A stretch of DNA of 64,000 bases, taken from the NCBI RefSeq assembly GCF_026151205.1, contig NC_087081.1, positions 10,107,113 through 10,171,112 on the forward strand, in the 5' to 3' direction. The notes beneath the pieces were generated by a model. The model saw nothing but the letters and a program-made list of their open reading frames with translations. It had not been told where the DNA came from and did not search any database. Positions within the stretch are counted from its first letter, which is position 1; each line of letters opens with the position of its first letter. A program made the translations under genes and the position numbers. This document shows positions 1-64,000 of the stretch, piece after piece. Source of the stretch: Bolinopsis microptera (Eukaryota; Ctenophora; Tentaculata; Lobata; Bolinopsidae).

Positions 1-118
1 TCCTGGTAGTGCTCTCCTGGTAGTGCCCTACTGGTAGTGTCCTCCTGGTAGTTCCCTCCTGGTAGTGTCCTCTTGGTAGTGTCCTCCTGGTAGTGCCCTC
101 CTGGTAGTGCCCTCCTGT
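1..118. repeat. Minisatellite, 15-bp unit
   Basis: About eight imperfect copies of a 15-bp unit (CTGGTAGTGCCCTCC) run from the window edge to about 118, so the array may continue outside. Variants include TCCTC for CCCTC. No coding content is supported. Confidence 0.9.
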
Positions 119-469
119 TATCATCAACACGCACTTGCAGCAGTATTACCATGGCAACACTACTGTTACTATGGCAACACCAGTACTCAATCGTAGCTAA
201 CTGGTCGAGACGTATTTAAAGGAAAAACCGGGGGGTTGTTACACGAACACTTTATAAGGTGTAATTTTCTCGCAACTTGCGGAACCCTAACGGATAACCA
301 TTTTCTTGAGCCCTATAAGAAAATACAGGAAATGAAATCTCATATTTAACTTAAAGAAAATGTAATCAGGCTCCAATCTCTGCATGGATAGTCAGTGGTG
401 GTTTTGCACAGTAAAATCATGATTTATTATAAATGCGTCCTGATTTACCGCAAACTTCGATATACTGTA

Positions 470-1228
470 CAGTGTACAGTGTACCTGTTTCCTTTTCCAA
501 AAACTCCGCGGTTAATCGGGGTTTCATTGCATAAATGCGGTAAACAGAACCTGGAAACATAACATTATTTTCAGATTCACAGGCAACAATCCTAGCAGTC
601 ACACACCACACGGTCACATCTAACTTAGTTCTTGATACCATTAACTACCTTAAAAATCTAGGACAAACCCACTCAGTCACTGTCAGGTGGGTCCCGGGAC
701 ATGCAGGAATTCCAGGAAACGAAAGAGCTGACGAACTAGCCAGAGAAGGATAACTCACAATTGCCCTAGGTCCTGAACCAATCCAGCAATTAAGACGGCA
801 GTCTAGGAGTACTTACACGGAATCCATCTTCGTAGATACAGGAACACGGCACTGAGTGAGAAAGGGAAAATCCCACTAACAATCCTACTCACCAAATATA
901 AATACAGGAATCTTGGACTTGCAGGAAATCATCAAAGGTGGTTAACCTGTAGCTCTTCACAGGACATAGCCCCCTGGCCTACTTCCAATACAAGGCAAAC
1001 AATTTCACATCACCCCGCTGTGAACACTGTCCAGAAGAGGAGGAAACCTCGGAACACTTCATGTGTCACTGTATAGGATACATGACCATTAGGTTAAGGT
1101 TTGTTGGTAATATATTTCTAACCTGGGAAGACATAGTCACAGCTAGAGTCAGTACGGTTATAAAATTTATTGAGGCATCCAATAGACTATCAAAGAAGGA
1201 TCTTTTCGAGGATCCCATTAACAAATAA
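470..1228 (+). pseudogene. LINE ORF2 3' end: RNase H domain and C-terminal Cys/His motif, decayed
   Basis: One frame reads through the end of a LINE polyprotein with an RNase H domain. The block [11 protein letters not shown] starts near 568, and [20 protein letters not shown] follows near 685-750; these are the RNase H DSQA and HAGIxGNExAD signatures. After a stop near 750 the reading continues. A C-terminal CEHCPEEEETSEHFMCHC motif (about 1018-1073) matches the CCHC-type tail of RNase H-bearing LINEs. The last codon is a TAA near 1226. In-frame stops at about 529, 541, 750 and 853 show it is dead. The rest of ORF2 (endonuclease and RT) is not present upstream, so this is a 5'-truncated insertion. 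The clade (I, R1 or related) is not settled. Confidence 0.75.
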
Positions 1229-1650
1229 CACAACTAGGACAACTTGCAGATTAATAGGGATTGACCGTCCCTGGAAGTCCCTGTCTCCCCATCGTTAACC
1301 CGGAAGGGGTTGCACCAGGGGCGGTGGTAACGGAACTTCAAGACTCTCGGAGCCTGTTGTCGATATCTATGTATAACATGATTATGGTATATAACTTGGG
1401 AGTCTCTCTCTCTAGCAACAGGAGTTGGAAAATGGGGACGCGTTGTGAAAGCCACCGCAAGGAAGGCTTACAGTCGACGCCGAACAATCAAAAGAAAGAA
1501 ATGCGGTAAACTTAAGAACGGTAGAAAATATTTTGACTTTCAAGATACAAAATAAGGTCACTCATGAAATAATAAGCACGGGAGTTCAATAAAAAACGTG
1601 ATAATAATGATATGAAATAAAATCAAATCAAATGAAATATAGCATTTTTA
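1229..1650 (+). other. Probable LINE 3' UTR and tail
   Basis: Non-coding sequence follows the RNase H pseudogene and ends in an AATAAAATCAAATCAAATG-like repeat near 1615-1640, a typical simple-repeat LINE tail. The exact 3' end is inferred. Confidence 0.45.
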
Positions 1651-1659
1651 TCCGCTTAT

Positions 1660-2530
1660 AAATCAGTAATCATAATCATAATTTTTTTTAAACTGCCGAT
1701 GTCGAAGCGGCTGGTTTTAAAAATATACTCCAAAAACTGAATACTTGATTTATGAATATGAAATTGAAAATGTAAAAAAGAAAGCACTTTATTTGACATT
1801 AAAAATAGTGTACACGCACACATACGATGATCATGAACACCTATGGATATGTATCATTAAATATTATAATACCCTCCAGGACGTTATAACAAATAATACT
1901 TTTGCACTTCTTTCGAGCCGCGCAAATACCATGACATATTCATGTCATTGTCACGCACCGTTCTCAAAGTTAGATTACGATCGAAAGTATTATCATATTA
2001 CCTTATCGGATATTAAGGCATTCATGATCAGTATTTGATTTAACTAGGTACCTTTTTGAACTTTATAATTATTTGTACGGACATTTAAATGAACGCTAGG
2101 GCCTCCAGCGTCCATCAATATCCGTTAAGATCAAATCCTGCTTGTTATATAAGTATAATATACGTAAACAGGATTAAACGTAATTTGGTCAACGGGAGCC
2201 CTATATGCACTCCCGACTTGCTAATACAAGAATACTGCAAAATACGAAAGGAAAATATATATATAATATGTATAATTCAAAGAAAAGAGGCACGTATATA
2301 AGATCCACGATGAATCTCAGTGTCAGAACCGACGCTGGCATTTGCATGATAAGTTCTCGGCACTTTCATTTGTTTGATTGCAAAAATATTTGTCAATATG
2401 ATCATGGCATGAAGAAACATGAAGAAACGAAATTAAGCAAGCAAAAAATAGTTATCCATGTTATATATTATCTGCACATATTATTATCATATCATCATAT
2501 CACGAGAATATGAAGTTATAGTATTACTAT
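1660..2530. other. AT-rich region, no gene recognised
   Basis: Contains only short unsupported open frames, of 97 aa or fewer, in A+T-rich sequence with no recognisable domain. Confidence 0.6.
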
Positions 2531-2540
2531 TAGTAGTGCA

Positions 2541-2578
2541 GGGGGTTTGGGGGGTGGTTGGGGGGGGGGGGGGGGGGG
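2541..2578. repeat. G-tract ending in about 19 consecutive G
   Basis: Runs of G5, G6 and a final G19 (2560-2578) on the plus strand. Homopolymer length is unreliable in any assembly. Confidence 0.9.
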
Positions 2579-2604
2579 CGGCAAGTTTCCATAAACAAAA
2601 TTTT

Positions 2605-3140
2605 ATTATCGATTTTTTGAAATTATAAACGGTTAAAAAAAATCGCTTATAATCGACTATAATTGGTGTAATAATTCAAAAAAGCGCTTTTTGAATATAA
2701 AAGCGCTTATAAGCGCTTATAAGCGATCACAAGTCCCCATAAACCTTTTGAAAGCGATTTTCCAGTAGGATTGGCGGTAAAAAGTGGTGGATAAGCGGTC
2801 GGCCAGATAAGCGATTCGTAGCCACTTTTTTGAACCATTTATATGCGATTATAAGCGCTTATAAATGGGTTGCAATTTAGCTGTTTGTAAAGCGCTAAAA
2901 AAGCGCTTATAAGCGTTTTTTTAATTCAGTCAGGAAAACGCTATTTTACGTCTTATAACCGCTCATAATCGATTATAATCGCTTTTTAAAAAATCGCTTA
3001 TCACGGCTTATTCATCGCTTTTTTACCGCTTTTTACCGCTTTTCCTATCATCCACGGCCAGGTGGGCAGGAATTAAAAAGAGCCCCTAACCTGGTCGGAA
3101 CGGGGGAGTTCCCAGAATTAAAAAGCGCTTATAAGCAATA
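2605..3140. repeat. Cluster of AGCGCTTATAAGCGCT palindromes
   Basis: About 530 bp saturated with the self-complementary core AAGCGCTTATAAGCGCTT and shorter forms (ATCGCTTATAATCG, AAAGCGCT). Clear examples are at about 2700-2727, 2850-2866, 2900-2918 and 3122-3136. There is no open frame. It may be a decayed fold-back element. Confidence 0.8.
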
Positions 3141-3650
3141 AGGCAACACTGCGGGCGCGCGCACGAAGCGTTACGGTAAGACAGTAAGTTGGTGGATATA
3201 GGTGATAATCAATAATTATTTTGTTTTTCGGATTTACAAATTTTTGGTACCATTAAGTAGGTATATATAGCTTCAAGCAAATCGTTTTAAGAAATTATTT
3301 TTCAAGAAAACGCACCAAGATGAATGAATTCATTTTTATTTTTCGGCTGCATTTTTAGAGGCATGAGCCATGCTCTTTCACAGAAATAATACATTAGTCC
3401 TAGTAATCAAAGTCGCCAAAAGATTGTTGTTTCGAAGAACACAACAAAGGAAAATAACATTCTTATTATATAAAACAGTGTTTGAGACAATAGAAACCTT
3501 AGTTATATCGCATCAAACATAGTTCACGTATTAGTTTTTATCGAAAAACTGGCCCTGGAACGTCGAAATAGCCAATAGGCTGAATGTGCCTCCTTGCACC
3601 TTGGAGGACTTTGCCGCTTCGACGCGCCGCGCGAACTAGCATTCTTGCTT

Positions 3651-3702
3651 CCCATCGTCGATCGTTGCTCTGCATGCTTCGCAGAGCAACGATCTCGATG
3701 GG
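3651..3702. repeat. Long hairpin, about 22-bp stem
   Basis: CCCATCG plus ATCGTTGCTCTGC (3651-3673) pairs with 3681-3702 across a 7-nt loop (ATGCTTC). The innermost 14 bp are perfect, followed by a short bulge and 7 more pairs. Confidence 0.85.
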
Positions 3703-6700
3703 TTGACATCGTCAATCAAGTGCCTCCATGCACGGGTACAGAACAATACCGAAAGCTTGATCAAATACACAAATAAATAAATACATGGGCACATCAAAGT
3801 TAAAACCGCAGTATTGGGCATTGCAGCTGTCATCGATATATACTACGAGGAATAGAAGTCAATCTGCGAGCTTCATTTTTACAATACGGGCCGCCATATT
3901 TCTGCTTACTGTAATAATAAACTCTGGGGTGAAGAAAGGCTCATTTTTTCTTTGAAGAAATTGCAGGTTATCGAGATAATTAAAAACATGTACGGTATTT
4001 GTAAAAAATCCCTGATGTTTCTGAATCACTGCATATTATGTTGAAATGAAACGTAAAATGTGCTGCTCGTTGTACTTGTACTGTTGTAGTAAAGCAGTTC
4101 AACTTGATAGACAAAAAGTGAATTTACTTTCTGTTCTTAAAATTATCAGTTACAAATAAATTAACAGTACCCAAGTCATTAAAAGCCGAGACCTGACGTG
4201 ATACAGTATAACTATAAATATAACGACATATATGACCTGAAGTTTGATAATTGTACCGAGATATCTAGTATATAAAACGCTGGTCAACAGTAATATATGT
4301 GACTGTATTTCATAATTCATACATCTGATTCCCAGTGACATTATCCGACCCTATATAGCTAGACGCTTGTATCCAACGAACGCGTTGCGTTAGTCATCAC
4401 GTAATAAGGTATGTTTGCGTCACGTGATGCGTTATAGTGGTGCGTCACGCGCGTGATAGATACTTGTAATAGTCAGAAACGTAATGGTCAGACATGACAG
4501 ACAGCAATTTCATCAATATATGTTGGATAACTGTGCTTTTTTACCTGCAGTAAAACGATTTTGCTTATAATTATAAATCCTCGTTTTATATTTATAAGCA
4601 GTTATTACATTTCCAATGTAAACCAAAACCTGCTGCTCGACTGCACTCTCCGAAGGGAGATAATTATAATTACATTTATATAACTGTCAAGATAAGTCCT
4701 AAAATCCCTGCAAAAAGCAATAATGATATTAAATATAGTCTCATGAGAAAAAATCCTATGGATCAGGATTTGGGTAAATGGATGGTTATACTTATACTCT
4801 TATATATACTATATATTATATAATATAAGAGTATATCTTATAGATGATAGAGGTGGGATCAGACTAGGATCTCAAAACACTGTTATAAATTAGATGCAAC
4901 ATATAAAGATATAATTATAAGTGCGGCGGGTGCGGAATCCCTCTTTTAGCCGGTTCCCGCACATATTTGCACTTTAATCCGTTTCTCGCACTGTTTGGAG
5001 CTTGCCGCACAATTTTTCACAATTTAAGGTTTAAAAACCAACAATCTATCGAAAAACTGGGCCGAGTATGCCAGTTTTAGGTGAAAGCGGTGTAATTGTC
5101 CGTCATGCCGTCATGGTAGCCTCATAATCATATCTGGAGAAAGATCCGAAAAAATTATGTTTTTCATTTTAAATTAACTGAATTGTAAACGCTAAAATTA
5201 ATCGAAGCAGCAAAATAATTGTTTAATCCCGAGATGAGGGGGATAATGAGGAGATTGTTAAAAAACCTGCCTTATAAAAAGCATGTCCACATATGACATG
5301 AGTACTCAGCTTGAATCTATTTGTTATCTTTAGTAAACTTATATTAGCAGTTATAATCGATATCACGCACGTTTATATACTAAGTTGGCTCGTAACTCAT
5401 CAGACAATTTTCGGTTGAACTTAAGTTATAACTTACCTAAGCTAGTAAGCCATAGTCATTTGCGTTCGATCTGGTTCTCTCTATAATTACGGGTATATAG
5501 GACACGAGGGTGAATATTTATAGGACAAACGGCAAGACATTAGAAACGTAGAACAACGTCACGTATCGGATCCTAACAAAGCCTGAAAGACAAGTTTGCT
5601 TGCGTGCAATCCTCATTTGCACACAAACTAAGGTTCAAGATACATTTCAATAAATTTTGTTGCCAGAATTACTGCCAAACAAAACCCTCCACAATTAGGC
5701 GCTGATCAGACAGTTTATAATGGTTTTATTTATTTCTCTACTCCTGCAGTTAATGAAAGCCTCAGTACCTAAATTTGAAATGTAATTTAACGTCGTGAAC
5801 AATATTCCAATCCAATCTAAATATCAAGCAGGTGTTTTTAGAGCTTTTCAAAAATATGCATTTTGCAATTAATTTTGGTTGCATTCGAACAAGAATACAG
5901 CAAATCATGAAAAGTTTGTGGAAAACATAAAGGTATAAAAACGGCTTTAATTTAAAGTTTGAGTTGGTCAAATGCGAGGTTAGTTGTGTTATCCAAAATG
6001 AAAATTTGTTCAAAAGAAACCTAAAAAGTTGTAAGTTAAACATTTACAAAAACGACACCAATCTCACAAAACTTTTGCAATCAAACTTTAGCTTTAAAGA
6101 CCAAAGCACTACGCGATTAAAAAAGTACTATCTATACCGCTGCTACAACGGCGGTGTTTTAATTACAATTAACAATGCGTTTTCTTGCTGAATCAACTTA
6201 TTCACTAAAGATATTGACTACAAAATAGGCACCAATCCTTATCGAGACATTAAAAAATGCAGAGAAACTTCCAGGAAAGAAATTGTATTAATAGCTATTG
6301 AATTTGAATTTGAAGCCCTAAAACTGATCTAACTCGCTCGGATGATTCAGACTTGAACTCATGATTCTAGAAAAGCAAATAATATCACCATTTCTGTTAG
6401 TAAGCTATTTTCTGTTATTTTAGTGAGCGGATCAGGACTGACCAGCACTGCCCGGTATATGCCGGCGGTGCCAGTGAAGTTGATGAAAGTATGAAATTAC
6501 GATGAAATTTATGAGGTTTCCAGCGATGCAACGGATCTTGTAATGTTTCAGACTGTCATCCTGGAACATATTGGTAATGGTTGGCACTTCAAACTTTTAA
6601 ACAGTAAGATCAGCGATATGTTGTTAGCAATATTAATATTATGTACAAATTTAAAATTGTAAGAGATTTGATTTACTTGGATGATCAGGAGAGAAACGAA

Positions 6701-7140
6701 CTTACATGAAAGGCTCATAATCTGCGTCAATAAGATTAGGTAGTGCACCCCCTAATAAGATAAAAGTGAAATTAAAAGATGCTCGTACTTCTGTATACTG
6801 ATGATGAAGAGGGGGAACCCTTACATTCCAGTACGTGTAACTGTAACGTGATTTAGCACGCTGGCGCAGTCTAGAAGCGGAAACCTCAGGAATTGTAAAT
6901 TATTATAACCGAATAATTAGAATCAATAGAATTACAATAATTGCTGTAATACTTACCAATTACGGGAAAGTTACGACTGGCCGACGAAGATCAAGTACAA
7001 CGACCCTGAAAAGTGCGAAAACACGAACGCACAGGACACGCGAATTAAAATAATTATAATTAAGTAAAAGGACTGCCTAGCTGGCGCGCGCGGTACGTGA
7101 GTTATAATCGGAAACGAGGATGCTAACTAATACTATAACA
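3703..7140. other. Intergenic AT-rich sequence, no gene recognised
   Basis: No protein domain, RNA gene or element end was recognised on either strand. The overlapping sense and antisense frames near 5.8-6.2 kb are low-complexity AT sequence. A TA-rich hairpin sits at 4794-4834. Confidence 0.5.
4794..4834. repeat. AT-rich hairpin, about 12-bp stem
   Basis: ATACTCTTATAT at 4794 pairs with ATATAAGAGTAT ending at 4834. Confidence 0.7.
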
Positions 7141-8011
7141 TTCCTGAAACAGTTTCCAGTCGTGACAATTTCAAAGTTCTAGACTGTTACTACCCAATTG
7201 TTGTTTGCCAATAACTGAAAGAGCGAAAACATACAAAATGTAGTTAATATTGGCATTAAGTACCTCTGAAAATTGAGCTCCTGCTACTTTACCCGGATAT
7301 ATGAGAACTCTTAAAAGTGAGAAACATGCAGAAAACATGCAGAAACATGCGGAATTTCAAACTTTCAGAGTAGAAGAGTAACACTCAAACACTGTTAGCT
7401 TGTTATGTATCCGCTTAGCACAGAAGCACTTTGTAACAAATAATTAAAACACAAAGTAAGCTTCTGACGTTGGTATCTCAGAATTATCGGTCTGCATGAC
7501 GAAGAGGACCCAGGTAGTCTATACAGTGTTTCTTTAAGGTTCCCTAGTAACGGTCACCTAGTTAACAGGGTGCGACTCTGAACTCATCTATACAATTGGG
7601 AAAAGATTTTAAAAGTCTGCTAGATATTTATTTCACACGAAGTTTGAGAAAGCTTAATGGGTAAGAAGTTCCTGTCATTACCCATTTTAGCCAGAATCTC
7701 TACAATTATAAATGTTAAAGTTAAACAATTAGCTTCAGACTTCGGACAATTTTGTTTGTATTCGGAACTTAAGAAGAATTAGTGATCAGCTACGTTTATC
7801 ACGTACCTCGGCCTCAATAACAATTTGAGGTACGTGATGAAGTTGACTGTTCAGTAATGCTTGTTTAGTTCCCGAGTTCCGATTACAAACAGCCGAGAAT
7901 CAAATTTAGAGCTCAGGAGCCAGGAATTTGATATCTAAGTCGTAAGGAGCGCTTCTGCCACTCTTTTATTAATGCGCTATATAACTTCGATGTTCCGTAT
8001 ATACTTCGTGA

Positions 8012-8322
8012 TTATTACCACATATTACCACATCTTACCACATGTTACCACATGTTACCACATATTACCACATATTACCACATATTACCACATATTACCA
8101 CATATTACCACATATTACCACATCTTACCACATGTTACCACATATTACCACATCTTACCACATGTTACCACATATTACCACATATTACCACATATTACCA
8201 CATCTTACCACATGTTACCACATATTACCACATATTACCACATAATACCACATATTACCACATATTACCACATCTTACCACATATTACCACATATTACCA
8301 CATATTACATCATATTACAACA
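8012..8322. repeat. Minisatellite, 10-bp unit TTACCACATA
   Basis: About 31 units of TTACCACATA with variants at one position (CATCTTACCA, CATGTTACCA). Because 10 is not a multiple of 3, all three plus-strand frames stay open across it and produce spurious proteins. Confidence 0.95.
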
Positions 8323-8921
8323 TGGGCCAACTTTTGCTTCATGAAGACAACTGGGTGTTATAATTTGGTTTCAACGGAGCGATTATCTAAACATCCTCAA
8401 AGCCAATACATATAAAACACCATGTAACGTCTGTAACCGGGGCGCGGCATGGGGTGATCAGCAACTAAATTAGTATGACAGTGGTTACTTAGCAACTTGG
8501 TGGATTAAACACATGGTTACCAAATAAATATGTTGTCATCATTGCACACTCTACGATCATCATAACTTGACTTTGAGCCCCTTAGATTATTATGAACTGG
8601 ATTGATGCAACAAAGTTTTCATAAATGACGTAATAGATTGTTAAACAAATTAAAGTTAAGTCTTAAATTAAATTATAATTATGTTCGTGATGTAGCGTCA
8701 ATTTTAAACGTTAACGTTGAGACTGAGTGGAGTTGGGTTAAAAACATATAAGAGATACGATGATTTAACTTGTAGAAGCTTTCAATAAACATGTGTTAAT
8801 CGTCGTCAGCTGAATGTGATGTGGTGGACAATGCTTATATGTGATTGAGTGGTGTCAGGGATGGAGGGTGGGGGAGGTGTGGGTGGGAAAGTGAAAATTA
8901 CAGTACAATGTCAATAAAAAT

Positions 8922-9662
8922 TTAGTCTTCTGTTGAGGTTGAGAAGGAAATGCCAGATGGTCTGGACTTTAAGGATTTGGCAATTTTAGGAAGAATGGGG
9001 TCCCAGAGGGAACTACATTTGGGTGCGCGGTCTGTTCTGTTCATAGCTGGTTGTCGTATTTGTATAGCTGCGTGTTCTGTGAGGTCAAGTTGGGAGCGTG
9101 AGGTGAGGGATTTGAGGACTTCGATGTTGTTCCAGGAGATGGTGTGGCCGGTGGTCAGGGCATGATGTGCAGGGGCTGATTTGATTCTGTCTGTGGATTC
9201 GTCGATGGCGTTGTTGAGTCTGTAACATCGTTCGTGTTCTTTCATGCGGTGGACCAAGGGTCTGTAGGTCTGTCCGGCGTATTTGGAGGGGCACTGTGAG
9301 CAGGAAATTTCGTAGATGGTGTTGGGAGTGAGGTGAGTAGGGGGGGTGGTCTTCGTTTTGGTGAGGAGGTTGCGGAGGGAGGTAGCAGAGGAGTGGGTGA
9401 CTTTGATGTCGTGTTGTCCGAGTATCTTGGAGATGGGTTTGGATAGGGAGGGATGGAAAGGAAGAGAAACACTAAGGGCATGTTCACGGGTCTGTCGGTT
9501 GAATGAGGCTAGGGATTGGTGGCGAGAGGGGTTGGTGAATTTCCGTTGTACTTCGTCCATGATGGTGGTGATGCGGTGAGGAGGGAAGCCGTTCTGGAGG
9601 CAAACGTGTCGTACTGTCTGGAGTTCGTCGTCAACGTTGAGGGTTAATTTAACATCGAAGTT
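8922..9662 (-). pseudogene. Penelope-like element C-terminal region with GIY-YIG endonuclease
   Basis: A 212-residue frame from ATG at 9560 to the stop at 8922. It stays open upstream to about 9662, where a TAA meets the right inverted arm, so the 5' end with the RT is missing. Around residues 90-135 it reads IYEISCSQCPSKYAGQTY followed by LVHRMKEHE. This is the GIY-YIG core of Penelope-like retroelements (GIY-like strand, CxxC insertion, YAGQT, then the R and E/H positions). A region resembling the linker preceding this domain (KILGQHDIKVTHSS) comes before it. The catalytic glutamate candidate is near HAAIQIRQPAMN. It would nick target DNA for retrotransposition; without an RT it cannot move alone. 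Open frames on the opposite strand are antisense shadows. Confidence 0.8.
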
Positions 9663-9853
9663 TTATAACGCATTAATAAAATAATGGCAGAAGCGCTCCT
9701 TACGACTTGGATACCCAATTCCTGGCTCCTGTGCTCTAAATTTGATTCTCGGTTGTTTGTAATCGGAACTAAACAAGCATTACTGAACAGTCAACTTCAT
9801 CACGTACCTCAAATTGTTATTGAGGCCGACTTACGTAATGAACATAGCTGATC

Positions 9854-10319
9854 CAAGGTTGTTAAATACGTCAAATTTTCGTGAAATAATACGACGTATT
9901 CGGTTCTAATAAAGAATACGTCGTAATACGCCGTAATACGGTAATTTCTATGGATTGTTAAATACGTCCACGAATACGCCATAATACGCCGTAATACGCT
10001 GATTTGTCAAAATTAAACAATAACATTACAGCTGCGCGCCACCCTCATCATTGATCATGCATTAAAGGAGTGCAGTTATACATGATAACTTAAATTAGTA
10101 ATCAAATTTCATGGATAATCCGATAAGCTAACATTTTTTGCGAAATTATCAATTACATATTAATACATATTTAATGATTTTGATGTTCAGAATTTAAAGA
10201 CCGTCCGCGATCAATTTCAACTTCAAGCCACACCTTTTCGTAATACGTCAATTTTCGAGGATTAATACGTATTCGTATTCCAATACGTATTCCCTCCTAA
10301 TACGTATTTAACAACCTTG
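9854..10319. mobile_element. Non-autonomous hAT-type MITE, 466 bp
   Basis: Perfect 17-bp terminal inverted repeats, CAAGGTTGTTAAATACG at the left and CGTATTTAACAACCTTG at the right. They are flanked by the 8-bp direct repeat AGCTGATC at 9846-9853 and 10320-10327. Eight-bp duplications and CA-starting ends fit hAT. Both sides are filled with subterminal TACGYCGTAATACG motifs. It is inserted in the right arm of the 7141-10648 unit; the left arm shows the uninterrupted target (GTGATCAGCT). Confidence 0.9.
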
Positions 10320-10648
10320 AGCTGATCATTCATTTTTCTTAAGTTCTGAATACAAACAATTGTCCGAAGTCTGAAGCCAATTGTTTAATTTTAACATATT
10401 TTATAAATGTAGAGATTCTGGCTATTGGGTGATAACAGGAACTGCTTACCCATTAAGTTTTCTCAAACTTCATGTGAAATGAATATCTAGCAGACTTTTA
10501 AAATCTTTTCCCAACTGTATAGATGAGTTCAGAGTCGCACCCTGTTAACTAGGTAGGCCGTTATGTATGTTTTCCCTCTTTCAGTTATTCGCAAACAACA
10601 ATTGGGTAGTAACAGTCTAGAACTTTGAACTGGAAACTGTTTCAGGAA

Positions 10649-11679
10649 TATTTACGGTATTTACCTCGTTAAACAGCCTCGTTTCTATAGTAACATGGTG
10701 AGTTATAGTTGAGTTAAATTGTTAAGTTGTTAAATAACAGCAATCAAGAGCTAAGATTTTGGTCAATTTCTGTAAAATATTAATAGCACGATTATATCCA
10801 TCTCACACGAAACGGTTTAAGTTAACTATTATAAACTGTTAATATTAATAATGCGCTCGAATGTAGTTAAAAAGTTAAAAGGATTTGCTCAAGATATTGC
10901 TTAATCCACACTGTTATAAATATAATTACAACGGATACTTTTGCATAGAAAATGTTTAACTTAACTCCTAAACCTCATAACATGAATCGCAAAAGTTGTA
11001 AAAACAAAAGTTCCTGGATTTCAGACTCGTTTGGTTCATAAAGTCGGACGTCGGTACTCGGCCCGCTTATAGTTATAGTAAATGGTACAACGTTAGTATT
11101 TAATCAAGACTTCAAGACTTTACCAATAATATTTAAGAGCTGCTGAGTACAAAGTTAACTTATTAAATATTCAGTCTTTCGAAATGATTTGTGGCTAAAA
11201 GGTGTTTAAAGATAATCACGTTGGGTTAACAACTTGATAAGAAGTACCCTGCAGAAGTGAGTTTATATTTTCTATACTTTGAAGCAGATATTATGATTCA
11301 ACGTTATATAGTACGATATATGCTTTTAAATCTGCAATGGCAGCTTGAAATAAATATAAGGATTGCAATCACTGAAAGGAGTATTAAACAAACGCACGTA
11401 ATATCACGAAGGGTTAGCTAATATGCAACTCTGCAAGAGATTGTGAATTAAGTCCAGACTTTCCACTTACTTTACTATGCGTCCTATATTCAGGATTTCC
11501 CATGGACAGTTAACACGTTTATAGAACGGTTAAAATGACTTGCTCGTGCACGCGGACAATCTGGGTCATGCTCTTCTATTTCTGTACTAAAACCTTAATT
11601 ACCTTATATCTGCCCTTGATCTCTGACGTCATGATGCTACACGTGGGGTCGGTTAAGAAGGGCGAGGTAGAAATGGTGT
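10649..11679. other. AT-rich region, no gene recognised
   Basis: No domain-bearing frame, element end or RNA gene was seen. Confidence 0.5.
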
Positions 11680-12605
11680 AACCTAGTAACAGTCACCTAG
11701 TAACAGTCACCTAGTAACAGTCACCTAGTAACAGTCACCTAGTAACAGTCACCTAGTAACAGTCACCTAGTAACAGTCACCTAGTAACAGTCACCTAGTA
11801 ACAGTCACCTAGTAACAGTCACCTAGTAACAGTCACCTAGTAACAGTCACCTAGTAACAGTCACCTAGTAACAGTCACCTAGTAACATTCACCTAGTAAC
11901 AGTCACCAAGTAACAGTCACCTAGTAACAGTCACCAAGTAACAGTCACCTAGTAACATTCACCTAGTAACAGTCACCAAGTAACAGTCACCTAGTAGCAG
12001 TCACCTAGTAACAGTCACCTAGTAACAGTCACCTAGTAACAGTCACCTAGTAACAGTCACCTAGTAACAGTCACCTAGTAACAGTCACCTAATAACAGTC
12101 ACCTAGTAACAGTCACCTAGTAACAGTCACCTAGTAACAGTCACCTAGTAACAGTCACCTAGTAGCATTCACCTAGTAACAGTCACCAAGTAACAGTCAC
12201 CTAGTAACAGTCACCTAGTAACAGTCACCTAATAACAATCACCTAGTAACAGTCACCTAGTAACAGTCACCTAGTAACAGTCACCTAATAACAATCACCT
12301 AGTAACAGTCACCTAGTAACAGTCACCTAGTAACAGTCACCTAATAACAGTCACCTAGTAACAGTCACCTAGTAACAGTCACCTAGTAACAGTCACCTAG
12401 TAACAGTCACCTAGTAACAGTCACCTAGTAACAGTCACCTAGTAACATTCACCTAGTAACAGTCACCTAATAACAGTCACCTAGTAACAGTCACCTAGTA
12501 ACAGTCACCTAGTAACAGTCACCTAGTAACAGTCACCTAGTAACAGTCACCTAGTAACAATCACCCAGTAACAGTCACCTAGTAACAGTCACCTAGTAAC
12601 AGTAG
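11680..12605. repeat. Minisatellite, 14-bp unit ACCTAGTAACAGTC
   Basis: About 65 units with recurring variants (AACATTC, ACCAAGTAAC, ACCTAATAAC) that form short higher-order blocks near 11880-12000 and 12160-12300. A 14-bp direct repeat, GAGGTAGAAATGGT, lies on both sides (about 11664 and 12609). Confidence 0.95.
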
Positions 12606-12671
12606 ATAGAGGTAGAAATGGTCGTAAAAAAATGGGCGCCCATTAAAGTTGTGTAATTGATCTCTGTCTCA

Positions 12672-12674
<3 letters not shown>

Positions 12675-12744
<70 letters not shown>
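12675..12744. repeat. (TC)n microsatellite, about 35 repeats
   Basis: Uninterrupted CT dinucleotides on the plus strand just downstream of the 14-bp minisatellite. Confidence 0.97.
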
Positions 12745-12747
<3 letters not shown>

Positions 12748-12808
12748 GGGGTAGTGCTGAAGAACTTGGAAAAGCACGAGATTTCAAAGAGCTTCCTCAG
12801 CGACTGTT

Positions 12809-12891
12809 AATTGTACTATTGACCCATGGTAAATAGTACAATTAAAATCTTGGACCTCGTTTTTTGATGGTTTTTCGAGGTCCACGATTTT
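12809..12891. repeat. Two adjacent hairpins
   Basis: AATTGTACTATT (12809-12820) pairs with 12832-12843. Directly after it, AAAATCTTGGACCTCG (12844-12859) pairs with 12876-12891 with one mismatch. No U-run or other terminator context is evident. Confidence 0.75.
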
Positions 12892-13890
12892 CAAAATCGA
12901 ATAAAAAATTGTAAAAGGCCTCTCTCAAAATTCTGTCAGGCTCATCTCTTCTAAATGATCCGTAAAACATATCCTGAAAGTTTCAGGGTGATTGCTCAAA
13001 AAATGTAGGAGAAGATAGATTTTTAGACTCGATTTTCAGGGCACGCGATTTGAGAACCCCATTAGGACGAATTTACGAATTTTTGGAAAACTGGAAATTA
13101 GAATCAAATGAGAGGCAAGAATGAAGTTTGTTACGTTTATGAATTGATAGCAATTCACCTTTCAAGATTTGCTCCTTCATAAAAAATGTTATCGATTTTT
13201 ACATTTTACATACTATTTTCAACTCACCCTGTATATAAAGTTGATTGCTTTGATTTTCCTACTTTTCTACTACTACCAGTGGCTACAGCTTCAGTTAGTA
13301 AAGGGATCAGTTTAAATACTGGTACTTTGTACAGACAAAATAATATGGATTTGCGCAGAAACAAAAAGTGGCCTTAAGACAAAGGGCACCCAATGGAACT
13401 AAAAAACGTGAAAAATCGTTAGAAAGCTTGGTGTGTCGGCAAATAAATTTGTTCAGATGGTTTACTCTGTACTAGCTGAGTAAATTAACGACAGGATATA
13501 TTATGTAGTTTCTATTTTATAATTAATTATGATTTTAATTTGTTAGCTATGCAGATTCTCTGACGTCATAATTAATCACACCTGTAGTTAACTAGTCTTA
13601 GGCAGTTGGGCGAGGTTAAATATGGGAACAATAAATCACTACATCATGCAATCAAGATTCAAGAGGCAACCTTGTGACGAATTTGTGGCATGACCTATAG
13701 GCGGCACTCACATAGTAACGGTCACTGGTAGGCGAAATTTGAAAAATTATCATTGGATAGGTAAATCACGAGAGGATATAAAAGTACAAAGAGGATATAA
13801 AAGTATAAAGTAGTAAAAATGTGATTTCTCAGTAAGTAGCCAGGTCGGTAATATTTCTAGCTAACCAGTTGAAGTCACCCTCATTTCCTC
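12892..13890. other. No gene recognised
   Basis: AT-rich spacer between hairpins and the 25-bp array. A 63-aa frame at 13186-13377 has no recognisable features. A CATAGTAACGGTCAC word near 13710 resembles the 14-bp minisatellite unit. Confidence 0.5.
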
Positions 13891-15300
13891 AGTCCAGCCC
13901 TACACTGATAGCATCAGTTTCGCCCTAGACTGATAGCATCAGTTCAGCCCTACACTGATAGCATCAGTTCAGCCCTACACTGATATAGCATCAGTTCAGC
14001 CCTACACTGATAGCATCAGTTCAGCCCTACACTGATAGCATCAGTTCAGCCCTACACTAATAGCATCAGTTCAGCCCTACACTAATAGCATCAGTTCAGC
14101 CCTACACTGATAGCATCAGTTCAGCCCTACACTAATAGCATCAGTTCAGCCCTACACTGATAGCATCAGTTCAGCCTTACACTGATATAGCATCAGTTCA
14201 GCCCTACACTGATAGCATCAGTTCAGCCCTACACTGATAGCATCAGTTCAGCCCTACACTGATAGCATCAGTTCAGCCCTACACTGATAGCATCAGTTCA
14301 GCCCTACACTGATAGCATCAGTTCAGCCCTACACTGATAGCATCAGTTCAGCCCTACACTGATAGCATCAGTTCAGCCCTACACTGATAGCATCAGTTCA
14401 GCCCTACACTGATAGCATCAGTTCAGCCCTACACTGATAGCATCAGTTCAGCCCTACACTGATAGCATCAGTTCAGCCCTACACTGATAGCATCAGTTCA
14501 GCCCTACACTGATAGCATCAGTTCAGCCCTACACTGATAGCATCAGTTCAGCCCTACACTGATAGCATCAGTTCAGCCCTACACTGATAGCATCAGTTCA
14601 GCCCTACACTGATAGCATCAGTTCAGCCCTACACTGATAGCATCAGTTCAGCCCTACACTGATAGCATCAGTTCAGCCCTACACTGATAGCATCAGTCCA
14701 GCCCTACACTGATAGCATCAGTCCAGCCCTACACTGATAGCATCAGTCCAGCCCTACACTGATAGCATCAGTTCAGCCCTACACTGATAGCATCAGTTCA
14801 GCCCTACACTGATAGCATCAGTTCAGCCCTACACTGATAGCATCAGTTCAGCCCTACACTGATAGCATCAGTTCAGCCCTACACTGATAGCATCAGTTCA
14901 GCCCTACACTGATAGCATCAGTTCAGCCCTACACTGATAGCATCAGTTCAGCCTTACACTGATAGCATCAGTTCAGCCCTACACTGATAGCATCAGTTCA
15001 GCCCTACACTGATAGCATCAGTTCAGCCCTACACTGATATAGCATCAGTTCAGCCCTACACTGATAGCATCAGTTCAGCCCTACACTGATAGCATCAGTT
15101 CAGCCCTACACTGATAGCATCAGTTCAGCCCTACACTGATAGCATCAGTTCAGCCCTACACTGATAGCATCAGTTCAGCCCTACACTGATAGCATCAGTT
15201 CAGCCCTACACTGATAGCATCAGTTCAGCCCTACACTGATAGCATCAGTTCAGCCCTACATTAATACTTTAATAGCATCAATTCAGGCCTACACTAATAG
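13891..15300. repeat. Minisatellite, 25-bp unit CAGCCCTACACTGATAGCATCAGTT
   Basis: About 55 highly homogeneous units. Occasional 27-bp units (GATATAGCATCAG) and CACTAATAGC variants lie mostly near the left end; a short run of AGTCCAGC variants sits near 14695-14755. The right end decays at 15250-15300, about 100 bp before the LINE ORF1 start. Confidence 0.96.
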
Positions 15301-15398
15301 CATACGTTTGTTTAATTCGCTCTCTTATCTGCTTTTTTATCTCGCCTTGTTTAACGGCGATATTTTGTGCCTCTCACTTTGTAGCTTAGCTTTACATC

Positions 15399-16290
15399 AT
15401 GGCAGCTGTGGACGACACGGAGATTGACAGTATTATGTTTAAGGCTGAGGATTGGATGGCAAAAGTTATGAATCAGTTCGGTTGTGAAGCACCAGTTGAC
15501 ATGACTTCTGTACAGTGCAAACATTTTTTGCTTAAAAGGTCACATAGTTTATCGGATAAAGAAAAGTTTGCAGCGTTTCTGTCAGATTCTTTTCATTTGG
15601 TTTGCTTTCAAAATGACAAGTTAAAGAAGATGAAAAACGTACTGAGCTCAATCAATAATCAGTTGATCGAGAATCAGGAATTGGTTATTAGCGCTCAGGA
15701 ATCAATAATTGACTGCAAAGAAAAACTTAAAACAGTTGCAGGCAGTGCAGACCGTCGTTAAAGACACGGTAGATAGTCAGTTTAAATCGTACAGCGATGC
15801 AGTTCAGGAAAACGTCATGGTTTGTCAACCTGTAACTATGTAAGTTCAGTTACCCCCGAGACTTTGAAGGAAGTAGTCAAGTCTGTGGTGCAAGCAGAAG
15901 ACCGGAGCAAGAACATCATGATTTTCGGTTTGCCTGAAGATTCCAGTAAAGACTTGAGCAGAACTGGCGGAGACATATTTGAGGTGATTGGACTGAAACC
16001 AGCAATGGAGCTCAGTAGAGTTGGTAAGTTGAAGGAGAAGACTACTCGGCCAGTCAAGGTTACTCTGTCCAGTTCCAGTACAGCCTATGAGATACTCAGT
16101 CAAGATTAAAAGCTGCGACAGTCAGCGAAGTTTAGTTCAGTCTTCATTAGTCCAGACCGCTTAATGGAGGATCGAGTTGAGCATAGACTTCTTTTTCAAA
16201 ACTTGCAAAAAAAAGAAGAACGCTGAGCCAAACAAGAACCACTACATCAAAGGAGGGACAATTCATACTGAAGACAAATCAGTGAAATGA
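15399..16290 (+). pseudogene. LINE ORF1-like protein (coiled-coil plus RRM-like region), frameshifted
   Basis: Opens with ATG (MAAVDDTEIDSIMFKAEDW) and a helical, coiled-coil-prone segment (15600-15740). A frameshift near 15740 leads into a frame that reads QAVQTVVKDTVDSQFKSY. A further frame holds EDRSKNIMIFGLPEDSSKD, then SRVGKLKEKTTRPVKVTL and FSSVFISPDRLMEDRVEHR. The last stretch, NKNHYIKGGTIHTEDKS, lies in a third frame and ends in TGA near 16290. The NxxIFGLPE and RPxKVTL pair is typical of ORF1 nucleic-acid-binding proteins of LINEs, which coat their own RNA. At least three shifts and one stop make it inactive. No ORF2 follows within the next few kb. Confidence 0.7.
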
Positions 16291-16335
16291 GTGTGGCTTT
16301 TACTAAAGTAAATTTGTTCAATGCCTTGCTATTAT

Positions 16336-16412
16336 ATTATTATATTAGTGTCTATTATATTAGGGTCTATTATATTAGGGTCTAGGGTCTATTATATTAG
16401 GGTCTAAGGACG
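16336..16412. repeat. Short tandem repeat of TCTATTATATTAGGG
   Basis: About four to five copies of a 15-bp unit with one shortened copy. Confidence 0.85.
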
Positions 16413-16593
16413 ATAGTGTTCGTAAGAGGATGGGGACTTGTCCCGTTGTGATAAACAATTTTATTTGTTGAGTTATTCTTTCTGGTCGTTGGAGCATACA
16501 AAACTTTAAGTTTTCGCAATATTTGTCAGATGATGTTTAAATTCCGTTCGTAAACTTGCTGATCTACACAGTGTGGCATTTTACTATTTGCTG

Positions 16594-17199
16594 TTTAAAA
16601 TCGATTTGAAAAGTTGTTATTTTGTCAAAAATCAAGTTTTAAAAACACCTAACTTGATGACGTCATCAAGTGATGATGATGACGTTAAATTATTTTTCGA
16701 TATAATGTAAACTAAAGTATAAACGATTATCTTTAAAACCTGTGGTTCGAAATGACTGTATCTTTTATACTTTTGAATCTACGGACACTTTATAAATGTA
16801 GGCTACAATTGACTGCCAAAGCGTCTATACATCTATATACTTATATATACATCTATATATACATATATATAATATTATATACTTCACGACAATCTGTTGT
16901 AAAACAGGGATTCCAGAAAACCAACTTCCCGATACTCCTAAAACATGACATTTTTTTACAGTCGATTTGGACAAGGTCTAGACGCCTTGCAAAGTTTCAG
17001 ATCTCTAACTCAATTTTAAGGCACCTGAATAATATGGCGATTTTGGGTTTTTTACCTAATTTCGTATAACATGCTGGCGCGTATTTTGCGCAAATTTCTT
17101 AAAAACCTCCACATAACTATTTCTTATTCCTGTCATCTTTAACATTGAATTAGAATGTTTTTTACTTATATATACCTGCTGAACTACTTTCGATGAGTC
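16594..17199. repeat. Dispersed repeat copy A, left part
   Basis: Closely similar to 30909-31154 plus 34927-35250. Shared words include TTTTGTCAAAAATCAAGTTTTAAAAAC, CTTGATGACGTCATCAAG and the CAGTCGATTTGG segment. Copy A is interrupted at a TTAA by the piggyBac-like element and resumes at 19878. Confidence 0.8.
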
Positions 17200-17203
17200 T
17201 TAA

Positions 17204-19877
17204 CCCATTAGGGACGATAGGGTCGTTTACGACCCACCTTTTCTAGAGGCTATAGAGGACAAACCATAATACTAAACGCAACGAATCTTTCGCACATATG
17301 CTCAAAATTTATTGGGCTACATTATTGGCTTTCCAGTCGAGACCCAATTAATTACTAACAACTAAATAATTAGGCTAATTAGTCGTCATAATTGGAAAAT
17401 ATTTCACTTTACTTCTTGCCTTGATTGGGACATTAAAACTTTATGTAGGCTTATTTTGTTGAGGTCAAAATAGTTGCGGGCAACGATTTCCTTGAGACAT
17501 ATGAAAAGCCCGTGATAATCAGATGTTCACAAACAGAGCTAGACGCTGTTTACTAACTGCGGTCGCATACGACCCACTCGTCCGGGTCGCAAACGACCCA
17601 TCACGGTTTTTCGGCTTTAACTTCTGAAACAAAGACGTTAAGATAAAATAAAATAAAAAGCATAAGTTAAAAACATATGGTCCATACTGTGTAACTCTAA
17701 CCTTTTAAAAATAAAGAATTTGGGTCATTAACGACCCACTCGGCTCACTTGCTTATTACTACATATGTCCATGTAACTTCTTGAATTCAGCCTAAAGCAT
17801 GACATCATAAGTTCAAAATCACCTCTCAGCAAGTGATAATCATCATAAACTGCGAAAAATCGGTTAAATGGGTCATTAGCGACCCACTAGGACCACAAAA
17901 TTGATTAATTAAATATAATGTTGTCAAACTTTTACAAATATTAGTATAAAAACATGTTATATCTTGGTCATTACTCCTGTACGTTGATTTAACTTTTAAA
18001 ATCGATCAACTGGGTCAATAACGACCCACTCGGAAGTTGAACCACCTCATCAATTATTATCAGTATCATGCTGTTCCACCATCAAGAAAGACACTCGTAG
18101 GTCTTAATTCCACGCAAACCACGGGTGGCTGACTAATAGCCCTTCTGAGATCCAGGGCCAACTGAAGGGCCGTCATCACTCATCAAAGAGCTGCGAGAAT
18201 AACACTACTGCATATGCCTGGAGTTGCGTCCTGACTATAATACTATGGTGCGTGGAAATCTGTACCGAAAGGACCGTGGCCGTGCCGCAAAAGAAAAGGA
18301 ATCGGCCCTCGTTCCTAACTTGCTAGGTAATAGCCATGCTGTTGTTGTTGCTTATTAGATTCTGTTACCTTTTTCGTCAATTTCGAATCTTGGTAAACGA
18401 CCTGCTACAACCCACCGCTTGAGACCCAGGGTCCCACGGTGATCAGATCATGTCACTCAAGAAAAATCCCCTGAACGAAGTATACGAGATATCATGTAAC
18501 CTTGGGTAAATACTGAAAGACGAGTGGTCAAATTGCATATTCTAATCCAACATGCCAATATGTTTTTTCATTCCTAGAAAGTACGAGAATAACTAAACAA
18601 CTGCTGCATTCAGATGGCTACATCTACAGCTCTGTGAAGAAGGACAAGGAAAAAGCCCCCCCCCCCCCCCCCCCCCCCATTTGGCTGGCGGTGCTGCAAC
18701 CTGCAATCTCTCAGACAACTACCTCGTTTTGGGTAACAAACCCCGCAACAACGAGGCAGCTTTCAAAACGAAAACAAGTATTACGTAATCGGCCGAGAGG
18801 GAGGGGAGTTTCAAAATGATTAAGCTTGTGTAATTTTGACATAATAGCTATGTGGTGGGGGGGGGGGGCGTAAAAATTGTCCAATAAGTGATTACGTAAT
18901 ATATGAACGGCCCCTAAGAAGTAAAGAAAGGGAGCTGCGAAGAGAGTAGATGCAGCCATCTGAAATCTGAATCCAGCAGTTGTATAGTTCTTCTTGGACG
19001 TTCTAGGAATCGGGAAAAGATAGGCATGTTGTTTGCTGTCTCACGACATTACGGTCGTGTACTAACAGCTGATAAACTCACCTACCTATCAATCCAATTC
19101 TGCCCATTATTCGTCAGTCATTGGGTGACGTGATCTGCAGATTACCGTGAGACTCCAGATCTCAGAAGGGCTAGTAGTCAGCCACCCGTGGTTTGCGTGG
19201 AATTAAGACCTACGAGTGTCTTTCTTGATGGTAGAACAACATGATACTGATAATTAATGTCGTGGTTCAACTTCCGAGTGGGTCGTTATTGACCCAGTTG
19301 ATCGATTTTAAAATTTAAATCAACGTACAGGAGTAATGACCAAGATATAACATGTTTTTACACTAATATTTGTAAAAGTTTGACAACATTATATTTAATT
19401 AATCAATTTTGTGGTCTTAGTGGGTCGCTAATGACCCATTTAACCGATTTTTCGCAGTTTATGATGATTATCACTTGCTGAGAGGCGATTTTGAACTTAT
19501 GATGTCATGCTTTAGGCTGAATTCAAGAAGTTACATGGACATATGTAGTAATAAGCAAGTGAGCCGAGTGGGTCGTTAATGACCCAAATTCTTTATTTTT
19601 AAAAAGTTAGAGTCACACAGTATTGACCATATGTTTTTAACTTATGCTTTTTATTTTATTTTATCCTAACGTCTTTGTTTCAGAAGTTAAAGCCGAAAAA
19701 CCGTGATGGGTCGTTTGCGACCCGGACGAGTGGGTCGTATGCGACCATAGCTGTATCTTTTAAAGTAAACGAGATACAGATTAGCTTTTTTGGATATCTC
19801 ATTTTTGCTGTAAAGTGACCTAGTGTGTTAAACGGCATCAAAATCGGCAAACTTTAAAACTCGTCGTCCCTAATGGG
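17204..19877. mobile_element. piggyBac-like fold-back element with regularly spaced GGGTCG palindromes
   Basis: Terminal inverted repeats CCCATTAGGGACGA / TCGTCCCTAATGGG are flanked by TTAA at 17200-17203 and 19878-19881. Copy B of the host repeat shows the empty site GAGTCTTAATGCCTGG. TTAA duplication with CCC-starting ends is the piggyBac pattern. Inside, 17557-18155 and 19155-19746 form inverted arms of about 600 bp. Eleven copies of the palindrome GGGTC-N6-GACCC occur (17220, 17561, 17584, 17722, 17870, 18012, 19280, 19422, 19570, 19708, 19732). Spacing between neighbours is 138, 148, 142 on the left and 142, 148, 138 on the right. No transposase frame was found in the 18.2-19.1 kb centre, so it is non-autonomous. 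The centre also has a C22 tract at about 18657 and two ATTACGTAAT words. Confidence 0.85.
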
Positions 19878-19881
19878 TTAA

Positions 19882-20000
19882 TGCCTGGAAAACAATAAAG
19901 GGGATATAATAGTATAATTATAGGGGGTAAATAGTATTGTGAATATAACGGCAACAGTAATGCTTGCCAGCATTGTGATTAGCACTAAAGTTTAAGGTGA
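19882..20000. repeat. Dispersed repeat copy A, right part
   Basis: TGCCTGGAAAAC, then GGTATAATAG-like words and GCTTGCCAGCATTGTGAT. This matches copy B at 35258-35490. Confidence 0.75.
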
Positions 20001-20208
20001 AGCGACAATCGAATAATTTGAATCATTGAATTTAAAGAATAAGGAAGTGTCACTCACCTTGATATCAACTTTAACAGCATTTATAAAATCATTTATAATA
20101 ATTTTCGAATTTTATGAAACCAAATTAACTGACATGGTCATCAAGTTAGATACTATTAGTGTTAGAGCTGTCGTCTGCTGTTTTATACCCGTGTGATTGT
20201 TAGTAGAC

Positions 20209-20364
20209 GTTCACCGGGCGTATCACGTGTTTCACCGGGCGTATCACGTGTTTCACCGGGCGTATCACGTGTTTCACCGGGCGTATCACGTGTTTCACCG
20301 GGCGTATCACGTGTTTTACCGGGCGTATCAGTCTATCACGTGTTTCACCGGGCGTATCACGTGT
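20209..20364. repeat. Minisatellite, 21-bp unit with CACGTG in each copy
   Basis: About seven copies of TTTCACCGGGCGTATCACGTG, with one rearranged unit near 20320. Unit length divisible by three gives a periodic but meaningless reading frame. Each unit contains the E-box hexamer CACGTG. Confidence 0.95.
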
Positions 20365-20399
20365 TAATATCAAGTTATATTTGAAACAAGATAAATGCT

Positions 20400-21795
20400 G
20401 CACATGCAGTTTTGGCGACACAGTGAGGATTAGGAGTGGTCCTTAAATATGGTATTATACAAGTATGTACTGCAACATAGACTCTGACGATAAGTTCAAA
20501 CGTTCGTTTTGGGAACGATAACATTGTAACAAAAAGAATTATGATGAGAAGATATTGGGATTTTGCAGTGGTTAATTTATTACCAAATTACATTTGCTTT
20601 GGAGATATTATGATATTTTATGATTTATTATTGTGCAATATATTTAACCGGGTAATCTAGCAGTGCTCGCGGAAATTATTAATACTAATTTATTGAGGAA
20701 GCGATATAATAGAGTTGATATACTTTAATGTTGCCATGAGGTGGCAAGTCCCCATTCATCGCAGTCCGATAGTTTCACTGCATCTAAATATTATATAAAA
20801 ATGCTTTTAACTGCATCTTTGTTATTAGCTCAGTGGCGTTCTTAAAACAGAATTGTAGACGAAAAATAATAACTGCATCTTAATATATAATTACACATGT
20901 GTGTGAACACGATTGTGAGGGGTATAAATACTTAATTTAAAAGTATAAAATTATAAATAGTATAGTAGAAACACGGTCCGACAAACTTCAATTTAATTAT
21001 ATATATAAACAATCTAAACATGCTCATTACTCATTGTAACTTTATAACTTTATAACATTATAACACACATAACGCCGGTACGCTCAAGGATTATATTTCA
21101 TTGAAATTTTCAACTTATCCCGCAGCGATTCCGAGGGTTACGAGAAATGCATTTCTTATGACTATGTGGATGGCCGATTCATGATTGATGATGGCGTCTA
21201 ATATCATATCATAGTTTATTATCTGATTATATGAAATATTATGGAAATTATTTCTATTTCTATGCAACCCTATGCTTATTATCGCTTATGCATGTTAAGA
21301 GTTTATAATTTGCTTGACCAGTTTAGCGCCGCGCACCAACAGTAACTTAATCCAGAATATCGTGCAAATATAACTTAGCGAATATTACCATTGCAACTAT
21401 AAAAGCGACAACTGAGCCAGTGACAACTGAATATCAAACAAGTCGGCTTCAAATACAAGTTCCATAATTGATAACAGGTCCAATGGAACTATAATCTCTA
21501 TAATAGGAAAATAATATTGTCTCTCTTGAACAGTCAAAACCCGTTAATTGCTATAAGAAATTTTTTTCTGTAGCTTAATTAAATTACCGGCGGTATAATA
21601 GTGGTGAGTGATACCAGTGGTATAACCATCTAACCATGACAACCAGATATTCACGACAGGAATGTAAACTAACTAGTTCCACCTTCATTTCCCCGGTACA
21701 CAATAACTTTAATAATTACAGTTCATGGTCGGAGACCTTTATACTGAACATAAAGTGAGAACTGGGTCATTAAATCCTGTTAAACATTAATCAGC
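20400..21795. other. AT-rich region, no gene recognised
   Basis: No coding signal. The segment 20700-20800 (TTTAATGTTGCCATGAGGTG, then TCATCGCAGTCC) resembles 63560-63640 and 63790-63860 near the right end, so it is a dispersed repeat. Confidence 0.5.
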
Positions 21796-21798
21796 GTG

Positions 21799-22266
21799 CT
21801 AAGCAGTGCAGCTAGTTGCTAGGCTAGTTGCTAAGCAGCGCTACTAGTTGCTAGGCTAGTTGCTAAGCAGTGCTACTAGTTGCTAGGCTAGTTGCTAAGC
21901 AGCGCTACTAGTTGCTAGGCTAGTTGCTAAGCAGCGCTACTAGTTGCTAGGCTAGTTGCTAAGCAGTGCAGCTAGTTGCTAGGCTAGTTGCTAAGCAGCG
22001 CTACTAGTTGCTAGGCTAGTTGCTAAGCAGTGCTACTAGTTGCTAGGCTAGTTGCTAAGCAGTGCAGCTAGTTGCTAGGCTAGTTGCTAAGCAGTGCAGC
22101 TAGTTGCTAGGCTAGTTGCTAAGCAGTGCTACTAGTTGCTAGGCTAGTTGCTAAGCAGCGCTACTAGTTGCTAGGCTAGTTGCTAAGCAGTGCAGCTAGT
22201 TGCTAGGCTAGTTGCTAAGCAGCGCTACTAGTTGCTAGGCTAGTTGCTAAGCAGTGCTACTAGTTG
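21799..22266. repeat. Minisatellite, 32-bp unit
   Basis: About 14 copies of a unit made of GCTAGTTGCTAGGCTAG then TTGCTAAGCAGTGCA. Units alternate among GTGCAGC, GCGCTAC and GTGCTAC variants. Confidence 0.95.
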
Positions 22267-23862
22267 ACACTTGACCTCAGCTTAGTGGTCTGCGATATAC
22301 CAGGTGCTATTAGTCTATAAGTATAACGTAGCGTAATCCTTTCTACCCAGTACCATCGAACATTTCCAAGTATTAAATAAGAATTCCAAGTATTAGATAA
22401 AAATTCCTAGTATCGTTATAACAATGGTAGTTATTTAAAAAGAACACCAGTAAAAGCTAGAAACCATATGTTTACCACATTTAATTGTTGAAGACTGCAT
22501 AAAGATATCTCAGTCACTAATTCATTAACTAGTGGACCTGTTTAGAATGCCATGATAAAGGGTAAAAATCTTTGGAAATTTGTCCACACTTGATACTTTT
22601 ACCATAATTTATAGTTATACATGCACAAATTTGTAAAACAACTTATAACCAACAAATTGTAACAAACCGAATACGTTTTACTCTACAGGCCATAATTATA
22701 GCGGTTTTACGACCCAAATACGAGTTAATTAATACTTTTAAATTGAACGTATATAATATAATATAATCCAACTTAGATTAAAAACCAACACATGTGTCAT
22801 GGCGAAATTAAATGCCACATTAAGGCGCAAAAATGCAAGTAAAATTAATTTATCATTATTACGATAGCACAATAACTAAATCACTGGGACGTTGTGTTAG
22901 ATATTAAGGTATTTAAATTCAATAAAGAATCATTGTTGCATACCACTTGGCAAAAAGAAATCGTATTTATACCATTAAAATATGGACAGTGCACTATCCA
23001 TCTCAAGGCACATGTTGAGCGTTAAGGAAACCTTATTCGATCTCGCCGTCTCTTTGATCATATCTACGGTTGTTTGATCTTAACAAAGTAACAAGGTACA
23101 CTTACCTCACCCCGCTCTGGTATAATGAACGTTATACAGGTGAGGGTACGACTGAGTGGACCTTTAAAGCTTTAACAACCTTCATACTTTCATAGATTGT
23201 AGATGCCAATATATACTTATATAGAGTACAGAATGATAAGTACTACCAGATGATGGTGAAACTCATTTTCTCCATGATATTATGACATGTCCTACCGTAG
23301 TGTTTCAGCTGGTCATCCTACTAAACAATTATATAAAGCGAGACGATATATTTAATGTTTCAATATTTTAACCCACCATACCAATATACTATGCTTTATA
23401 CTCATTAACTTATTAATTATATACTATGTGTTTTGATTCTTAGACCTTAGAAGGGTAATCTATTATCAGTTTTTGACTGATTTGAATGTCCTGCACAGCA
23501 TGGATCGAAGCTTCTTTAAATTATTTACTATTTTTATTGTATTGCTGTGTAAATTTGATTTTAATTATAATTCTAATTAGATCTGTTTCCATTTTACTGG
23601 GGTCGAATGTTTTTATTGCCATTTGACCACTATTATAACCAGTATGGAGAAATAAAAATATTGGTCAAAGTCCAAGGAATAAGAACTTTGGGTTCCAAAA
23701 TTTGGACCCCAAGCGGTGTAAAAATTACAAAATAAATAAATATTGTTGTCACCTGTCTTCAGAGTTAGTGAGCATGATTGAGAGAGAAAATGCTATTCGA
23801 ACATTGTATTCCAGTTCCACACGTCTCGCGAGGTAAACTATCATATGTTTTTGGGTATATAC
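22267..23862. other. AT-rich region with degenerate Penelope pLTR fragments
   Basis: No gene recognised. TATATAAAGCGAGACGATATA at 23331-23351 and the 23640-23740 segment (CCAAAATTTGG, AAGCGGTGTAAAAATTAC) match parts of the Penelope-like arms at 43.7-44.1 and 46.1-46.4 kb. Confidence 0.5.
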
Positions 23863-26250
23863 TATATGGACACGTTCATTGAAGTTTGAGGAAATTGGTA
23901 AATTTCTAAAACAGCGTTTTTGACGATAGTGGTTTAATTTTAACATATATTAATCTAGCGTGTTCATAAGTTCTGAACATTAGCCACGTGACCCATACTC
24001 CCATATGCACTGCTCAAAAATAAAATGTATTGCCTTTAGGCACTATTATGTAAAGAATGTCACATTTTTGTGACATTGTTTACCATAGCTGCCCAATTAG
24101 CATTTTTTGGTCTAAAATATAGTAGATTAGGTCAATCTAACAATTATGATACAATGTAGGCCTAAAGGGCAGTGATCGAACGGCTTTAAGGCAACATTTC
24201 GTAAACTTTGTCACACTCAGAATACGAGACCTCTTTTCTACTGTGAGGTGTCCTCAAAACCCTTTCAACTCATTATTTGATAGTTCTTCTGCCAATCATA
24301 GCCATAAAATATGTTGTTTTGAAAAGTTAACAAATACATGCACTTGGCTATTGGGAAATGATGTAAATTCTGTCACATTATATGGAATTTGAAATTCTGG
24401 GTGAATTTCCGAAATCATTTATATCTGATTTTGGTTTGGAAGGCGGGAAAACTCTATATATGAGGACGATACACGGATACAGTTGATTGAAGTATAGGGC
24501 AGTTGATGTAAACATCGTCACAAAATGATACGAAATCGTAAATGGACACGTTCATGTTGAAGTTTAAGGATATTGGTAAACCAAAAAATATAGCGTGTTC
24601 AGAAGTTCTGGACATTAGCCACGTGACCCATACTTCCATATACACGGCTCAGAAATACAATTTATTGTTTTTAGGCACTATAATGTAAAAAATGTCACAT
24701 TTTTGTGACTGTGTTAACCATAGCTGCCCAATTAGCATTTTTTGGTTTAAAATATAGTAGATTAGGTCATTCTAACAATTTACAATTATGATACAACATT
24801 TGGCTAAAGGGCAGGGATCGAACGGTTTTAAGGCAATATTTCGTAAACTTTGTCACACTCAGAATACGATACCTCTTTTCTACTGTGAGGTGTCCTCAAA
24901 ACCCTTTCAACTCATTATTTGATGGTTCTTCTACCAATCATAGCCCTAAAATATGTTGTTTTGAAAAGTTAGCAAATACATGCACTTATTGGGAAATGAT
25001 GTAAATTCTGTCACATTATATGGAATTTAAAATTCTGGGTGAATTGCCGAAATCATTTATATCTGATTTTGGTTTGGAAGGCGGGAAAACTGTATATAAG
25101 GACGATGCACGGATAGAGCTGATTCAAGTTAAGGGCAGTTGATGTAAAAATTGTCACAATAATAATAAGGGCAGTTGATATGAAAAAAAATCTATCTAAC
25201 TAATGCAATGGCTGATGTGACGAAATTTACATTTCTTGACCCTATTTTGAAGAAACATGCCTCGATTAGAATTCAATATTCTTCCAGGAATTATTAGTAG
25301 GTTATTATTCAGCAAATCAGAACTCAAGTTTAACAATTCTGAGTTTAATTTTACTAAGTTACCGAGATGTGACGAAATTTACATTTCTTGCCCCTATTTT
25401 GAAGAATCATACATCAATTAGTATATAATGTCACTTTATCACCATCACTATGTCGATAAATTAGTTATTTTGCCAACACGGAGCAAATAAAGTTGTAATA
25501 TTTTTTTTGTGACGAAATTTACAAATTTTTACCCTGTTCAGGTGTTGAAATTTATCCAATGTTAACATATCACTGCCATATAATAATTTATATGACCGGC
25601 GTATGGTTGAAATATTGTTAATTGATTCATAGTACGTAATATAGGGTGTTTAAGTTGGTATACTAATATTTACTCAATTTCACACATGTTGAGATATCAT
25701 ACAAATTTATGTGACTAAATTTACCTATTTCTGCCTTCTGTATTTGTATTTGCCTATAACAATGAAATATGTGAACAATTCCAAACACATTCAGCTCACA
25801 AAATAATGCTAGACTATTCGGCATTTCTTGTCAGGATGTCATAAACATCCCTCATATAAATTTCTTAAATGTGTGACGGAGTTTACATGGTGCTACCATT
25901 TAAGGAAAAAAGTCGCTAAATATGTAGATAATAGTCATATACAGCTACTCTATGAATTGGAAATTCGAAAATTTGGTCAAACACGGCAACAAGGGGTCCA
26001 TATAAACTCCGTCACGTTTTTATAGTGTGACAAAGTTTACAACTCACTGCCGGCCGCATTTAAGCGATATCTTATCGTCTGATAAAGATATCGTTATGCG
26101 ACAAAGTTTATCTAGAGGATGAAACGATTATCTTAGGGTTAGAGGGTTTATATAGTTTCATAGTGTGACACATTTTACATCATCGTGCCATTCAGTAAGG
26201 TCACTAATATTTACCAATATCCTCAAACTTCAATGAACGTGTCCATATAT
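23863..26250. mobile_element. 2.4 kb inverted-repeat element with about 19 GTGAC-N4-TTTAC dyads
   Basis: Ends are inverted copies of a block starting TATATGGACACGTTCATTGA (left 23863-23903, right about 26208-26250). The left half is a tandem duplication of about 670 bp (23869-24540 and 24541-25190). Throughout, the dyad GTGAC-N4-TTTAC recurs every 140-200 bp. It is read as GTAAA-N4-GTCAC at 24049, 24201, 24361, 24508, 24685, 24843, 25001 and 25144. It is read in the opposite sense at 25217, 25369, 25509, 25711, 25873, 26027 and 26165, with extra copies at 24070, 24704, 26001 and 26098. The main orientation flips near the middle. No transposase frame is seen. The superfamily is unknown. A fragment of the same family is at 46620-46755. 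Confidence 0.75.
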
Positions 26251-27240
26251 AATTATTGAACTGTGACGAACATGAAGCTAACATTGAAAAAAAATGAGAA
26301 GGTTATGTCCAATGTTGTTCAACATCAACATGGGTCATGACACGTATCTATTATATATATTATAATCGTATATATTATATATATATCTATATATGATCTA
26401 TAATAAGACAATAATATGTCTAATCGTGTAGTAATTCCAATCTTGTCTTAATTACAATCTTGTTTTTATAAGTATAACGGTATAAAAAATAAAGCAGGAA
26501 AAATGTCTACAATCTCTTTGGTGGCTTTGCTTCTCACAGTGACTGCAGCAAGGACAGCTAGCTGTATTACCACGAACCTCTGATATAGATAGCTACAAAG
26601 TTCTACTGAAGGACATGAGCCCCAGGGCCCAGACTCTCTGTATCCAAGGGTTCTAAGTTGCTCTGGGATACACTTCGAGTGGTAGCAACGTATCTGCGCA
26701 GTGTTGATGCCAGTGATTGTGAAGCGCTGAAAGAATACCTTGAAGAGGAGGATTTGGATGAGAAGAAATCTGCTGACGAAGAAGTCAAAGATGGCTTGAT
26801 CTCTAAAGCTGATTTTTTTATTGAAATCTTTCAATTATTATCATCAGAATTTATTACAATATCAATGTTGTATAGAATTTCTAAAAATGGACTAGAGAAA
26901 CCAAAAAATGCCTTGACAAGTGTTCAGCGATGATAACAATCAGGGGACACCAATACACCCAAATAACCAAACAAAAGGCCTCGAGAGACCTGATGAAAAG
27001 TCGAGCAATTACATTGGGCCCCAAGTGCAGAAGGAGAAAAATGGGCAAATAATCTGAGCTGTGAACTTAGGAGGCATTTCTAGGTTTTTAAGAATAATTG
27101 CCACAACCCAAAAATTCTCAATTACAATTGGCTGATTTGTAATATTTCCAAGGAATGAAGTTTTAACGATAAAATTTAAATAATTGAATATAAAAGACTA
27201 AATCAAAATTGTATCCGAATAAAGCAAAAATGCGTGATGA
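26251..27240. other. AT-rich region with one unrecognised open frame
   Basis: A TA-rich stretch (26345-26410) is followed by a plus-strand frame at 26658-26933, described separately. Nothing else is recognised. Confidence 0.4.
26658..26933 (+). CDS. Unrecognised 91-aa open frame, possibly an exon or pseudogene remnant
   Basis: Reads LLWDTLRVVATYL, then an acidic stretch (EALKEYLEEEDLDEKKSADE) and a hydrophobic segment (FFIEIFQLLSSEFI). Base composition is more codon-like than the surroundings. No family was recognised, no clear splice sites were found, and an antisense frame overlaps it. It may be a fragment of a degraded gene. Confidence 0.25.
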   Translation: MLWDTLRVVATYLRSVDASDCEALKEYLEEEDLDEKKSADEEVKDGLISKADFFIEIFQLLSSEFITISMLYRISKNGLEKPKNALTSVQR

Positions 27241-27282
27241 GTACCTCAAAAAAAATAAAAACAAAAATAATAGAGAAATACA

Positions 27283-29679
27283 CTACCCGTAGTCAGGAGA
27301 AAAAGAATTGTCAGGATCTGAACTAGGGTCAATATCTACAGATGCAGTACAAACATGTTCCTTCCAGATGTGTTTAATAAGTTCTGTTTTAAACACACCA
27401 GGTCTGATAATCTCTCGAAGGGAAAGAGGAAGTCGGTTCCAAGTGAGATGAGCTCGATAAAAGTAAGATTTAGATATAGCTGAGCCAGGTGGAATTGAAG
27501 ATATTACTGATAAGTGATCAAGATGTGAGCTTCTCAGTCGGCTTGACCCGGAGAAGAAAGTAAGGTACTGAGGCAGAGTGGTGCATGGGTGGTATTGATG
27601 CACTAGGGAATGAAAGAACTTGAGATCATGGTAATCAAACCTGTACTTTAGGGGCAGAATATTTAACTGTTTACAATGGGCATTATAGATTTCCTCTACA
27701 CTATAGCTTACACCGTAATCATTACGAATCCATTTGAGGGCCCTTTTCTGCAATCCTTCAAGCCTATTGATAGTGCTACTGGACGCTGGTCGCCAAATGA
27801 TGGGACAGTGTTCGAATATTGAGCGTACAAGAGTAAGATACAAGACTCTTCTCTTGTTCAGATCATTAATAAAATGACAATTTCTCTTAAGCATGCCAAA
27901 TTTTTGGTTAGCTTTACCATATAGAGCATCGGCCTGGCTATTAAAATTTAGATTAGACGTCATGATTATGCCTAAATCTTTTTCAGAATCTGTATAATCA
28001 AGAAGAGTTTGGCCCATAGAGTAAGTGTAACGTGTAAATGGTAAAATGCCATCTAAGGGAGACCACCTCTTAAGTATACCTAAGACCTTACATTTATCAG
28101 GATGAAACTTCATCTTATTAGTTCTTGCCCATGTCATGAGATAATTAATATCGCTTTGAAGTATATGGTGGTCTTCCTCTTGGGATATCTCTCTCCACAT
28201 TTTAGTATCATCAGCGTATAAAAGGATATTAGTGCCCTGAGAAAGTCCAGAATATATATCATTTATGAAAAGAACAAAAAGTGTTGGTCCGATTATTGAC
28301 CCTTGAGGAACACCTGACAACACCGGTAAGGTTGCAGAGATAGCCCCATTAACAACTACACATTGCTGACGTCCGGAGAGGTAACTTTTCATAAATTGGA
28401 GAAGCATTCCATCGATGTTATAATAAAATTTTAGCTTGTATAGTATTAAGTCGTGGTTAACGGAATCGAATGCTTTGGCAAAATCGAAGTAAACAATATC
28501 AGATCTAATGTTCTTGTTAAGAGAGAGGGATAGGCTATCGCAGAATTCAACCATCTGAGTTGCACAAGATTTGTGAGGCAGGAAACCATGTTGACGAGGA
28601 TCAATTTTACCATAACATCTACTCAAAAGTTCATCTCGAATAATTCTTTCCATGACTTTCATAACTAAGCTAGTCAAAGATATTGGCCTATAATTCTTAA
28701 TGTCATTCTTGGAGCCTTTCTTGTGTACTGGAACAACAATTGCATATTTCCAATTTGAAGGTAGGAAGCCGGATACATAGCACTTTGTGAAAAGAATCTC
28801 CAGTGCTGGGGCTAACGTAAAGGCACATTTTTTAAGAACTTCACCATGGATTTTATCCGGTCCCATAGCTTTTCTAGTATTCAAATTCTTGAGAATATCT
28901 ACTATCCTAGACGAACTGAAAAGGGTAGATACATAATCAATATCATCCTGTGTGAGTGTGTTATCAACATGTACATCATAATCACTAGGCGATGAGAACT
29001 GTTGATGAAAAAAGGTATTAAATACGTTTGCTTGGTCAGAATGATCACTTTTGTGTACATCTTCTAGGTGAATTTGTTCATGTATGCGAGTATTCTTAGA
29101 TGTTGCTTTTACATAGGACCAGAATTTCTTTGTAATTAGATTCGAATCATCCTCGTCCTCAAAGCTAGATGCCATCTTATTGGAGGCAATTTTCTTAAAA
29201 TCGCTTCTGCTTTTAGAGAACTTAAAGTACTTCTCAGCCTTGCAGGAAGGGTCCGTGGTTTCTTTATAACTTTTGTGTAGCCTTTCTTTTTCTAGGCAGG
29301 CCTGATGAGACTCAGCGTCAAACCAAGGAGGTTGAGCCCTGCCTCCAATTTTAATCTTTGGAATATGTTCATTGGTTCTTTGCTCTAAAACTTCCTTAAA
29401 CTTGTTCCATGATGTTTCCATATTACCAGTGAACTCTGCCTGCCAGTCAATATCTGCAAGGTCTGCATTAAGTGCATCCCAATTTGCTCTTTTAAAATTT
29501 AAAGATTCCCTCTTTTGCGATTTGATGCGCTTCACCTTTGATTTCAAAGTAAAGGAGACTGCAAAATGGTCGGACTTACATGGAATATTATGTTCTGAAA
29601 TTTTTATATCGGAGATTTTACCAAAACCCATAATCATGGGTAGAGTGGACCGCTGCCAGTGTCTCTCTTTCCCAAACAA
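27283..29679 (-). CDS. LINE ORF2: endonuclease tail plus reverse transcriptase, 5' truncated
   Basis: An uninterrupted frame of about 798 codons encodes a non-LTR reverse transcriptase. The first 50 residues include KSDHFAVSF, the last APE-endonuclease motif (SDH), so most of the endonuclease is missing. RT motifs follow in order: KAMGPDKIHGEVLK; WKYAIVVPVHKKGSKNDIKN with YRPISLTS; RQHGFLPHKSC; VYFDFAKAFDSVNHDLIL (motif A); SGVPQGSIIGPTLFVLFIND (motif B); and LLYADDTKMW, the catalytic YADD of motif C. The C-terminal thumb-like region contains LYLTLVRSIFEHCPIIWRP. The pattern is that of the Jockey/CR1 group. It copies LINE RNA at a nicked target. The frame start is set by truncation (its first codon is TTG, not ATG). 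An inverted duplication of its 5' end lies just beyond (29617-30128). Confidence 0.85.
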   Translation of the reverse strand: MFGKERHWQRSTLPMIMGFGKISDIKISEHNIPCKSDHFAVSFTLKSKVKRIKSQKRESLNFKRANWDALNADLADIDWQAEFTGNMETSWNKFKEVLEQRTNEHIPKIKIGGRAQPPWFDAESHQACLEKERLHKSYKETTDPSCKAEKYFKFSKSRSDFKKIASNKMASSFEDEDDSNLITKKFWSYVKATSKNTRIHEQIHLEDVHKSDHSDQANVFNTFFHQQFSSPSDYDVHVDNTLTQDDIDYVSTLFSSSRIVDILKNLNTRKAMGPDKIHGEVLKKCAFTLAPALEILFTKCYVSGFLPSNWKYAIVVPVHKKGSKNDIKNYRPISLTSLVMKVMERIIRDELLSRCYGKIDPRQHGFLPHKSCATQMVEFCDSLSLSLNKNIRSDIVYFDFAKAFDSVNHDLILYKLKFYYNIDGMLLQFMKSYLSGRQQCVVVNGAISATLPVLSGVPQGSIIGPTLFVLFINDIYSGLSQGTNILLYADDTKMWREISQEEDHHILQSDINYLMTWARTNKMKFHPDKCKVLGILKRWSPLDGILPFTRYTYSMGQTLLDYTDSEKDLGIIMTSNLNFNSQADALYGKANQKFGMLKRNCHFINDLNKRRVLYLTLVRSIFEHCPIIWRPASSSTINRLEGLQKRALKWIRNDYGVSYSVEEIYNAHCKQLNILPLKYRFDYHDLKFFHSLVHQYHPCTTLPQYLTFFSGSSRLRSSHLDHLSVISSIPPGSAISKSYFYRAHLTWNRLPLSLREIIRPGVFKTELIKHIWKEHVCTASVDIDPSSDPDNSFSPDYG

Positions 29680-30128
29680 AAGGAAATGATATTAATTTGA
29701 TTGATCGTTCTCAAATGCAAAATGATACCGAGAATGAAATCGGTCGCTCGCTTTTCCCATTCATTCACGGCTTACGAATTGTATAAATAAGTTTCGATTG
29801 ATTACATCAATCAGATGCTGTAAAAATCTCTTTGGGTTGCGTTCGGGTCGATACCTAGTATTTCGGGGTAAGGGACAAGGGTGGTAGTTATTACTTATTG
29901 AACAAGTTGAAGTTTATTGAATCTTCATTGCCGAGTACAGCTGCCTTTGGGTAGTTCTTCTTAATCTATTATACAATTGTAAATGAATGGGAAAAGCGAG
30001 CGACCGATTTCATTCTCGGTATCATTTTGCATTTGAGAACGGTCAATCAAATTAATATCATTTCCTTTTGTTTGGGAAAGAGAGACACTGGCAGCGGTCC
30101 ACTCTACCCATGATTATGGGTTTTGGTA
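29617..30128. repeat. Inverted duplication at the 5' end of the LINE
   Basis: About 143-bp arms (29624-29767 and 29984-30128) are nearly identical reverse complements, including the words CCATAATCATGGG and GGACCGCTGCCAGTG. One mismatch was noticed. Pairing weakly resumes inside (AATTGTATAA / TTATACAATT). The spacer is about 216 bp. The left arm is part of the LINE frame. Confidence 0.85.
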
Positions 30129-30908
30129 AAATATCATATCTTTTTGATTATAATGTCAGGGTACTTTATAAAGTCGAAATATAAACTGATATCTTCATTA
30201 ATAAGGAGGAAGTTTCAACGATTTCGAAATTTTTCCTTTAAAAACATTTCCTTGTGTTTAGGGAAGCATATCGGTCGATCACTGACTGAATATGCCACTT
30301 AATACTCATTCAAGTTGGCATTAAATTCATATATAATGACATTAAACTGTCGTGGCAAAGCAGAATTTGTTGGAAATCATGAATGAGCAAAATTCTCACC
30401 TTTCGCACGTGCAAACTTTGAGCGGACGTTGCGTGCGCATCCAATACTGAATCGCTGTAAAATTTTGCATGTAATTGTTTTATATATAGCTTGATAAGCA
30501 TGCAAAGTTTCAAAGTATTTCAAGAAGAACTGTAATCACAACGGCACTCTAAAGTTGACAGAAAATGACGAAAACAGCAATTTTCAGTGATTTTAGTAAT
30601 TTTCTATCAATTTGGGCGTGTCCCCACGTGTGCAACTTTTCGATTTTCAACTTTAAAACTAGCCTAATGCACAATTTATACCTATAGGAAGCAGAACTGA
30701 GCTCCACAAGCCAAGGCATGGCCCAACACCAGAGAATACTAAATCGCAAAATTGACGTTTTTATAAAATAATTCTTCAAAAAAGCACAAACTTCAATGAC
30801 GAATATCTTTATGAAGGAGCAAGCTAGAAAAACTTTCCGGTAGATTTTCAGAATGCTTGAACAATTATCTAAGGTGAAAATTTCCTCAGATTTTGAATAA
30901 AATTACTC
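30129..30908. other. AT-rich region, no gene recognised
   Basis: Two minus-strand frames of 67 and 76 aa have no recognisable features. Confidence 0.5.
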
Positions 30909-31154
30909 CTTAATGGTTTAAAATTAATTTTAAAAGTTATTACTTTGTCAAAAATCAAGTTTTAAAAACGGTTAACTTGATGACGTCATCAAGGGGTGTT
31001 TATGACGTCAAATAATTTTTGTATACAATGTAAACTAAAGTGTAAACAATTATTTGCAAGACCTGTGGTCGGAAATGGCTGTATCTTTTATACTTTTGAA
31101 TCTATGGACACTTAAATACAGGCTACAATTGACTGGCAAAGCGTCTATCCCTGA
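30909..31154. repeat. Dispersed repeat copy B, left part
   Basis: Similar to 16594-16850 of copy A. It is interrupted by the LINE at 31163-34918 and resumes at 34927. Confidence 0.8.
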
Positions 31155-31345
31155 ATATGTATATAGAAATTAGAAATTAGAAATTAGAAATTAGAAATTA
31201 GAAATTAGAAAGATCATTACAAAATTACATGTGTCAGATCCCAATCAGTTAAATGAAAGTTATACAACCAAACAATAAAAAGAACATAATATCTTAAATA
31301 AATAATTAAAAGGTTTGAAAGTGTGCACGAAATAAGGATACTAAG

Positions 31346-33606
31346 TCATAGCTTACTTTTAGGAAATCTTTCACGAAATAGATTATAAACAAAATTTCTG
31401 GTCTCCAAAATGTAATCCTCATGAAATAATTTACTGAATTGACTATTTGTGAGTATGTTGTGAAGGTCTGTGCTGTTTCTTTGTCTGATCTCCTTGTAGA
31501 CAGGACATTCTTTAAGCAAATGGACTTCGTCTTCTTTAATGATGTCACTAAACGGGAGCTCGTTCAGGAGGTCTATGGTGATTCTGTCTGAGCTGCAGCA
31601 GAAGTGGCAAGCTCTGTAGAAGATGCTTGAGTTTTTCCAGCCATATCGCCCCGTCTCGATATTAAGTTTGTGGGAGCTTGTCCTCAGCCATGTGGTACAT
31701 CGGGTTTTCTTGTGATTGGGTAGAGACAGGTATGGTTCTAATCCAAAGCTGCTTTTGACTTCGTTGTAGAATGTAAGCTTTTTGTTTTCAAGTCGAGCTT
31801 TTTCCCACTTTTCTTGGAACCAATTTCTCATTCTACTCCGAACGAGTTGGCTGTTCGGCATGGGAACATTCTTCGAGACAATTGTTCGTTTAATTGCTCC
31901 TGGGTCAAATGCGTCGGTCAGCGCTCTCGATGTTCGGAACCAGGTCAGCTCTAGGTTTCTTTGCTCTACAAAAGCATGGCGAACAATCTGTGGTGAGTTT
32001 TTTCTGTCAAGGAGGACGAGCCTGTTGTGGAAGTCAAGAAAGAGCTTACTCAGTTGTATTCCAAGGGGATATCTTCCTGTGTCTCCCCATATCGGGATAT
32101 TTGAAGTTCTCTTGTTGACCCCAGTCGTCCATTTTAGCAGCGAGAGATGCAGGCGCTCGATGCTGTCGTTCGCTAATTGACTGAGTGTGTCTTTGTCAGA
32201 CTGTGTTTTCTTCTGGCAGATGTTGCTGAGAATGTTGGTATAGGGGAGCCACACCTGACTACCGTATGAGACGACAGGAAGTATAAGGGCATCGAAGAGT
32301 TTGAGCACAGCCTCTTTAGAAATTGAGGAGAGATCAACCGTCTTTTTCAGGGAGAAGTATGCTCGAAGTCCTTTGATCCTGAGCTGCTCTTGGTTAAGCT
32401 TCATACTGCCACATATTGTGAAATGAGTACCTAGGTAGCAGTAGCTTTTGACCGAGGGGATTACAATACTTCTGCCGTAGGTAAATGTTTTACTCTCGAG
32501 TAACTGCCTTCCTGAGGGATTGAAGATGATGACCGCAGTTTTCTTAATGTTAACAATCAATCCCCAGTTAGTGCAAAATATGTGGAGTTGGTCAATCATT
32601 AGCTGAAGACTGACCTTGTTAAGGGCTAGCAGGACCAGATCGTCCGCCCAAAGCAGGTGAGTAATCTGTTGGTTGTTGAGTTGGGGACTTTCCACTCCGG
32701 TTAGGGTGTTAATCTGGAGGGAGAGTTCGTAGATATAGCATTTGAAGAGTTCTGGGCTCAAGGGGTGGCCCTGTTCCGTTCCTGCATTAACGTCAAAACA
32801 AGCCGAGAGCTTTTTAACCATTTTAAGCCTTGCTTTTGAGTTTCTGTACATGTATTGGAGCTCCAATACAATAGGCAATCAAAAAACCGCCCCTGCATAC
32901 CAAGCTTATTTAATTTGTACAATAGTGCTTCTCTTGATACCGTGTCGAACGCTTTCTGAAAGTCTACAAAACAGCTGTAGATTCTTTTCCGTTGGACTTT
33001 TACATATTTTTCAATACAGGTGTTAAGTGTGAAAATATGATCAGAGGTTTGTGCCCCCTTGCAAAATCCTCTCTGGTTCTGTGATTCGGGGCAATGTACA
33101 GCTCTGAATTCGAGAAGTCGACTGAGCAAAATATTTGAAAATAACTTGCCTAAATTGCTGCCCACGGCGATTGCTCGATAGTTATCCGGGTCATGTGGAC
33201 AACCTTTTTTGTGGAGAGGGGTAACGATAGTGGTGTTCCAAGGGTATATACCAAACTTAAGACATTCATTAAAGAGTTTTTGAATGAGTTTCACAACTTC
33301 GTCCGTCGATGTTTTGAGGAACTCATTAAGAATTAAGTCGATACCCGCTGCCTTTCCATTTTGTAAGCATTTGATGCCTTTCTTCATTTCTTCCTGGTCG
33401 ATATCTCTGTTAAGGATTTCAGTGTCGATGATGATTTCACTTTCATCATTCAGTTTCACCAATTCGTTAGGTACTGTTTTGGTCTTGTACAGATCTTTAA
33501 AGAATTTATAAAAGTTCTCTATATCGAAGAGGTCAAGTACCGATTCTTCTTTATTGGCATCTTTAAGTTTATTGAAGTCCTTCCATGAGATATGCCCGTC
33601 TTGCAA
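31346..33606 (-). pseudogene. LINE reverse transcriptase region, one frameshift
   Basis: Two overlapping frames (33606-32758 and 32878-31346) encode one RT, split by a frameshift near 32880. The first holds KAAGIDLILNEFLKTS, VTPLHKKGCPHDPDNYRAIA, NQRGFCKGAQTSDHIFTL and CFVDFQKAFDTVSREALLYK (motif A). The second holds AGTEQGHPLSPELFKCYIYE (motif B) and HLLWADDLVLLAL (motif C). The catalytic box is WADD rather than YADD; both aspartates remain. The C-terminal 400 residues include DEVHLLKECPVYKEIR, a Cys-containing motif common in LINE tails. With the endonuclease frame it makes up one original ORF2. I could not assign the clade. Confidence 0.85.
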
Positions 33607-34889
33607 GATGTCTTCATTGATTTCTTTGTAGAATAGGTATTTTTATGCTTGATGAGACGCTTGTATTCCTTTTTCTTAGCGTAGTACTCAATGCGTATAA
33701 CATCGTTTCTAGGCTGTTTTCCGTATTTTCTGGCAAGCTTGTTGACTTCTCGTTTCAGTATAATGCATTTTGCATCGAACCAGCGATTTTTGGCCTGAAT
33801 TCTTGGCTTGCGTTTCTTGGTGATATGATTTTTTCGGGGACCCTCTACATCTTTGTTGATGTCCACAAGGAGTCTGGTTAATCTAAGGTTAAGACTGTGG
33901 ACGTCTTCTTCAGAATGACATACTTCGTCAACAAGGTCAGAGATAGTTTTAAGCGTACTTAGCTTAAGGAGCCTTGCTTTGTATTCTTTTGCTGATTGCT
34001 CACCATTCCACTGCACATTTTCTTGTACATCATCGTAAAGGTTGAGAGCTGATTCTGAGTCTATTATTTTCTGAGTTGATTTCAAAGAGCACAGCAGCGG
34101 CCGATGGTCTGATAGGTCGGAGAGCTCAAGGACTTTGAAATGTTTGATTACATGTCGTGTGTCGTTTGATAATGCCATATAGTCCACAATACTAGTTCCA
34201 TTGTATTGGTGTGACGTCGACTCGCCAAATATGTCACCTAGAGTGGATCCATTTAGGATAGACATATTACAGCTCTGAATTAAGTCTAGGAATTTTTTAC
34301 CCCGGTCATTGATGACAGGGTCCCTGCTTGCTCGTTGTTTGTGGTAAGAAGGGTAGGACTCGATTTGACCTGTTGTGAATTCCTCATTGCAGGGTTGAAC
34401 CGCTTCATCTGCGTTAAGGTTACCTGTTCTTGCGTTGAAGTCCCCAACTAGAAGTATCGCTTTGGTCTTAAGTGACGCAATGAATTCAAGAGTATGCCCC
34501 ATTGTGTCTACATCCGAGCCCAAGGCGAGCTTTTTTATTTTGTAAGATGAGTTGGGAGGAGAGTCATACACATTTATAAGCATTAGGTCCTTGCTGAGCC
34601 CAGTAGCTGTAGTTGAGATATTTACAGCCAAGATGTCTTGTGATTCACACATAATAGGCCTCACAAATTCACTAATAGATCTGTGAACACCGATACAGAG
34701 ACCGCCTGATCGTGAGTCAGACCTTAGTTTGTTAAAACATTTATACTGGGGAAGCTCGACATTCCCTTTTGTTTCTTGGAGGCAGAAAATTAAACTGCTG
34801 GTTAGAGTTCTGGTGAATTCATTTTGATCCGTTTTCTTCCCAAGGGTTTGGTGATTAATGTCGTGAATATTCCAGGAGAGGATCGACAA
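33519..34889 (-). pseudogene. LINE APE endonuclease domain
   Basis: The 456-codon frame starts MSILSWNIHDIN near the element 5' end. APE-type signatures run in order: FCLQETKG, SRSGGLCIGVHRS, LINVYDSPPNSSYK, LVGDFNARTG and LSDHRPLLCSL (about residues 35-280). These residues form the Mg-dependent endonuclease that nicks the target strand. The remaining 170 residues are a basic linker (KKRKPRIQAKNRWFDAKC). Near 33600-33630 the frame leaves the RT reading frame, so one frameshift separates endonuclease from RT in this copy. The start lies close to the 5' end of the element, leaving almost no 5' UTR. Confidence 0.85.
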
Positions 34890-34926
34890 ATCACAGATTT
34901 TGTATTCTACCTCACTATATATGTAT

Positions 34927-35490
34927 CACGACAATCTATCGTAAAACAGGGGTTCTAGAAAACCCATTTCCCGATGCTCCTGAAACCTGAAACTTTTTTT
35001 GCAGTCGATTTGGTCAACGTCTAGACGCCCTGAAAAATTTCAGATCTCTAACTCAATTTTAACATGGTTTTTAAGGCACCTGAATATGGCGATTTTGGGT
35101 TTTTTACCGAATTTCGTATAACACTGCTGGCGAGTATTTTATGCAAATTTCTTTAAAATCTCAACATAACTATTTTTTATTCCTGTCATCTTTGACATCA
35201 AATTAGAATGTTTTGAACTAAAAATAAATCTGCTGAACGACTTCCGATGAGTCTTAATGCCTGGAAAACTCCTGCCGGAGGCCGCCGCTTCGGCCGCCGC
35301 TTCCGGCCGGAGTGCACTCTTCGCGTGCACAAAAGAGGCTTGTAACGTGTACCAAAGGGGGTATAATAGTAAAGGGGGTATAATAGTAAAGGGGGTATAA
35401 TAGTAAAGGGGGTATAATAGTAAATGGGGAACATAGTATACCCACAATAAATGCAACGGTCGTGCTTGCCAGCACTGTGATAAGATGGGG
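34927..35490. repeat. Dispersed repeat copy B, right part, with GC-rich insert
   Basis: Matches 16880-17200 and 19880-20000 of copy A. Between the TGCCTGGAAAAC word and the GGTATAATAG repeats it carries an extra GC-rich piece (about 35272-35340, GGCCGCCGCTTCGGCCGCCG). Confidence 0.8.
35355..35428. repeat. Tandem repeat, 18-bp unit
   Basis: Four copies of AAAGGGGGTATAATAGTA at the 3' side of dispersed repeat copy B. Copy A has one to two degenerate units. Confidence 0.92.
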
Positions 35491-35769
35491 TTTATCGGTT
35501 AAAACTAGATCAAGAAAACTTTTTGATGCTGGATTCGATCAGGCTTGTTCTGATCGAATTGATTTGTAGCAGCGAACCAGGGGAGTACGAATTTTGGAGG
35601 TTAGAAACGGGCCACTCACAATAAATGCCACTGTTTTGAAGTTCTTATCACTATCAGTCAAATTAGCGAACATGAACATTTTCACAGACTATATCAAATT
35701 TTGACTTATCCACTAATACTCCTTGAAAGTGTTTATTTAATCTTATTACTAGATCTTCTTTATTTCAGG

Positions 35770-35838
35770 TCATACGAGAAAGATGCTGAAAAGTGGGAGG
35801 ACACTGTTCAGGACCCTACAAAAATTCTAAGACGGCTA
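35770..35838 (+). other. Possible coding exon fragment
   Basis: A good 3' splice signal (CTTCTTTATTTCAG at about 35756-35769) is followed by an open frame reading SYEKDAEKWEDTVQDPTKI. After that it runs into the GCTAG-rich hairpin region with no convincing 5' splice site. It could be an exon disrupted by the inserted repeat, or chance. Confidence 0.2.
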
Positions 35839-35902
35839 GCGCGCTCTAGCTGTCTTAGGACGCACTTTCTAAAACAGCTAGAAATGAGGGTTGCTGCGCG
35901 CC

Positions 35903-35963
35903 AGCTGTCGTAGCTAGCTGTCTTAAAAAACTGAGCTAGCTAAGATAGCTGGCTACGACAGTT
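35903..35963. repeat. Imperfect hairpin, 23-bp stem
   Basis: AGCTGTCGTAGCTAGCTGTC-TTA (35903-35925) pairs with 35941-35963 with three mismatches. Weaker pairing extends outward (AATGAGGGTTG / CAACTCTCGTT). Confidence 0.7.
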
Positions 35964-35989
35964 CAACTCTCGTTAGAATGGGAGTTTTG

Positions 35990-37680
35990 AAACTTTGCGT
36001 CGCGCAAATAATGCCACGTATTTTGTTGTCAATTTCACTTCCACTTAAAAAATTATCAATTTTTTAGGCCCGATATCCTTTATTTTGTTTATAAACTGAG
36101 TTCGATTTGCTTTGGTATGATAGGTGGCATATGAACTAACCTTTCCAGCCAGTTTTGAAGGATTTTAGGTCTCTTTGCCTAACTGGCCTAGCGCCTAAAA
36201 CCATGAATTAGGCCATAAGACCAGTTAAGACAGGCGACCGTTTGGGCTCTAATACTACTTTAAATTGAAGTTTAACAGGCCAAGTCCAACAGTCCACCTT
36301 AAGTCGCTTGGCCTTACTGGACTGACGGGCTACAGTGTGATGATCAGACCCGCGTACGTGCACCGTTTTACTCACCATGAGCTGACAAAGTATGCTATAT
36401 GAGCCCGATGACGTGCTTCGACGAGTAAGTGGCCATGCTGAAGTGATCCATGCCTATATCTCTCATCCATTACAGAGCTCGTTAGCTCACACATACACAA
36501 GGGAATCAACTGTTTTCAGGGGGATCACCAATTCCTGGACGCTGCGCTGGATCCAAAAGGACCCTTTCCTCAACGGCTATATATTTATATAATATGTACT
36601 TGACTAATTAATTTGGTCCATGTCATCGAGCTCGGATAGCATGCTCTGTCAGCTCATGTTAAGAGCAATACAGTGCACATACGGGTCACATCACTCAGTA
36701 CAGTTAGGCCAGGTGACCTAAAGTAGACTATCGGCCTAAAATCTGCCTTAAGTTAGGAATAGGCCATCCGTCCGTTTGTTCAGTATACTATTACTTGTTA
36801 GGCCATTAGTCAAGTTAGGAGGTGCACGATAAAAATAAACTTGCTCGGATTTTAAAAATTTTTGTACCACTGTTTTCTAGAGATTGTGAGAATTTCCCCA
36901 ATACTAAATTTGTCATACCTTTTTGGAAAGATCAGTGAGTTTCGCCTAGGTGCCATATTTGATGGTGCGCGGCTTTTGGAGCAAAAGTAGCTGTAAAAGT
37001 CGCGTAATTTGACCAAATTCGTCCAAATTTGACCATTTTTGTCGTATTATTCGGATTTATCTTCAGTTCCTTAAATGAGATCATTCTGGAAATTGGCGAC
37101 GACCTTCCAATAGGGCTTTCACAACTGTCCGAAAAATTTGGTGGATATCGGAGTTGATATTGTGATAAAAATGGGGCAAAATACGCTACTTTTAGCTGTA
37201 ACATAATGTCTGATGGTTGGATATGCTTTAAATTTTTCGGACACTTTCCTTGTAAGTCTTTAAGTAAGCCTACCAATATTTGTTGCAATTGGAGCTCGGG
37301 AAGGATACTCAATATCTATTTGTTTGAAGAAAATTGTGCTGGCCGAAATTAGCGCTAAAAAACCATCCTACAGTCGGCACGCGCGGCTTACTGTCGATGG
37401 CGCACTACCTAGTCAAGTTAGGCCAAGCGTCCAGTTAAGCCAACAGACCGGGTACCCTCCCTACCATGCCAGATCGATTACAAGTCAGCCCTGGCATACC
37501 TATTGCCTCCAATTTCTGTCCCAAATTTGTCTCAATGTGCCAAAATCCGGGATTTCTGTCGCGGCCAAAATTGCGACAGAAAGTGGCCGCCAGTCACCGT
37601 TGAAATAGTAACACGGTTTCAAATACCTGACTGCATGAATTATACTTCTTATTGTAAATCAGATACAAGCCACTTTCCAT
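35990..37680. other. No gene recognised
   Basis: Contains AGGCC-rich non-coding words (TTAGGCC, CCAGTTAAG) and short frames at 36392-36592, 36932-37312 and 37324-37608 with no recognisable features. Confidence 0.45.
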
Positions 37681-37691
37681 CTATTCATTAC

Positions 37692-38223
37692 GGTACCGCG
37701 ACAATTGACCCCCCGACAATTGACCCCCCGACAATTGACCCCCTATGTAATTACACTGGGGTCAATTGTCGCGAAATCTAAGGTTTAGTACGACAATTGA
37801 CCCTCCGACAATTGACCCCCCGACAATTGACCCTCCGACAATTGACCCCCCGACAATTGACCCCCTATGTAGTTACACTGGGGTCAATTGTCGCGAAATC
37901 TAGGGCTTAGTACGACAATTGACCCCCCGACAATTGACCCCCCGACAATTGACCCCCCATGTAATTAAACTAGGGTCAATCGATCGGGTTAGGGTTAGGG
38001 TTAGGGTTAGGGTTAGGGTTAGGGTTAGGGTCCTGGGTCAGGGTCAGGGTCAGGGTCAGGGTCAGGGTCAGGGTCAGGGTCAGGGTCAGGGTCAGGGTCA
38101 GGGTCAGGGTCAGGGTCAGGGTCGGGGTCAGGGTCAATTGTCGGGGGTCAATTGTCGGGGGTCAATTGTCGGGGGGTTAATTGTCGGGGGGTCAATTGTC
38201 GGGGGGTCAATTGTCGCCCACCC
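37692..38223. mobile_element. Small DNA transposon with 9-bp target duplication and internal GGGTTA/GGGTCA arrays (copy 1)
   Basis: Ends are GGTACCGCGACAATTG and CAATTGTCGCCCACCC; as inverted repeats they match at 12 of 16 positions. Direct 9-bp repeats ATTCATTAC lie at 37683-37691 and 38224-38232. Inside are repeated CGACAATTGACCCC units and a duplicated module with TACACTGGGGTCAATTGTCG. About seven GGGTTA repeats (37986-38030) and about seventeen GGGTCA repeats (38035-38136) follow. A 9-bp duplication with GG..CC ends suggests the Mutator/Rehavkus group, which is known for minisatellite-bearing ends. There is no transposase frame, so it is non-autonomous. Confidence 0.85.
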
Positions 38224-38720
38224 ATTCATTACTTCCGATACAGTAACCCAAATGATGGAATACAAATTAAAATGACAATCAAATTATATGAAATAATATT
38301 CGTGGGCATTTCAAGTTTCAACCAATCCGACAACCAACTATGCTATCATAATAATAATCAGTTTCTGTATTATATGCCATGATTTGAGGATATATTGTGT
38401 AAAATTAACCAATCTGAGGCCGATGATAATAATACGACATTCTTGCTCGTTGAGAAGCTAATTTTCAGCTTCTTTTGATATTTTGTAATGCTTGGACGAA
38501 AACGCTTTTATATTTCAATTTTCAAAGTGAATGTTATTTATAAAGAAGTACACAGGAGTTCCGAATCTCAAAATGTCAAACTTTAAATATTATACGTTCT
38601 GTAGATATCGCCAGTCTTGTAATTGGCTCTTAAAAATTGACTGATATTCAAAATATCCAATATGTAACTCATTTTTTGTTTTCAAATAATAGTCCTTTTA
38701 TCCTAATATCACCATTTCAG

Positions 38721-38938
38721 CTGTCGTCTGCGACCATTTGTTCAGAGGAACATCACGTTTCTCGGCTGCCACTCTTTATAACTTCGTAACCTGGATAAAA
38801 AGGTGGATTAATTGTGGTTTATCTGATTCTGTTCTATCCATGATTGTTTCATATCTAAAAAGTTCAAAGGTGGACACTGAGGTTGATCCAGCGACCAATC
38901 AAATATGGAGGGCAAGAGCCAAGAGGAAGCAAATTTAA
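38721..38938 (+). CDS. Candidate terminal exon of an unrecognised gene
   Basis: A polypyrimidine-AG (CACCATTTCAG at 38710-38720) precedes a frame open for 71 codons to TAA at 38936. It enters in phase 1 and contains DHLFRGTSRFSAATLYNFVT and later QIWRARAKRKQI. An AATAAA follows at 39194. The sequence looks protein-like, with mixed hydrophobic and charged residues, but no family is recognised and no upstream exon was identified. It could also be a decayed element remnant. Confidence 0.35.
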
Positions 38939-38939
38939 G

Positions 38940-39600
38940 TAATATTGACAAACCAGTTGTGTCGCTGTCCAGTGTCTTTGCTGCGTGAATTTATCTTGTC
39001 GACACAGCGGTTCGTGTCAAATTGACCACATTTGTGAACGCTGAGCTGAGGAATTAAGGGAATTCGGATTACAAATTTATAATAAGGTAGTACGGCTCTT
39101 TATAAAGATATGAGTTAGTAAAAGTAATTGCTAAATCAGCAACACAATGAAAATGTGCATTGTATTGTAGATTGTATTTAACTGCAGTCAATGAATAAAA
39201 AAGTCTGGTTCGTAGCTGAAACTTTTTCCGCTATAGTAAATGTTTTTAAATCGGATAGAATATTTAAGGGGGAAGCCAAGGGGTATTTTGGGGGATTTCA
39301 TTCTGGGGGATTTCGAAGGCATTCATAGGCTATCCATTATCGGTATGAAATCTTTTATCTAGATAAACAGATAAAGATTTAGGTTTTATCTAGATATAAC
39401 CGATAATTTTTCTGCTGAAGGCCAAAGCCAAAATGTTATCCAAATTTCATAAAAAAACTAATTGTCGACTTTAAACATTGTTTTACCAGTAATCTTGGCC
39501 AATAAAAGTAACACTTCCTTTCTTTTGAAAATAGTAAAGCACCAGTTTTCATCTCCTAAGAACAGTAGTGCACCATTTCTCTTCAAAACAATAGACCAAC
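38940..39600. other. No gene recognised
   Basis: AT-rich sequence with a TTATCTAGATAA-type repeat near 39350-39400. Possible poly(A) signal AATAAA at 39194-39199. Confidence 0.4.
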
Positions 39601-39601
39601 G

Positions 39602-39659
39602 GTTTCCTTCTTCCGAGAACATGAACAGTATACTGTTCATGTTCTCGGAAGAAGGAAAC
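39602..39659. repeat. Perfect 58-bp palindrome
   Basis: GTTTCCTTCTTCCGAGAACA and the next nine bases (39602-39630) are followed immediately by their exact reverse complement (39631-39659), with no spacer. Confidence 0.95.
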
Positions 39660-40140
39660 TATAGTGCACCAGTTCTCTTCAATACAGCTAAGCATTAAGT
39701 AATTCAGTAAACCGTTTCCTTATCCTGTGGATAACTTGGAGCAACAGATTCCTTCTCCTGGGAACAATGTTTCACGCCCAGAACACTTATGGAATACAAT
39801 TGAGTGCCCTGCCGGTATTTTTGACTCTTGTTAACAGTAACATGCTCGTGCCCGTCTCCAGAATGGTTACAAGGTAAAACGCCAGCACCCTCAAGAGAAC
39901 AATATCAATAACCATCTCTGGATTTCTACAGTTCATACAGTTCTACAGATCCATTGATATATAAAATTAAATGTAAATAAACCTCTTAAGAACACATCCA
40001 AGTAAAATGACATCCAAGGAATGACATAAAGATCTCCTCTCTGTGGGGTAGTCAAACAATACGATGGCCCTATTAAAGCTGAACGAATTACAACATAGTT
40101 GAACGAATTACAACATGAGTTGGGTAGAGCAAAATGTCAA
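39660..40140. other. No gene recognised
   Basis: Spacer between the palindrome and the 36-bp minisatellite; no coding signal. Confidence 0.4.
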
Positions 40141-40164
40141 AGTTACACCCCCCTCACCCTGAGC

Positions 40165-40690
40165 TGTATTTTAATAAGCTAACAGTCAAACCCTGCCCCT
40201 GTGTTACACTAAGCTAACAGTTACACCCTGGCCCCTGTGTTACACTAAGCTAACAGTTACGCCCCGGCCCCTGTGTTACACTAAGCTAACAGTTACACCT
40301 TGACCCCTATGTTACACTAAGCTAACAGTTACACCCTGGCCCCTGTGTTACACTAAGCTAACAGTTATACCCTGGCCCCTGTGTTACACTAAGCTAACAG
40401 TTACACCCTGGCCCCTGTGTCACAATAAGCTAACAGTTACACCCGGCCCCTGTGTTACACTAAGCTAACAGTTACACCCTGGCCCCTGTGTTACACTAAG
40501 CTAACAGTTACACCCTGGCCCCTGTGTTACACTAAGCTAACATTTACACCATGCCCCTGTGTTACACTAAGCTAACAGTTACACCCTGCCCCTGTGTTAC
40601 ACTAAGCTAACAGTTACACCCTAGCCCCTGTATGACACTAAGCTAACAGTTACAACCCGGCCCCTGTGTTACACTAAGCTAACAGTTATC
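40165..40690. repeat. Minisatellite, 36-bp unit
   Basis: About 14 copies of AGCTAACAGTTACACC + CTGGCCCCTGTGTTACACTA with point variants and 1-2 bp deletions. Two diverged copies (CAGTTACACCCCGGCATCTG) recur at 41875-41945. Confidence 0.95.
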
Positions 40691-41454
40691 AGGATTGTGC
40701 GCAGTTATCAATACAGAAGGTTCAAAGCTTAAGCAGTTACTTAAGTACTTAGACACTTGGTTTTTTGAAATATTTTGAGGGACAGGGGAAGGGGGTTCAG
40801 CCCCTGGAAAATGTTGAAACTGGATTATATGCTAAACCAATAGGATATCAATACATGCAGCAGTTGATTAGACACTTGGTTATTAGTAATATTTTGAATT
40901 TAAAACATTGGACAAATTAAAATTAAAGATGGCACGAATTTTAAGTTATTTTGGATATTTCCAGTCTGAAGAGTTGCCGTATGGCTTAGCGTACGCTTTT
41001 TTGTACTGGATCGTGATGTCCCATGATTCTGAAATAATGATGTTTTTTGACCCTTCTGATTAAGACTGATGCTGATCCTCAGTGCTTTCCAGTTATATTA
41101 ATCTGCCAATCCCAAATCTCTTTTGAGCCTCATCATACCCACTCAACTATGAGGATTGGCTACCTAGATTTAGGGGCAGCCAACCCATGGAAAATATATG
41201 CACAAGGCATGTGTATCGACCTAATTAATTCAAACCTACTATATTCGTTTAAAAATAAAACTTGTGCATATCATGTCATTTAATCTTAGTTTGTGAAAAT
41301 TTTTATAAAATTGTTTATAAAATTGTTGCTCTGTAGAAGGCAATTAAAAAAATTCTAGGTCAACATTTCAAAAAGAGCCAGGGGGGCCGGCGCGGGGGGC
41401 GACCGCCTACATCTGACATCGCCACCCGCCTGCGCACCAGGCCTCCCACTCTTA

Positions 41455-41850
41455 TAATTTATAAATTCCCTAAAATCCAGGGTTTTAAAGGTGGTTTTCT
41501 TGGTTTTCAAACCCTTTTCAAGGTTTTCAGATAGCCATTTTCAAGGTTTTCACGGTTTCTTAAGACGAATATGTATGTTTGCACTACGAAAACTTGTTAA
41601 TTTTATCTATTTTCTCAAAACTAATGAATGAAATAATATAACCTGGAAGGTTGGGATTGCTCAAAACATAAATGAGGGGACTGGGGGGGGGGGGGGGCAA
41701 GGCTGTGATTTTAAGCAAGAAAACTGATGGAGGCGAAATTTTTAGTTGAAATTCAAGGTTTTCAAGCGATTTTGTGAAAATCCAAGGTTTTCAAGGTTTT
41801 TGATTCAAAATATAAGAAATCAAGGTTCTCAAGGTTTTCAAGGTTGGCTG
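41455..41850. repeat. Degenerate CAAGGTTTTC repeats
   Basis: At least ten CAAGGTTTTC / AAGGTTTTCA words are scattered on the plus strand, with a G17 tract at about 41682-41698. A GC-rich patch (GGGGGGCCGGCGCGGGG-like) lies just left at 41380-41440. No gene. Confidence 0.7.
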
Positions 41851-41989
41851 GGAGGGCTGCTGCGCACGCCCATGACAGTTACACCCCGGCATCTGTGTTA
41901 CAGTTAGCTAACAGTTTCACCCCGGCTCCTGTGTTACAGTTAGCTGTATGCAATGTCTCTCCAAATTGATTTTACAGTTGTTCCTGATA

Positions 41990-42150
41990 GAAGGGAATGA
42001 TATATCTGTGTTGTACCAGTAATACTGTTTGTATTTAAATATGCGATAAAATTGCACCAATCCTAAAGGAGAAGTTGGTTGTTCAACAAAATAAACCCAT
42101 AACTTCAATTTAGTGGATAGTCACAACCCCTTATCATCTTCAACCTCAAT
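41990..42150. repeat. Single copy of the about 200-bp dispersed repeat
   Basis: GTACCAGTAATACTGTTTGT through AGTGGATAGTCACA matches the tandem copies at 62.8-63.4 kb. Confidence 0.85.
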
Positions 42151-42404
42151 ACATCTTCAGATACCTTGAAGGCGGACAAGTGCAAGTTATTTTGTAAAAC
42201 TTACTATTTTATTTGTTACAGTAACGCTTGTCGGCTTGTAGTTGTAAGTGTATTGTTTTAACATAGTGCCAAAGCCACGCAAATAAATAGGTAAGTTTAC
42301 TCACGAGATGTAGTAATGTCAGTATAATTGTAATTTGTAAATAAATAAACTGATTATAAAGGAAGGTTGAAATCCGCAAAAAAGAAAATTATGATTTTTA
42401 TGTG

Positions 42405-42457
42405 TCAATAAAATGAAGCTATCACATGCAGCTGATGCAGGTGCCAACAGCCAAAAT
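42405..42457 (-). CDS. K2P gene candidate: last coding exon
   Basis: The acceptor ACGATTTTCAG is followed by AT that completes a codon from the previous exon (G+AT, Asp). Sixteen codons follow (FGCWHLHQLHVIASFY), then TGA. A downstream AATAAA on this strand lies near 42207. Short terminal exons are easy to find by chance; phase agreement is the main support. Confidence 0.45.
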
Positions 42458-42600
42458 CTGAAAATCGTATTGTCAGTGGAGCTTGTAAATTGTAGAATCA
42501 CCATTGATAATCATAAGCATTGTAGAACTATTTGTTCAATTTTAAATCTTAGACAGTGGATATATGCGGTGATCGTATTATAGATAAGCACCAGTTTTAC

Positions 42601-42783
42601 CTGAATAATAACAGTAAGAGACAAGAGCTATTTTTCGTATCAGCATTTTTGTTAATCTTAAAAGATGAGCAGCCAAATCACTCGATTCCCTAGTTATTCC
42701 CATAGAAAATGCTGTTAAGAGTATTTTCAACTTATCAAGTATCAGAAATTCGAAATTCTCTGAAACACTTGCACTTTCAATTT
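42601..42783 (-). CDS. K2P gene candidate: penultimate exon
   Basis: A strong 3' splice site (a T/C run ending CTTCTTCTAG) and donor CAG|GTAAAA bound 183 nt with no stop. The exon enters in phase 1 and leaves in phase 1. It encodes IESASVSENFEFLILDKLKI, then a helical segment with SSDLAAHLLRLTKMLIRKI. It joins the preceding exon by C+AA (Gln). No domain is recognised in it. Confidence 0.55.
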
Positions 42784-43258
42784 CTAGAAGAAGAAAAAAA
42801 AACACCCATACAGCAATATATTTCATTTCTTTTCATGTATACTGAAAAAGCTGTTTGCTTTATCAAAAAACTCGACACTTAATTCATGAATTCCTGTAAA
42901 GTGAAATTCTCAGACAGAAGAAGTGACTTTGATCACCATGGAGCTTAGCAAATTTATCAATTATCTTTCCTTCACGTTCAGGGATTGGTCAACTTCATAA
43001 GGGAGGAAGTGTTTAGCGTCAGAAATACTGATGATTTTTGCAGAAACTCCAAGACTGGCGGTACTGATGACAGTGATGTTTTTTTCGATTGAGAGAGATC
43101 GTCACAGATTCTAACTGAAATATATAATGTTAATGATGTGCCTGTTTACGTGTTAATTGTATATGAACAAGGTTTCAATGCCAATTTCCCCATAATATTC
43201 AGCACGATCAATGAGCACTCGGTTTGTGTTTGTGATACTTGAACAATGGATATTTCAC

Positions 43259-43662
43259 GGGTGGGCGACAATTGACCCTGACCCTGACCCTGACCCTGAC
43301 CCTGACCCTGACCCTGACCCTGATCCTGATCCTGACCCTGACCCTGACCCTGACCCTGACCCTGACCCTGACCCTGACCCTGACCCTGACCCTGACCCTG
43401 ACCCTGACCCTGACCCTGACCCTGACCCTGACCCTGACCCTGACCCTGACCCTGACCCTGACCCTGACCCTGACCCTGACCCTGACCCTGACCCTGACCC
43501 TGACCCTGACCCTGACCCAGGACCCTGACCTTAACCCGATCAATTGACCCCAGTGTAATTACGTGGGGGTCAATTGTCGGGGGTCAATTGTCGTACTAAA
43601 CCCTAGATTTCGCGACAATTGACCCCAGTGTAATTACATAGAGGGTCAATTGTCGCGGTACC
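43259..43662. mobile_element. Small DNA transposon with 9-bp target duplication (copy 2, inverted orientation)
   Basis: Same termini as copy 1 in the opposite orientation (GGGTGGGCGACAATTG on the left, CAATTGTCGCGGTACC on the right). Its own 9-bp duplication ATATTTCAC lies at 43250-43258 and 43663-43671. The interior is dominated by about 41 CCCTGA hexamers (about 43270-43520), giving spurious Asp-Pro, Leu-Thr and Arg-Val frames. The GGGTTA type is reduced to about one unit. It lies in or just beyond the 3' end of the K2P gene. Confidence 0.87.
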
Positions 43663-43884
43663 ATATTTCACATATTGACACATGTCACATTATCAAAGGA
43701 TCAAAATCTGGCATACGCTATCTTACTATATATAAAGCGAGACGATATATATATATATTTTGTAGCTGTACTCCTACACATTAAAAGTCGGTGTTGATTA
43801 GATCTTCGAAATAAGTCTTTGCATCATTTTATTAAACATCGTTATCTCAAATTATTTGTTATATAGTAGTGTTGAAAGTATTAT

Positions 43885-46393
43885 ATATACTAGCAGGAAC
43901 CCGTATTACTCTAAAGTGGTGTCAAGACTCAAGAGACTAAAATAATTATTACTTATTTAATTCGCGTTTTTGACACCACTTGGGGGTCCAAATTTTGGGC
44001 ACTAAAATAAGTATTCCTTAGCCAATTTTTTATTTTGTCATGCTGATTTGAAAAGCATAAAAGCATTTGACTCAGTCAACAAAATTTCAGTTGTATATCT
44101 TTTACGGTTTTTGCGGAAAGTTGCGTTAAAGTTGATGCCGTGGTGTCAGTAAAATGGCACAGATAAATATATATATATATTTTTATTTGAACGAGTCTAG
44201 CATATTGTTGGGAAAGGAGGTTATACATGTTGCCATCGATATATCTAACATGTTTACCAACATTCCTAGGGATATGGGGATCCAACAATGCACTAAGCAC
44301 CTGAATAAAAGGAGTAGTGGTGATCAATTGTTTAGTACAGAATGCATTATTAGTGCACTAGAAATTACTCTTGATTACATCATTGCTTCATTTAACGGTA
44401 TAACATACCGCCAGGAGCGTGGAGCAGCGATGGGTCCTAAGAACTCATGTGAGTATGCTGATTGTGCTATGGATAAGATTGATATTTTAGTTAACGAAGG
44501 AGATCTAGAATATGGCCCGCCTCATAGACCAGCATTCTGGGGTAGATTACGTGATGACATTTATATGGCTTGGCCCGGTACTGTTGAGGAATTATTACAA
44601 TTCATGGAATGGCTCAATAGTATCCACCCAAACCTTTTGTTTACTTACGACTACTCTAGGGACGGCGTTGAGTTTCTAGACACCCATGTCTATGCTGTTG
44701 GTGATGTTGTCCACACCAAACTCTACTCTAAACCTAGTGACACCCACTGCTACCTTATCCCCACGTCATGCCATAGGAACCATGTTGTAAAAAACATACC
44801 TTTTGGAGTGGCGAGGCGGGTGAGACAGAACAACAGTGAAGACACTAACTTCTTGGAGCAGAGAGAGGTCTATACACGTTACCTTCTAGCCAATACCCAT
44901 GGTGATGGATCAAAATCCAGCACTTCCCAACATGGGGGGCATTATCCATAAGTATAAGCACCTTCTCAACCTTGATCCGGCCCTGAAGAAGCTGGTACGT
45001 GCGGACAGTGTATTCGTGAGTCATCGAAAGAATCAAACTATCGGTGGCATGCTTGTACACAAGTGGAACTTTAAACTGTGATAATGAGAGAGAAACAACT
45101 GCAAGCCAGATCCAGGAACCAGACTCCGAAAGTCTAAGGGCGGTTCCCGGGGCTGTCGACCCAGGGTGCCATGCTTGTGGTAAATGTTATGTTTGTAAGC
45201 AAAATTTCCTGTCCCCCTGTTCCAATTTTAGTAGTCACCATTCTAAACAAGTTTTCCCTATAACTAAGTATATATCTTGTCAGAGTTATAACCTCATTTA
45301 TTTAATGGAGTGTAAGACTTGTAAACAGTCGTATGTCGGTTATACTACCTCAAATCTCCCTAAGAGATTCTCTAACCATAAGAGTCACATAAAGAAAGGT
45401 ATAAGAAGTTGTAAATTAGTTAACCATTTTTTAGATATTGATCATGATTTAGATTTTAGTACCATAGCCTGCTATAATTCCTCACTTAGTAAGCACCTTT
45501 CTGTCATTATAGTAGACGCTTTAGTATTTGAGCCTAATATTAGTAAAGCAGACAAAGAAGAAAAGGCTATGGAAGCTAGAGAGGGGTTCTACCAGACCCA
45601 ATTGAAAACCCTTGAACGGTTTGGGGGTATGAACACCCTTGATAGTAACCATCTACTTTTTAAATCTGCCGGAGCTTAGTTTTAGTTTTAGTATATTTTG
45701 TAGATTTTATTTAGTTATACCATTATTCCAGAGACGTGCATATTACATTTTTTACTTAAGTATAAATTTTACAGGTTTTTGTTGTGATTTTAAGTGATTT
45801 TCCGAGAATCAGTTATCAGTATTTAGATAAGAGATAAGATAAGAGTACATTTTTAACGGCTTTCAGTTTCTTTTTTAAATTTCAGTTCATCAGATTTTCC
45901 CACTGCTTTTAGTTTGTATTTATTCTCAATTGTATATGATTCGTATTTGTTGTAGTTACTTTAATGATATAATTTCTCAGAATTGATGTAAATAAACGAT
46001 GCAAAGACTTTCGAAGATCTAATCACAACCGCTTTCTTTTATTGTGTAGAAGTCCAGCCATGAAATATATATATATATATATCGTCTCGCTTTATATATA
46101 GTAAGATTTATTTATCCGTGCCATTTTACTGACACCACGGCATCAACTTTAACACGAATTTCTGCAAAAACCGTGAAAGATATACAACTGAAACTTTTTT
46201 GACTGGGTCAAATGCTTTAATGGCCTCCAAATCAGCATGAAAAAATAAAAAATTGGCCAAGAAATAGGAGTTTTAGAGCCCAAAATTTGGTAACCCAAGT
46301 GGTGTCAAAAACGCGAATTAAATAGGTAATAATTGTTTTAGTCTCTTGAGTCTTGACACCATTTTAGGGTTAGACGGGTTCCTGCTAGTAAAT
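43885..46393 (+). mobile_element. Penelope-like element with inverted pseudo-LTR arms
   Basis: Arms 43885-44165 and about 46115-46393 are reverse complements. Both outer ends carry CTAGCAGGAACCCG and both inner ends carry GTGGTGTCAGTAAAATGG. Between them lies a Penelope RT plus GIY-YIG coding region. The segment 43730-43850 is also the reverse complement of 45985-46110 but in permuted order, as expected when Penelope copies insert as partial tandems. An AAGCGAGACGATATA word marks the junctions (43736, 46080) and recurs at 23337, 50690 and 50910. The element lies in an intron of the inferred K2P gene. Confidence 0.8.
44154..45679 (+). pseudogene. Penelope-like reverse transcriptase with GIY-YIG endonuclease, 5' truncated and frameshifted
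   Basis: Three overlapping frames (44154-44951, 44899-45081, 45044-45679) form one protein broken by two frameshifts. The RT part shows VIHVAIDISNMFTNIP (motif A region), QERGAAMGPKNSCEYAD (motif B) and RLRDDIYMAWPG with the catalytic DD (motif C). VEFLDTHVY and HTKLYSKPSDTHCYLIPTSC follow, then HVVKNIPFGVARRVR; this order is specific to Penelope-like RTs. The middle frame carries KYKHLLNLDPALKKLVRADS. The last holds a CHACGKCYVCKQ zinc-like motif and the GIY-YIG core (NLIYLMECKTCKQSYVGYTT). The frame ends with a LKTLERFGGMNTL segment, typical of the domain C-terminus. The N-terminal part of the RT is absent. Confidence 0.88.
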
Positions 46394-46456
46394 ATAATAT
46401 GTAAACTGTCTCTTATGTTATCTTGATAAGTAAAGATAAGGTGAGAAGTGACTCAC

Positions 46457-46605
46457 GGCTGTTTTCGGGATCAGGTTCTTCTTGAAAAACAGTGCCAAGT
46501 TCATCCCTAATCGTTTTATCGTTAATTTCTCTCGGATCTGAACTCTTTTTAAGATCCTTTGTTGTCTCCCTGACTGATCTTTTTTCTGATACCCTTCTCA
46601 GCCAC
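46457..46605 (-). CDS. K2P gene candidate: cytoplasmic tail exon
   Basis: Acceptor TTATTTCCCAG and donor C|GTGAGT bound 149 nt with one open frame of 49 codons. It begins WLRRVSEKRSVRETTKDLKK and ends acidic (VFQEEPDPENS). The mix of basic and phosphorylatable residues fits a cytoplasmic tail. Phases link it to 47145-47234 (AG+G, Arg) and to 42601-42783 (C+AA, Gln). Confidence 0.6.
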
Positions 46606-46619
46606 CTGGGAAATAATAT

Positions 46620-46755
46620 AAGTGCTGGTCAAAACGTTTAGCTTCTGAACATGCTAGATTAATAGATGCTAAAATTAGGCCACTATCGTTGAAAACACTA
46701 TCTTTGTTTGTTTACCAATATTGAATATCCTTAAACTTCAATGAACGTATCCTTA
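46620..46755. repeat. Fragment of the GTGAC-dyad element family
   Basis: In the opposite orientation it matches 23866-23965, including TTGAAGTTT and CGATAGTGG words. Confidence 0.7.
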
Positions 46756-47144
46756 AACTATAATGAGTGTTTATCACTTTTATGTGTCCGAATTGGTTAA
46801 GCTTAATGATATTTGGTAAATAATGTGGTAGTGGTGGTCCCATTAATCAAAATGTAATGCATATAAACAAAACACGAAGTATAAAGCATAATCTGTGCGG
46901 ATTGTACGAATACTAATATTTCAAAGCTATTTTAATTTCGCTACTTCTACTTCTACTTTCACTTTATATTTATAAAGTTATGAGACTACTCACACTTGAG
47001 TTTTCTTCATTAAGTGGTTTGGAAATAACAAACGAACGAATGAACAAACAGACAAACTTTTCACTATTATCAAAGATATCTTTTTGATAATTAAATCTAT
47101 CTTATAGCTTTATAGGATTCTATTTTGTTTTAAAAACATATTAC

Positions 47145-47234
47145 CTCATGCTAGCTCGTCTCACTCTATTCGCATTTGCTCTGGTGATGAAGTATGTGGC
47201 TGCTTGCATTTTCACCCTCTATCTATTCACCACT
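47145..47234 (-). CDS. K2P gene candidate: exon after M4, with in-frame TAG
   Basis: Acceptor GTATTTCTCAG and donor AG|GTAATA bound 90 nt. Entering in phase 2 (completing GA+A, Glu) it reads VVNR, then TAG (47221-47219), then RVKMQAATYFITRANANRV and RRASM before the donor. The exit phase fits the next exon. An alternative acceptor at GATAG|AGG (start 47218) avoids the stop but breaks phase with the M4 exon. The stop may be a real lesion, a polymorphism or a sequence error. Confidence 0.4.
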
Positions 47235-47266
47235 CTGAGAAATACGATTAGCATTTTGCTACTAGG

Positions 47267-47393
47267 TGTTGCTAGGTGTTGCTAGGTGTTGCTAGGTGTT
47301 ACTAGGTGTTGCTACTAGGTGTTGCTACTAGGTGTTGCTACTAGGTGTTGCTAGGTGTTGCTAGATCTTGCTAGGTGTTGCTACTAGGTGTTG
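47267..47393. repeat. Minisatellite, 10/13-bp GCTAGGTGTT / GCTACTAGGTGTT
   Basis: About 11 mixed units of 10 and 13 bp, inside the inferred long K2P intron, about 30 bp upstream (in gene orientation) of the tail exon. Confidence 0.9.
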
Positions 47394-47807
47394 CAGGCCT
47401 GTAAATATCCATTGAAGATGTTACCAGAAGGAATTGAACTAGTCTCCTGAACACTTTAAAAATTTGAGCTGTTAATCACAAAGATTATGTAGATTTTTAT
47501 TTAATTATTGGTATTTTATCAATTTGGTATTTTAAATATTGGTATTTTAAATATTGGTATTTTACCAATTTATGGACTGTAATAGTGTAATCTATCAAAA
47601 TCTGGTCGCACCGTTTTTAATCATAATTCATAACTTTTGATGTATCGGAAGTTGTTACGGTTTTTTTCAAACCTACATGGTTAAAATGTAGCAAGTATCC
47701 AAATTTTGGTCGGAAAATTATCCCAAGACCGTTGTCTTGTGCAGTACCAATGCACATTATCAGAACTTATTATAGAACCATGCTGTCTGCTGACGAGTAT
47801 GCCTTAT

Positions 47808-48440
47808 CGGACCTCATTTGGACGGACATTACTTGAACGCTGGAGGCCCTATAGCGTTCATTTTAATGTCTGTTCAAATAAAGTCCGTTCAATTAATGTC
47901 CGTCCAAGTTAAAGTCCGTTGAAATTTTTTCAAAAATATTTCCGCAAGGGTTGCTTGCTATGCGGAGATGTGATGTATTATTTAGTATATTAACGCCTGT
48001 AGTCACTAGTCAGTGTATGCGCGGCGCGAGTGTATTTTAAAATTAATGTATTATGCGATATTATACAGATAAAAATTAAGCTCTACGGCAATTGAATTCA
48101 ATCACAAGTGTTTCCCTATTTAAAACATAATGTTCATATTATGAAGTGAGCTGATTAGAGCTTATAATTGAAATGAACGGAAATCTAGCGTCCGCCACAA
48201 CGAAACAACGGGCGCAATTCTTGTTACTGCTTAATGACTGCGTTTCTTACTTACTGTATAAAAAATGGATCTAAAAATCATTTGCTGAAATTTATAAAAC
48301 GTCAAAAATATTGGAAAAAATTCGGATTTTTGATGGTTTTAAATGCCTTCGAGCGTTCATATTATAAGTAATGTCCGTTCATAATTGTGTCCATTCATGT
48401 AATGTCTGTCCAAATAAGGTCGTCCGTCCAATTAAGGTCG
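47808..48440. mobile_element. MITE-like element with GTCCGTYCAA repeats
   Basis: The left end (GGACCTCATTTGGACGGACATTAC) and right end form inverted repeats; the reverse of 48385-48430 reads GACCTTAATTGGACGGACG. About a dozen GTCCGTTCA / GTCCGTCCAA words cluster at both ends (47860-47925 and 48345-48430). The exact ends and target duplication are not resolved. Confidence 0.6.
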
Positions 48441-49790
48441 TAAAAAACGTAATCTAATTTGAGCGATGGTTTGTCGGAAGGTGAAATGACAGTTGATGCA
48501 TGATCAAAAGTCTGGTCTGAACTCTAATTTAAAGACTTAACTTTCTATCCCTTACCATGCACATGCCATGAACATGCTGGGATATTAAAACACTGACAGA
48601 TTGGACGGTCAAATGACAAAATTTTGGCGCAGGGTCACGGATTGGCAGGTATAGTGTTTCCCACCTACACTTTATTTCACGATTCAAATTCTATTCACGA
48701 TTTGATTCTGCAGTGTCAATATAAATTACATGAACACTGCGCGAAACGTGGCACTCCCATGCAACATTAGAAGAGTGTGTCACGTGCAAGGTTGACGGTT
48801 CACTTTTCCGCCTCTCTACCATGATAATAATATAGTTCCAGTAAGAGACGTCAGAATTTAGCCTCCGAATATTGTTTTGATAGAAAAGGAGTGCCAGTTC
48901 CACTTAAATGTTGTGTGGAGTATGGTTAAAAAAGCAACTACAATTAGACATATACCTAACTACATACCTTACTACAAACCTAACTACATACCTTACATAC
49001 CTCACATGAACCGGTACTAAATTATTTTGTGAGCTAGACATGGCTAAGGTTTAAGAACAGAGGATGACTCTTTCGTATATAGTTTCTTTCGGTGTCAAAT
49101 TGTTATAGTTTCTTTGATTATTATATTATCATGGAAAAGACAGTTCGAAAACATAAAGAATGGGCGCTCACTAAGCATTAAATCAGTGTCATGCGTCAAC
49201 AAATTAATAATTTGACTAAGTTATTCAATAAGTAGGAAGCTAAGTTATCGGACATAAAATAGTCAATAATCTTACCGTTTTTTGGAAGCTATCGAGTGTC
49301 TCAGAGCGTTAAAGACGGCAGTTACTAACGTTAGCCCTGTGGAATTTAAGTACTATCTCTTATTTTGGAGCTGGTTTAAGCATGAAATTATAAGTTAAAA
49401 CAGCAATTCGTCTTTGATTACTTAGTAATTACCTGATTTTTGAATTGGAAGGAGTTGATTATCACTAAAATAATCATTAAAGCTGTATTTCGTCGGAATC
49501 GTTTAACTCGCATGGCGAGCGTCTTCCGATCCCATGATGTACTAAGACGTCAGGATTTTTCCCCACCAAGCTCTACAACATCGCTATTTGTTAGCCAGTG
49601 GCTTTCGCTAAGAGTAAGTTTTTTTGAGCGGAGGCCGAAAGTCAGAGACAGCTTGATTGCTTATTTAAATTTAAAGCCGGTGGTATTTACTAAATTTACA
49701 AGTTAATACCGTGTCAGCATCGATGCTAGTGGCAGTGCAGTATAAGTTACAATTACTTATATCAGCGGTAGGTGGAATTAGTATAAATAT
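48441..49790. other. Intronic or intergenic sequence, no gene recognised
   Basis: Short frames at 48691-48903 and 49440-49706 lack features. A 37-bp word (GTATTTCGTCGGAATCGTTY, then AACTCGCATGGCGAGCG) at 49485-49521 recurs at 51592-51628. Small CATACCT tandem words are at 48950-49010. Confidence 0.45.
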
Positions 49791-49796
49791 CTAGCA

Positions 49797-50700
49797 GCCA
49801 GCAGGAACCCGTTTAACCCTAAAGTAGTGTCAAGACTCAAGAGATTCAAATGATTATTACCTATTATGCTGATTTCAAGGCCATTAAAGCATTTGAACCA
49901 AGCTGGCTCTTACACTGCCGTTAACCGTAGCGCGAGTGCTGAGCGCAGTTTTTCAAAACTTAAAATTGTTAAGAATCGTTTACGGAACTCAATGGCAGAC
50001 AACAGACTGTCAAACTTATCAATCATGTCGATAGAAAAAGACATAATGGACAAACTAAATGTAAATGATGTGATTGATCGATTTGCTTTAAAGAAAAATA
50101 GAAGAATAAATCTCATTTACAAACAGTAAACAAAAATCATAAAGAGTTTTTTTGACTACATATCGATGGAAATTGGAAAATGTAAATTGCCCATGTCATA
50201 ATGTCTCCTACTGTCTATGGTGTCTTGTGTCCATAATGTCAAGTCTTGTGAGTTTAAAGTCTGTAATTTTTTCCTATTTGCATCAAAGCTGTCATTTTAT
50301 TCGATAACTGTCAATCTGCCAGATCCTCAAGCTGAGCTATCCGATTGTGCAGTGCTTATGAACAAACCCAGGTTGCTGCTCAACCTGGGTTGCAACTTCT
50401 CACTGCGGTATTTTATTCTGCAATTTCGAAAATCAAAAATTACCCCCGAAAATGTTAACAATTACTCTGATCGAAAACCTCGCTGAATTCCACTTTAACG
50501 TGAATTCAGTGGCCTCTGGTGCGTTCTAGACCCCCTAAAATCGCCGGGCGGCGCCTTCGGCGCTGCCTCCGGTGAACCAGTCAAAACAGTTTAAGTTGTA
50601 CTTGTATATATCTTTTACGGATTTTGCGGCGGAAAATCGTTTTAATAAGTTGATGCTGTGGTGTCAGTAAAATGGTACGGATATATATCGTCTCGCTTTA
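49797..50700. repeat. Penelope-like pseudo-LTR, interrupted by a hAT fragment
   Basis: 49797-49895 (CAGGAACCCGTTTAACCC to AAGCATTTGAACC) and 50600-50700 (TATCTTTTACGG to CGTCTCGCTTTAAG) are the two halves of a pLTR like that at 43885-44165. Between them is about 700 bp containing a hAT transposase end. TGAACCA flanks the insert on both sides. Confidence 0.7.
49893..50129 (+). pseudogene. hAT transposase C-terminal dimerisation region
   Basis: The frame reads SASAERSFSKLKIVKNRLRN, then SMADNRLSNLSIMSIEKDI and a basic end (FALKKNRRINLI), followed by TAA. This is the conserved C-terminal hAT dimerisation block (ASAERxFSxLKxIKxxLR...RLxxLxxLxIE). Upstream, LTLPLTVA appears in another frame, showing a frameshift just before it. 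The catalytic D-D-E parts are missing, so this is a fragment. It starts at the break in the pLTR. Confidence 0.85.
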
Positions 50701-51050
50701 AGATTTGATCAACCTGTCAAATTAGATTGAGAAGTCTGCTATTAGGTTTATAATGTATCATCCGCCAAATCAGTAAATCCTCAAGCTCTGATTAATCATA
50801 TCCCGTCTGAATATTAACAATATTCAGATATCTTTTACGTTTTTGCGGAAAGTCGTTTTAAAGTTGATGCTGTGGTGTCAGCAAAATGGTACGGATATAA
50901 TTCATAATTATATATCGTCTCGCTTTAAGATTTGATTAACCTGTTAAATTAGATTGAGAAGTCTGCTATTAAGTTTATAATGTATCATCCGCCAAATCAG
51001 TAAATCCGCCAAGTTCTGATTAATCATATCCGTCTGAATATTAACAACCT
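50602..51050. repeat. Tandem duplication of about 225 bp containing pLTR end
   Basis: Units about 50602-50826 and 50827-51050 both run from TATCTTTTACG through CGTCTCGCTTTAAGATTTG to CGTCTGAATATTAACAA. Identity is high, with small indels. Confidence 0.88.
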
Positions 51051-51173
51051 AATAGTAATACTAGACTAATCACTATCAGTCACCAACTTAAAATTTAACT
51101 ATCAAATATACACTAATTATGAGTAACTGCATTACAGAACGAATTACAGTGAGGGAGACTGGTTAAAACATAT

Positions 51174-51558
51174 GGTCATAGAACAGACAAGGCACTAGGA
51201 GTAGGTCGGGCGCCGGTCGGAGGTCTGTCGGGCGCCGGTCGGAGGTCTGTAGGGCGCCGGTCGGAGGTCTGTAGGGCGCCGGTCGGAGGTCTGTTAGGCG
51301 CCTGAAGGTGAGCGCCGGTCAGACTAGAGGTCGACCGGCGCCCGACCAGGGACAAAATGAAATCGCGGCATGCGTACGGAATCGCGATTTTTCCCATTAT
51401 GTGCGACAAATTTTATGTATAGTTTAATGTATAGCCTGTTAAATTACGCGGTATCGCGATTTTTGGCCAAAATAATCGCGAAATCCTTTTGTCCCTGCGC
51501 CCAACCGATGCGACCTCCGACCGGCGCCCGACCGAACTGCCTTGTCTGTTCTATGACC
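51174..51558. mobile_element. 385-bp inverted-repeat element with 8-bp target duplication
   Basis: Ends GGTCATAGAACAGACAAGGCA / TGCCTTGTCTGTTCTATGACC are flanked by AAACATAT at 51166-51173 and 51559-51566. Next to the left terminal repeat are about five copies of a 24-bp unit (GGGCGCCGGTCGGAGGTCTG). One inverted copy lies by the right end (51507-51530). An 8-bp duplication with GG-starting ends could fit Merlin, hAT or a short Mutator-type element; no transposase is present. Confidence 0.85.
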
Positions 51559-51589
51559 AAACATATTGATACAAGTGATACGAAAAGTT

Positions 51590-52745
51590 TTGTATTTCGT
51601 CGGAATCGTTCAACTCGCATGGCGAGCGCCCTCCAGTTCTTTCTTGGACGACCCCTAGGGCCTAGATCTTCTCCCATGCGCAGGGGTTCAGTAAAGCAGA
51701 TACTTAGGAAGCCTAGTGTCTGGCATTCTGGTGACAGGGCCAAACCAGCGCAGGCGGTTTGCTCCTATGTACGTCTCTACTGGATTTATCCTTGCACTCT
51801 CCGGCCCTTCTGTGTTTCTAACCCGGCCGATCTTATCTGCTATCCTAAGTATTCTCCTAAAGCAAAGCTGATACAACACCTCAAAGCGATGTGGCTGCTT
51901 TTTGGTTGTGTTCCAAACCTCGCTACCGTATAACAATATTGTCAAAACTGCTGCCTTATAAATCCTTATCTTTGTATAAGACTAAGTCTTATGTTGCGGT
52001 TTTTTCCATATATTACTGAGTTGGTTGAAGGCTACGGAAGCTTTCTGAATCCTAGCAGATAGCTCACGGTCGATAGTGCCGATAGTGCCGTCGCTGGAAA
52101 TAATTGTACCTAAGTTATAATTAGTACGTAAAGTCACTAACTTGCTGCTGGCGTGTCTTAGACAGTGGTGTTCACTGTGGCTTCTTTCGTGTATGGCCGT
52201 TGAGAGGTTGATTTACCAATTACCATAGTCTCAGTCTTTTTACCATTGATTCTCAGACCTCCCTGGGCACCATACATACACAAAAGGTCAGTTGTTTCTT
52301 GAAGACCTTCCTCGTTGTTATCTAGTACTAGTAGTAGTACAGCCATGTCATCTGCAATCTGCATAATCCGTATAATTATATAGCACAGTGATAATTTATA
52401 TCATCTACAAGCGGACTGATAGATCTTTAAAGAACCGCTCCGTGAGACACCACTTTGTTGCTTTCTGTTCTCTCAGCAGCCACAGTGAGGCATACATTAA
52501 AAGTGGGGGACCCTGAATGTCTCCTTGGCCACTGCCAGAACTTACTTCAAAGTTCAAACCATTCTGACAATTCACCGTTGTGTCTGGCAGCACTGACAGT
52601 AATTCCATTAACGTTCCATTAAAGTTCCATTAAAGTTCCATTAAAGAATGCCTGTTTAATTCGGATGTATTTACATGGCAGGCCATAATGATCGAAAGCT
52701 TTCCAAACAAAATTCCTGTCGATTGAATCAAAAGATGCCTGTCAT
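51590..52745 (-). pseudogene. RTE-like LINE reverse transcriptase, degraded 3' part
   Basis: Read 5' to 3' on the minus strand in several frames: SFDSIDRNFVWKAFDHYGLP (RT motif A region), FEVSSGSGQGDIQGPPL (motif B) and MQIADDMAVLLLVLDN (motif C; ADD kept). GGLRINGKKTETMVIGKS, TILLYGSEVWNTTKKQ and NRLRWFGPVTRMPDTRLPK follow. The LLYGxExW and RWFGHxxRM pair is typical of RTE-type and related LINE C-termini. There are many frameshifts and stops. One contributor is a tandem of TTCCATTAAAG units at 52608-52645 that disrupts the FNGTL codons. The endonuclease and 5' part are absent. Confidence 0.82.
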
Positions 52746-52829
52746 AGTGACATCCAATGAATTGAAAACGTGACTACAGTTGGAGACTAAAGTGCGTTAC
52801 TCCGAACTCTCCCAATTTTGCCGAATTCC

Positions 52830-53050
52830 ATGAATTCAAGACAATTATGGTAGTGGTAGTCTCCATTTATGGAATTGGATGTGCTCTTTATAATTTCATA
52901 TTGAGTATTTGTACCAAGCTACCAGTAATAAAGTGGCGACTGCCAATGCGTCGTCATGACGATTTTTGAATGGCCGCGGAGTGCTGCAGAGTGCAGACGT
53001 CGCGTGGGTACTGCGTGAGTTACCCTTTTTAAGGGAGCTTCAAGTTATTT
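52830..53050. other. Short spacer, no gene recognised
   Basis: No features apart from simple words. Confidence 0.4.
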
Positions 53051-53054
53051 TTCT

Positions 53055-53292
53055 AACCCTGACCAGTAATCCTAACCTTAACCCTTACCCTAACCGTAAC
53101 CGGCTAACCGGCTAACCGGCTAACCGGCTAACCCTATCCCAGTAACCCTAGCCCTAACTCTAACCCTAACCCTAACTCTAACCCTAACTCTAACCCTAAC
53201 CCTAACTCTAACCCTATCCCAGTAACCCTAACCCTAACTCTAACCCTAACTCTAACTCTAACCCTAACCCAAACCCCCCCCCCCCCCCCCCC
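53055..53292. repeat. Degenerate telomere-like (CCCTAA)n array with C-tract
   Basis: TAACCCTAAC and variants CTCTAA and CCGGCTAA are repeated over about 220 bp, followed by a run of about 19 C (53273-53292). It is internal to the window with ordinary sequence on both sides. Confidence 0.92.
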
Positions 53293-53615
53293 ATTACCAA
53301 CCTCTCGTGGCCGGGGTCTGGCCTCTAATAAGAATCTACTGCAGTGGGGTGCCATATAATGTTTTCGTAATTCTGATAATGACAATACAAACAGTTTTAA
53401 ACTACAAATTTCCATTACCATAACTACGTTTCTGGACCACCGATTTACGAAATTGTACACTTCCTGTGATCACGAATCTGCTCATTTGATTAATTGTACC
53501 ACAAATTGTTTTTTTATTTTAATCAAAAACCAATGATCTCAAGTTATGAACATCTCGAGGCTTTAAAGCTTTAAGAAGGTCGAGGAACTGGAAGTAGATT
53601 TAATGATTGCCTTAT

Positions 53616-54707
53616 TAGTCCAGTCATTTATGGACATTTATGGACATTTATGGAAATGAACCTGCAAATTTGCAGATACTCACGAAACTTTGCACAGACC
53701 TTCCCAAAGGTATGAATAAACAATTTTCGGTTGGAGACATTTTTTTACCGTGGGGAAAACCCAGGAGGGCCACGCCCATATTGACCCAATAACGTAACTG
53801 ACCCCTTGCTTCTGAAGGTCGTAGAGACTTCAAAATAGGCTTAAACGAAGCCGCATATGCATGTTTATATAAGAGTTATTGATCAACACATGGCCTAAAA
53901 TCCTTACTTTTCGAGAAATTCGCCAAAAACCATTTTGGGCGTGGCGCTGAGCCCATTTTACTAACTTTTGATAGGATTGTGATAGAGTCTTTGAATAGCG
54001 TGCAAAAGAACCGCAATTGGCATATTTATGTATGACTTACGAAGAAACATATGCCTTAAAGTGCTTACTTTTTCAGTTATTGGCGAAAAACTGATTTTCG
54101 GTTCCAGAAATCATGCAAAAATATGGGTATCTGGTAAATTGGGCTATAAAGGCCCTAGAGATTTTTGAATGAGTGCAAATTGTGCAGAATGGCCATGTTT
54201 ATATACAACTTATGAAGCAATATGCACCCTAAAATGCTTACTTTTCGAGTTATTTGGGGAAAAAACAGAGAAGATTTGCACAAAATAGAGCAAAATTGGT
54301 TATATCAGCCATTTTTGCCTCCCGTTCTACGTTAATAACTCGAAAAATTTAAAGACTCTATCACAATCCTATCAAAAGTTAGTAAAATGGGCTCAGCGCC
54401 ACGCCCAAAATGGTTTTGGCGAATTTCTCGAAAAGTAAGGATTTTAGGCCATGTGTTGATCAATAACTCTTATATAAAACATGCATATGCAGCTTCGTTT
54501 ATGCCTATTTTGAAGTCTCTACGACCTTCAGAAGCTAGGGGTCAGTTACGTTATTGGGTCAATATGGGCGTGGCCCTCCTGGGTTTTCCCCACGGTAAAA
54601 AAATGTCTCCAACCGAAAATTGTTTATTCATACCTTTGGGAAGGTCTGTGCAAAGTTTCGTGAGTATCTGAAGATTTGCAGGCAGCTGTCCTTAAATGAC
54701 TGGACTA
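53616..54707. mobile_element. TA-flanked fold-back MITE, 1.09 kb, with about 175-bp internal modules
   Basis: Arms of about 380 bp (53616-53995 and 54335-54707) are near-perfect reverse complements starting GTCCAGTCATTTA, with TA at both outer ends. Three degenerate direct modules (about 53852, 54018 and 54202) each run ATGTTTATATA-type, ACTTAYGAA, GCTTACTTTTCGAGTTAT, GGCGAAAAAC. No transposase. The TA duplication fits the Tc1/mariner-type pattern but is weak evidence alone. Confidence 0.82.
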
Positions 54708-54794
54708 TATATGATACAAAGAAAACTCCATTTACGGAAGTGAGGAGAGTTAGGACTCCTCCATAGTCCATAACTACATTAAATACATTCCTTC

Positions 54795-57381
54795 TAGTTA
54801 GGGACAATTAACATTAATACAGGACCATCTGGGAAAAAATTTGCAACAAGCTGATTTTTACAGGAATGTGTTGTCCATAGTGTCAGGAACCACCCCAAAG
54901 AGTTTCCAATCTGGATCTGTTGAGCAAAAAAAGTTACAGCCAATTTTCTTCAGGCGCGTATGTCAGCCTGAGGACCGCACTTGAAAAACTCGTAACTATC
55001 GTAATAAAGACCCCCAGGAGCACCATAGGGAGTGCAAAATGACCGCAATAGTGACATTATGTGGGGCGAATCAGTGTTTTAGGGTCGACAGATCTTTACT
55101 TATTGAGATAATTTCATTTTTATAGGCTAACCTCTCAAAAATTTACTAAAATTTTACTTAAATTTGGAAATTTAGCAAAATTGTTGTACAATTAAAACAT
55201 TGTCTAGTTATCAGTATTCAAATTCTAAAATTTACTTTCAATTGTCAATTGATCCTTATATTAGTATAGTAAATAATATACATATCACATCAAATTCTGT
55301 AAAAAAAAGGTCCTGAATTATTAGCATGGTGTCTTTGATTGGCAACTATTAGGTCACTTCTGGCTATCCCATTTCCTCAGAGTTGTTTGATTCTTCTGAA
55401 TCGTCCTGTCTTTCGGGTGCATTAGTGCAACTTAATCCGTGACATTGGCCACATGCCGGTAGATCGCAGCTTTAGTCGGGATTGGCCGGTAGTATCCTTC
55501 AGAACTCATCTCCCATCCATAATGTAGTGGATTTAGACTTGCAGTGTCGAGTGTCACCCAGTTATGGTACTGAAGATATGATCTTAATATATGCTCAGTT
55601 GCAGAGAATGTAGACGGTGGTAGCCTTGATGGGTTGAGTTTTTTCTTTGCTATCATTCTACTGTAGCTGAGAAATCTGAGAGTTTCAAGTGCCTTGGTTT
55701 TATCTCCATAGATATGTTGAAACAAGGAGTTAGGAGAGGCCAGCTTCAATTACTTCATTTGTTGAAACTCTCACAGTGAGTAATGATGCTAAATGACCCT
55801 CCTCATGAAAAGAAACTACCTTTTTCAATATCTTCACCTTACCAAAGCCATGTATACTGCTGACCGTGTCACATCCTGGGAAACTGTGAACAAACAGTAA
55901 TATGCGTTTTATGTTGGCATCAAGAGCATTTACTATTTTACTGATCGAGTGTGAGCCGTTTCTGGTCGTCATCACAATTTCATTGTCATTCTCAGTAAAA
56001 TGATGAATAAGGAGGCAAAGTATATCAGTATCCTCTGCTTTTACCTCAACATCTTCGTAGAAGGACAAGTTTTAAAGCTTTACTATCTACCATGGTATCA
56101 GCATCATCAGTAGCTACATGTACTTCAATTCCATGTTCTGTAAAAACGTTCGACAGAAGCTTTATAAGCTCATGGTTGTTTTTTGAGTTGCTGAACAGTT
56201 TTTTCATCGGAACTGTGCACACAGTAGTACTTTTAATAGCTATATCAGAGCAGTATGTCTTGATTCTTCGCTGATGCTCATGATCTTTTGTTGATCGGGC
56301 ATAGCCATCAAACACAACAATCACTTTCCGCTGTTCGGATTTCGGAACTAGCTTAAGGTATTCATTAGCTATGTCGCCGTATGTTTCAAAGCCTGTGAAC
56401 GAGGTAACTTGATAGAGTAGCCATCCACCATCAATTATTAATGGAGAGGATGGGTTGCTAAATGTCACAGTACAATCAACAACATTCTTGAGGTATTGCC
56501 CAAGGGCTGCCTTGTTTGCTTTTCTCATCATCTGCTCATTGTTAAAAAGACTCATCGGCATTGCTGTGAGCTCATATTGGAAGCTTTCCTCCAGTGTAGA
56601 CTCTCGTTCTGATGCGAAGACAGATGAGTTCTGAAGGATACTACGGCCAATCCCGACTAAAGCTGCGATTGCCCCGGCAGGGATGCTCAACCTCATTTGC
56701 TGCAATTGCTCGGTGGAGGTTGAGAACCCTTGTAAGTACTTAAGGTGTTCCTGACGGAAGTATGGCTTTAAATGTCTACCTGCATGTGGCCAATGTCATG
56801 GATTAAGTTGCACTAATGCACCCGAAAGACAGGACGATTCAGGAGAATCAAACAACTCTGAGGAAATGGGATAGCCAGAAGTGACCTAATAGTTGCCAAT
56901 CAAAGACACCATGCTAATAATTCAGGACCTTTTTTTACAGAATTTGATGTGATATGTATATTATTTACTATAATCTAAGTAGAATTTGATGTGATATGTA
57001 TATTATTTACTATAATTTAAGTAAAATTTCAAAATTTTAGTAAATTTTTGAGAGGTTAGCCTATAAAAATGAAATTATCTCAATAAGTAAAGATCTGACG
57101 ACCCTAAAACACTGATTCGCCCCACATAATGTCACTATTGCGGTCATTTTGCACCCCCTATGGTGCTCCTGGGGGTCTTTATTACGATAGTTACGAGTTT
57201 TTCAAGTGCGGTCCTCAGGCTGACATACGCGCCTGAAGAAAATTGGCTGTAACTTTTTTTGCTCAACAGATCCAGATTGGAAACTCTTTGGGGTGGTTCC
57301 TGACACTATGGACAACACATTCCTGTAAAAATCAGCTTGTTGCAAATTTTTTCCCAGACATTTTACATTATTCCCTAACTA
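54795..57381. mobile_element. TA-flanked element with about 700-bp terminal inverted repeats and one gene
   Basis: Left arm 54795-55500 and right arm about 56636-57381 are reverse complements, with a divergent patch around 56690-56785. The ends are TAGTTAGGGA / TCCCTAACTA, giving a possible TA duplication. Only one coding region is inside, on the minus strand, and it spans nearly the full distance between the arms. No DDE transposase was recognised. Confidence 0.82.
55432..56785 (-). pseudogene. XPG/FEN-like nuclease relative carried by an inverted-repeat element, two frameshifts
   Basis: Three overlapping frames (56785-56046, 56068-55730, 55749-55432) make one protein of about 430 residues. 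The first frame opens upstream of ATG 56705 (HWPHAGRHLKPYFRQEHLKY). It holds LIIDGGWLLYQV, KVIVVFDGYARSTKDHEHQR and EVHVATDDADTMV. The second holds AEDTDILCLLIHHF and LLFVHSFPGCDTVSSIHGFG followed by KVKILKKV. An early DGG, a VxFDG, acidic DAD/EDTD pairs and GCDxxxSIxGxGKxK recall the order of acidic residues and the helix-two-turn-helix of FEN1/XPG nucleases. Function is inferred from this order only. The third frame is a C-terminal region without motifs that ends within the left arm. Similar proteins with an SGCDTTSA-type box are common as uncharacterised proteins in invertebrate genomes. The frameshifts suggest this copy is inactive. Confidence 0.6.
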
Positions 57382-57434
57382 TTCTGTATCATCCTCAATA
57401 AATGTAATAGATTTGTAGAGTTGTAATATGTTCA

Positions 57435-58090
57435 ATGTTCATGACAGGCAGATTCTGATAAGTCCACAATTAGTTAACCCATTCGGGAATGCAAATCTTA
57501 AGATATATTATCTTGGTAAATTTGAGATCAACGCTAACATTAAGAGTAGCCATGAAAAATACCTTTTTAGACATATTCTACTAAGAATTTTAGTACTTCT
57601 GTCTAGACATATCTCGAAAATTATCGATCGTTTGAAAGTCATAAACTTCCGGTCACGATATATTGAAAGCTATAAAGTGGTTATTAGGTCATATCTGGTT
57701 GACTACCAATGATGACTAGACATCTGAACCGTTAAATATAACATCTAGACACTAGACAGTATGGACTACTTCCTTAGTTCTTTACAGTTAGAGGGTCTAG
57801 CTACTTATCTTAAAATTTATCAAATCAGCTGATTCTGACAGACAGATTCTAAAATCGTCAAGCGTCCGAAACCCACAAGCTCACGGTCACGATATCTAAT
57901 ATCTTGAATTTGATTTTTCAACTATATTTACTGGGGAAGTAAAGCTTATCTTATCATACGATCTAATCTGACAAGTATTTTAAGGGACCGGTTAAGCTGC
58001 TATCACGTTCATATCTGGTTTACTAGTTTGATCCGTTTCATATATCATCTAGACGTCAGTATCTATGGATTACGTTCCGTCTAGCTATAG
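57435..58090. repeat. Degenerate direct duplication of about 300-390 bp
   Basis: CAGGCAGATTCTGATAAGTC, CACGATATATTGAAAGCTAT and CATCTAGACACTAGACAGTA at 57445-57770 are echoed by similar words at 57830-58090. The open frame at 57428-57712 lies within it and has no recognised domain. Confidence 0.55.
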
Positions 58091-58098
58091 GGTCTAGC

Positions 58099-58766
58099 TA
58101 GAGTTTAAGTAATCACTCCCTGCATGATATTTTAAAGTCAAATGAACTGAGGTTTTATCAAGTCAGCATCATACGGATGATACAATGCTGAAGAGCTTGT
58201 CTCCCCAAGCAAGCAGCAGCATGGGTAATGCTAAAAGGCTCGCCAAATCCAATGCGCAGTGGTTCTGGATGTAGTTAGAGGCTTTCAAATTTCCTATGGT
58301 GAAGAATATTGAAAAGAGTGGTCCGAAAAGAAGACACAAAATACTTGTACAGGTTACAGGTTGAGACATCATTTTCATCCAGATTGGACAAAAAATTGCT
58401 GAGTAATGAGCCAAAAACAATACACCCAATTTTGAATTTTGCTGGGCAAATTTTGGAAATTGGCTGCCAAATTTTTTTAAAGGCCTAACTCAAAAATCCG
58501 GCTCAATAAATAAGGCCCTGAGGCAGTTCTACACCTACCTTTTACGTTTTATTGGAAAATATTAAAAATTGTAAAAGCTTTAGGCTTTTCGATGAAGTCA
58601 CTTTCACGAAAATCACCTACAGAGAAGTATTTCGTGTCTTTTTTCGGACCACTCTTTTCAATATTAATCAACAAAAATAAATGAAATTTGAAAACCTCTA
58701 TCTTCATCCAGAACCACTGCGCCTTGGCAATCAGCCATCTAGCAGGGAGTGATAACTTAAACTCTA
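58099..58766. mobile_element. TA-flanked MITE, 668 bp
   Basis: Outer inverted repeats GAGTTTAAGTAATCACTCCCTGC / GCAGGGAGTGATAACTTAAACTC are flanked by TA. Inner inverted arms of about 115 bp (58240-58360 and 58623-58735) share AAGAGTGGTCCGAAAA. The left side has about 105 bp with no partner on the right. Confidence 0.78.
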
Positions 58767-58911
58767 GCTAGAACACATCTAATGGGACTCCAACGATACG
58801 ATTATAGGTAGTTATAACCACTGGTACTGTTCATTTGATACCTTACCTTTGATCATAAAATCATAAAATCAATCATCACATCCAGTCAAATTTGTTATTT
58901 CATTTAATACG

Positions 58912-59237
58912 CCAAGAGCGAGCTGTCTGAAAGACACGTTTTTGTAATGAATATTTTAAAGACATGGTTATAATATAAGGATAGGGATGTTTATTGTTGT
59001 TGTATCAATAAATGCAACTTTATACCAGTAAACCTTTTAACGAGGCCTTTTAATTTCATCAATCCCGAAGACATGACCAAGCTCAATTTGCATTTGTTGA
59101 GCTTGGTCATGCCAAGAGCGAGCTGTCTGAAAGACATGTTTTTGTAATGAGTATTTTAAAGACATGGTTATAATATAAGGATAGGGATGTTTATTGTTGC
59201 TGTATCAATAAATGCAACTTTATACCAGTAAACCTTT
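58912..59237. repeat. Duplicated 127-bp block, 199-bp period
   Basis: CCAAGAGCGAGCTGTCTGAA through ACCAGTAAACCTTT occurs at 58912-59038 and 59111-59237 with about four differences. Confidence 0.9.
59072..59111. repeat. Hairpin, perfect 15-bp stem
   Basis: CATGACCAAGCTCAA (59072-59086) pairs with TTGAGCTTGGTCATG (59097-59111) across 10 nt, exactly between the two 127-bp blocks. Confidence 0.9.
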
Positions 59238-59404
59238 GACCAAGCTCAATTTATGCGATTTCACAAGCCTCAATTAACGCGATTTTATATTACTAGGCAT
59301 TATCTGTTATCAGCGCATTAATATTGATGAATTATTACGTCAAAACATCATTATTTGATATAAATTATCTAAAGTGTAAACTTACCAGTTTGTGACAAAC
59401 TTAC

Positions 59405-59457
59405 TCATACTGCAGCAGCTGAGACAAAACCACAGTCAGCATGATACATAATAAGCC
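59405..59457 (-). CDS. K2P gene: probable second part of M4
   Basis: The frame from GGC (59457-59455) reads GLLCIMLTVVLSQLLQY plus a split Glu codon (GA|), ending at a consensus donor GTAAGT. Placed after P2 it completes M4 (YVLIRILLVFC then GLL...). The GL after the first M4 half is typical of K2P. The junction to the P2 exon is unclear: only about 40 nt separate them and the phases do not agree through canonical sites. Confidence 0.5.
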
Positions 59458-59498
59458 ACTAATTATCCAATTATCCAATTACCTAATAACTTACTCAC

Positions 59499-59642
59499 AC
59501 AGAAGACGAGTAATATTCTTATGAGGACGTAGGGAAGCGCCTCAGTCATGGCCATGTCCCCCAGCCCGACTGTGCTCAATGTTATTGTGTAGAAGTAAAA
59601 ACATTGGACCAAGCTGTCCGTTGAGTCGGTTGCTGTCATGAT
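59499..59642 (-). CDS. K2P gene: second pore (P2) exon
   Basis: Acceptor TGATTTTTCAG and donor TGT|GTGAGTAAG bound 144 nt, phase 0 at both ends. It reads IMTATDSTDSLVQCFYFYTI, then TLSTVGLGDMA, then LPYVLIRILLVFC. TVGLGD is the second selectivity filter of the K2P family, preceded by the pore helix and followed by the start of M4. Confidence 0.88.
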
Positions 59643-60095
59643 CTGAAAAATCACAAGTGATGTTTTTTTAAAAAGAGAGGCTGGGCCTGGTTGGCTCACG
59701 AGAGGATAGCATATGGATGCTTTGCATACCTCTGGGGTATGGCAGTCCTGTGGGAGGATGCCAGTGGAATCAAGATGTGTAATCAAGGATGATGGTAAGT
59801 AAAATGATGTTTTTGTACGCTTTTAAAATGCCTTAAAGTACGCTAAGATACTCAAAAATAAAATGTGGAAGTGGCGCAAAATTTGAAAATTTATAATGCA
59901 TTATAGGTATACGTTGCCAAATACAAATTCAGAATTTTTTAAGAATTAAACATTATGGCTGAAAGAAAACATCAGCTAAATTTGTATCTTTACATAGAAG
60001 CAGGCGAACCAGTGAAATATATAACTAAAATGAATTGAACCAAATAAATGATCAATAGAAAATGTAAAATTAGTAAAAGTAGAAGTTAAACCCAC

Positions 60096-60182
60096 GTAGC
60101 TAAGAACTCCTATGTAAGTCCCGAGCAGCAGGGTTAACACAAGGAGGGATAAAATACTGATCGTAGTAGACGCTACCTCCAG
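60096..60182 (-). CDS. K2P gene: M3 exon
   Basis: Acceptor CTTTACTACAG and donor TAC|GTGGGT bound 29 codons, phase 0 at both ends. It reads LEVASTTISILSLLVLTLLL, then GTYIGVLSY. A single strongly hydrophobic helix of M3 length directly precedes the P2 exon in frame. Confidence 0.78.
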
Positions 60183-61380
60183 CTGTAGTAAAGAGTTTTA
60201 AGTGAGGTTCTCACTGTTTTAATACTTTCAACACTACTATATAACAGATAATTTGAGCATGAATACGAAGTTGTTACTTTGAAACGTTGTTTATCCTAAC
60301 AGTGCAGTATCATTTGTCGCAAGAAATCAGAATAATCAGAAATTATTTGGAACTCCCAAAAACACTCTGTTCTCATTGCTGTTAGATAGACTGTTTAAAT
60401 GATAAACTGTATTGTCGATTGACTGTGTCATGGTTGCCGAAAGTATTAAATTTGTTTTATACTTTTAGCACTACTATATAACAAATAATTGGAGAACATG
60501 AATAATAAGAATATAATGTCGTGACATTGCAATGTCGACCAATTTCGTTCGCCTAAAAACAAGAGAATTTTAACCTTGCCGCAATACACGGAATCATCAG
60601 AAATTTCCATCAGAAGCATCACAACGATGCGAATCATGAAAAATGTTCCTATCCGGATAGTATACTAAGATACTAGTTATACTGTTTGTATTTAAATATG
60701 CGATAATATTCCTCCAATCCTCTCAGTGACACTGGTTGTTCAAAATTATGAACCCCTAACTTGAGTTTACTAGTTTATATTTACTGTTTTCTACCAGTTA
60801 TACTTATACTGCTTGTAGTTCAGTATTTAAATATGCAATCATTCCTCACGGCGAAGCTGGTTGTTCGGAAATATTAACTCCGAATATATATATCCTTATA
60901 ACTTCAGTTTCTTGGAAAATCGTAGAACCTTATGATCATTTTCATTTGCTTGATGAAATATAAACAGTATAGGACATCGCTGTATAACTATGAGTTATAT
61001 TGTTAGTATTTACCGACGCAATAATGTTCCAACCCATGGAGTAATGCTGATTGTTCCAAAATGATAGATATATACTTACTTCTAAGTACTACTTATCACT
61101 CTAAATTCAACTTGATAAATATTTTCATGAGGTGCCAAGTCTTATTTCGTTAAAATAGTGAACAGCTTTGGACATAAATCGTTAAACTAACAGACATCCA
61201 TGTCGCCAAATTTCTTTGGGCATGAATCCTGAAAGAAACTGTCTTTTCTCTCTAAATTTAGCACATGTCTTAAACAGCGCAGCGTAATCAATTGAATATG
61301 TCCACTCTCCGTATTAGTATAATTATTATAATCTTCGACCTTGAAAAGCTACAACATTCATGTTATTTATAAGGACCTAC
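60183..61380. other. K2P intron with copies of the about 200-bp repeat
   Basis: The segments 60665-60775, 60780-60990 and 60990-61090 are diverged members of the family tandemly repeated at 62.8-63.4 kb. They share words such as GTTATACTGTTTGTATTTAA, GGTTGTTC and GAAATATAAACAGTATAGG. Confidence 0.6.
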
Positions 61381-61442
61381 GTGTATTCTCTTAAGACAGT
61401 TGACACAGTATCGAATAAACACTCTTGACAGGCGGTAGATTC
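61381..61442 (-). CDS. K2P gene: M2-M3 loop exon
   Basis: Acceptor TATTTTTGCAG and donor CAC|GTAGGT bound 62 nt. GA completes a glycine codon from the M2 exon and 20 codons follow (IYRLSRVFIRYCVNCLKRIH), leaving in phase 0. The basic composition fits the cytoplasmic loop after M2. Confidence 0.75.
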
Positions 61443-61570
61443 CTGCAAAAATATCAAGATTATATACCTCAAAATTTTACACCTCGCCGTCATGTTCAAT
61501 TCATTTGGACCTGGGTAAAACAAATTTAAGACAAAAAATTAATTATAAATGTTTTATTAAAATACTAAAC

Positions 61571-61678
61571 CTTTACTGAAAAGTGCTAGGTACATTGCCA
61601 TACGAGGTATTCCAACAGAGGAGTACGCCACAGTAAAGAGTCTCCCGGCACTGGTTCTTGGCGACATGTTTCCATACC
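61571..61678 (-). CDS. K2P gene: first filter end and M2 exon
   Basis: Acceptor AAATTTCCAG and donor AAAG|GTTTAG bound 108 nt. GG completes the glycine codon split from the P1 exon. The frame reads YGNMSPRTSAGRLFTVAYSS, then VGIPRMAMYLALFSK. GYGN-x-xPRTxAGRLFTxxYxxxGIP is a hallmark of K2P channels, and an intron within the first GYG glycine codon is a known conserved K2P intron position. Confidence 0.92.
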
Positions 61679-61978
61679 CTGGAAATTTAGATTCCAAGCA
61701 TTTCTAAATTATTCAAAATTGAATGGTTCGTGATGCCAACAGAAATCATGTACAATCAATATCATGCATTACGGCCATTAGTGACACAATACAGCAGCAT
61801 TTGTTATTCAGCAAAATATTTCCGCCTAGGAGGAATTAACAAAATAGGTAATATCCATTATCAGGGAGGGTGCAGTGGAGAATAACTTAATGGTTGGTAG
61901 CATCATTGGTTTAGAACTTTAAAGAAACGTTACAAAGTCCGAAAAACATGAAAACCTCAATACATTCGGTAGAAAGTA

Positions 61979-62268
61979 GAGTGCCACATACCAATAGTGG
62001 TTAGTAGGGTGGCACATACCAATAGTGGTTAGTAGGGTGGCACATACCAATAGTGGTTAGTAGGGTGGCACATACCAATAGCGGTTAGTAGGGTGGCACA
62101 TACCAAGTGGTTGGTAGGGTGGCACATACCAATAGTGGTTAGTAGGGTGGCACATACCAATAGTGGTTAGTAGGGTGGCACATACCAATAGTGGTTAGTA
62201 GGGTGGCACATACCAATAGTGGTTAGTAGGGTGGCACATACCAATAGTGGTTAGTAGGGTGGCACAAA
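61979..62268. repeat. Minisatellite, 28-bp unit derived from the P1 exon end and its 5' splice site
   Basis: About ten copies of GTGGCACATACCAATAGTGG + TTAGTAGG, one with a small deletion. On the gene strand each unit reads CCACCCTACTAACCACTATTG|GTATGTG, the last codons of the P1 exon (ATLLTTIG) followed by the GTATGT donor. The exon-proximal copy is part of the coding exon. Confidence 0.95.
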
Positions 62269-62382
62269 AGTCAAGGGACGACCAGAAATTCCACAAGTTG
62301 TTCTCAGTATGACGGTTGTTGATCTGATGGCATCTCGGTCTGTGGAGGTCCGCTAGAGCTCTCCAGTAACTTTCGTTCATAC
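62242..62382 (-). CDS. K2P gene: first pore (P1) exon
   Basis: A pyrimidine-rich acceptor (TCCCTCTATCAG) and donor ATTG|GTATGT bound 141 nt, phase 1 at both ends. It reads MNESYWRALADLHRPRCHQI, then NNRHTENNLWNFWSSLDF and CATLLTTIG. The W-x-F-W-x-S-x-x-F-C-x-T-x-x-TTIG pattern is the P1 pore helix and filter. The preceding part would be the extracellular cap between M1 and P1. The donor lies within the first unit of the 28-bp minisatellite, so about nine further GTATGT donors follow. Confidence 0.88.
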
Positions 62383-62789
62383 CTGATAGAGGGACAGAGG
62401 GAATAATGCAATAATGCAGAGCCACTTTAATGACTGTCAATTGCTTAGTGGGTTTCGAACGTTTTTAAAAGAACTCTTAAATATTTCCTGCACTATTTCC
62501 TAGGACTTTATATACCACTGATTTCGCTCACCTTTTATATAGTTCTCACTGTATGATCAAGCTATATAAAAATGTTAGAAACCAATTTCATAAATTGTCT
62601 TAGTGCATAACTTTGAAATATGTAGGTATAAATATTCATTCACTTTCTATAGCGATTATGATAGTTCAAGATTAAACCTTTTGATCGGTTCAATAGAGTG
62701 TTAGTGATCCGGTTATTCTTTACGTAAATTCGTTTCCCATATTTACAAACTGCTTAAGCGTACAACTAAAACCAACTCATACATGTAGT

Positions 62790-63460
62790 TATCTGTGTTG
62801 TACCAGTAATACTGTTTGTATTTAAATATGCGATCAAATTCAACCAATCCTAACAGAGAAGTTGGTTGTTCAACAAAATAAACCCATAACTTCAATTTAG
62901 TGGATAGTCACACCCCCTTATCATCTTCAATCGCTTGATGAAATATAAACAGTATAGGTGTATAAATATGAGTTATACTGTTAGTATTAAGGATATGTGT
63001 TATACCAGTAATACTGTTTGTATTTAAATATGCGATCAAATTCAACCAATCCTAACAGAGAAGTTGGTTGTTCAACAAAATAAACCCATAACTTCAATTT
63101 AGTGGATATTCACACCCCCTTATCATCTTCAATCGCTTGATGAAATATAAACAGTATAGGTGTATAAATATGAGTTATACTGTTAGTATTAAGGATATGT
63201 GTTATACCAGTAATACTGTTTGTATTTAAATATGCGATCAAATTGCACCAATCCTAACAGAGAAGTTGGTTGTTCAACAAAATAAACCCATAACTTCAAT
63301 TTAGTGGATAGTCACACCCCCTTATCATCTTCAATCGTTCGATGAAATATAAACAGTATAGGTGTATAACTATGAGTTATACTGTTAGTATTTACGATCG
63401 CGCGATAATGTTTCAACAAGCCGGATAATGATGATTGTTCCAAAAATATAGATTAATACT
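62790..63460. repeat. Tandem array of an about 200-bp repeat, three copies
   Basis: Units begin near 62793, 62996 and 63197 with GTGTTRTACCAGTAATACTG. They contain TTTAAATATGCGATCAAATT, GTTGGTTGTTCAACAAAATA and TAAACAGTATAGGTGTATAA. A fourth, diverged unit follows. Single copies lie at 41990-42150 and 60.66-61.09 kb. Confidence 0.92.
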
Positions 63461-64000
63461 TACTTCAATCTGATTCTAAACTCAAATCAATAAATGAAAT
63501 TGCGCAGGTTCCTCAACATTCATAAACGGTTATAAAGAAGAGATGAAATAGAGTCGAAATAATATTTCAATGTTGCCATGAGGTGTCCAGTGTCAAATCC
63601 TATTCATCACAACCCACTAGTTTACTGCCACTTAATATAATATAAGTTTATAACGATGCGATAAAGTCCCTCCACTCTTCATGCTCACTTAACTCAATTT
63701 AATAAATGAAATTGTTCAGATTCCTCAACAATTTACATCGGACAGTCAATCATAAATGGTTATGATGAAGCGATGAAATAGAGTCGATATAATATTTCAA
63801 TATTTTCATGTCGCATCCATCACAACCCACCAGTTTCACTGATTCTTAATATAGTGAGGTGATGAAGTTCCTTCACTTTTTATGCTGAATGGACCAACAA
63901 AAAAAATCCCAACTTTTCTTTGGTTTAAAATAGTCACAGGTACACTCATTCTTATTAACTTAATGAACTTATTAACTTAATGAACTTATTCATTCTTGAA
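63461..64000. repeat. Diverged duplicated sequence at the right edge, no gene recognised
   Basis: Two segments (63530-63640 and 63740-63860) share GAAATAGAGTCGAWATAATATTTCAAT and CATCACAACCCAC. A related copy is at 20700-20800. No M1 exon of the K2P gene was found here. Confidence 0.55.

Follow-up and report, generated by a model that had tools for sequence, protein, structure and literature searches.

The window, a 64,000-nucleotide stretch of contig NC_087081.1 of the ctenophore Bolinopsis microptera, carries a mirage minisatellite in a K2P channel gene: a tandem array whose unit spans an exon-intron boundary, and which therefore repeats a splice signal many times over. The array is a real feature and belongs to a known kind of repeat, the 'mirages' of amphioxus. 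The features of the array and its gene are listed in Table 1.

A mirage minisatellite at the end of the pore-1 exon

TRF reports the array at 61975-62266 of the window, with a period of 28 bp, 10.5 copies, 96% matches and a score of 542; in five random windows with the same nearest-neighbour frequencies the best scores ranged from 0 to 55. Read along the minus strand, the array is composed of ten full units (nine of 28 bp and one of 26 bp) followed by a degenerate tail of 21 bp, TGTGGCACTCTACTTTCTACC. Each unit joins 25 exonic nucleotides from the end of the K2P pore-1 exon (CATLLTTIG) to three intronic ones, and the GTATGT donor recurs unit by unit. Unit 1 is itself the last 25 nt of the exon (62382-62242) plus the first three bases of the intron. 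Ten GGTATGTG donors are present, at offsets of 0, 28, 56, 84, 112, 138, 166, 194, 222 and 250 nt from the exon end. A first-pass annotation had described the unit as the end of a K2P first-pore exon with its GTATGT donor and had counted about ten potential donors in a row; the K2P matches and the unit alignment bear out the former, and the count of ten agrees with the latter.

The array and tail contain nine TACTAAC motifs. The same 299 nt hold no AG dinucleotide: a 3′ splice site therefore cannot form inside the array, and the repeated sites can only be donors. A tandem array, a boundary-spanning unit and a repeated splice signal together make up the structural definition of a mirage minisatellite, and all three are found here; the authentic splice site, judged from homology and reading frame, lies at the edge of the array. 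A search against Rfam returned nothing in the window at gathering scores.

The gene has the signature of a K2P channel. When exons 62382-62242 and 61678-61571 are joined, they give ..NLWNFWSSLDFCATLLTTIG/YGNMSPRTSAGRLFTVAYSSVGIP.., for which the best match among solved K2P channels is KCNK6 (E 8.3e-15); KCNK2, KCNK4 and others are also among the best 60 of 61 matches. The pore-1 motif TTIGYG is followed by M2, with homology continuous across the P1/M2 junction, and a second pore motif, TVGLGD, occurs further downstream. The third exon shows no difference from that of a close paralogue over the 60 of its 62 nt that were compared.

Table 1. Positions of the array and of the K2P gene segments in the window.
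Feature	Position	Strand	Basis
Mirage minisatellite, 10 full units TGTGCCACCCTACTAACCACTATTG/GTA + 21-bp degenerate end copy (61968-61988)	61968..62266	-	TRF and unit alignment
K2P pore-1 exon, 141 nt, MNESYWRALADLHRPRCHQINNRHTENNLWNFWSSLDFCATLLTTI+G; last 25 nt (62242-62266) form part of array unit 1	62242..62382	-	homology, frame
Donor 1, GTATGT, putatively the authentic 5′ splice site; nine identical copies downstream in array	62236..62241	-	inferred from homology and frame
P1/M2 intron, 563 nt, of which array and tail account for 274 nt	61679..62241	-	
Next exon, GYGNMSPRTSAGRLFTVAYSSVGIPRMAMYLALFSK, M2 region	61571..61678	-	
Third exon, IYRLSRVFIRYCVNCLKRI..	61381..61442	-	3′ end inferred from donor GTAGGT
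Pore-2 coding stretch, ..YFYTITLSTVGLGDMA.. (TVGLGD); candidate part of the same gene	59472..59666	-	open in paralogue too

Splice outcomes of the ten donors

When donor 1 is taken, the three exons join into an open frame that reads as a K2P channel, with the junction TTIG/YGN in frame. Donor 2 (+28) shifts the frame and leads to a stop in the next exon, whereas with donors 3 to 10 reading runs into an in-frame stop 44-46 nt into the array. All nine alternative donors end in a stop. The first-pass annotation had correctly foreseen the frameshift at +28, but had placed the first in-frame stop at the +84 donor, whereas it is already encountered from the donor at +56. Its proposal that the first donor is the correct one is upheld: donor 1 is probably the authentic donor of the ten, because the next exon continues in frame from it and because four array-free paralogues end the exon at the same codon.

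Paralogues and the order of events

A DNA query of the genome located the unit array, among the matches listed (counts being lower bounds), at only one other place: a paralogue at C10:8940028, 1.2 Mb from the window gene. Among its other matches, a fragment of 64 bp at C10:8936584 lies outside the array, and weaker ones, at 65-70%, point to other tandem arrays on C11, C6 and C9. The paralogue shares the exon and carries 11 full units, with an identical 21-bp tail. The TGTGGCAC variant occurs in four consecutive units of the paralogue and is absent from the full units of the window; the restriction of these variants to the paralogue implies that units multiplied after the gene duplication. Donors are intact in every unit of both genes (10 of 10 in the window gene, 11 of 11 in the paralogue). 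The earlier expectation that copy number is variable finds indirect support in the difference between the two paralogues, ten units against eleven.

Four further K2P paralogues (L019, L020, L023 and L028) have an intron at the same codon without an array there. Since array-free paralogues share the intron, the array is the younger of the two; and since the close paralogue shares the array, the array arose before that gene duplication. The order of events read from these sequences is therefore intron, array, gene duplication and finally change in unit number.

Just upstream of the K2P exon, window positions 62794-63392 hold three tandem copies of a 202-bp sequence, 97% alike; one copy was seen in the stretch of the paralogue that was examined.

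Mirages elsewhere in the genome

Arrays detected by TRF were examined at 60 loci: 20 from K2P or related channels (20 of 20 matches), 30 from iGluRs (30 of 32) and 10 from ABC genes (10 of 20). These loci were fetched by protein family and are not a random sample, so the counts give no genome frequency. The junction arrays at L015, L016, L021, L052 and L054 are mirages (L017 and L018 repeat the arrays of L016 and L015). At the ABC loci, an array overlapped the matched coding stretch in none of the ten.

In a sister K2P gene (L021, C10:10193710) the M2 exon end and its donor (..FSKGIYR/GTTGGT) recur in a 49-bp unit, giving eight donors. The next exon was not found in the stretch searched, which makes this junction less secure. 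The end of its exon appears to lie three codons beyond that of the window gene.

Two iGluR genes provide the remaining cases. At C4:6353779 (L052/L070) a 54-bp unit repeats the predicted exon end ..TRIHKNIETVGDLLQS./GTAAG in an array of about 28 units, running from C4:6352909 to about 6351400. Of 27 listed unit boundaries, 22 have GT and 19 have GTAAG, and one more GTAAG unit lies outside the list. The unit length is a multiple of three, the units are mostly open, with stops in a few, and the junctions are mostly CAG/GTAAG. At C8:971014 (L054/L069/L071) the repeated element is on the other side of the intron: a 52-bp unit contains the acceptor and the start of the next exon, ..CCCCCAG/GGTTCGTGTTGCAAGGAACAGACACTCTCCC. 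The acceptor pattern is matched exactly 114 times between C8:970339 and 964395, and the last of the 114 units continues into the real exon, GFVLQGTDTLPTAPSGRF / GFVLQGTDTLPTAPSGRFLLFIWWLF... This 114-copy acceptor array and the in-frame iGluR array are more striking members of the class than the K2P array.

For the iGluR ligand-binding part, the only PDB matches below 1e-50 are three ML032222a sequences and 4zdm, structures of proteins from the ctenophores Mnemiopsis and Pleurobrachia. When the whole iGluR serves as query, the top ranks go to vertebrate kainate receptors, and ML032222a, a domain of 256 residues, is placed lower. A COX1 query found nothing in the assembly.

Mirage arrays have thus formed at least four times in this genome, on donor and acceptor sides, and are apparently not rare in it.

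Probable origin and tolerance of the array

We consider it likely that the array was born by slippage and is tolerated, splicing probably taking place at whichever site is closest to the exon body. It probably started by slippage or unequal exchange between exon TGTGCCACCCTACT and the similar intron start TGTGGCACTCTACT, which would have stood 28 nt apart in the pre-array junction. This origin is suggested by the 21-bp tail: the intron start that it contains resembles the exon sequence 28 nt upstream that would have seeded the repeat. Thereafter the spliceosome, by exon definition, would use the site nearest the exon body and yield normal mRNA at any unit number, which would explain why the array is tolerated. 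Transcripts from other donors would carry premature stops and would be lost or fed into nonsense-mediated decay.

In each of the four independent arrays the site predicted to yield normal protein adjoins the exon body, either as the first donor or as the last acceptor. Nearest-site exon definition is then one rule that serves all four and leaves unit number free. Against this rule, published models of competing 5′ splice sites are not uniformly exon-side: SRSF1 can move the choice to the intron-proximal site (PMC5585400).

We also asked what RNA folding predicts. The array RNA folds somewhat better than its shuffles (z -2.6, with 1 of 100 shuffles as good). In silico pairing is about equal for all donors, the first included, and accessibility is low; the same holds for both paralogues and also with three shuffled exons. 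RNA structure as a means of hiding the inner donors is therefore not supported, since predicted accessibility does not distinguish donor 1. The first-pass suggestion that the array may tune splicing efficiency likewise finds no support, predicted accessibility being alike for all donors despite the z-score of the fold. That folding of naked RNA gives no reason to favour the first donor counts against the explanation we prefer.

The array might instead act as a splicing rheostat, in which a fraction of transcripts spliced at inner donors acquires premature stops, and unit number sets the share passing to nonsense-mediated decay and hence the dose of channel. The sharing of one donor sequence by ten sites, nine of which lead to a stop, speaks for this, as does the preservation of every donor in both paralogues. 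However, homogenisation of a young array yields intact donors equally well, the paralogues differ in unit number, and the predicted folding shows no donor-specific difference. Amphioxus mirages, moreover, are reported without aberrant mRNA (PMC3902484). We regard a rheostat as quite unlikely.

The array would be without consequence if this gene copy were decaying or truncated at its 5′ end. An M1 exon was not found in the gene stretches searched with an M1 query taken from the sister gene. Yet across the whole genome that query yielded, apart from the gene it was taken from, a single weak match (E 0.05), despite the existence of several paralogues; because it misses the M1 of other paralogues too, a missing M1 says little. 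Two further points speak for decay: some 3.5 kb upstream of the paralogue's exon lies a broken fragment of a P1 exon, and the pair shows 2 synonymous and 7 non-synonymous coding differences, so that the protein is without a clear sign of purifying selection; the latter point and the missing M1 also weigh against our preferred explanation. Against this, the exons and splice sites that were found are open in both copies, and exon stretches are less diverged (9 of 498 positions) than non-coding ones (62 of 1422, in four neighbouring stretches chosen by us; Fisher p = 0.008), such that the exons look somewhat protected. Decay of the gene has, in our judgement, a low probability.

It is highly improbable that the exon has another end (downstream of the array, for instance, or with the array as coding sequence) and that the donor copies are coincidental: the sequence itself does not single out donor 1, homology and frame doing so, but a stop interrupts the frame 44 nt into the array, stop-free in-frame joining is possible from donor 1 alone, the four array-free paralogues share the end codon and K2P homology runs across the junction.

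Comparison with known systems

In amphioxus, mirage minisatellites have been described for Adh3, TnC, the globins BflGb6 and BflGb9, and PGBD5; they occur on either side of the intron and differ in length between haplotypes or assemblies (PMC3087553, PMC3902484). Regular splicing despite mirages is stated in globin and Adh3 (PMC3087553) and in Adh and TnC (PMC3902484), backed for the globin mirages by RT-PCR (PMC3087553, PMC3902484). The likeness to the K2P array is close: boundary-spanning tandem units, each with a splice signal, and the authentic site at the edge of the array. The differences lie in the organism and in scale. The amphioxus cases belong to a cephalochordate and splicing of the globins was seen by RT-PCR, whereas the ctenophore arrays are described here from DNA; and the globin and PGBD5 cases have, in the counts compared, 2 to 7 units, as against 114 acceptor copies in the ctenophore iGluR.

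Three other systems are related in part. Variable minisatellites at exon-intron boundaries in human segmental duplicates resemble the K2P case in affecting recently duplicated genes; the human ones can change splicing and are tied to new introns, whereas the K2P intron is older than its array (PMC2812944). The tandem dual-specific splice sites of polyubiquitin UBC and VCX3A have one splice motif per unit, as here, and their AG/GT form is shared by L052 (54-bp unit, mostly CAG/GTAAG) and L021 (ACAG/GT) (PMC10809524). The window array was rejected as an array of this type on the lack of any AG in its 299 nt. The Rogers model, in which introns are gained by tandem duplication of a proto-splice site, has the duplication of a splice motif in common with the K2P array (cited in PMC3087553). 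Intron gain of this sort was nevertheless rejected for the K2P gene: an existing intron was extended, and its position is shared by the four array-free paralogues.

Our literature search, outside of which most subscription journals lay, returned no report of mirages in ctenophores; as far as searched, therefore, the present arrays extend a known kind of repeat to a new phylum. TRF repeats are given as 13% of the genome of Hormiphora (PMC8527503), and a high content of such repeats would favour frequent formation of mirages.

Implications

A broader possibility, to which we attach a small though not negligible likelihood, is that mirages are pervasive and fast-moving in ctenophore genes, on both sides of introns and with up to ~114 identical sites, some of which are used. 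Were this so, the iGluR gene at C4:6353779, with its in-frame 54-bp CAG/GTAAG array, could produce a ladder of receptors that vary in the number of 18-residue repeats after M3, frame-shifting arrays such as that of the K2P gene would damp expression through decay, and unit number would be a heritable and rapidly mutating source of regulatory variation.

Arrays of identical splice sites also serve as a natural experiment in how equal candidates are selected by the spliceosome. Normal protein is predicted from the first of the ten K2P donors and from the last of the 114 iGluR acceptors; use of the exon-nearest site would fit exon definition, and would not fit branch-point scanning or a preference for intron-proximal donors. 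The finding of several arrays so far from lancelets suggests that, in intron-bearing genes, a high turnover of minisatellites may generally give rise to mirages.

Arrays other than mirages

The window contains 13 arrays after merging, with a combined length of 4574 bp (period ≥ 9, copies ≥ 3.5, score ≥ 100). At least one of the 13, that of the K2P gene, is tied to a recognised coding exon edge. Donor motifs were more frequent in 28 arrays that had not been fetched by similarity to the window array than in random single-copy sequence (KS p = 0.0003). The enrichment disappeared against dinucleotide shuffles of the units (29 units, these 28 and the window's own; mean p 0.48); in this test L052 alone among the donor-type mirages stood out (p 0.01, against 0.46 for the window unit and 0.45 for L021). 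The donor matrix was not derived from this species, and the enrichment test is a weak one. We thus make no claim of genome-wide donor enrichment in arrays. The lack of a donor excess over shuffles, combined with the single window array at an exon edge, makes mirages look like a minority among minisatellites.

Several arrays close to channel and transporter genes were not assigned to the class. In a third K2P gene (L022/L066, C8, about 16158609-16159783) a 41-bp array of ~29 units takes up almost all of the P1/M2 intron, starting close to the donor and reaching the acceptor; it was not counted as a mirage, there being no recognisable exon sequence in its unit. Nor was exon sequence recognised in the array units of L028, L061, L062, L074, L077, L079 and L080. 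L030 and L063 were rejected as mirages, both being coding-type repeats. The former (positions 1133-1460) repeats 12 bp of coding sequence in frame within a potassium-channel-like gene, giving many NLTGN/NLIGN-like repeats before the pore. At L075 (positions 1-204) a 53-bp array with an acceptor-like CTGTAG lies downstream of an ABC transporter exon and is cut by the end of the locus; it is possibly another acceptor mirage.

Two other kinds of repeat were noted in the window. An interstitial telomere-like CTAACC repeat is located at 53053-53276. At 37699-38216 and 43273-43593 there are CGACAATTGACCCCC blocks together with their reverse complement, with runs of GGGTCA/TGACCC; CGACAATTGACCCCC also occurs beside an ABC gene (L074) and may be a dispersed element.
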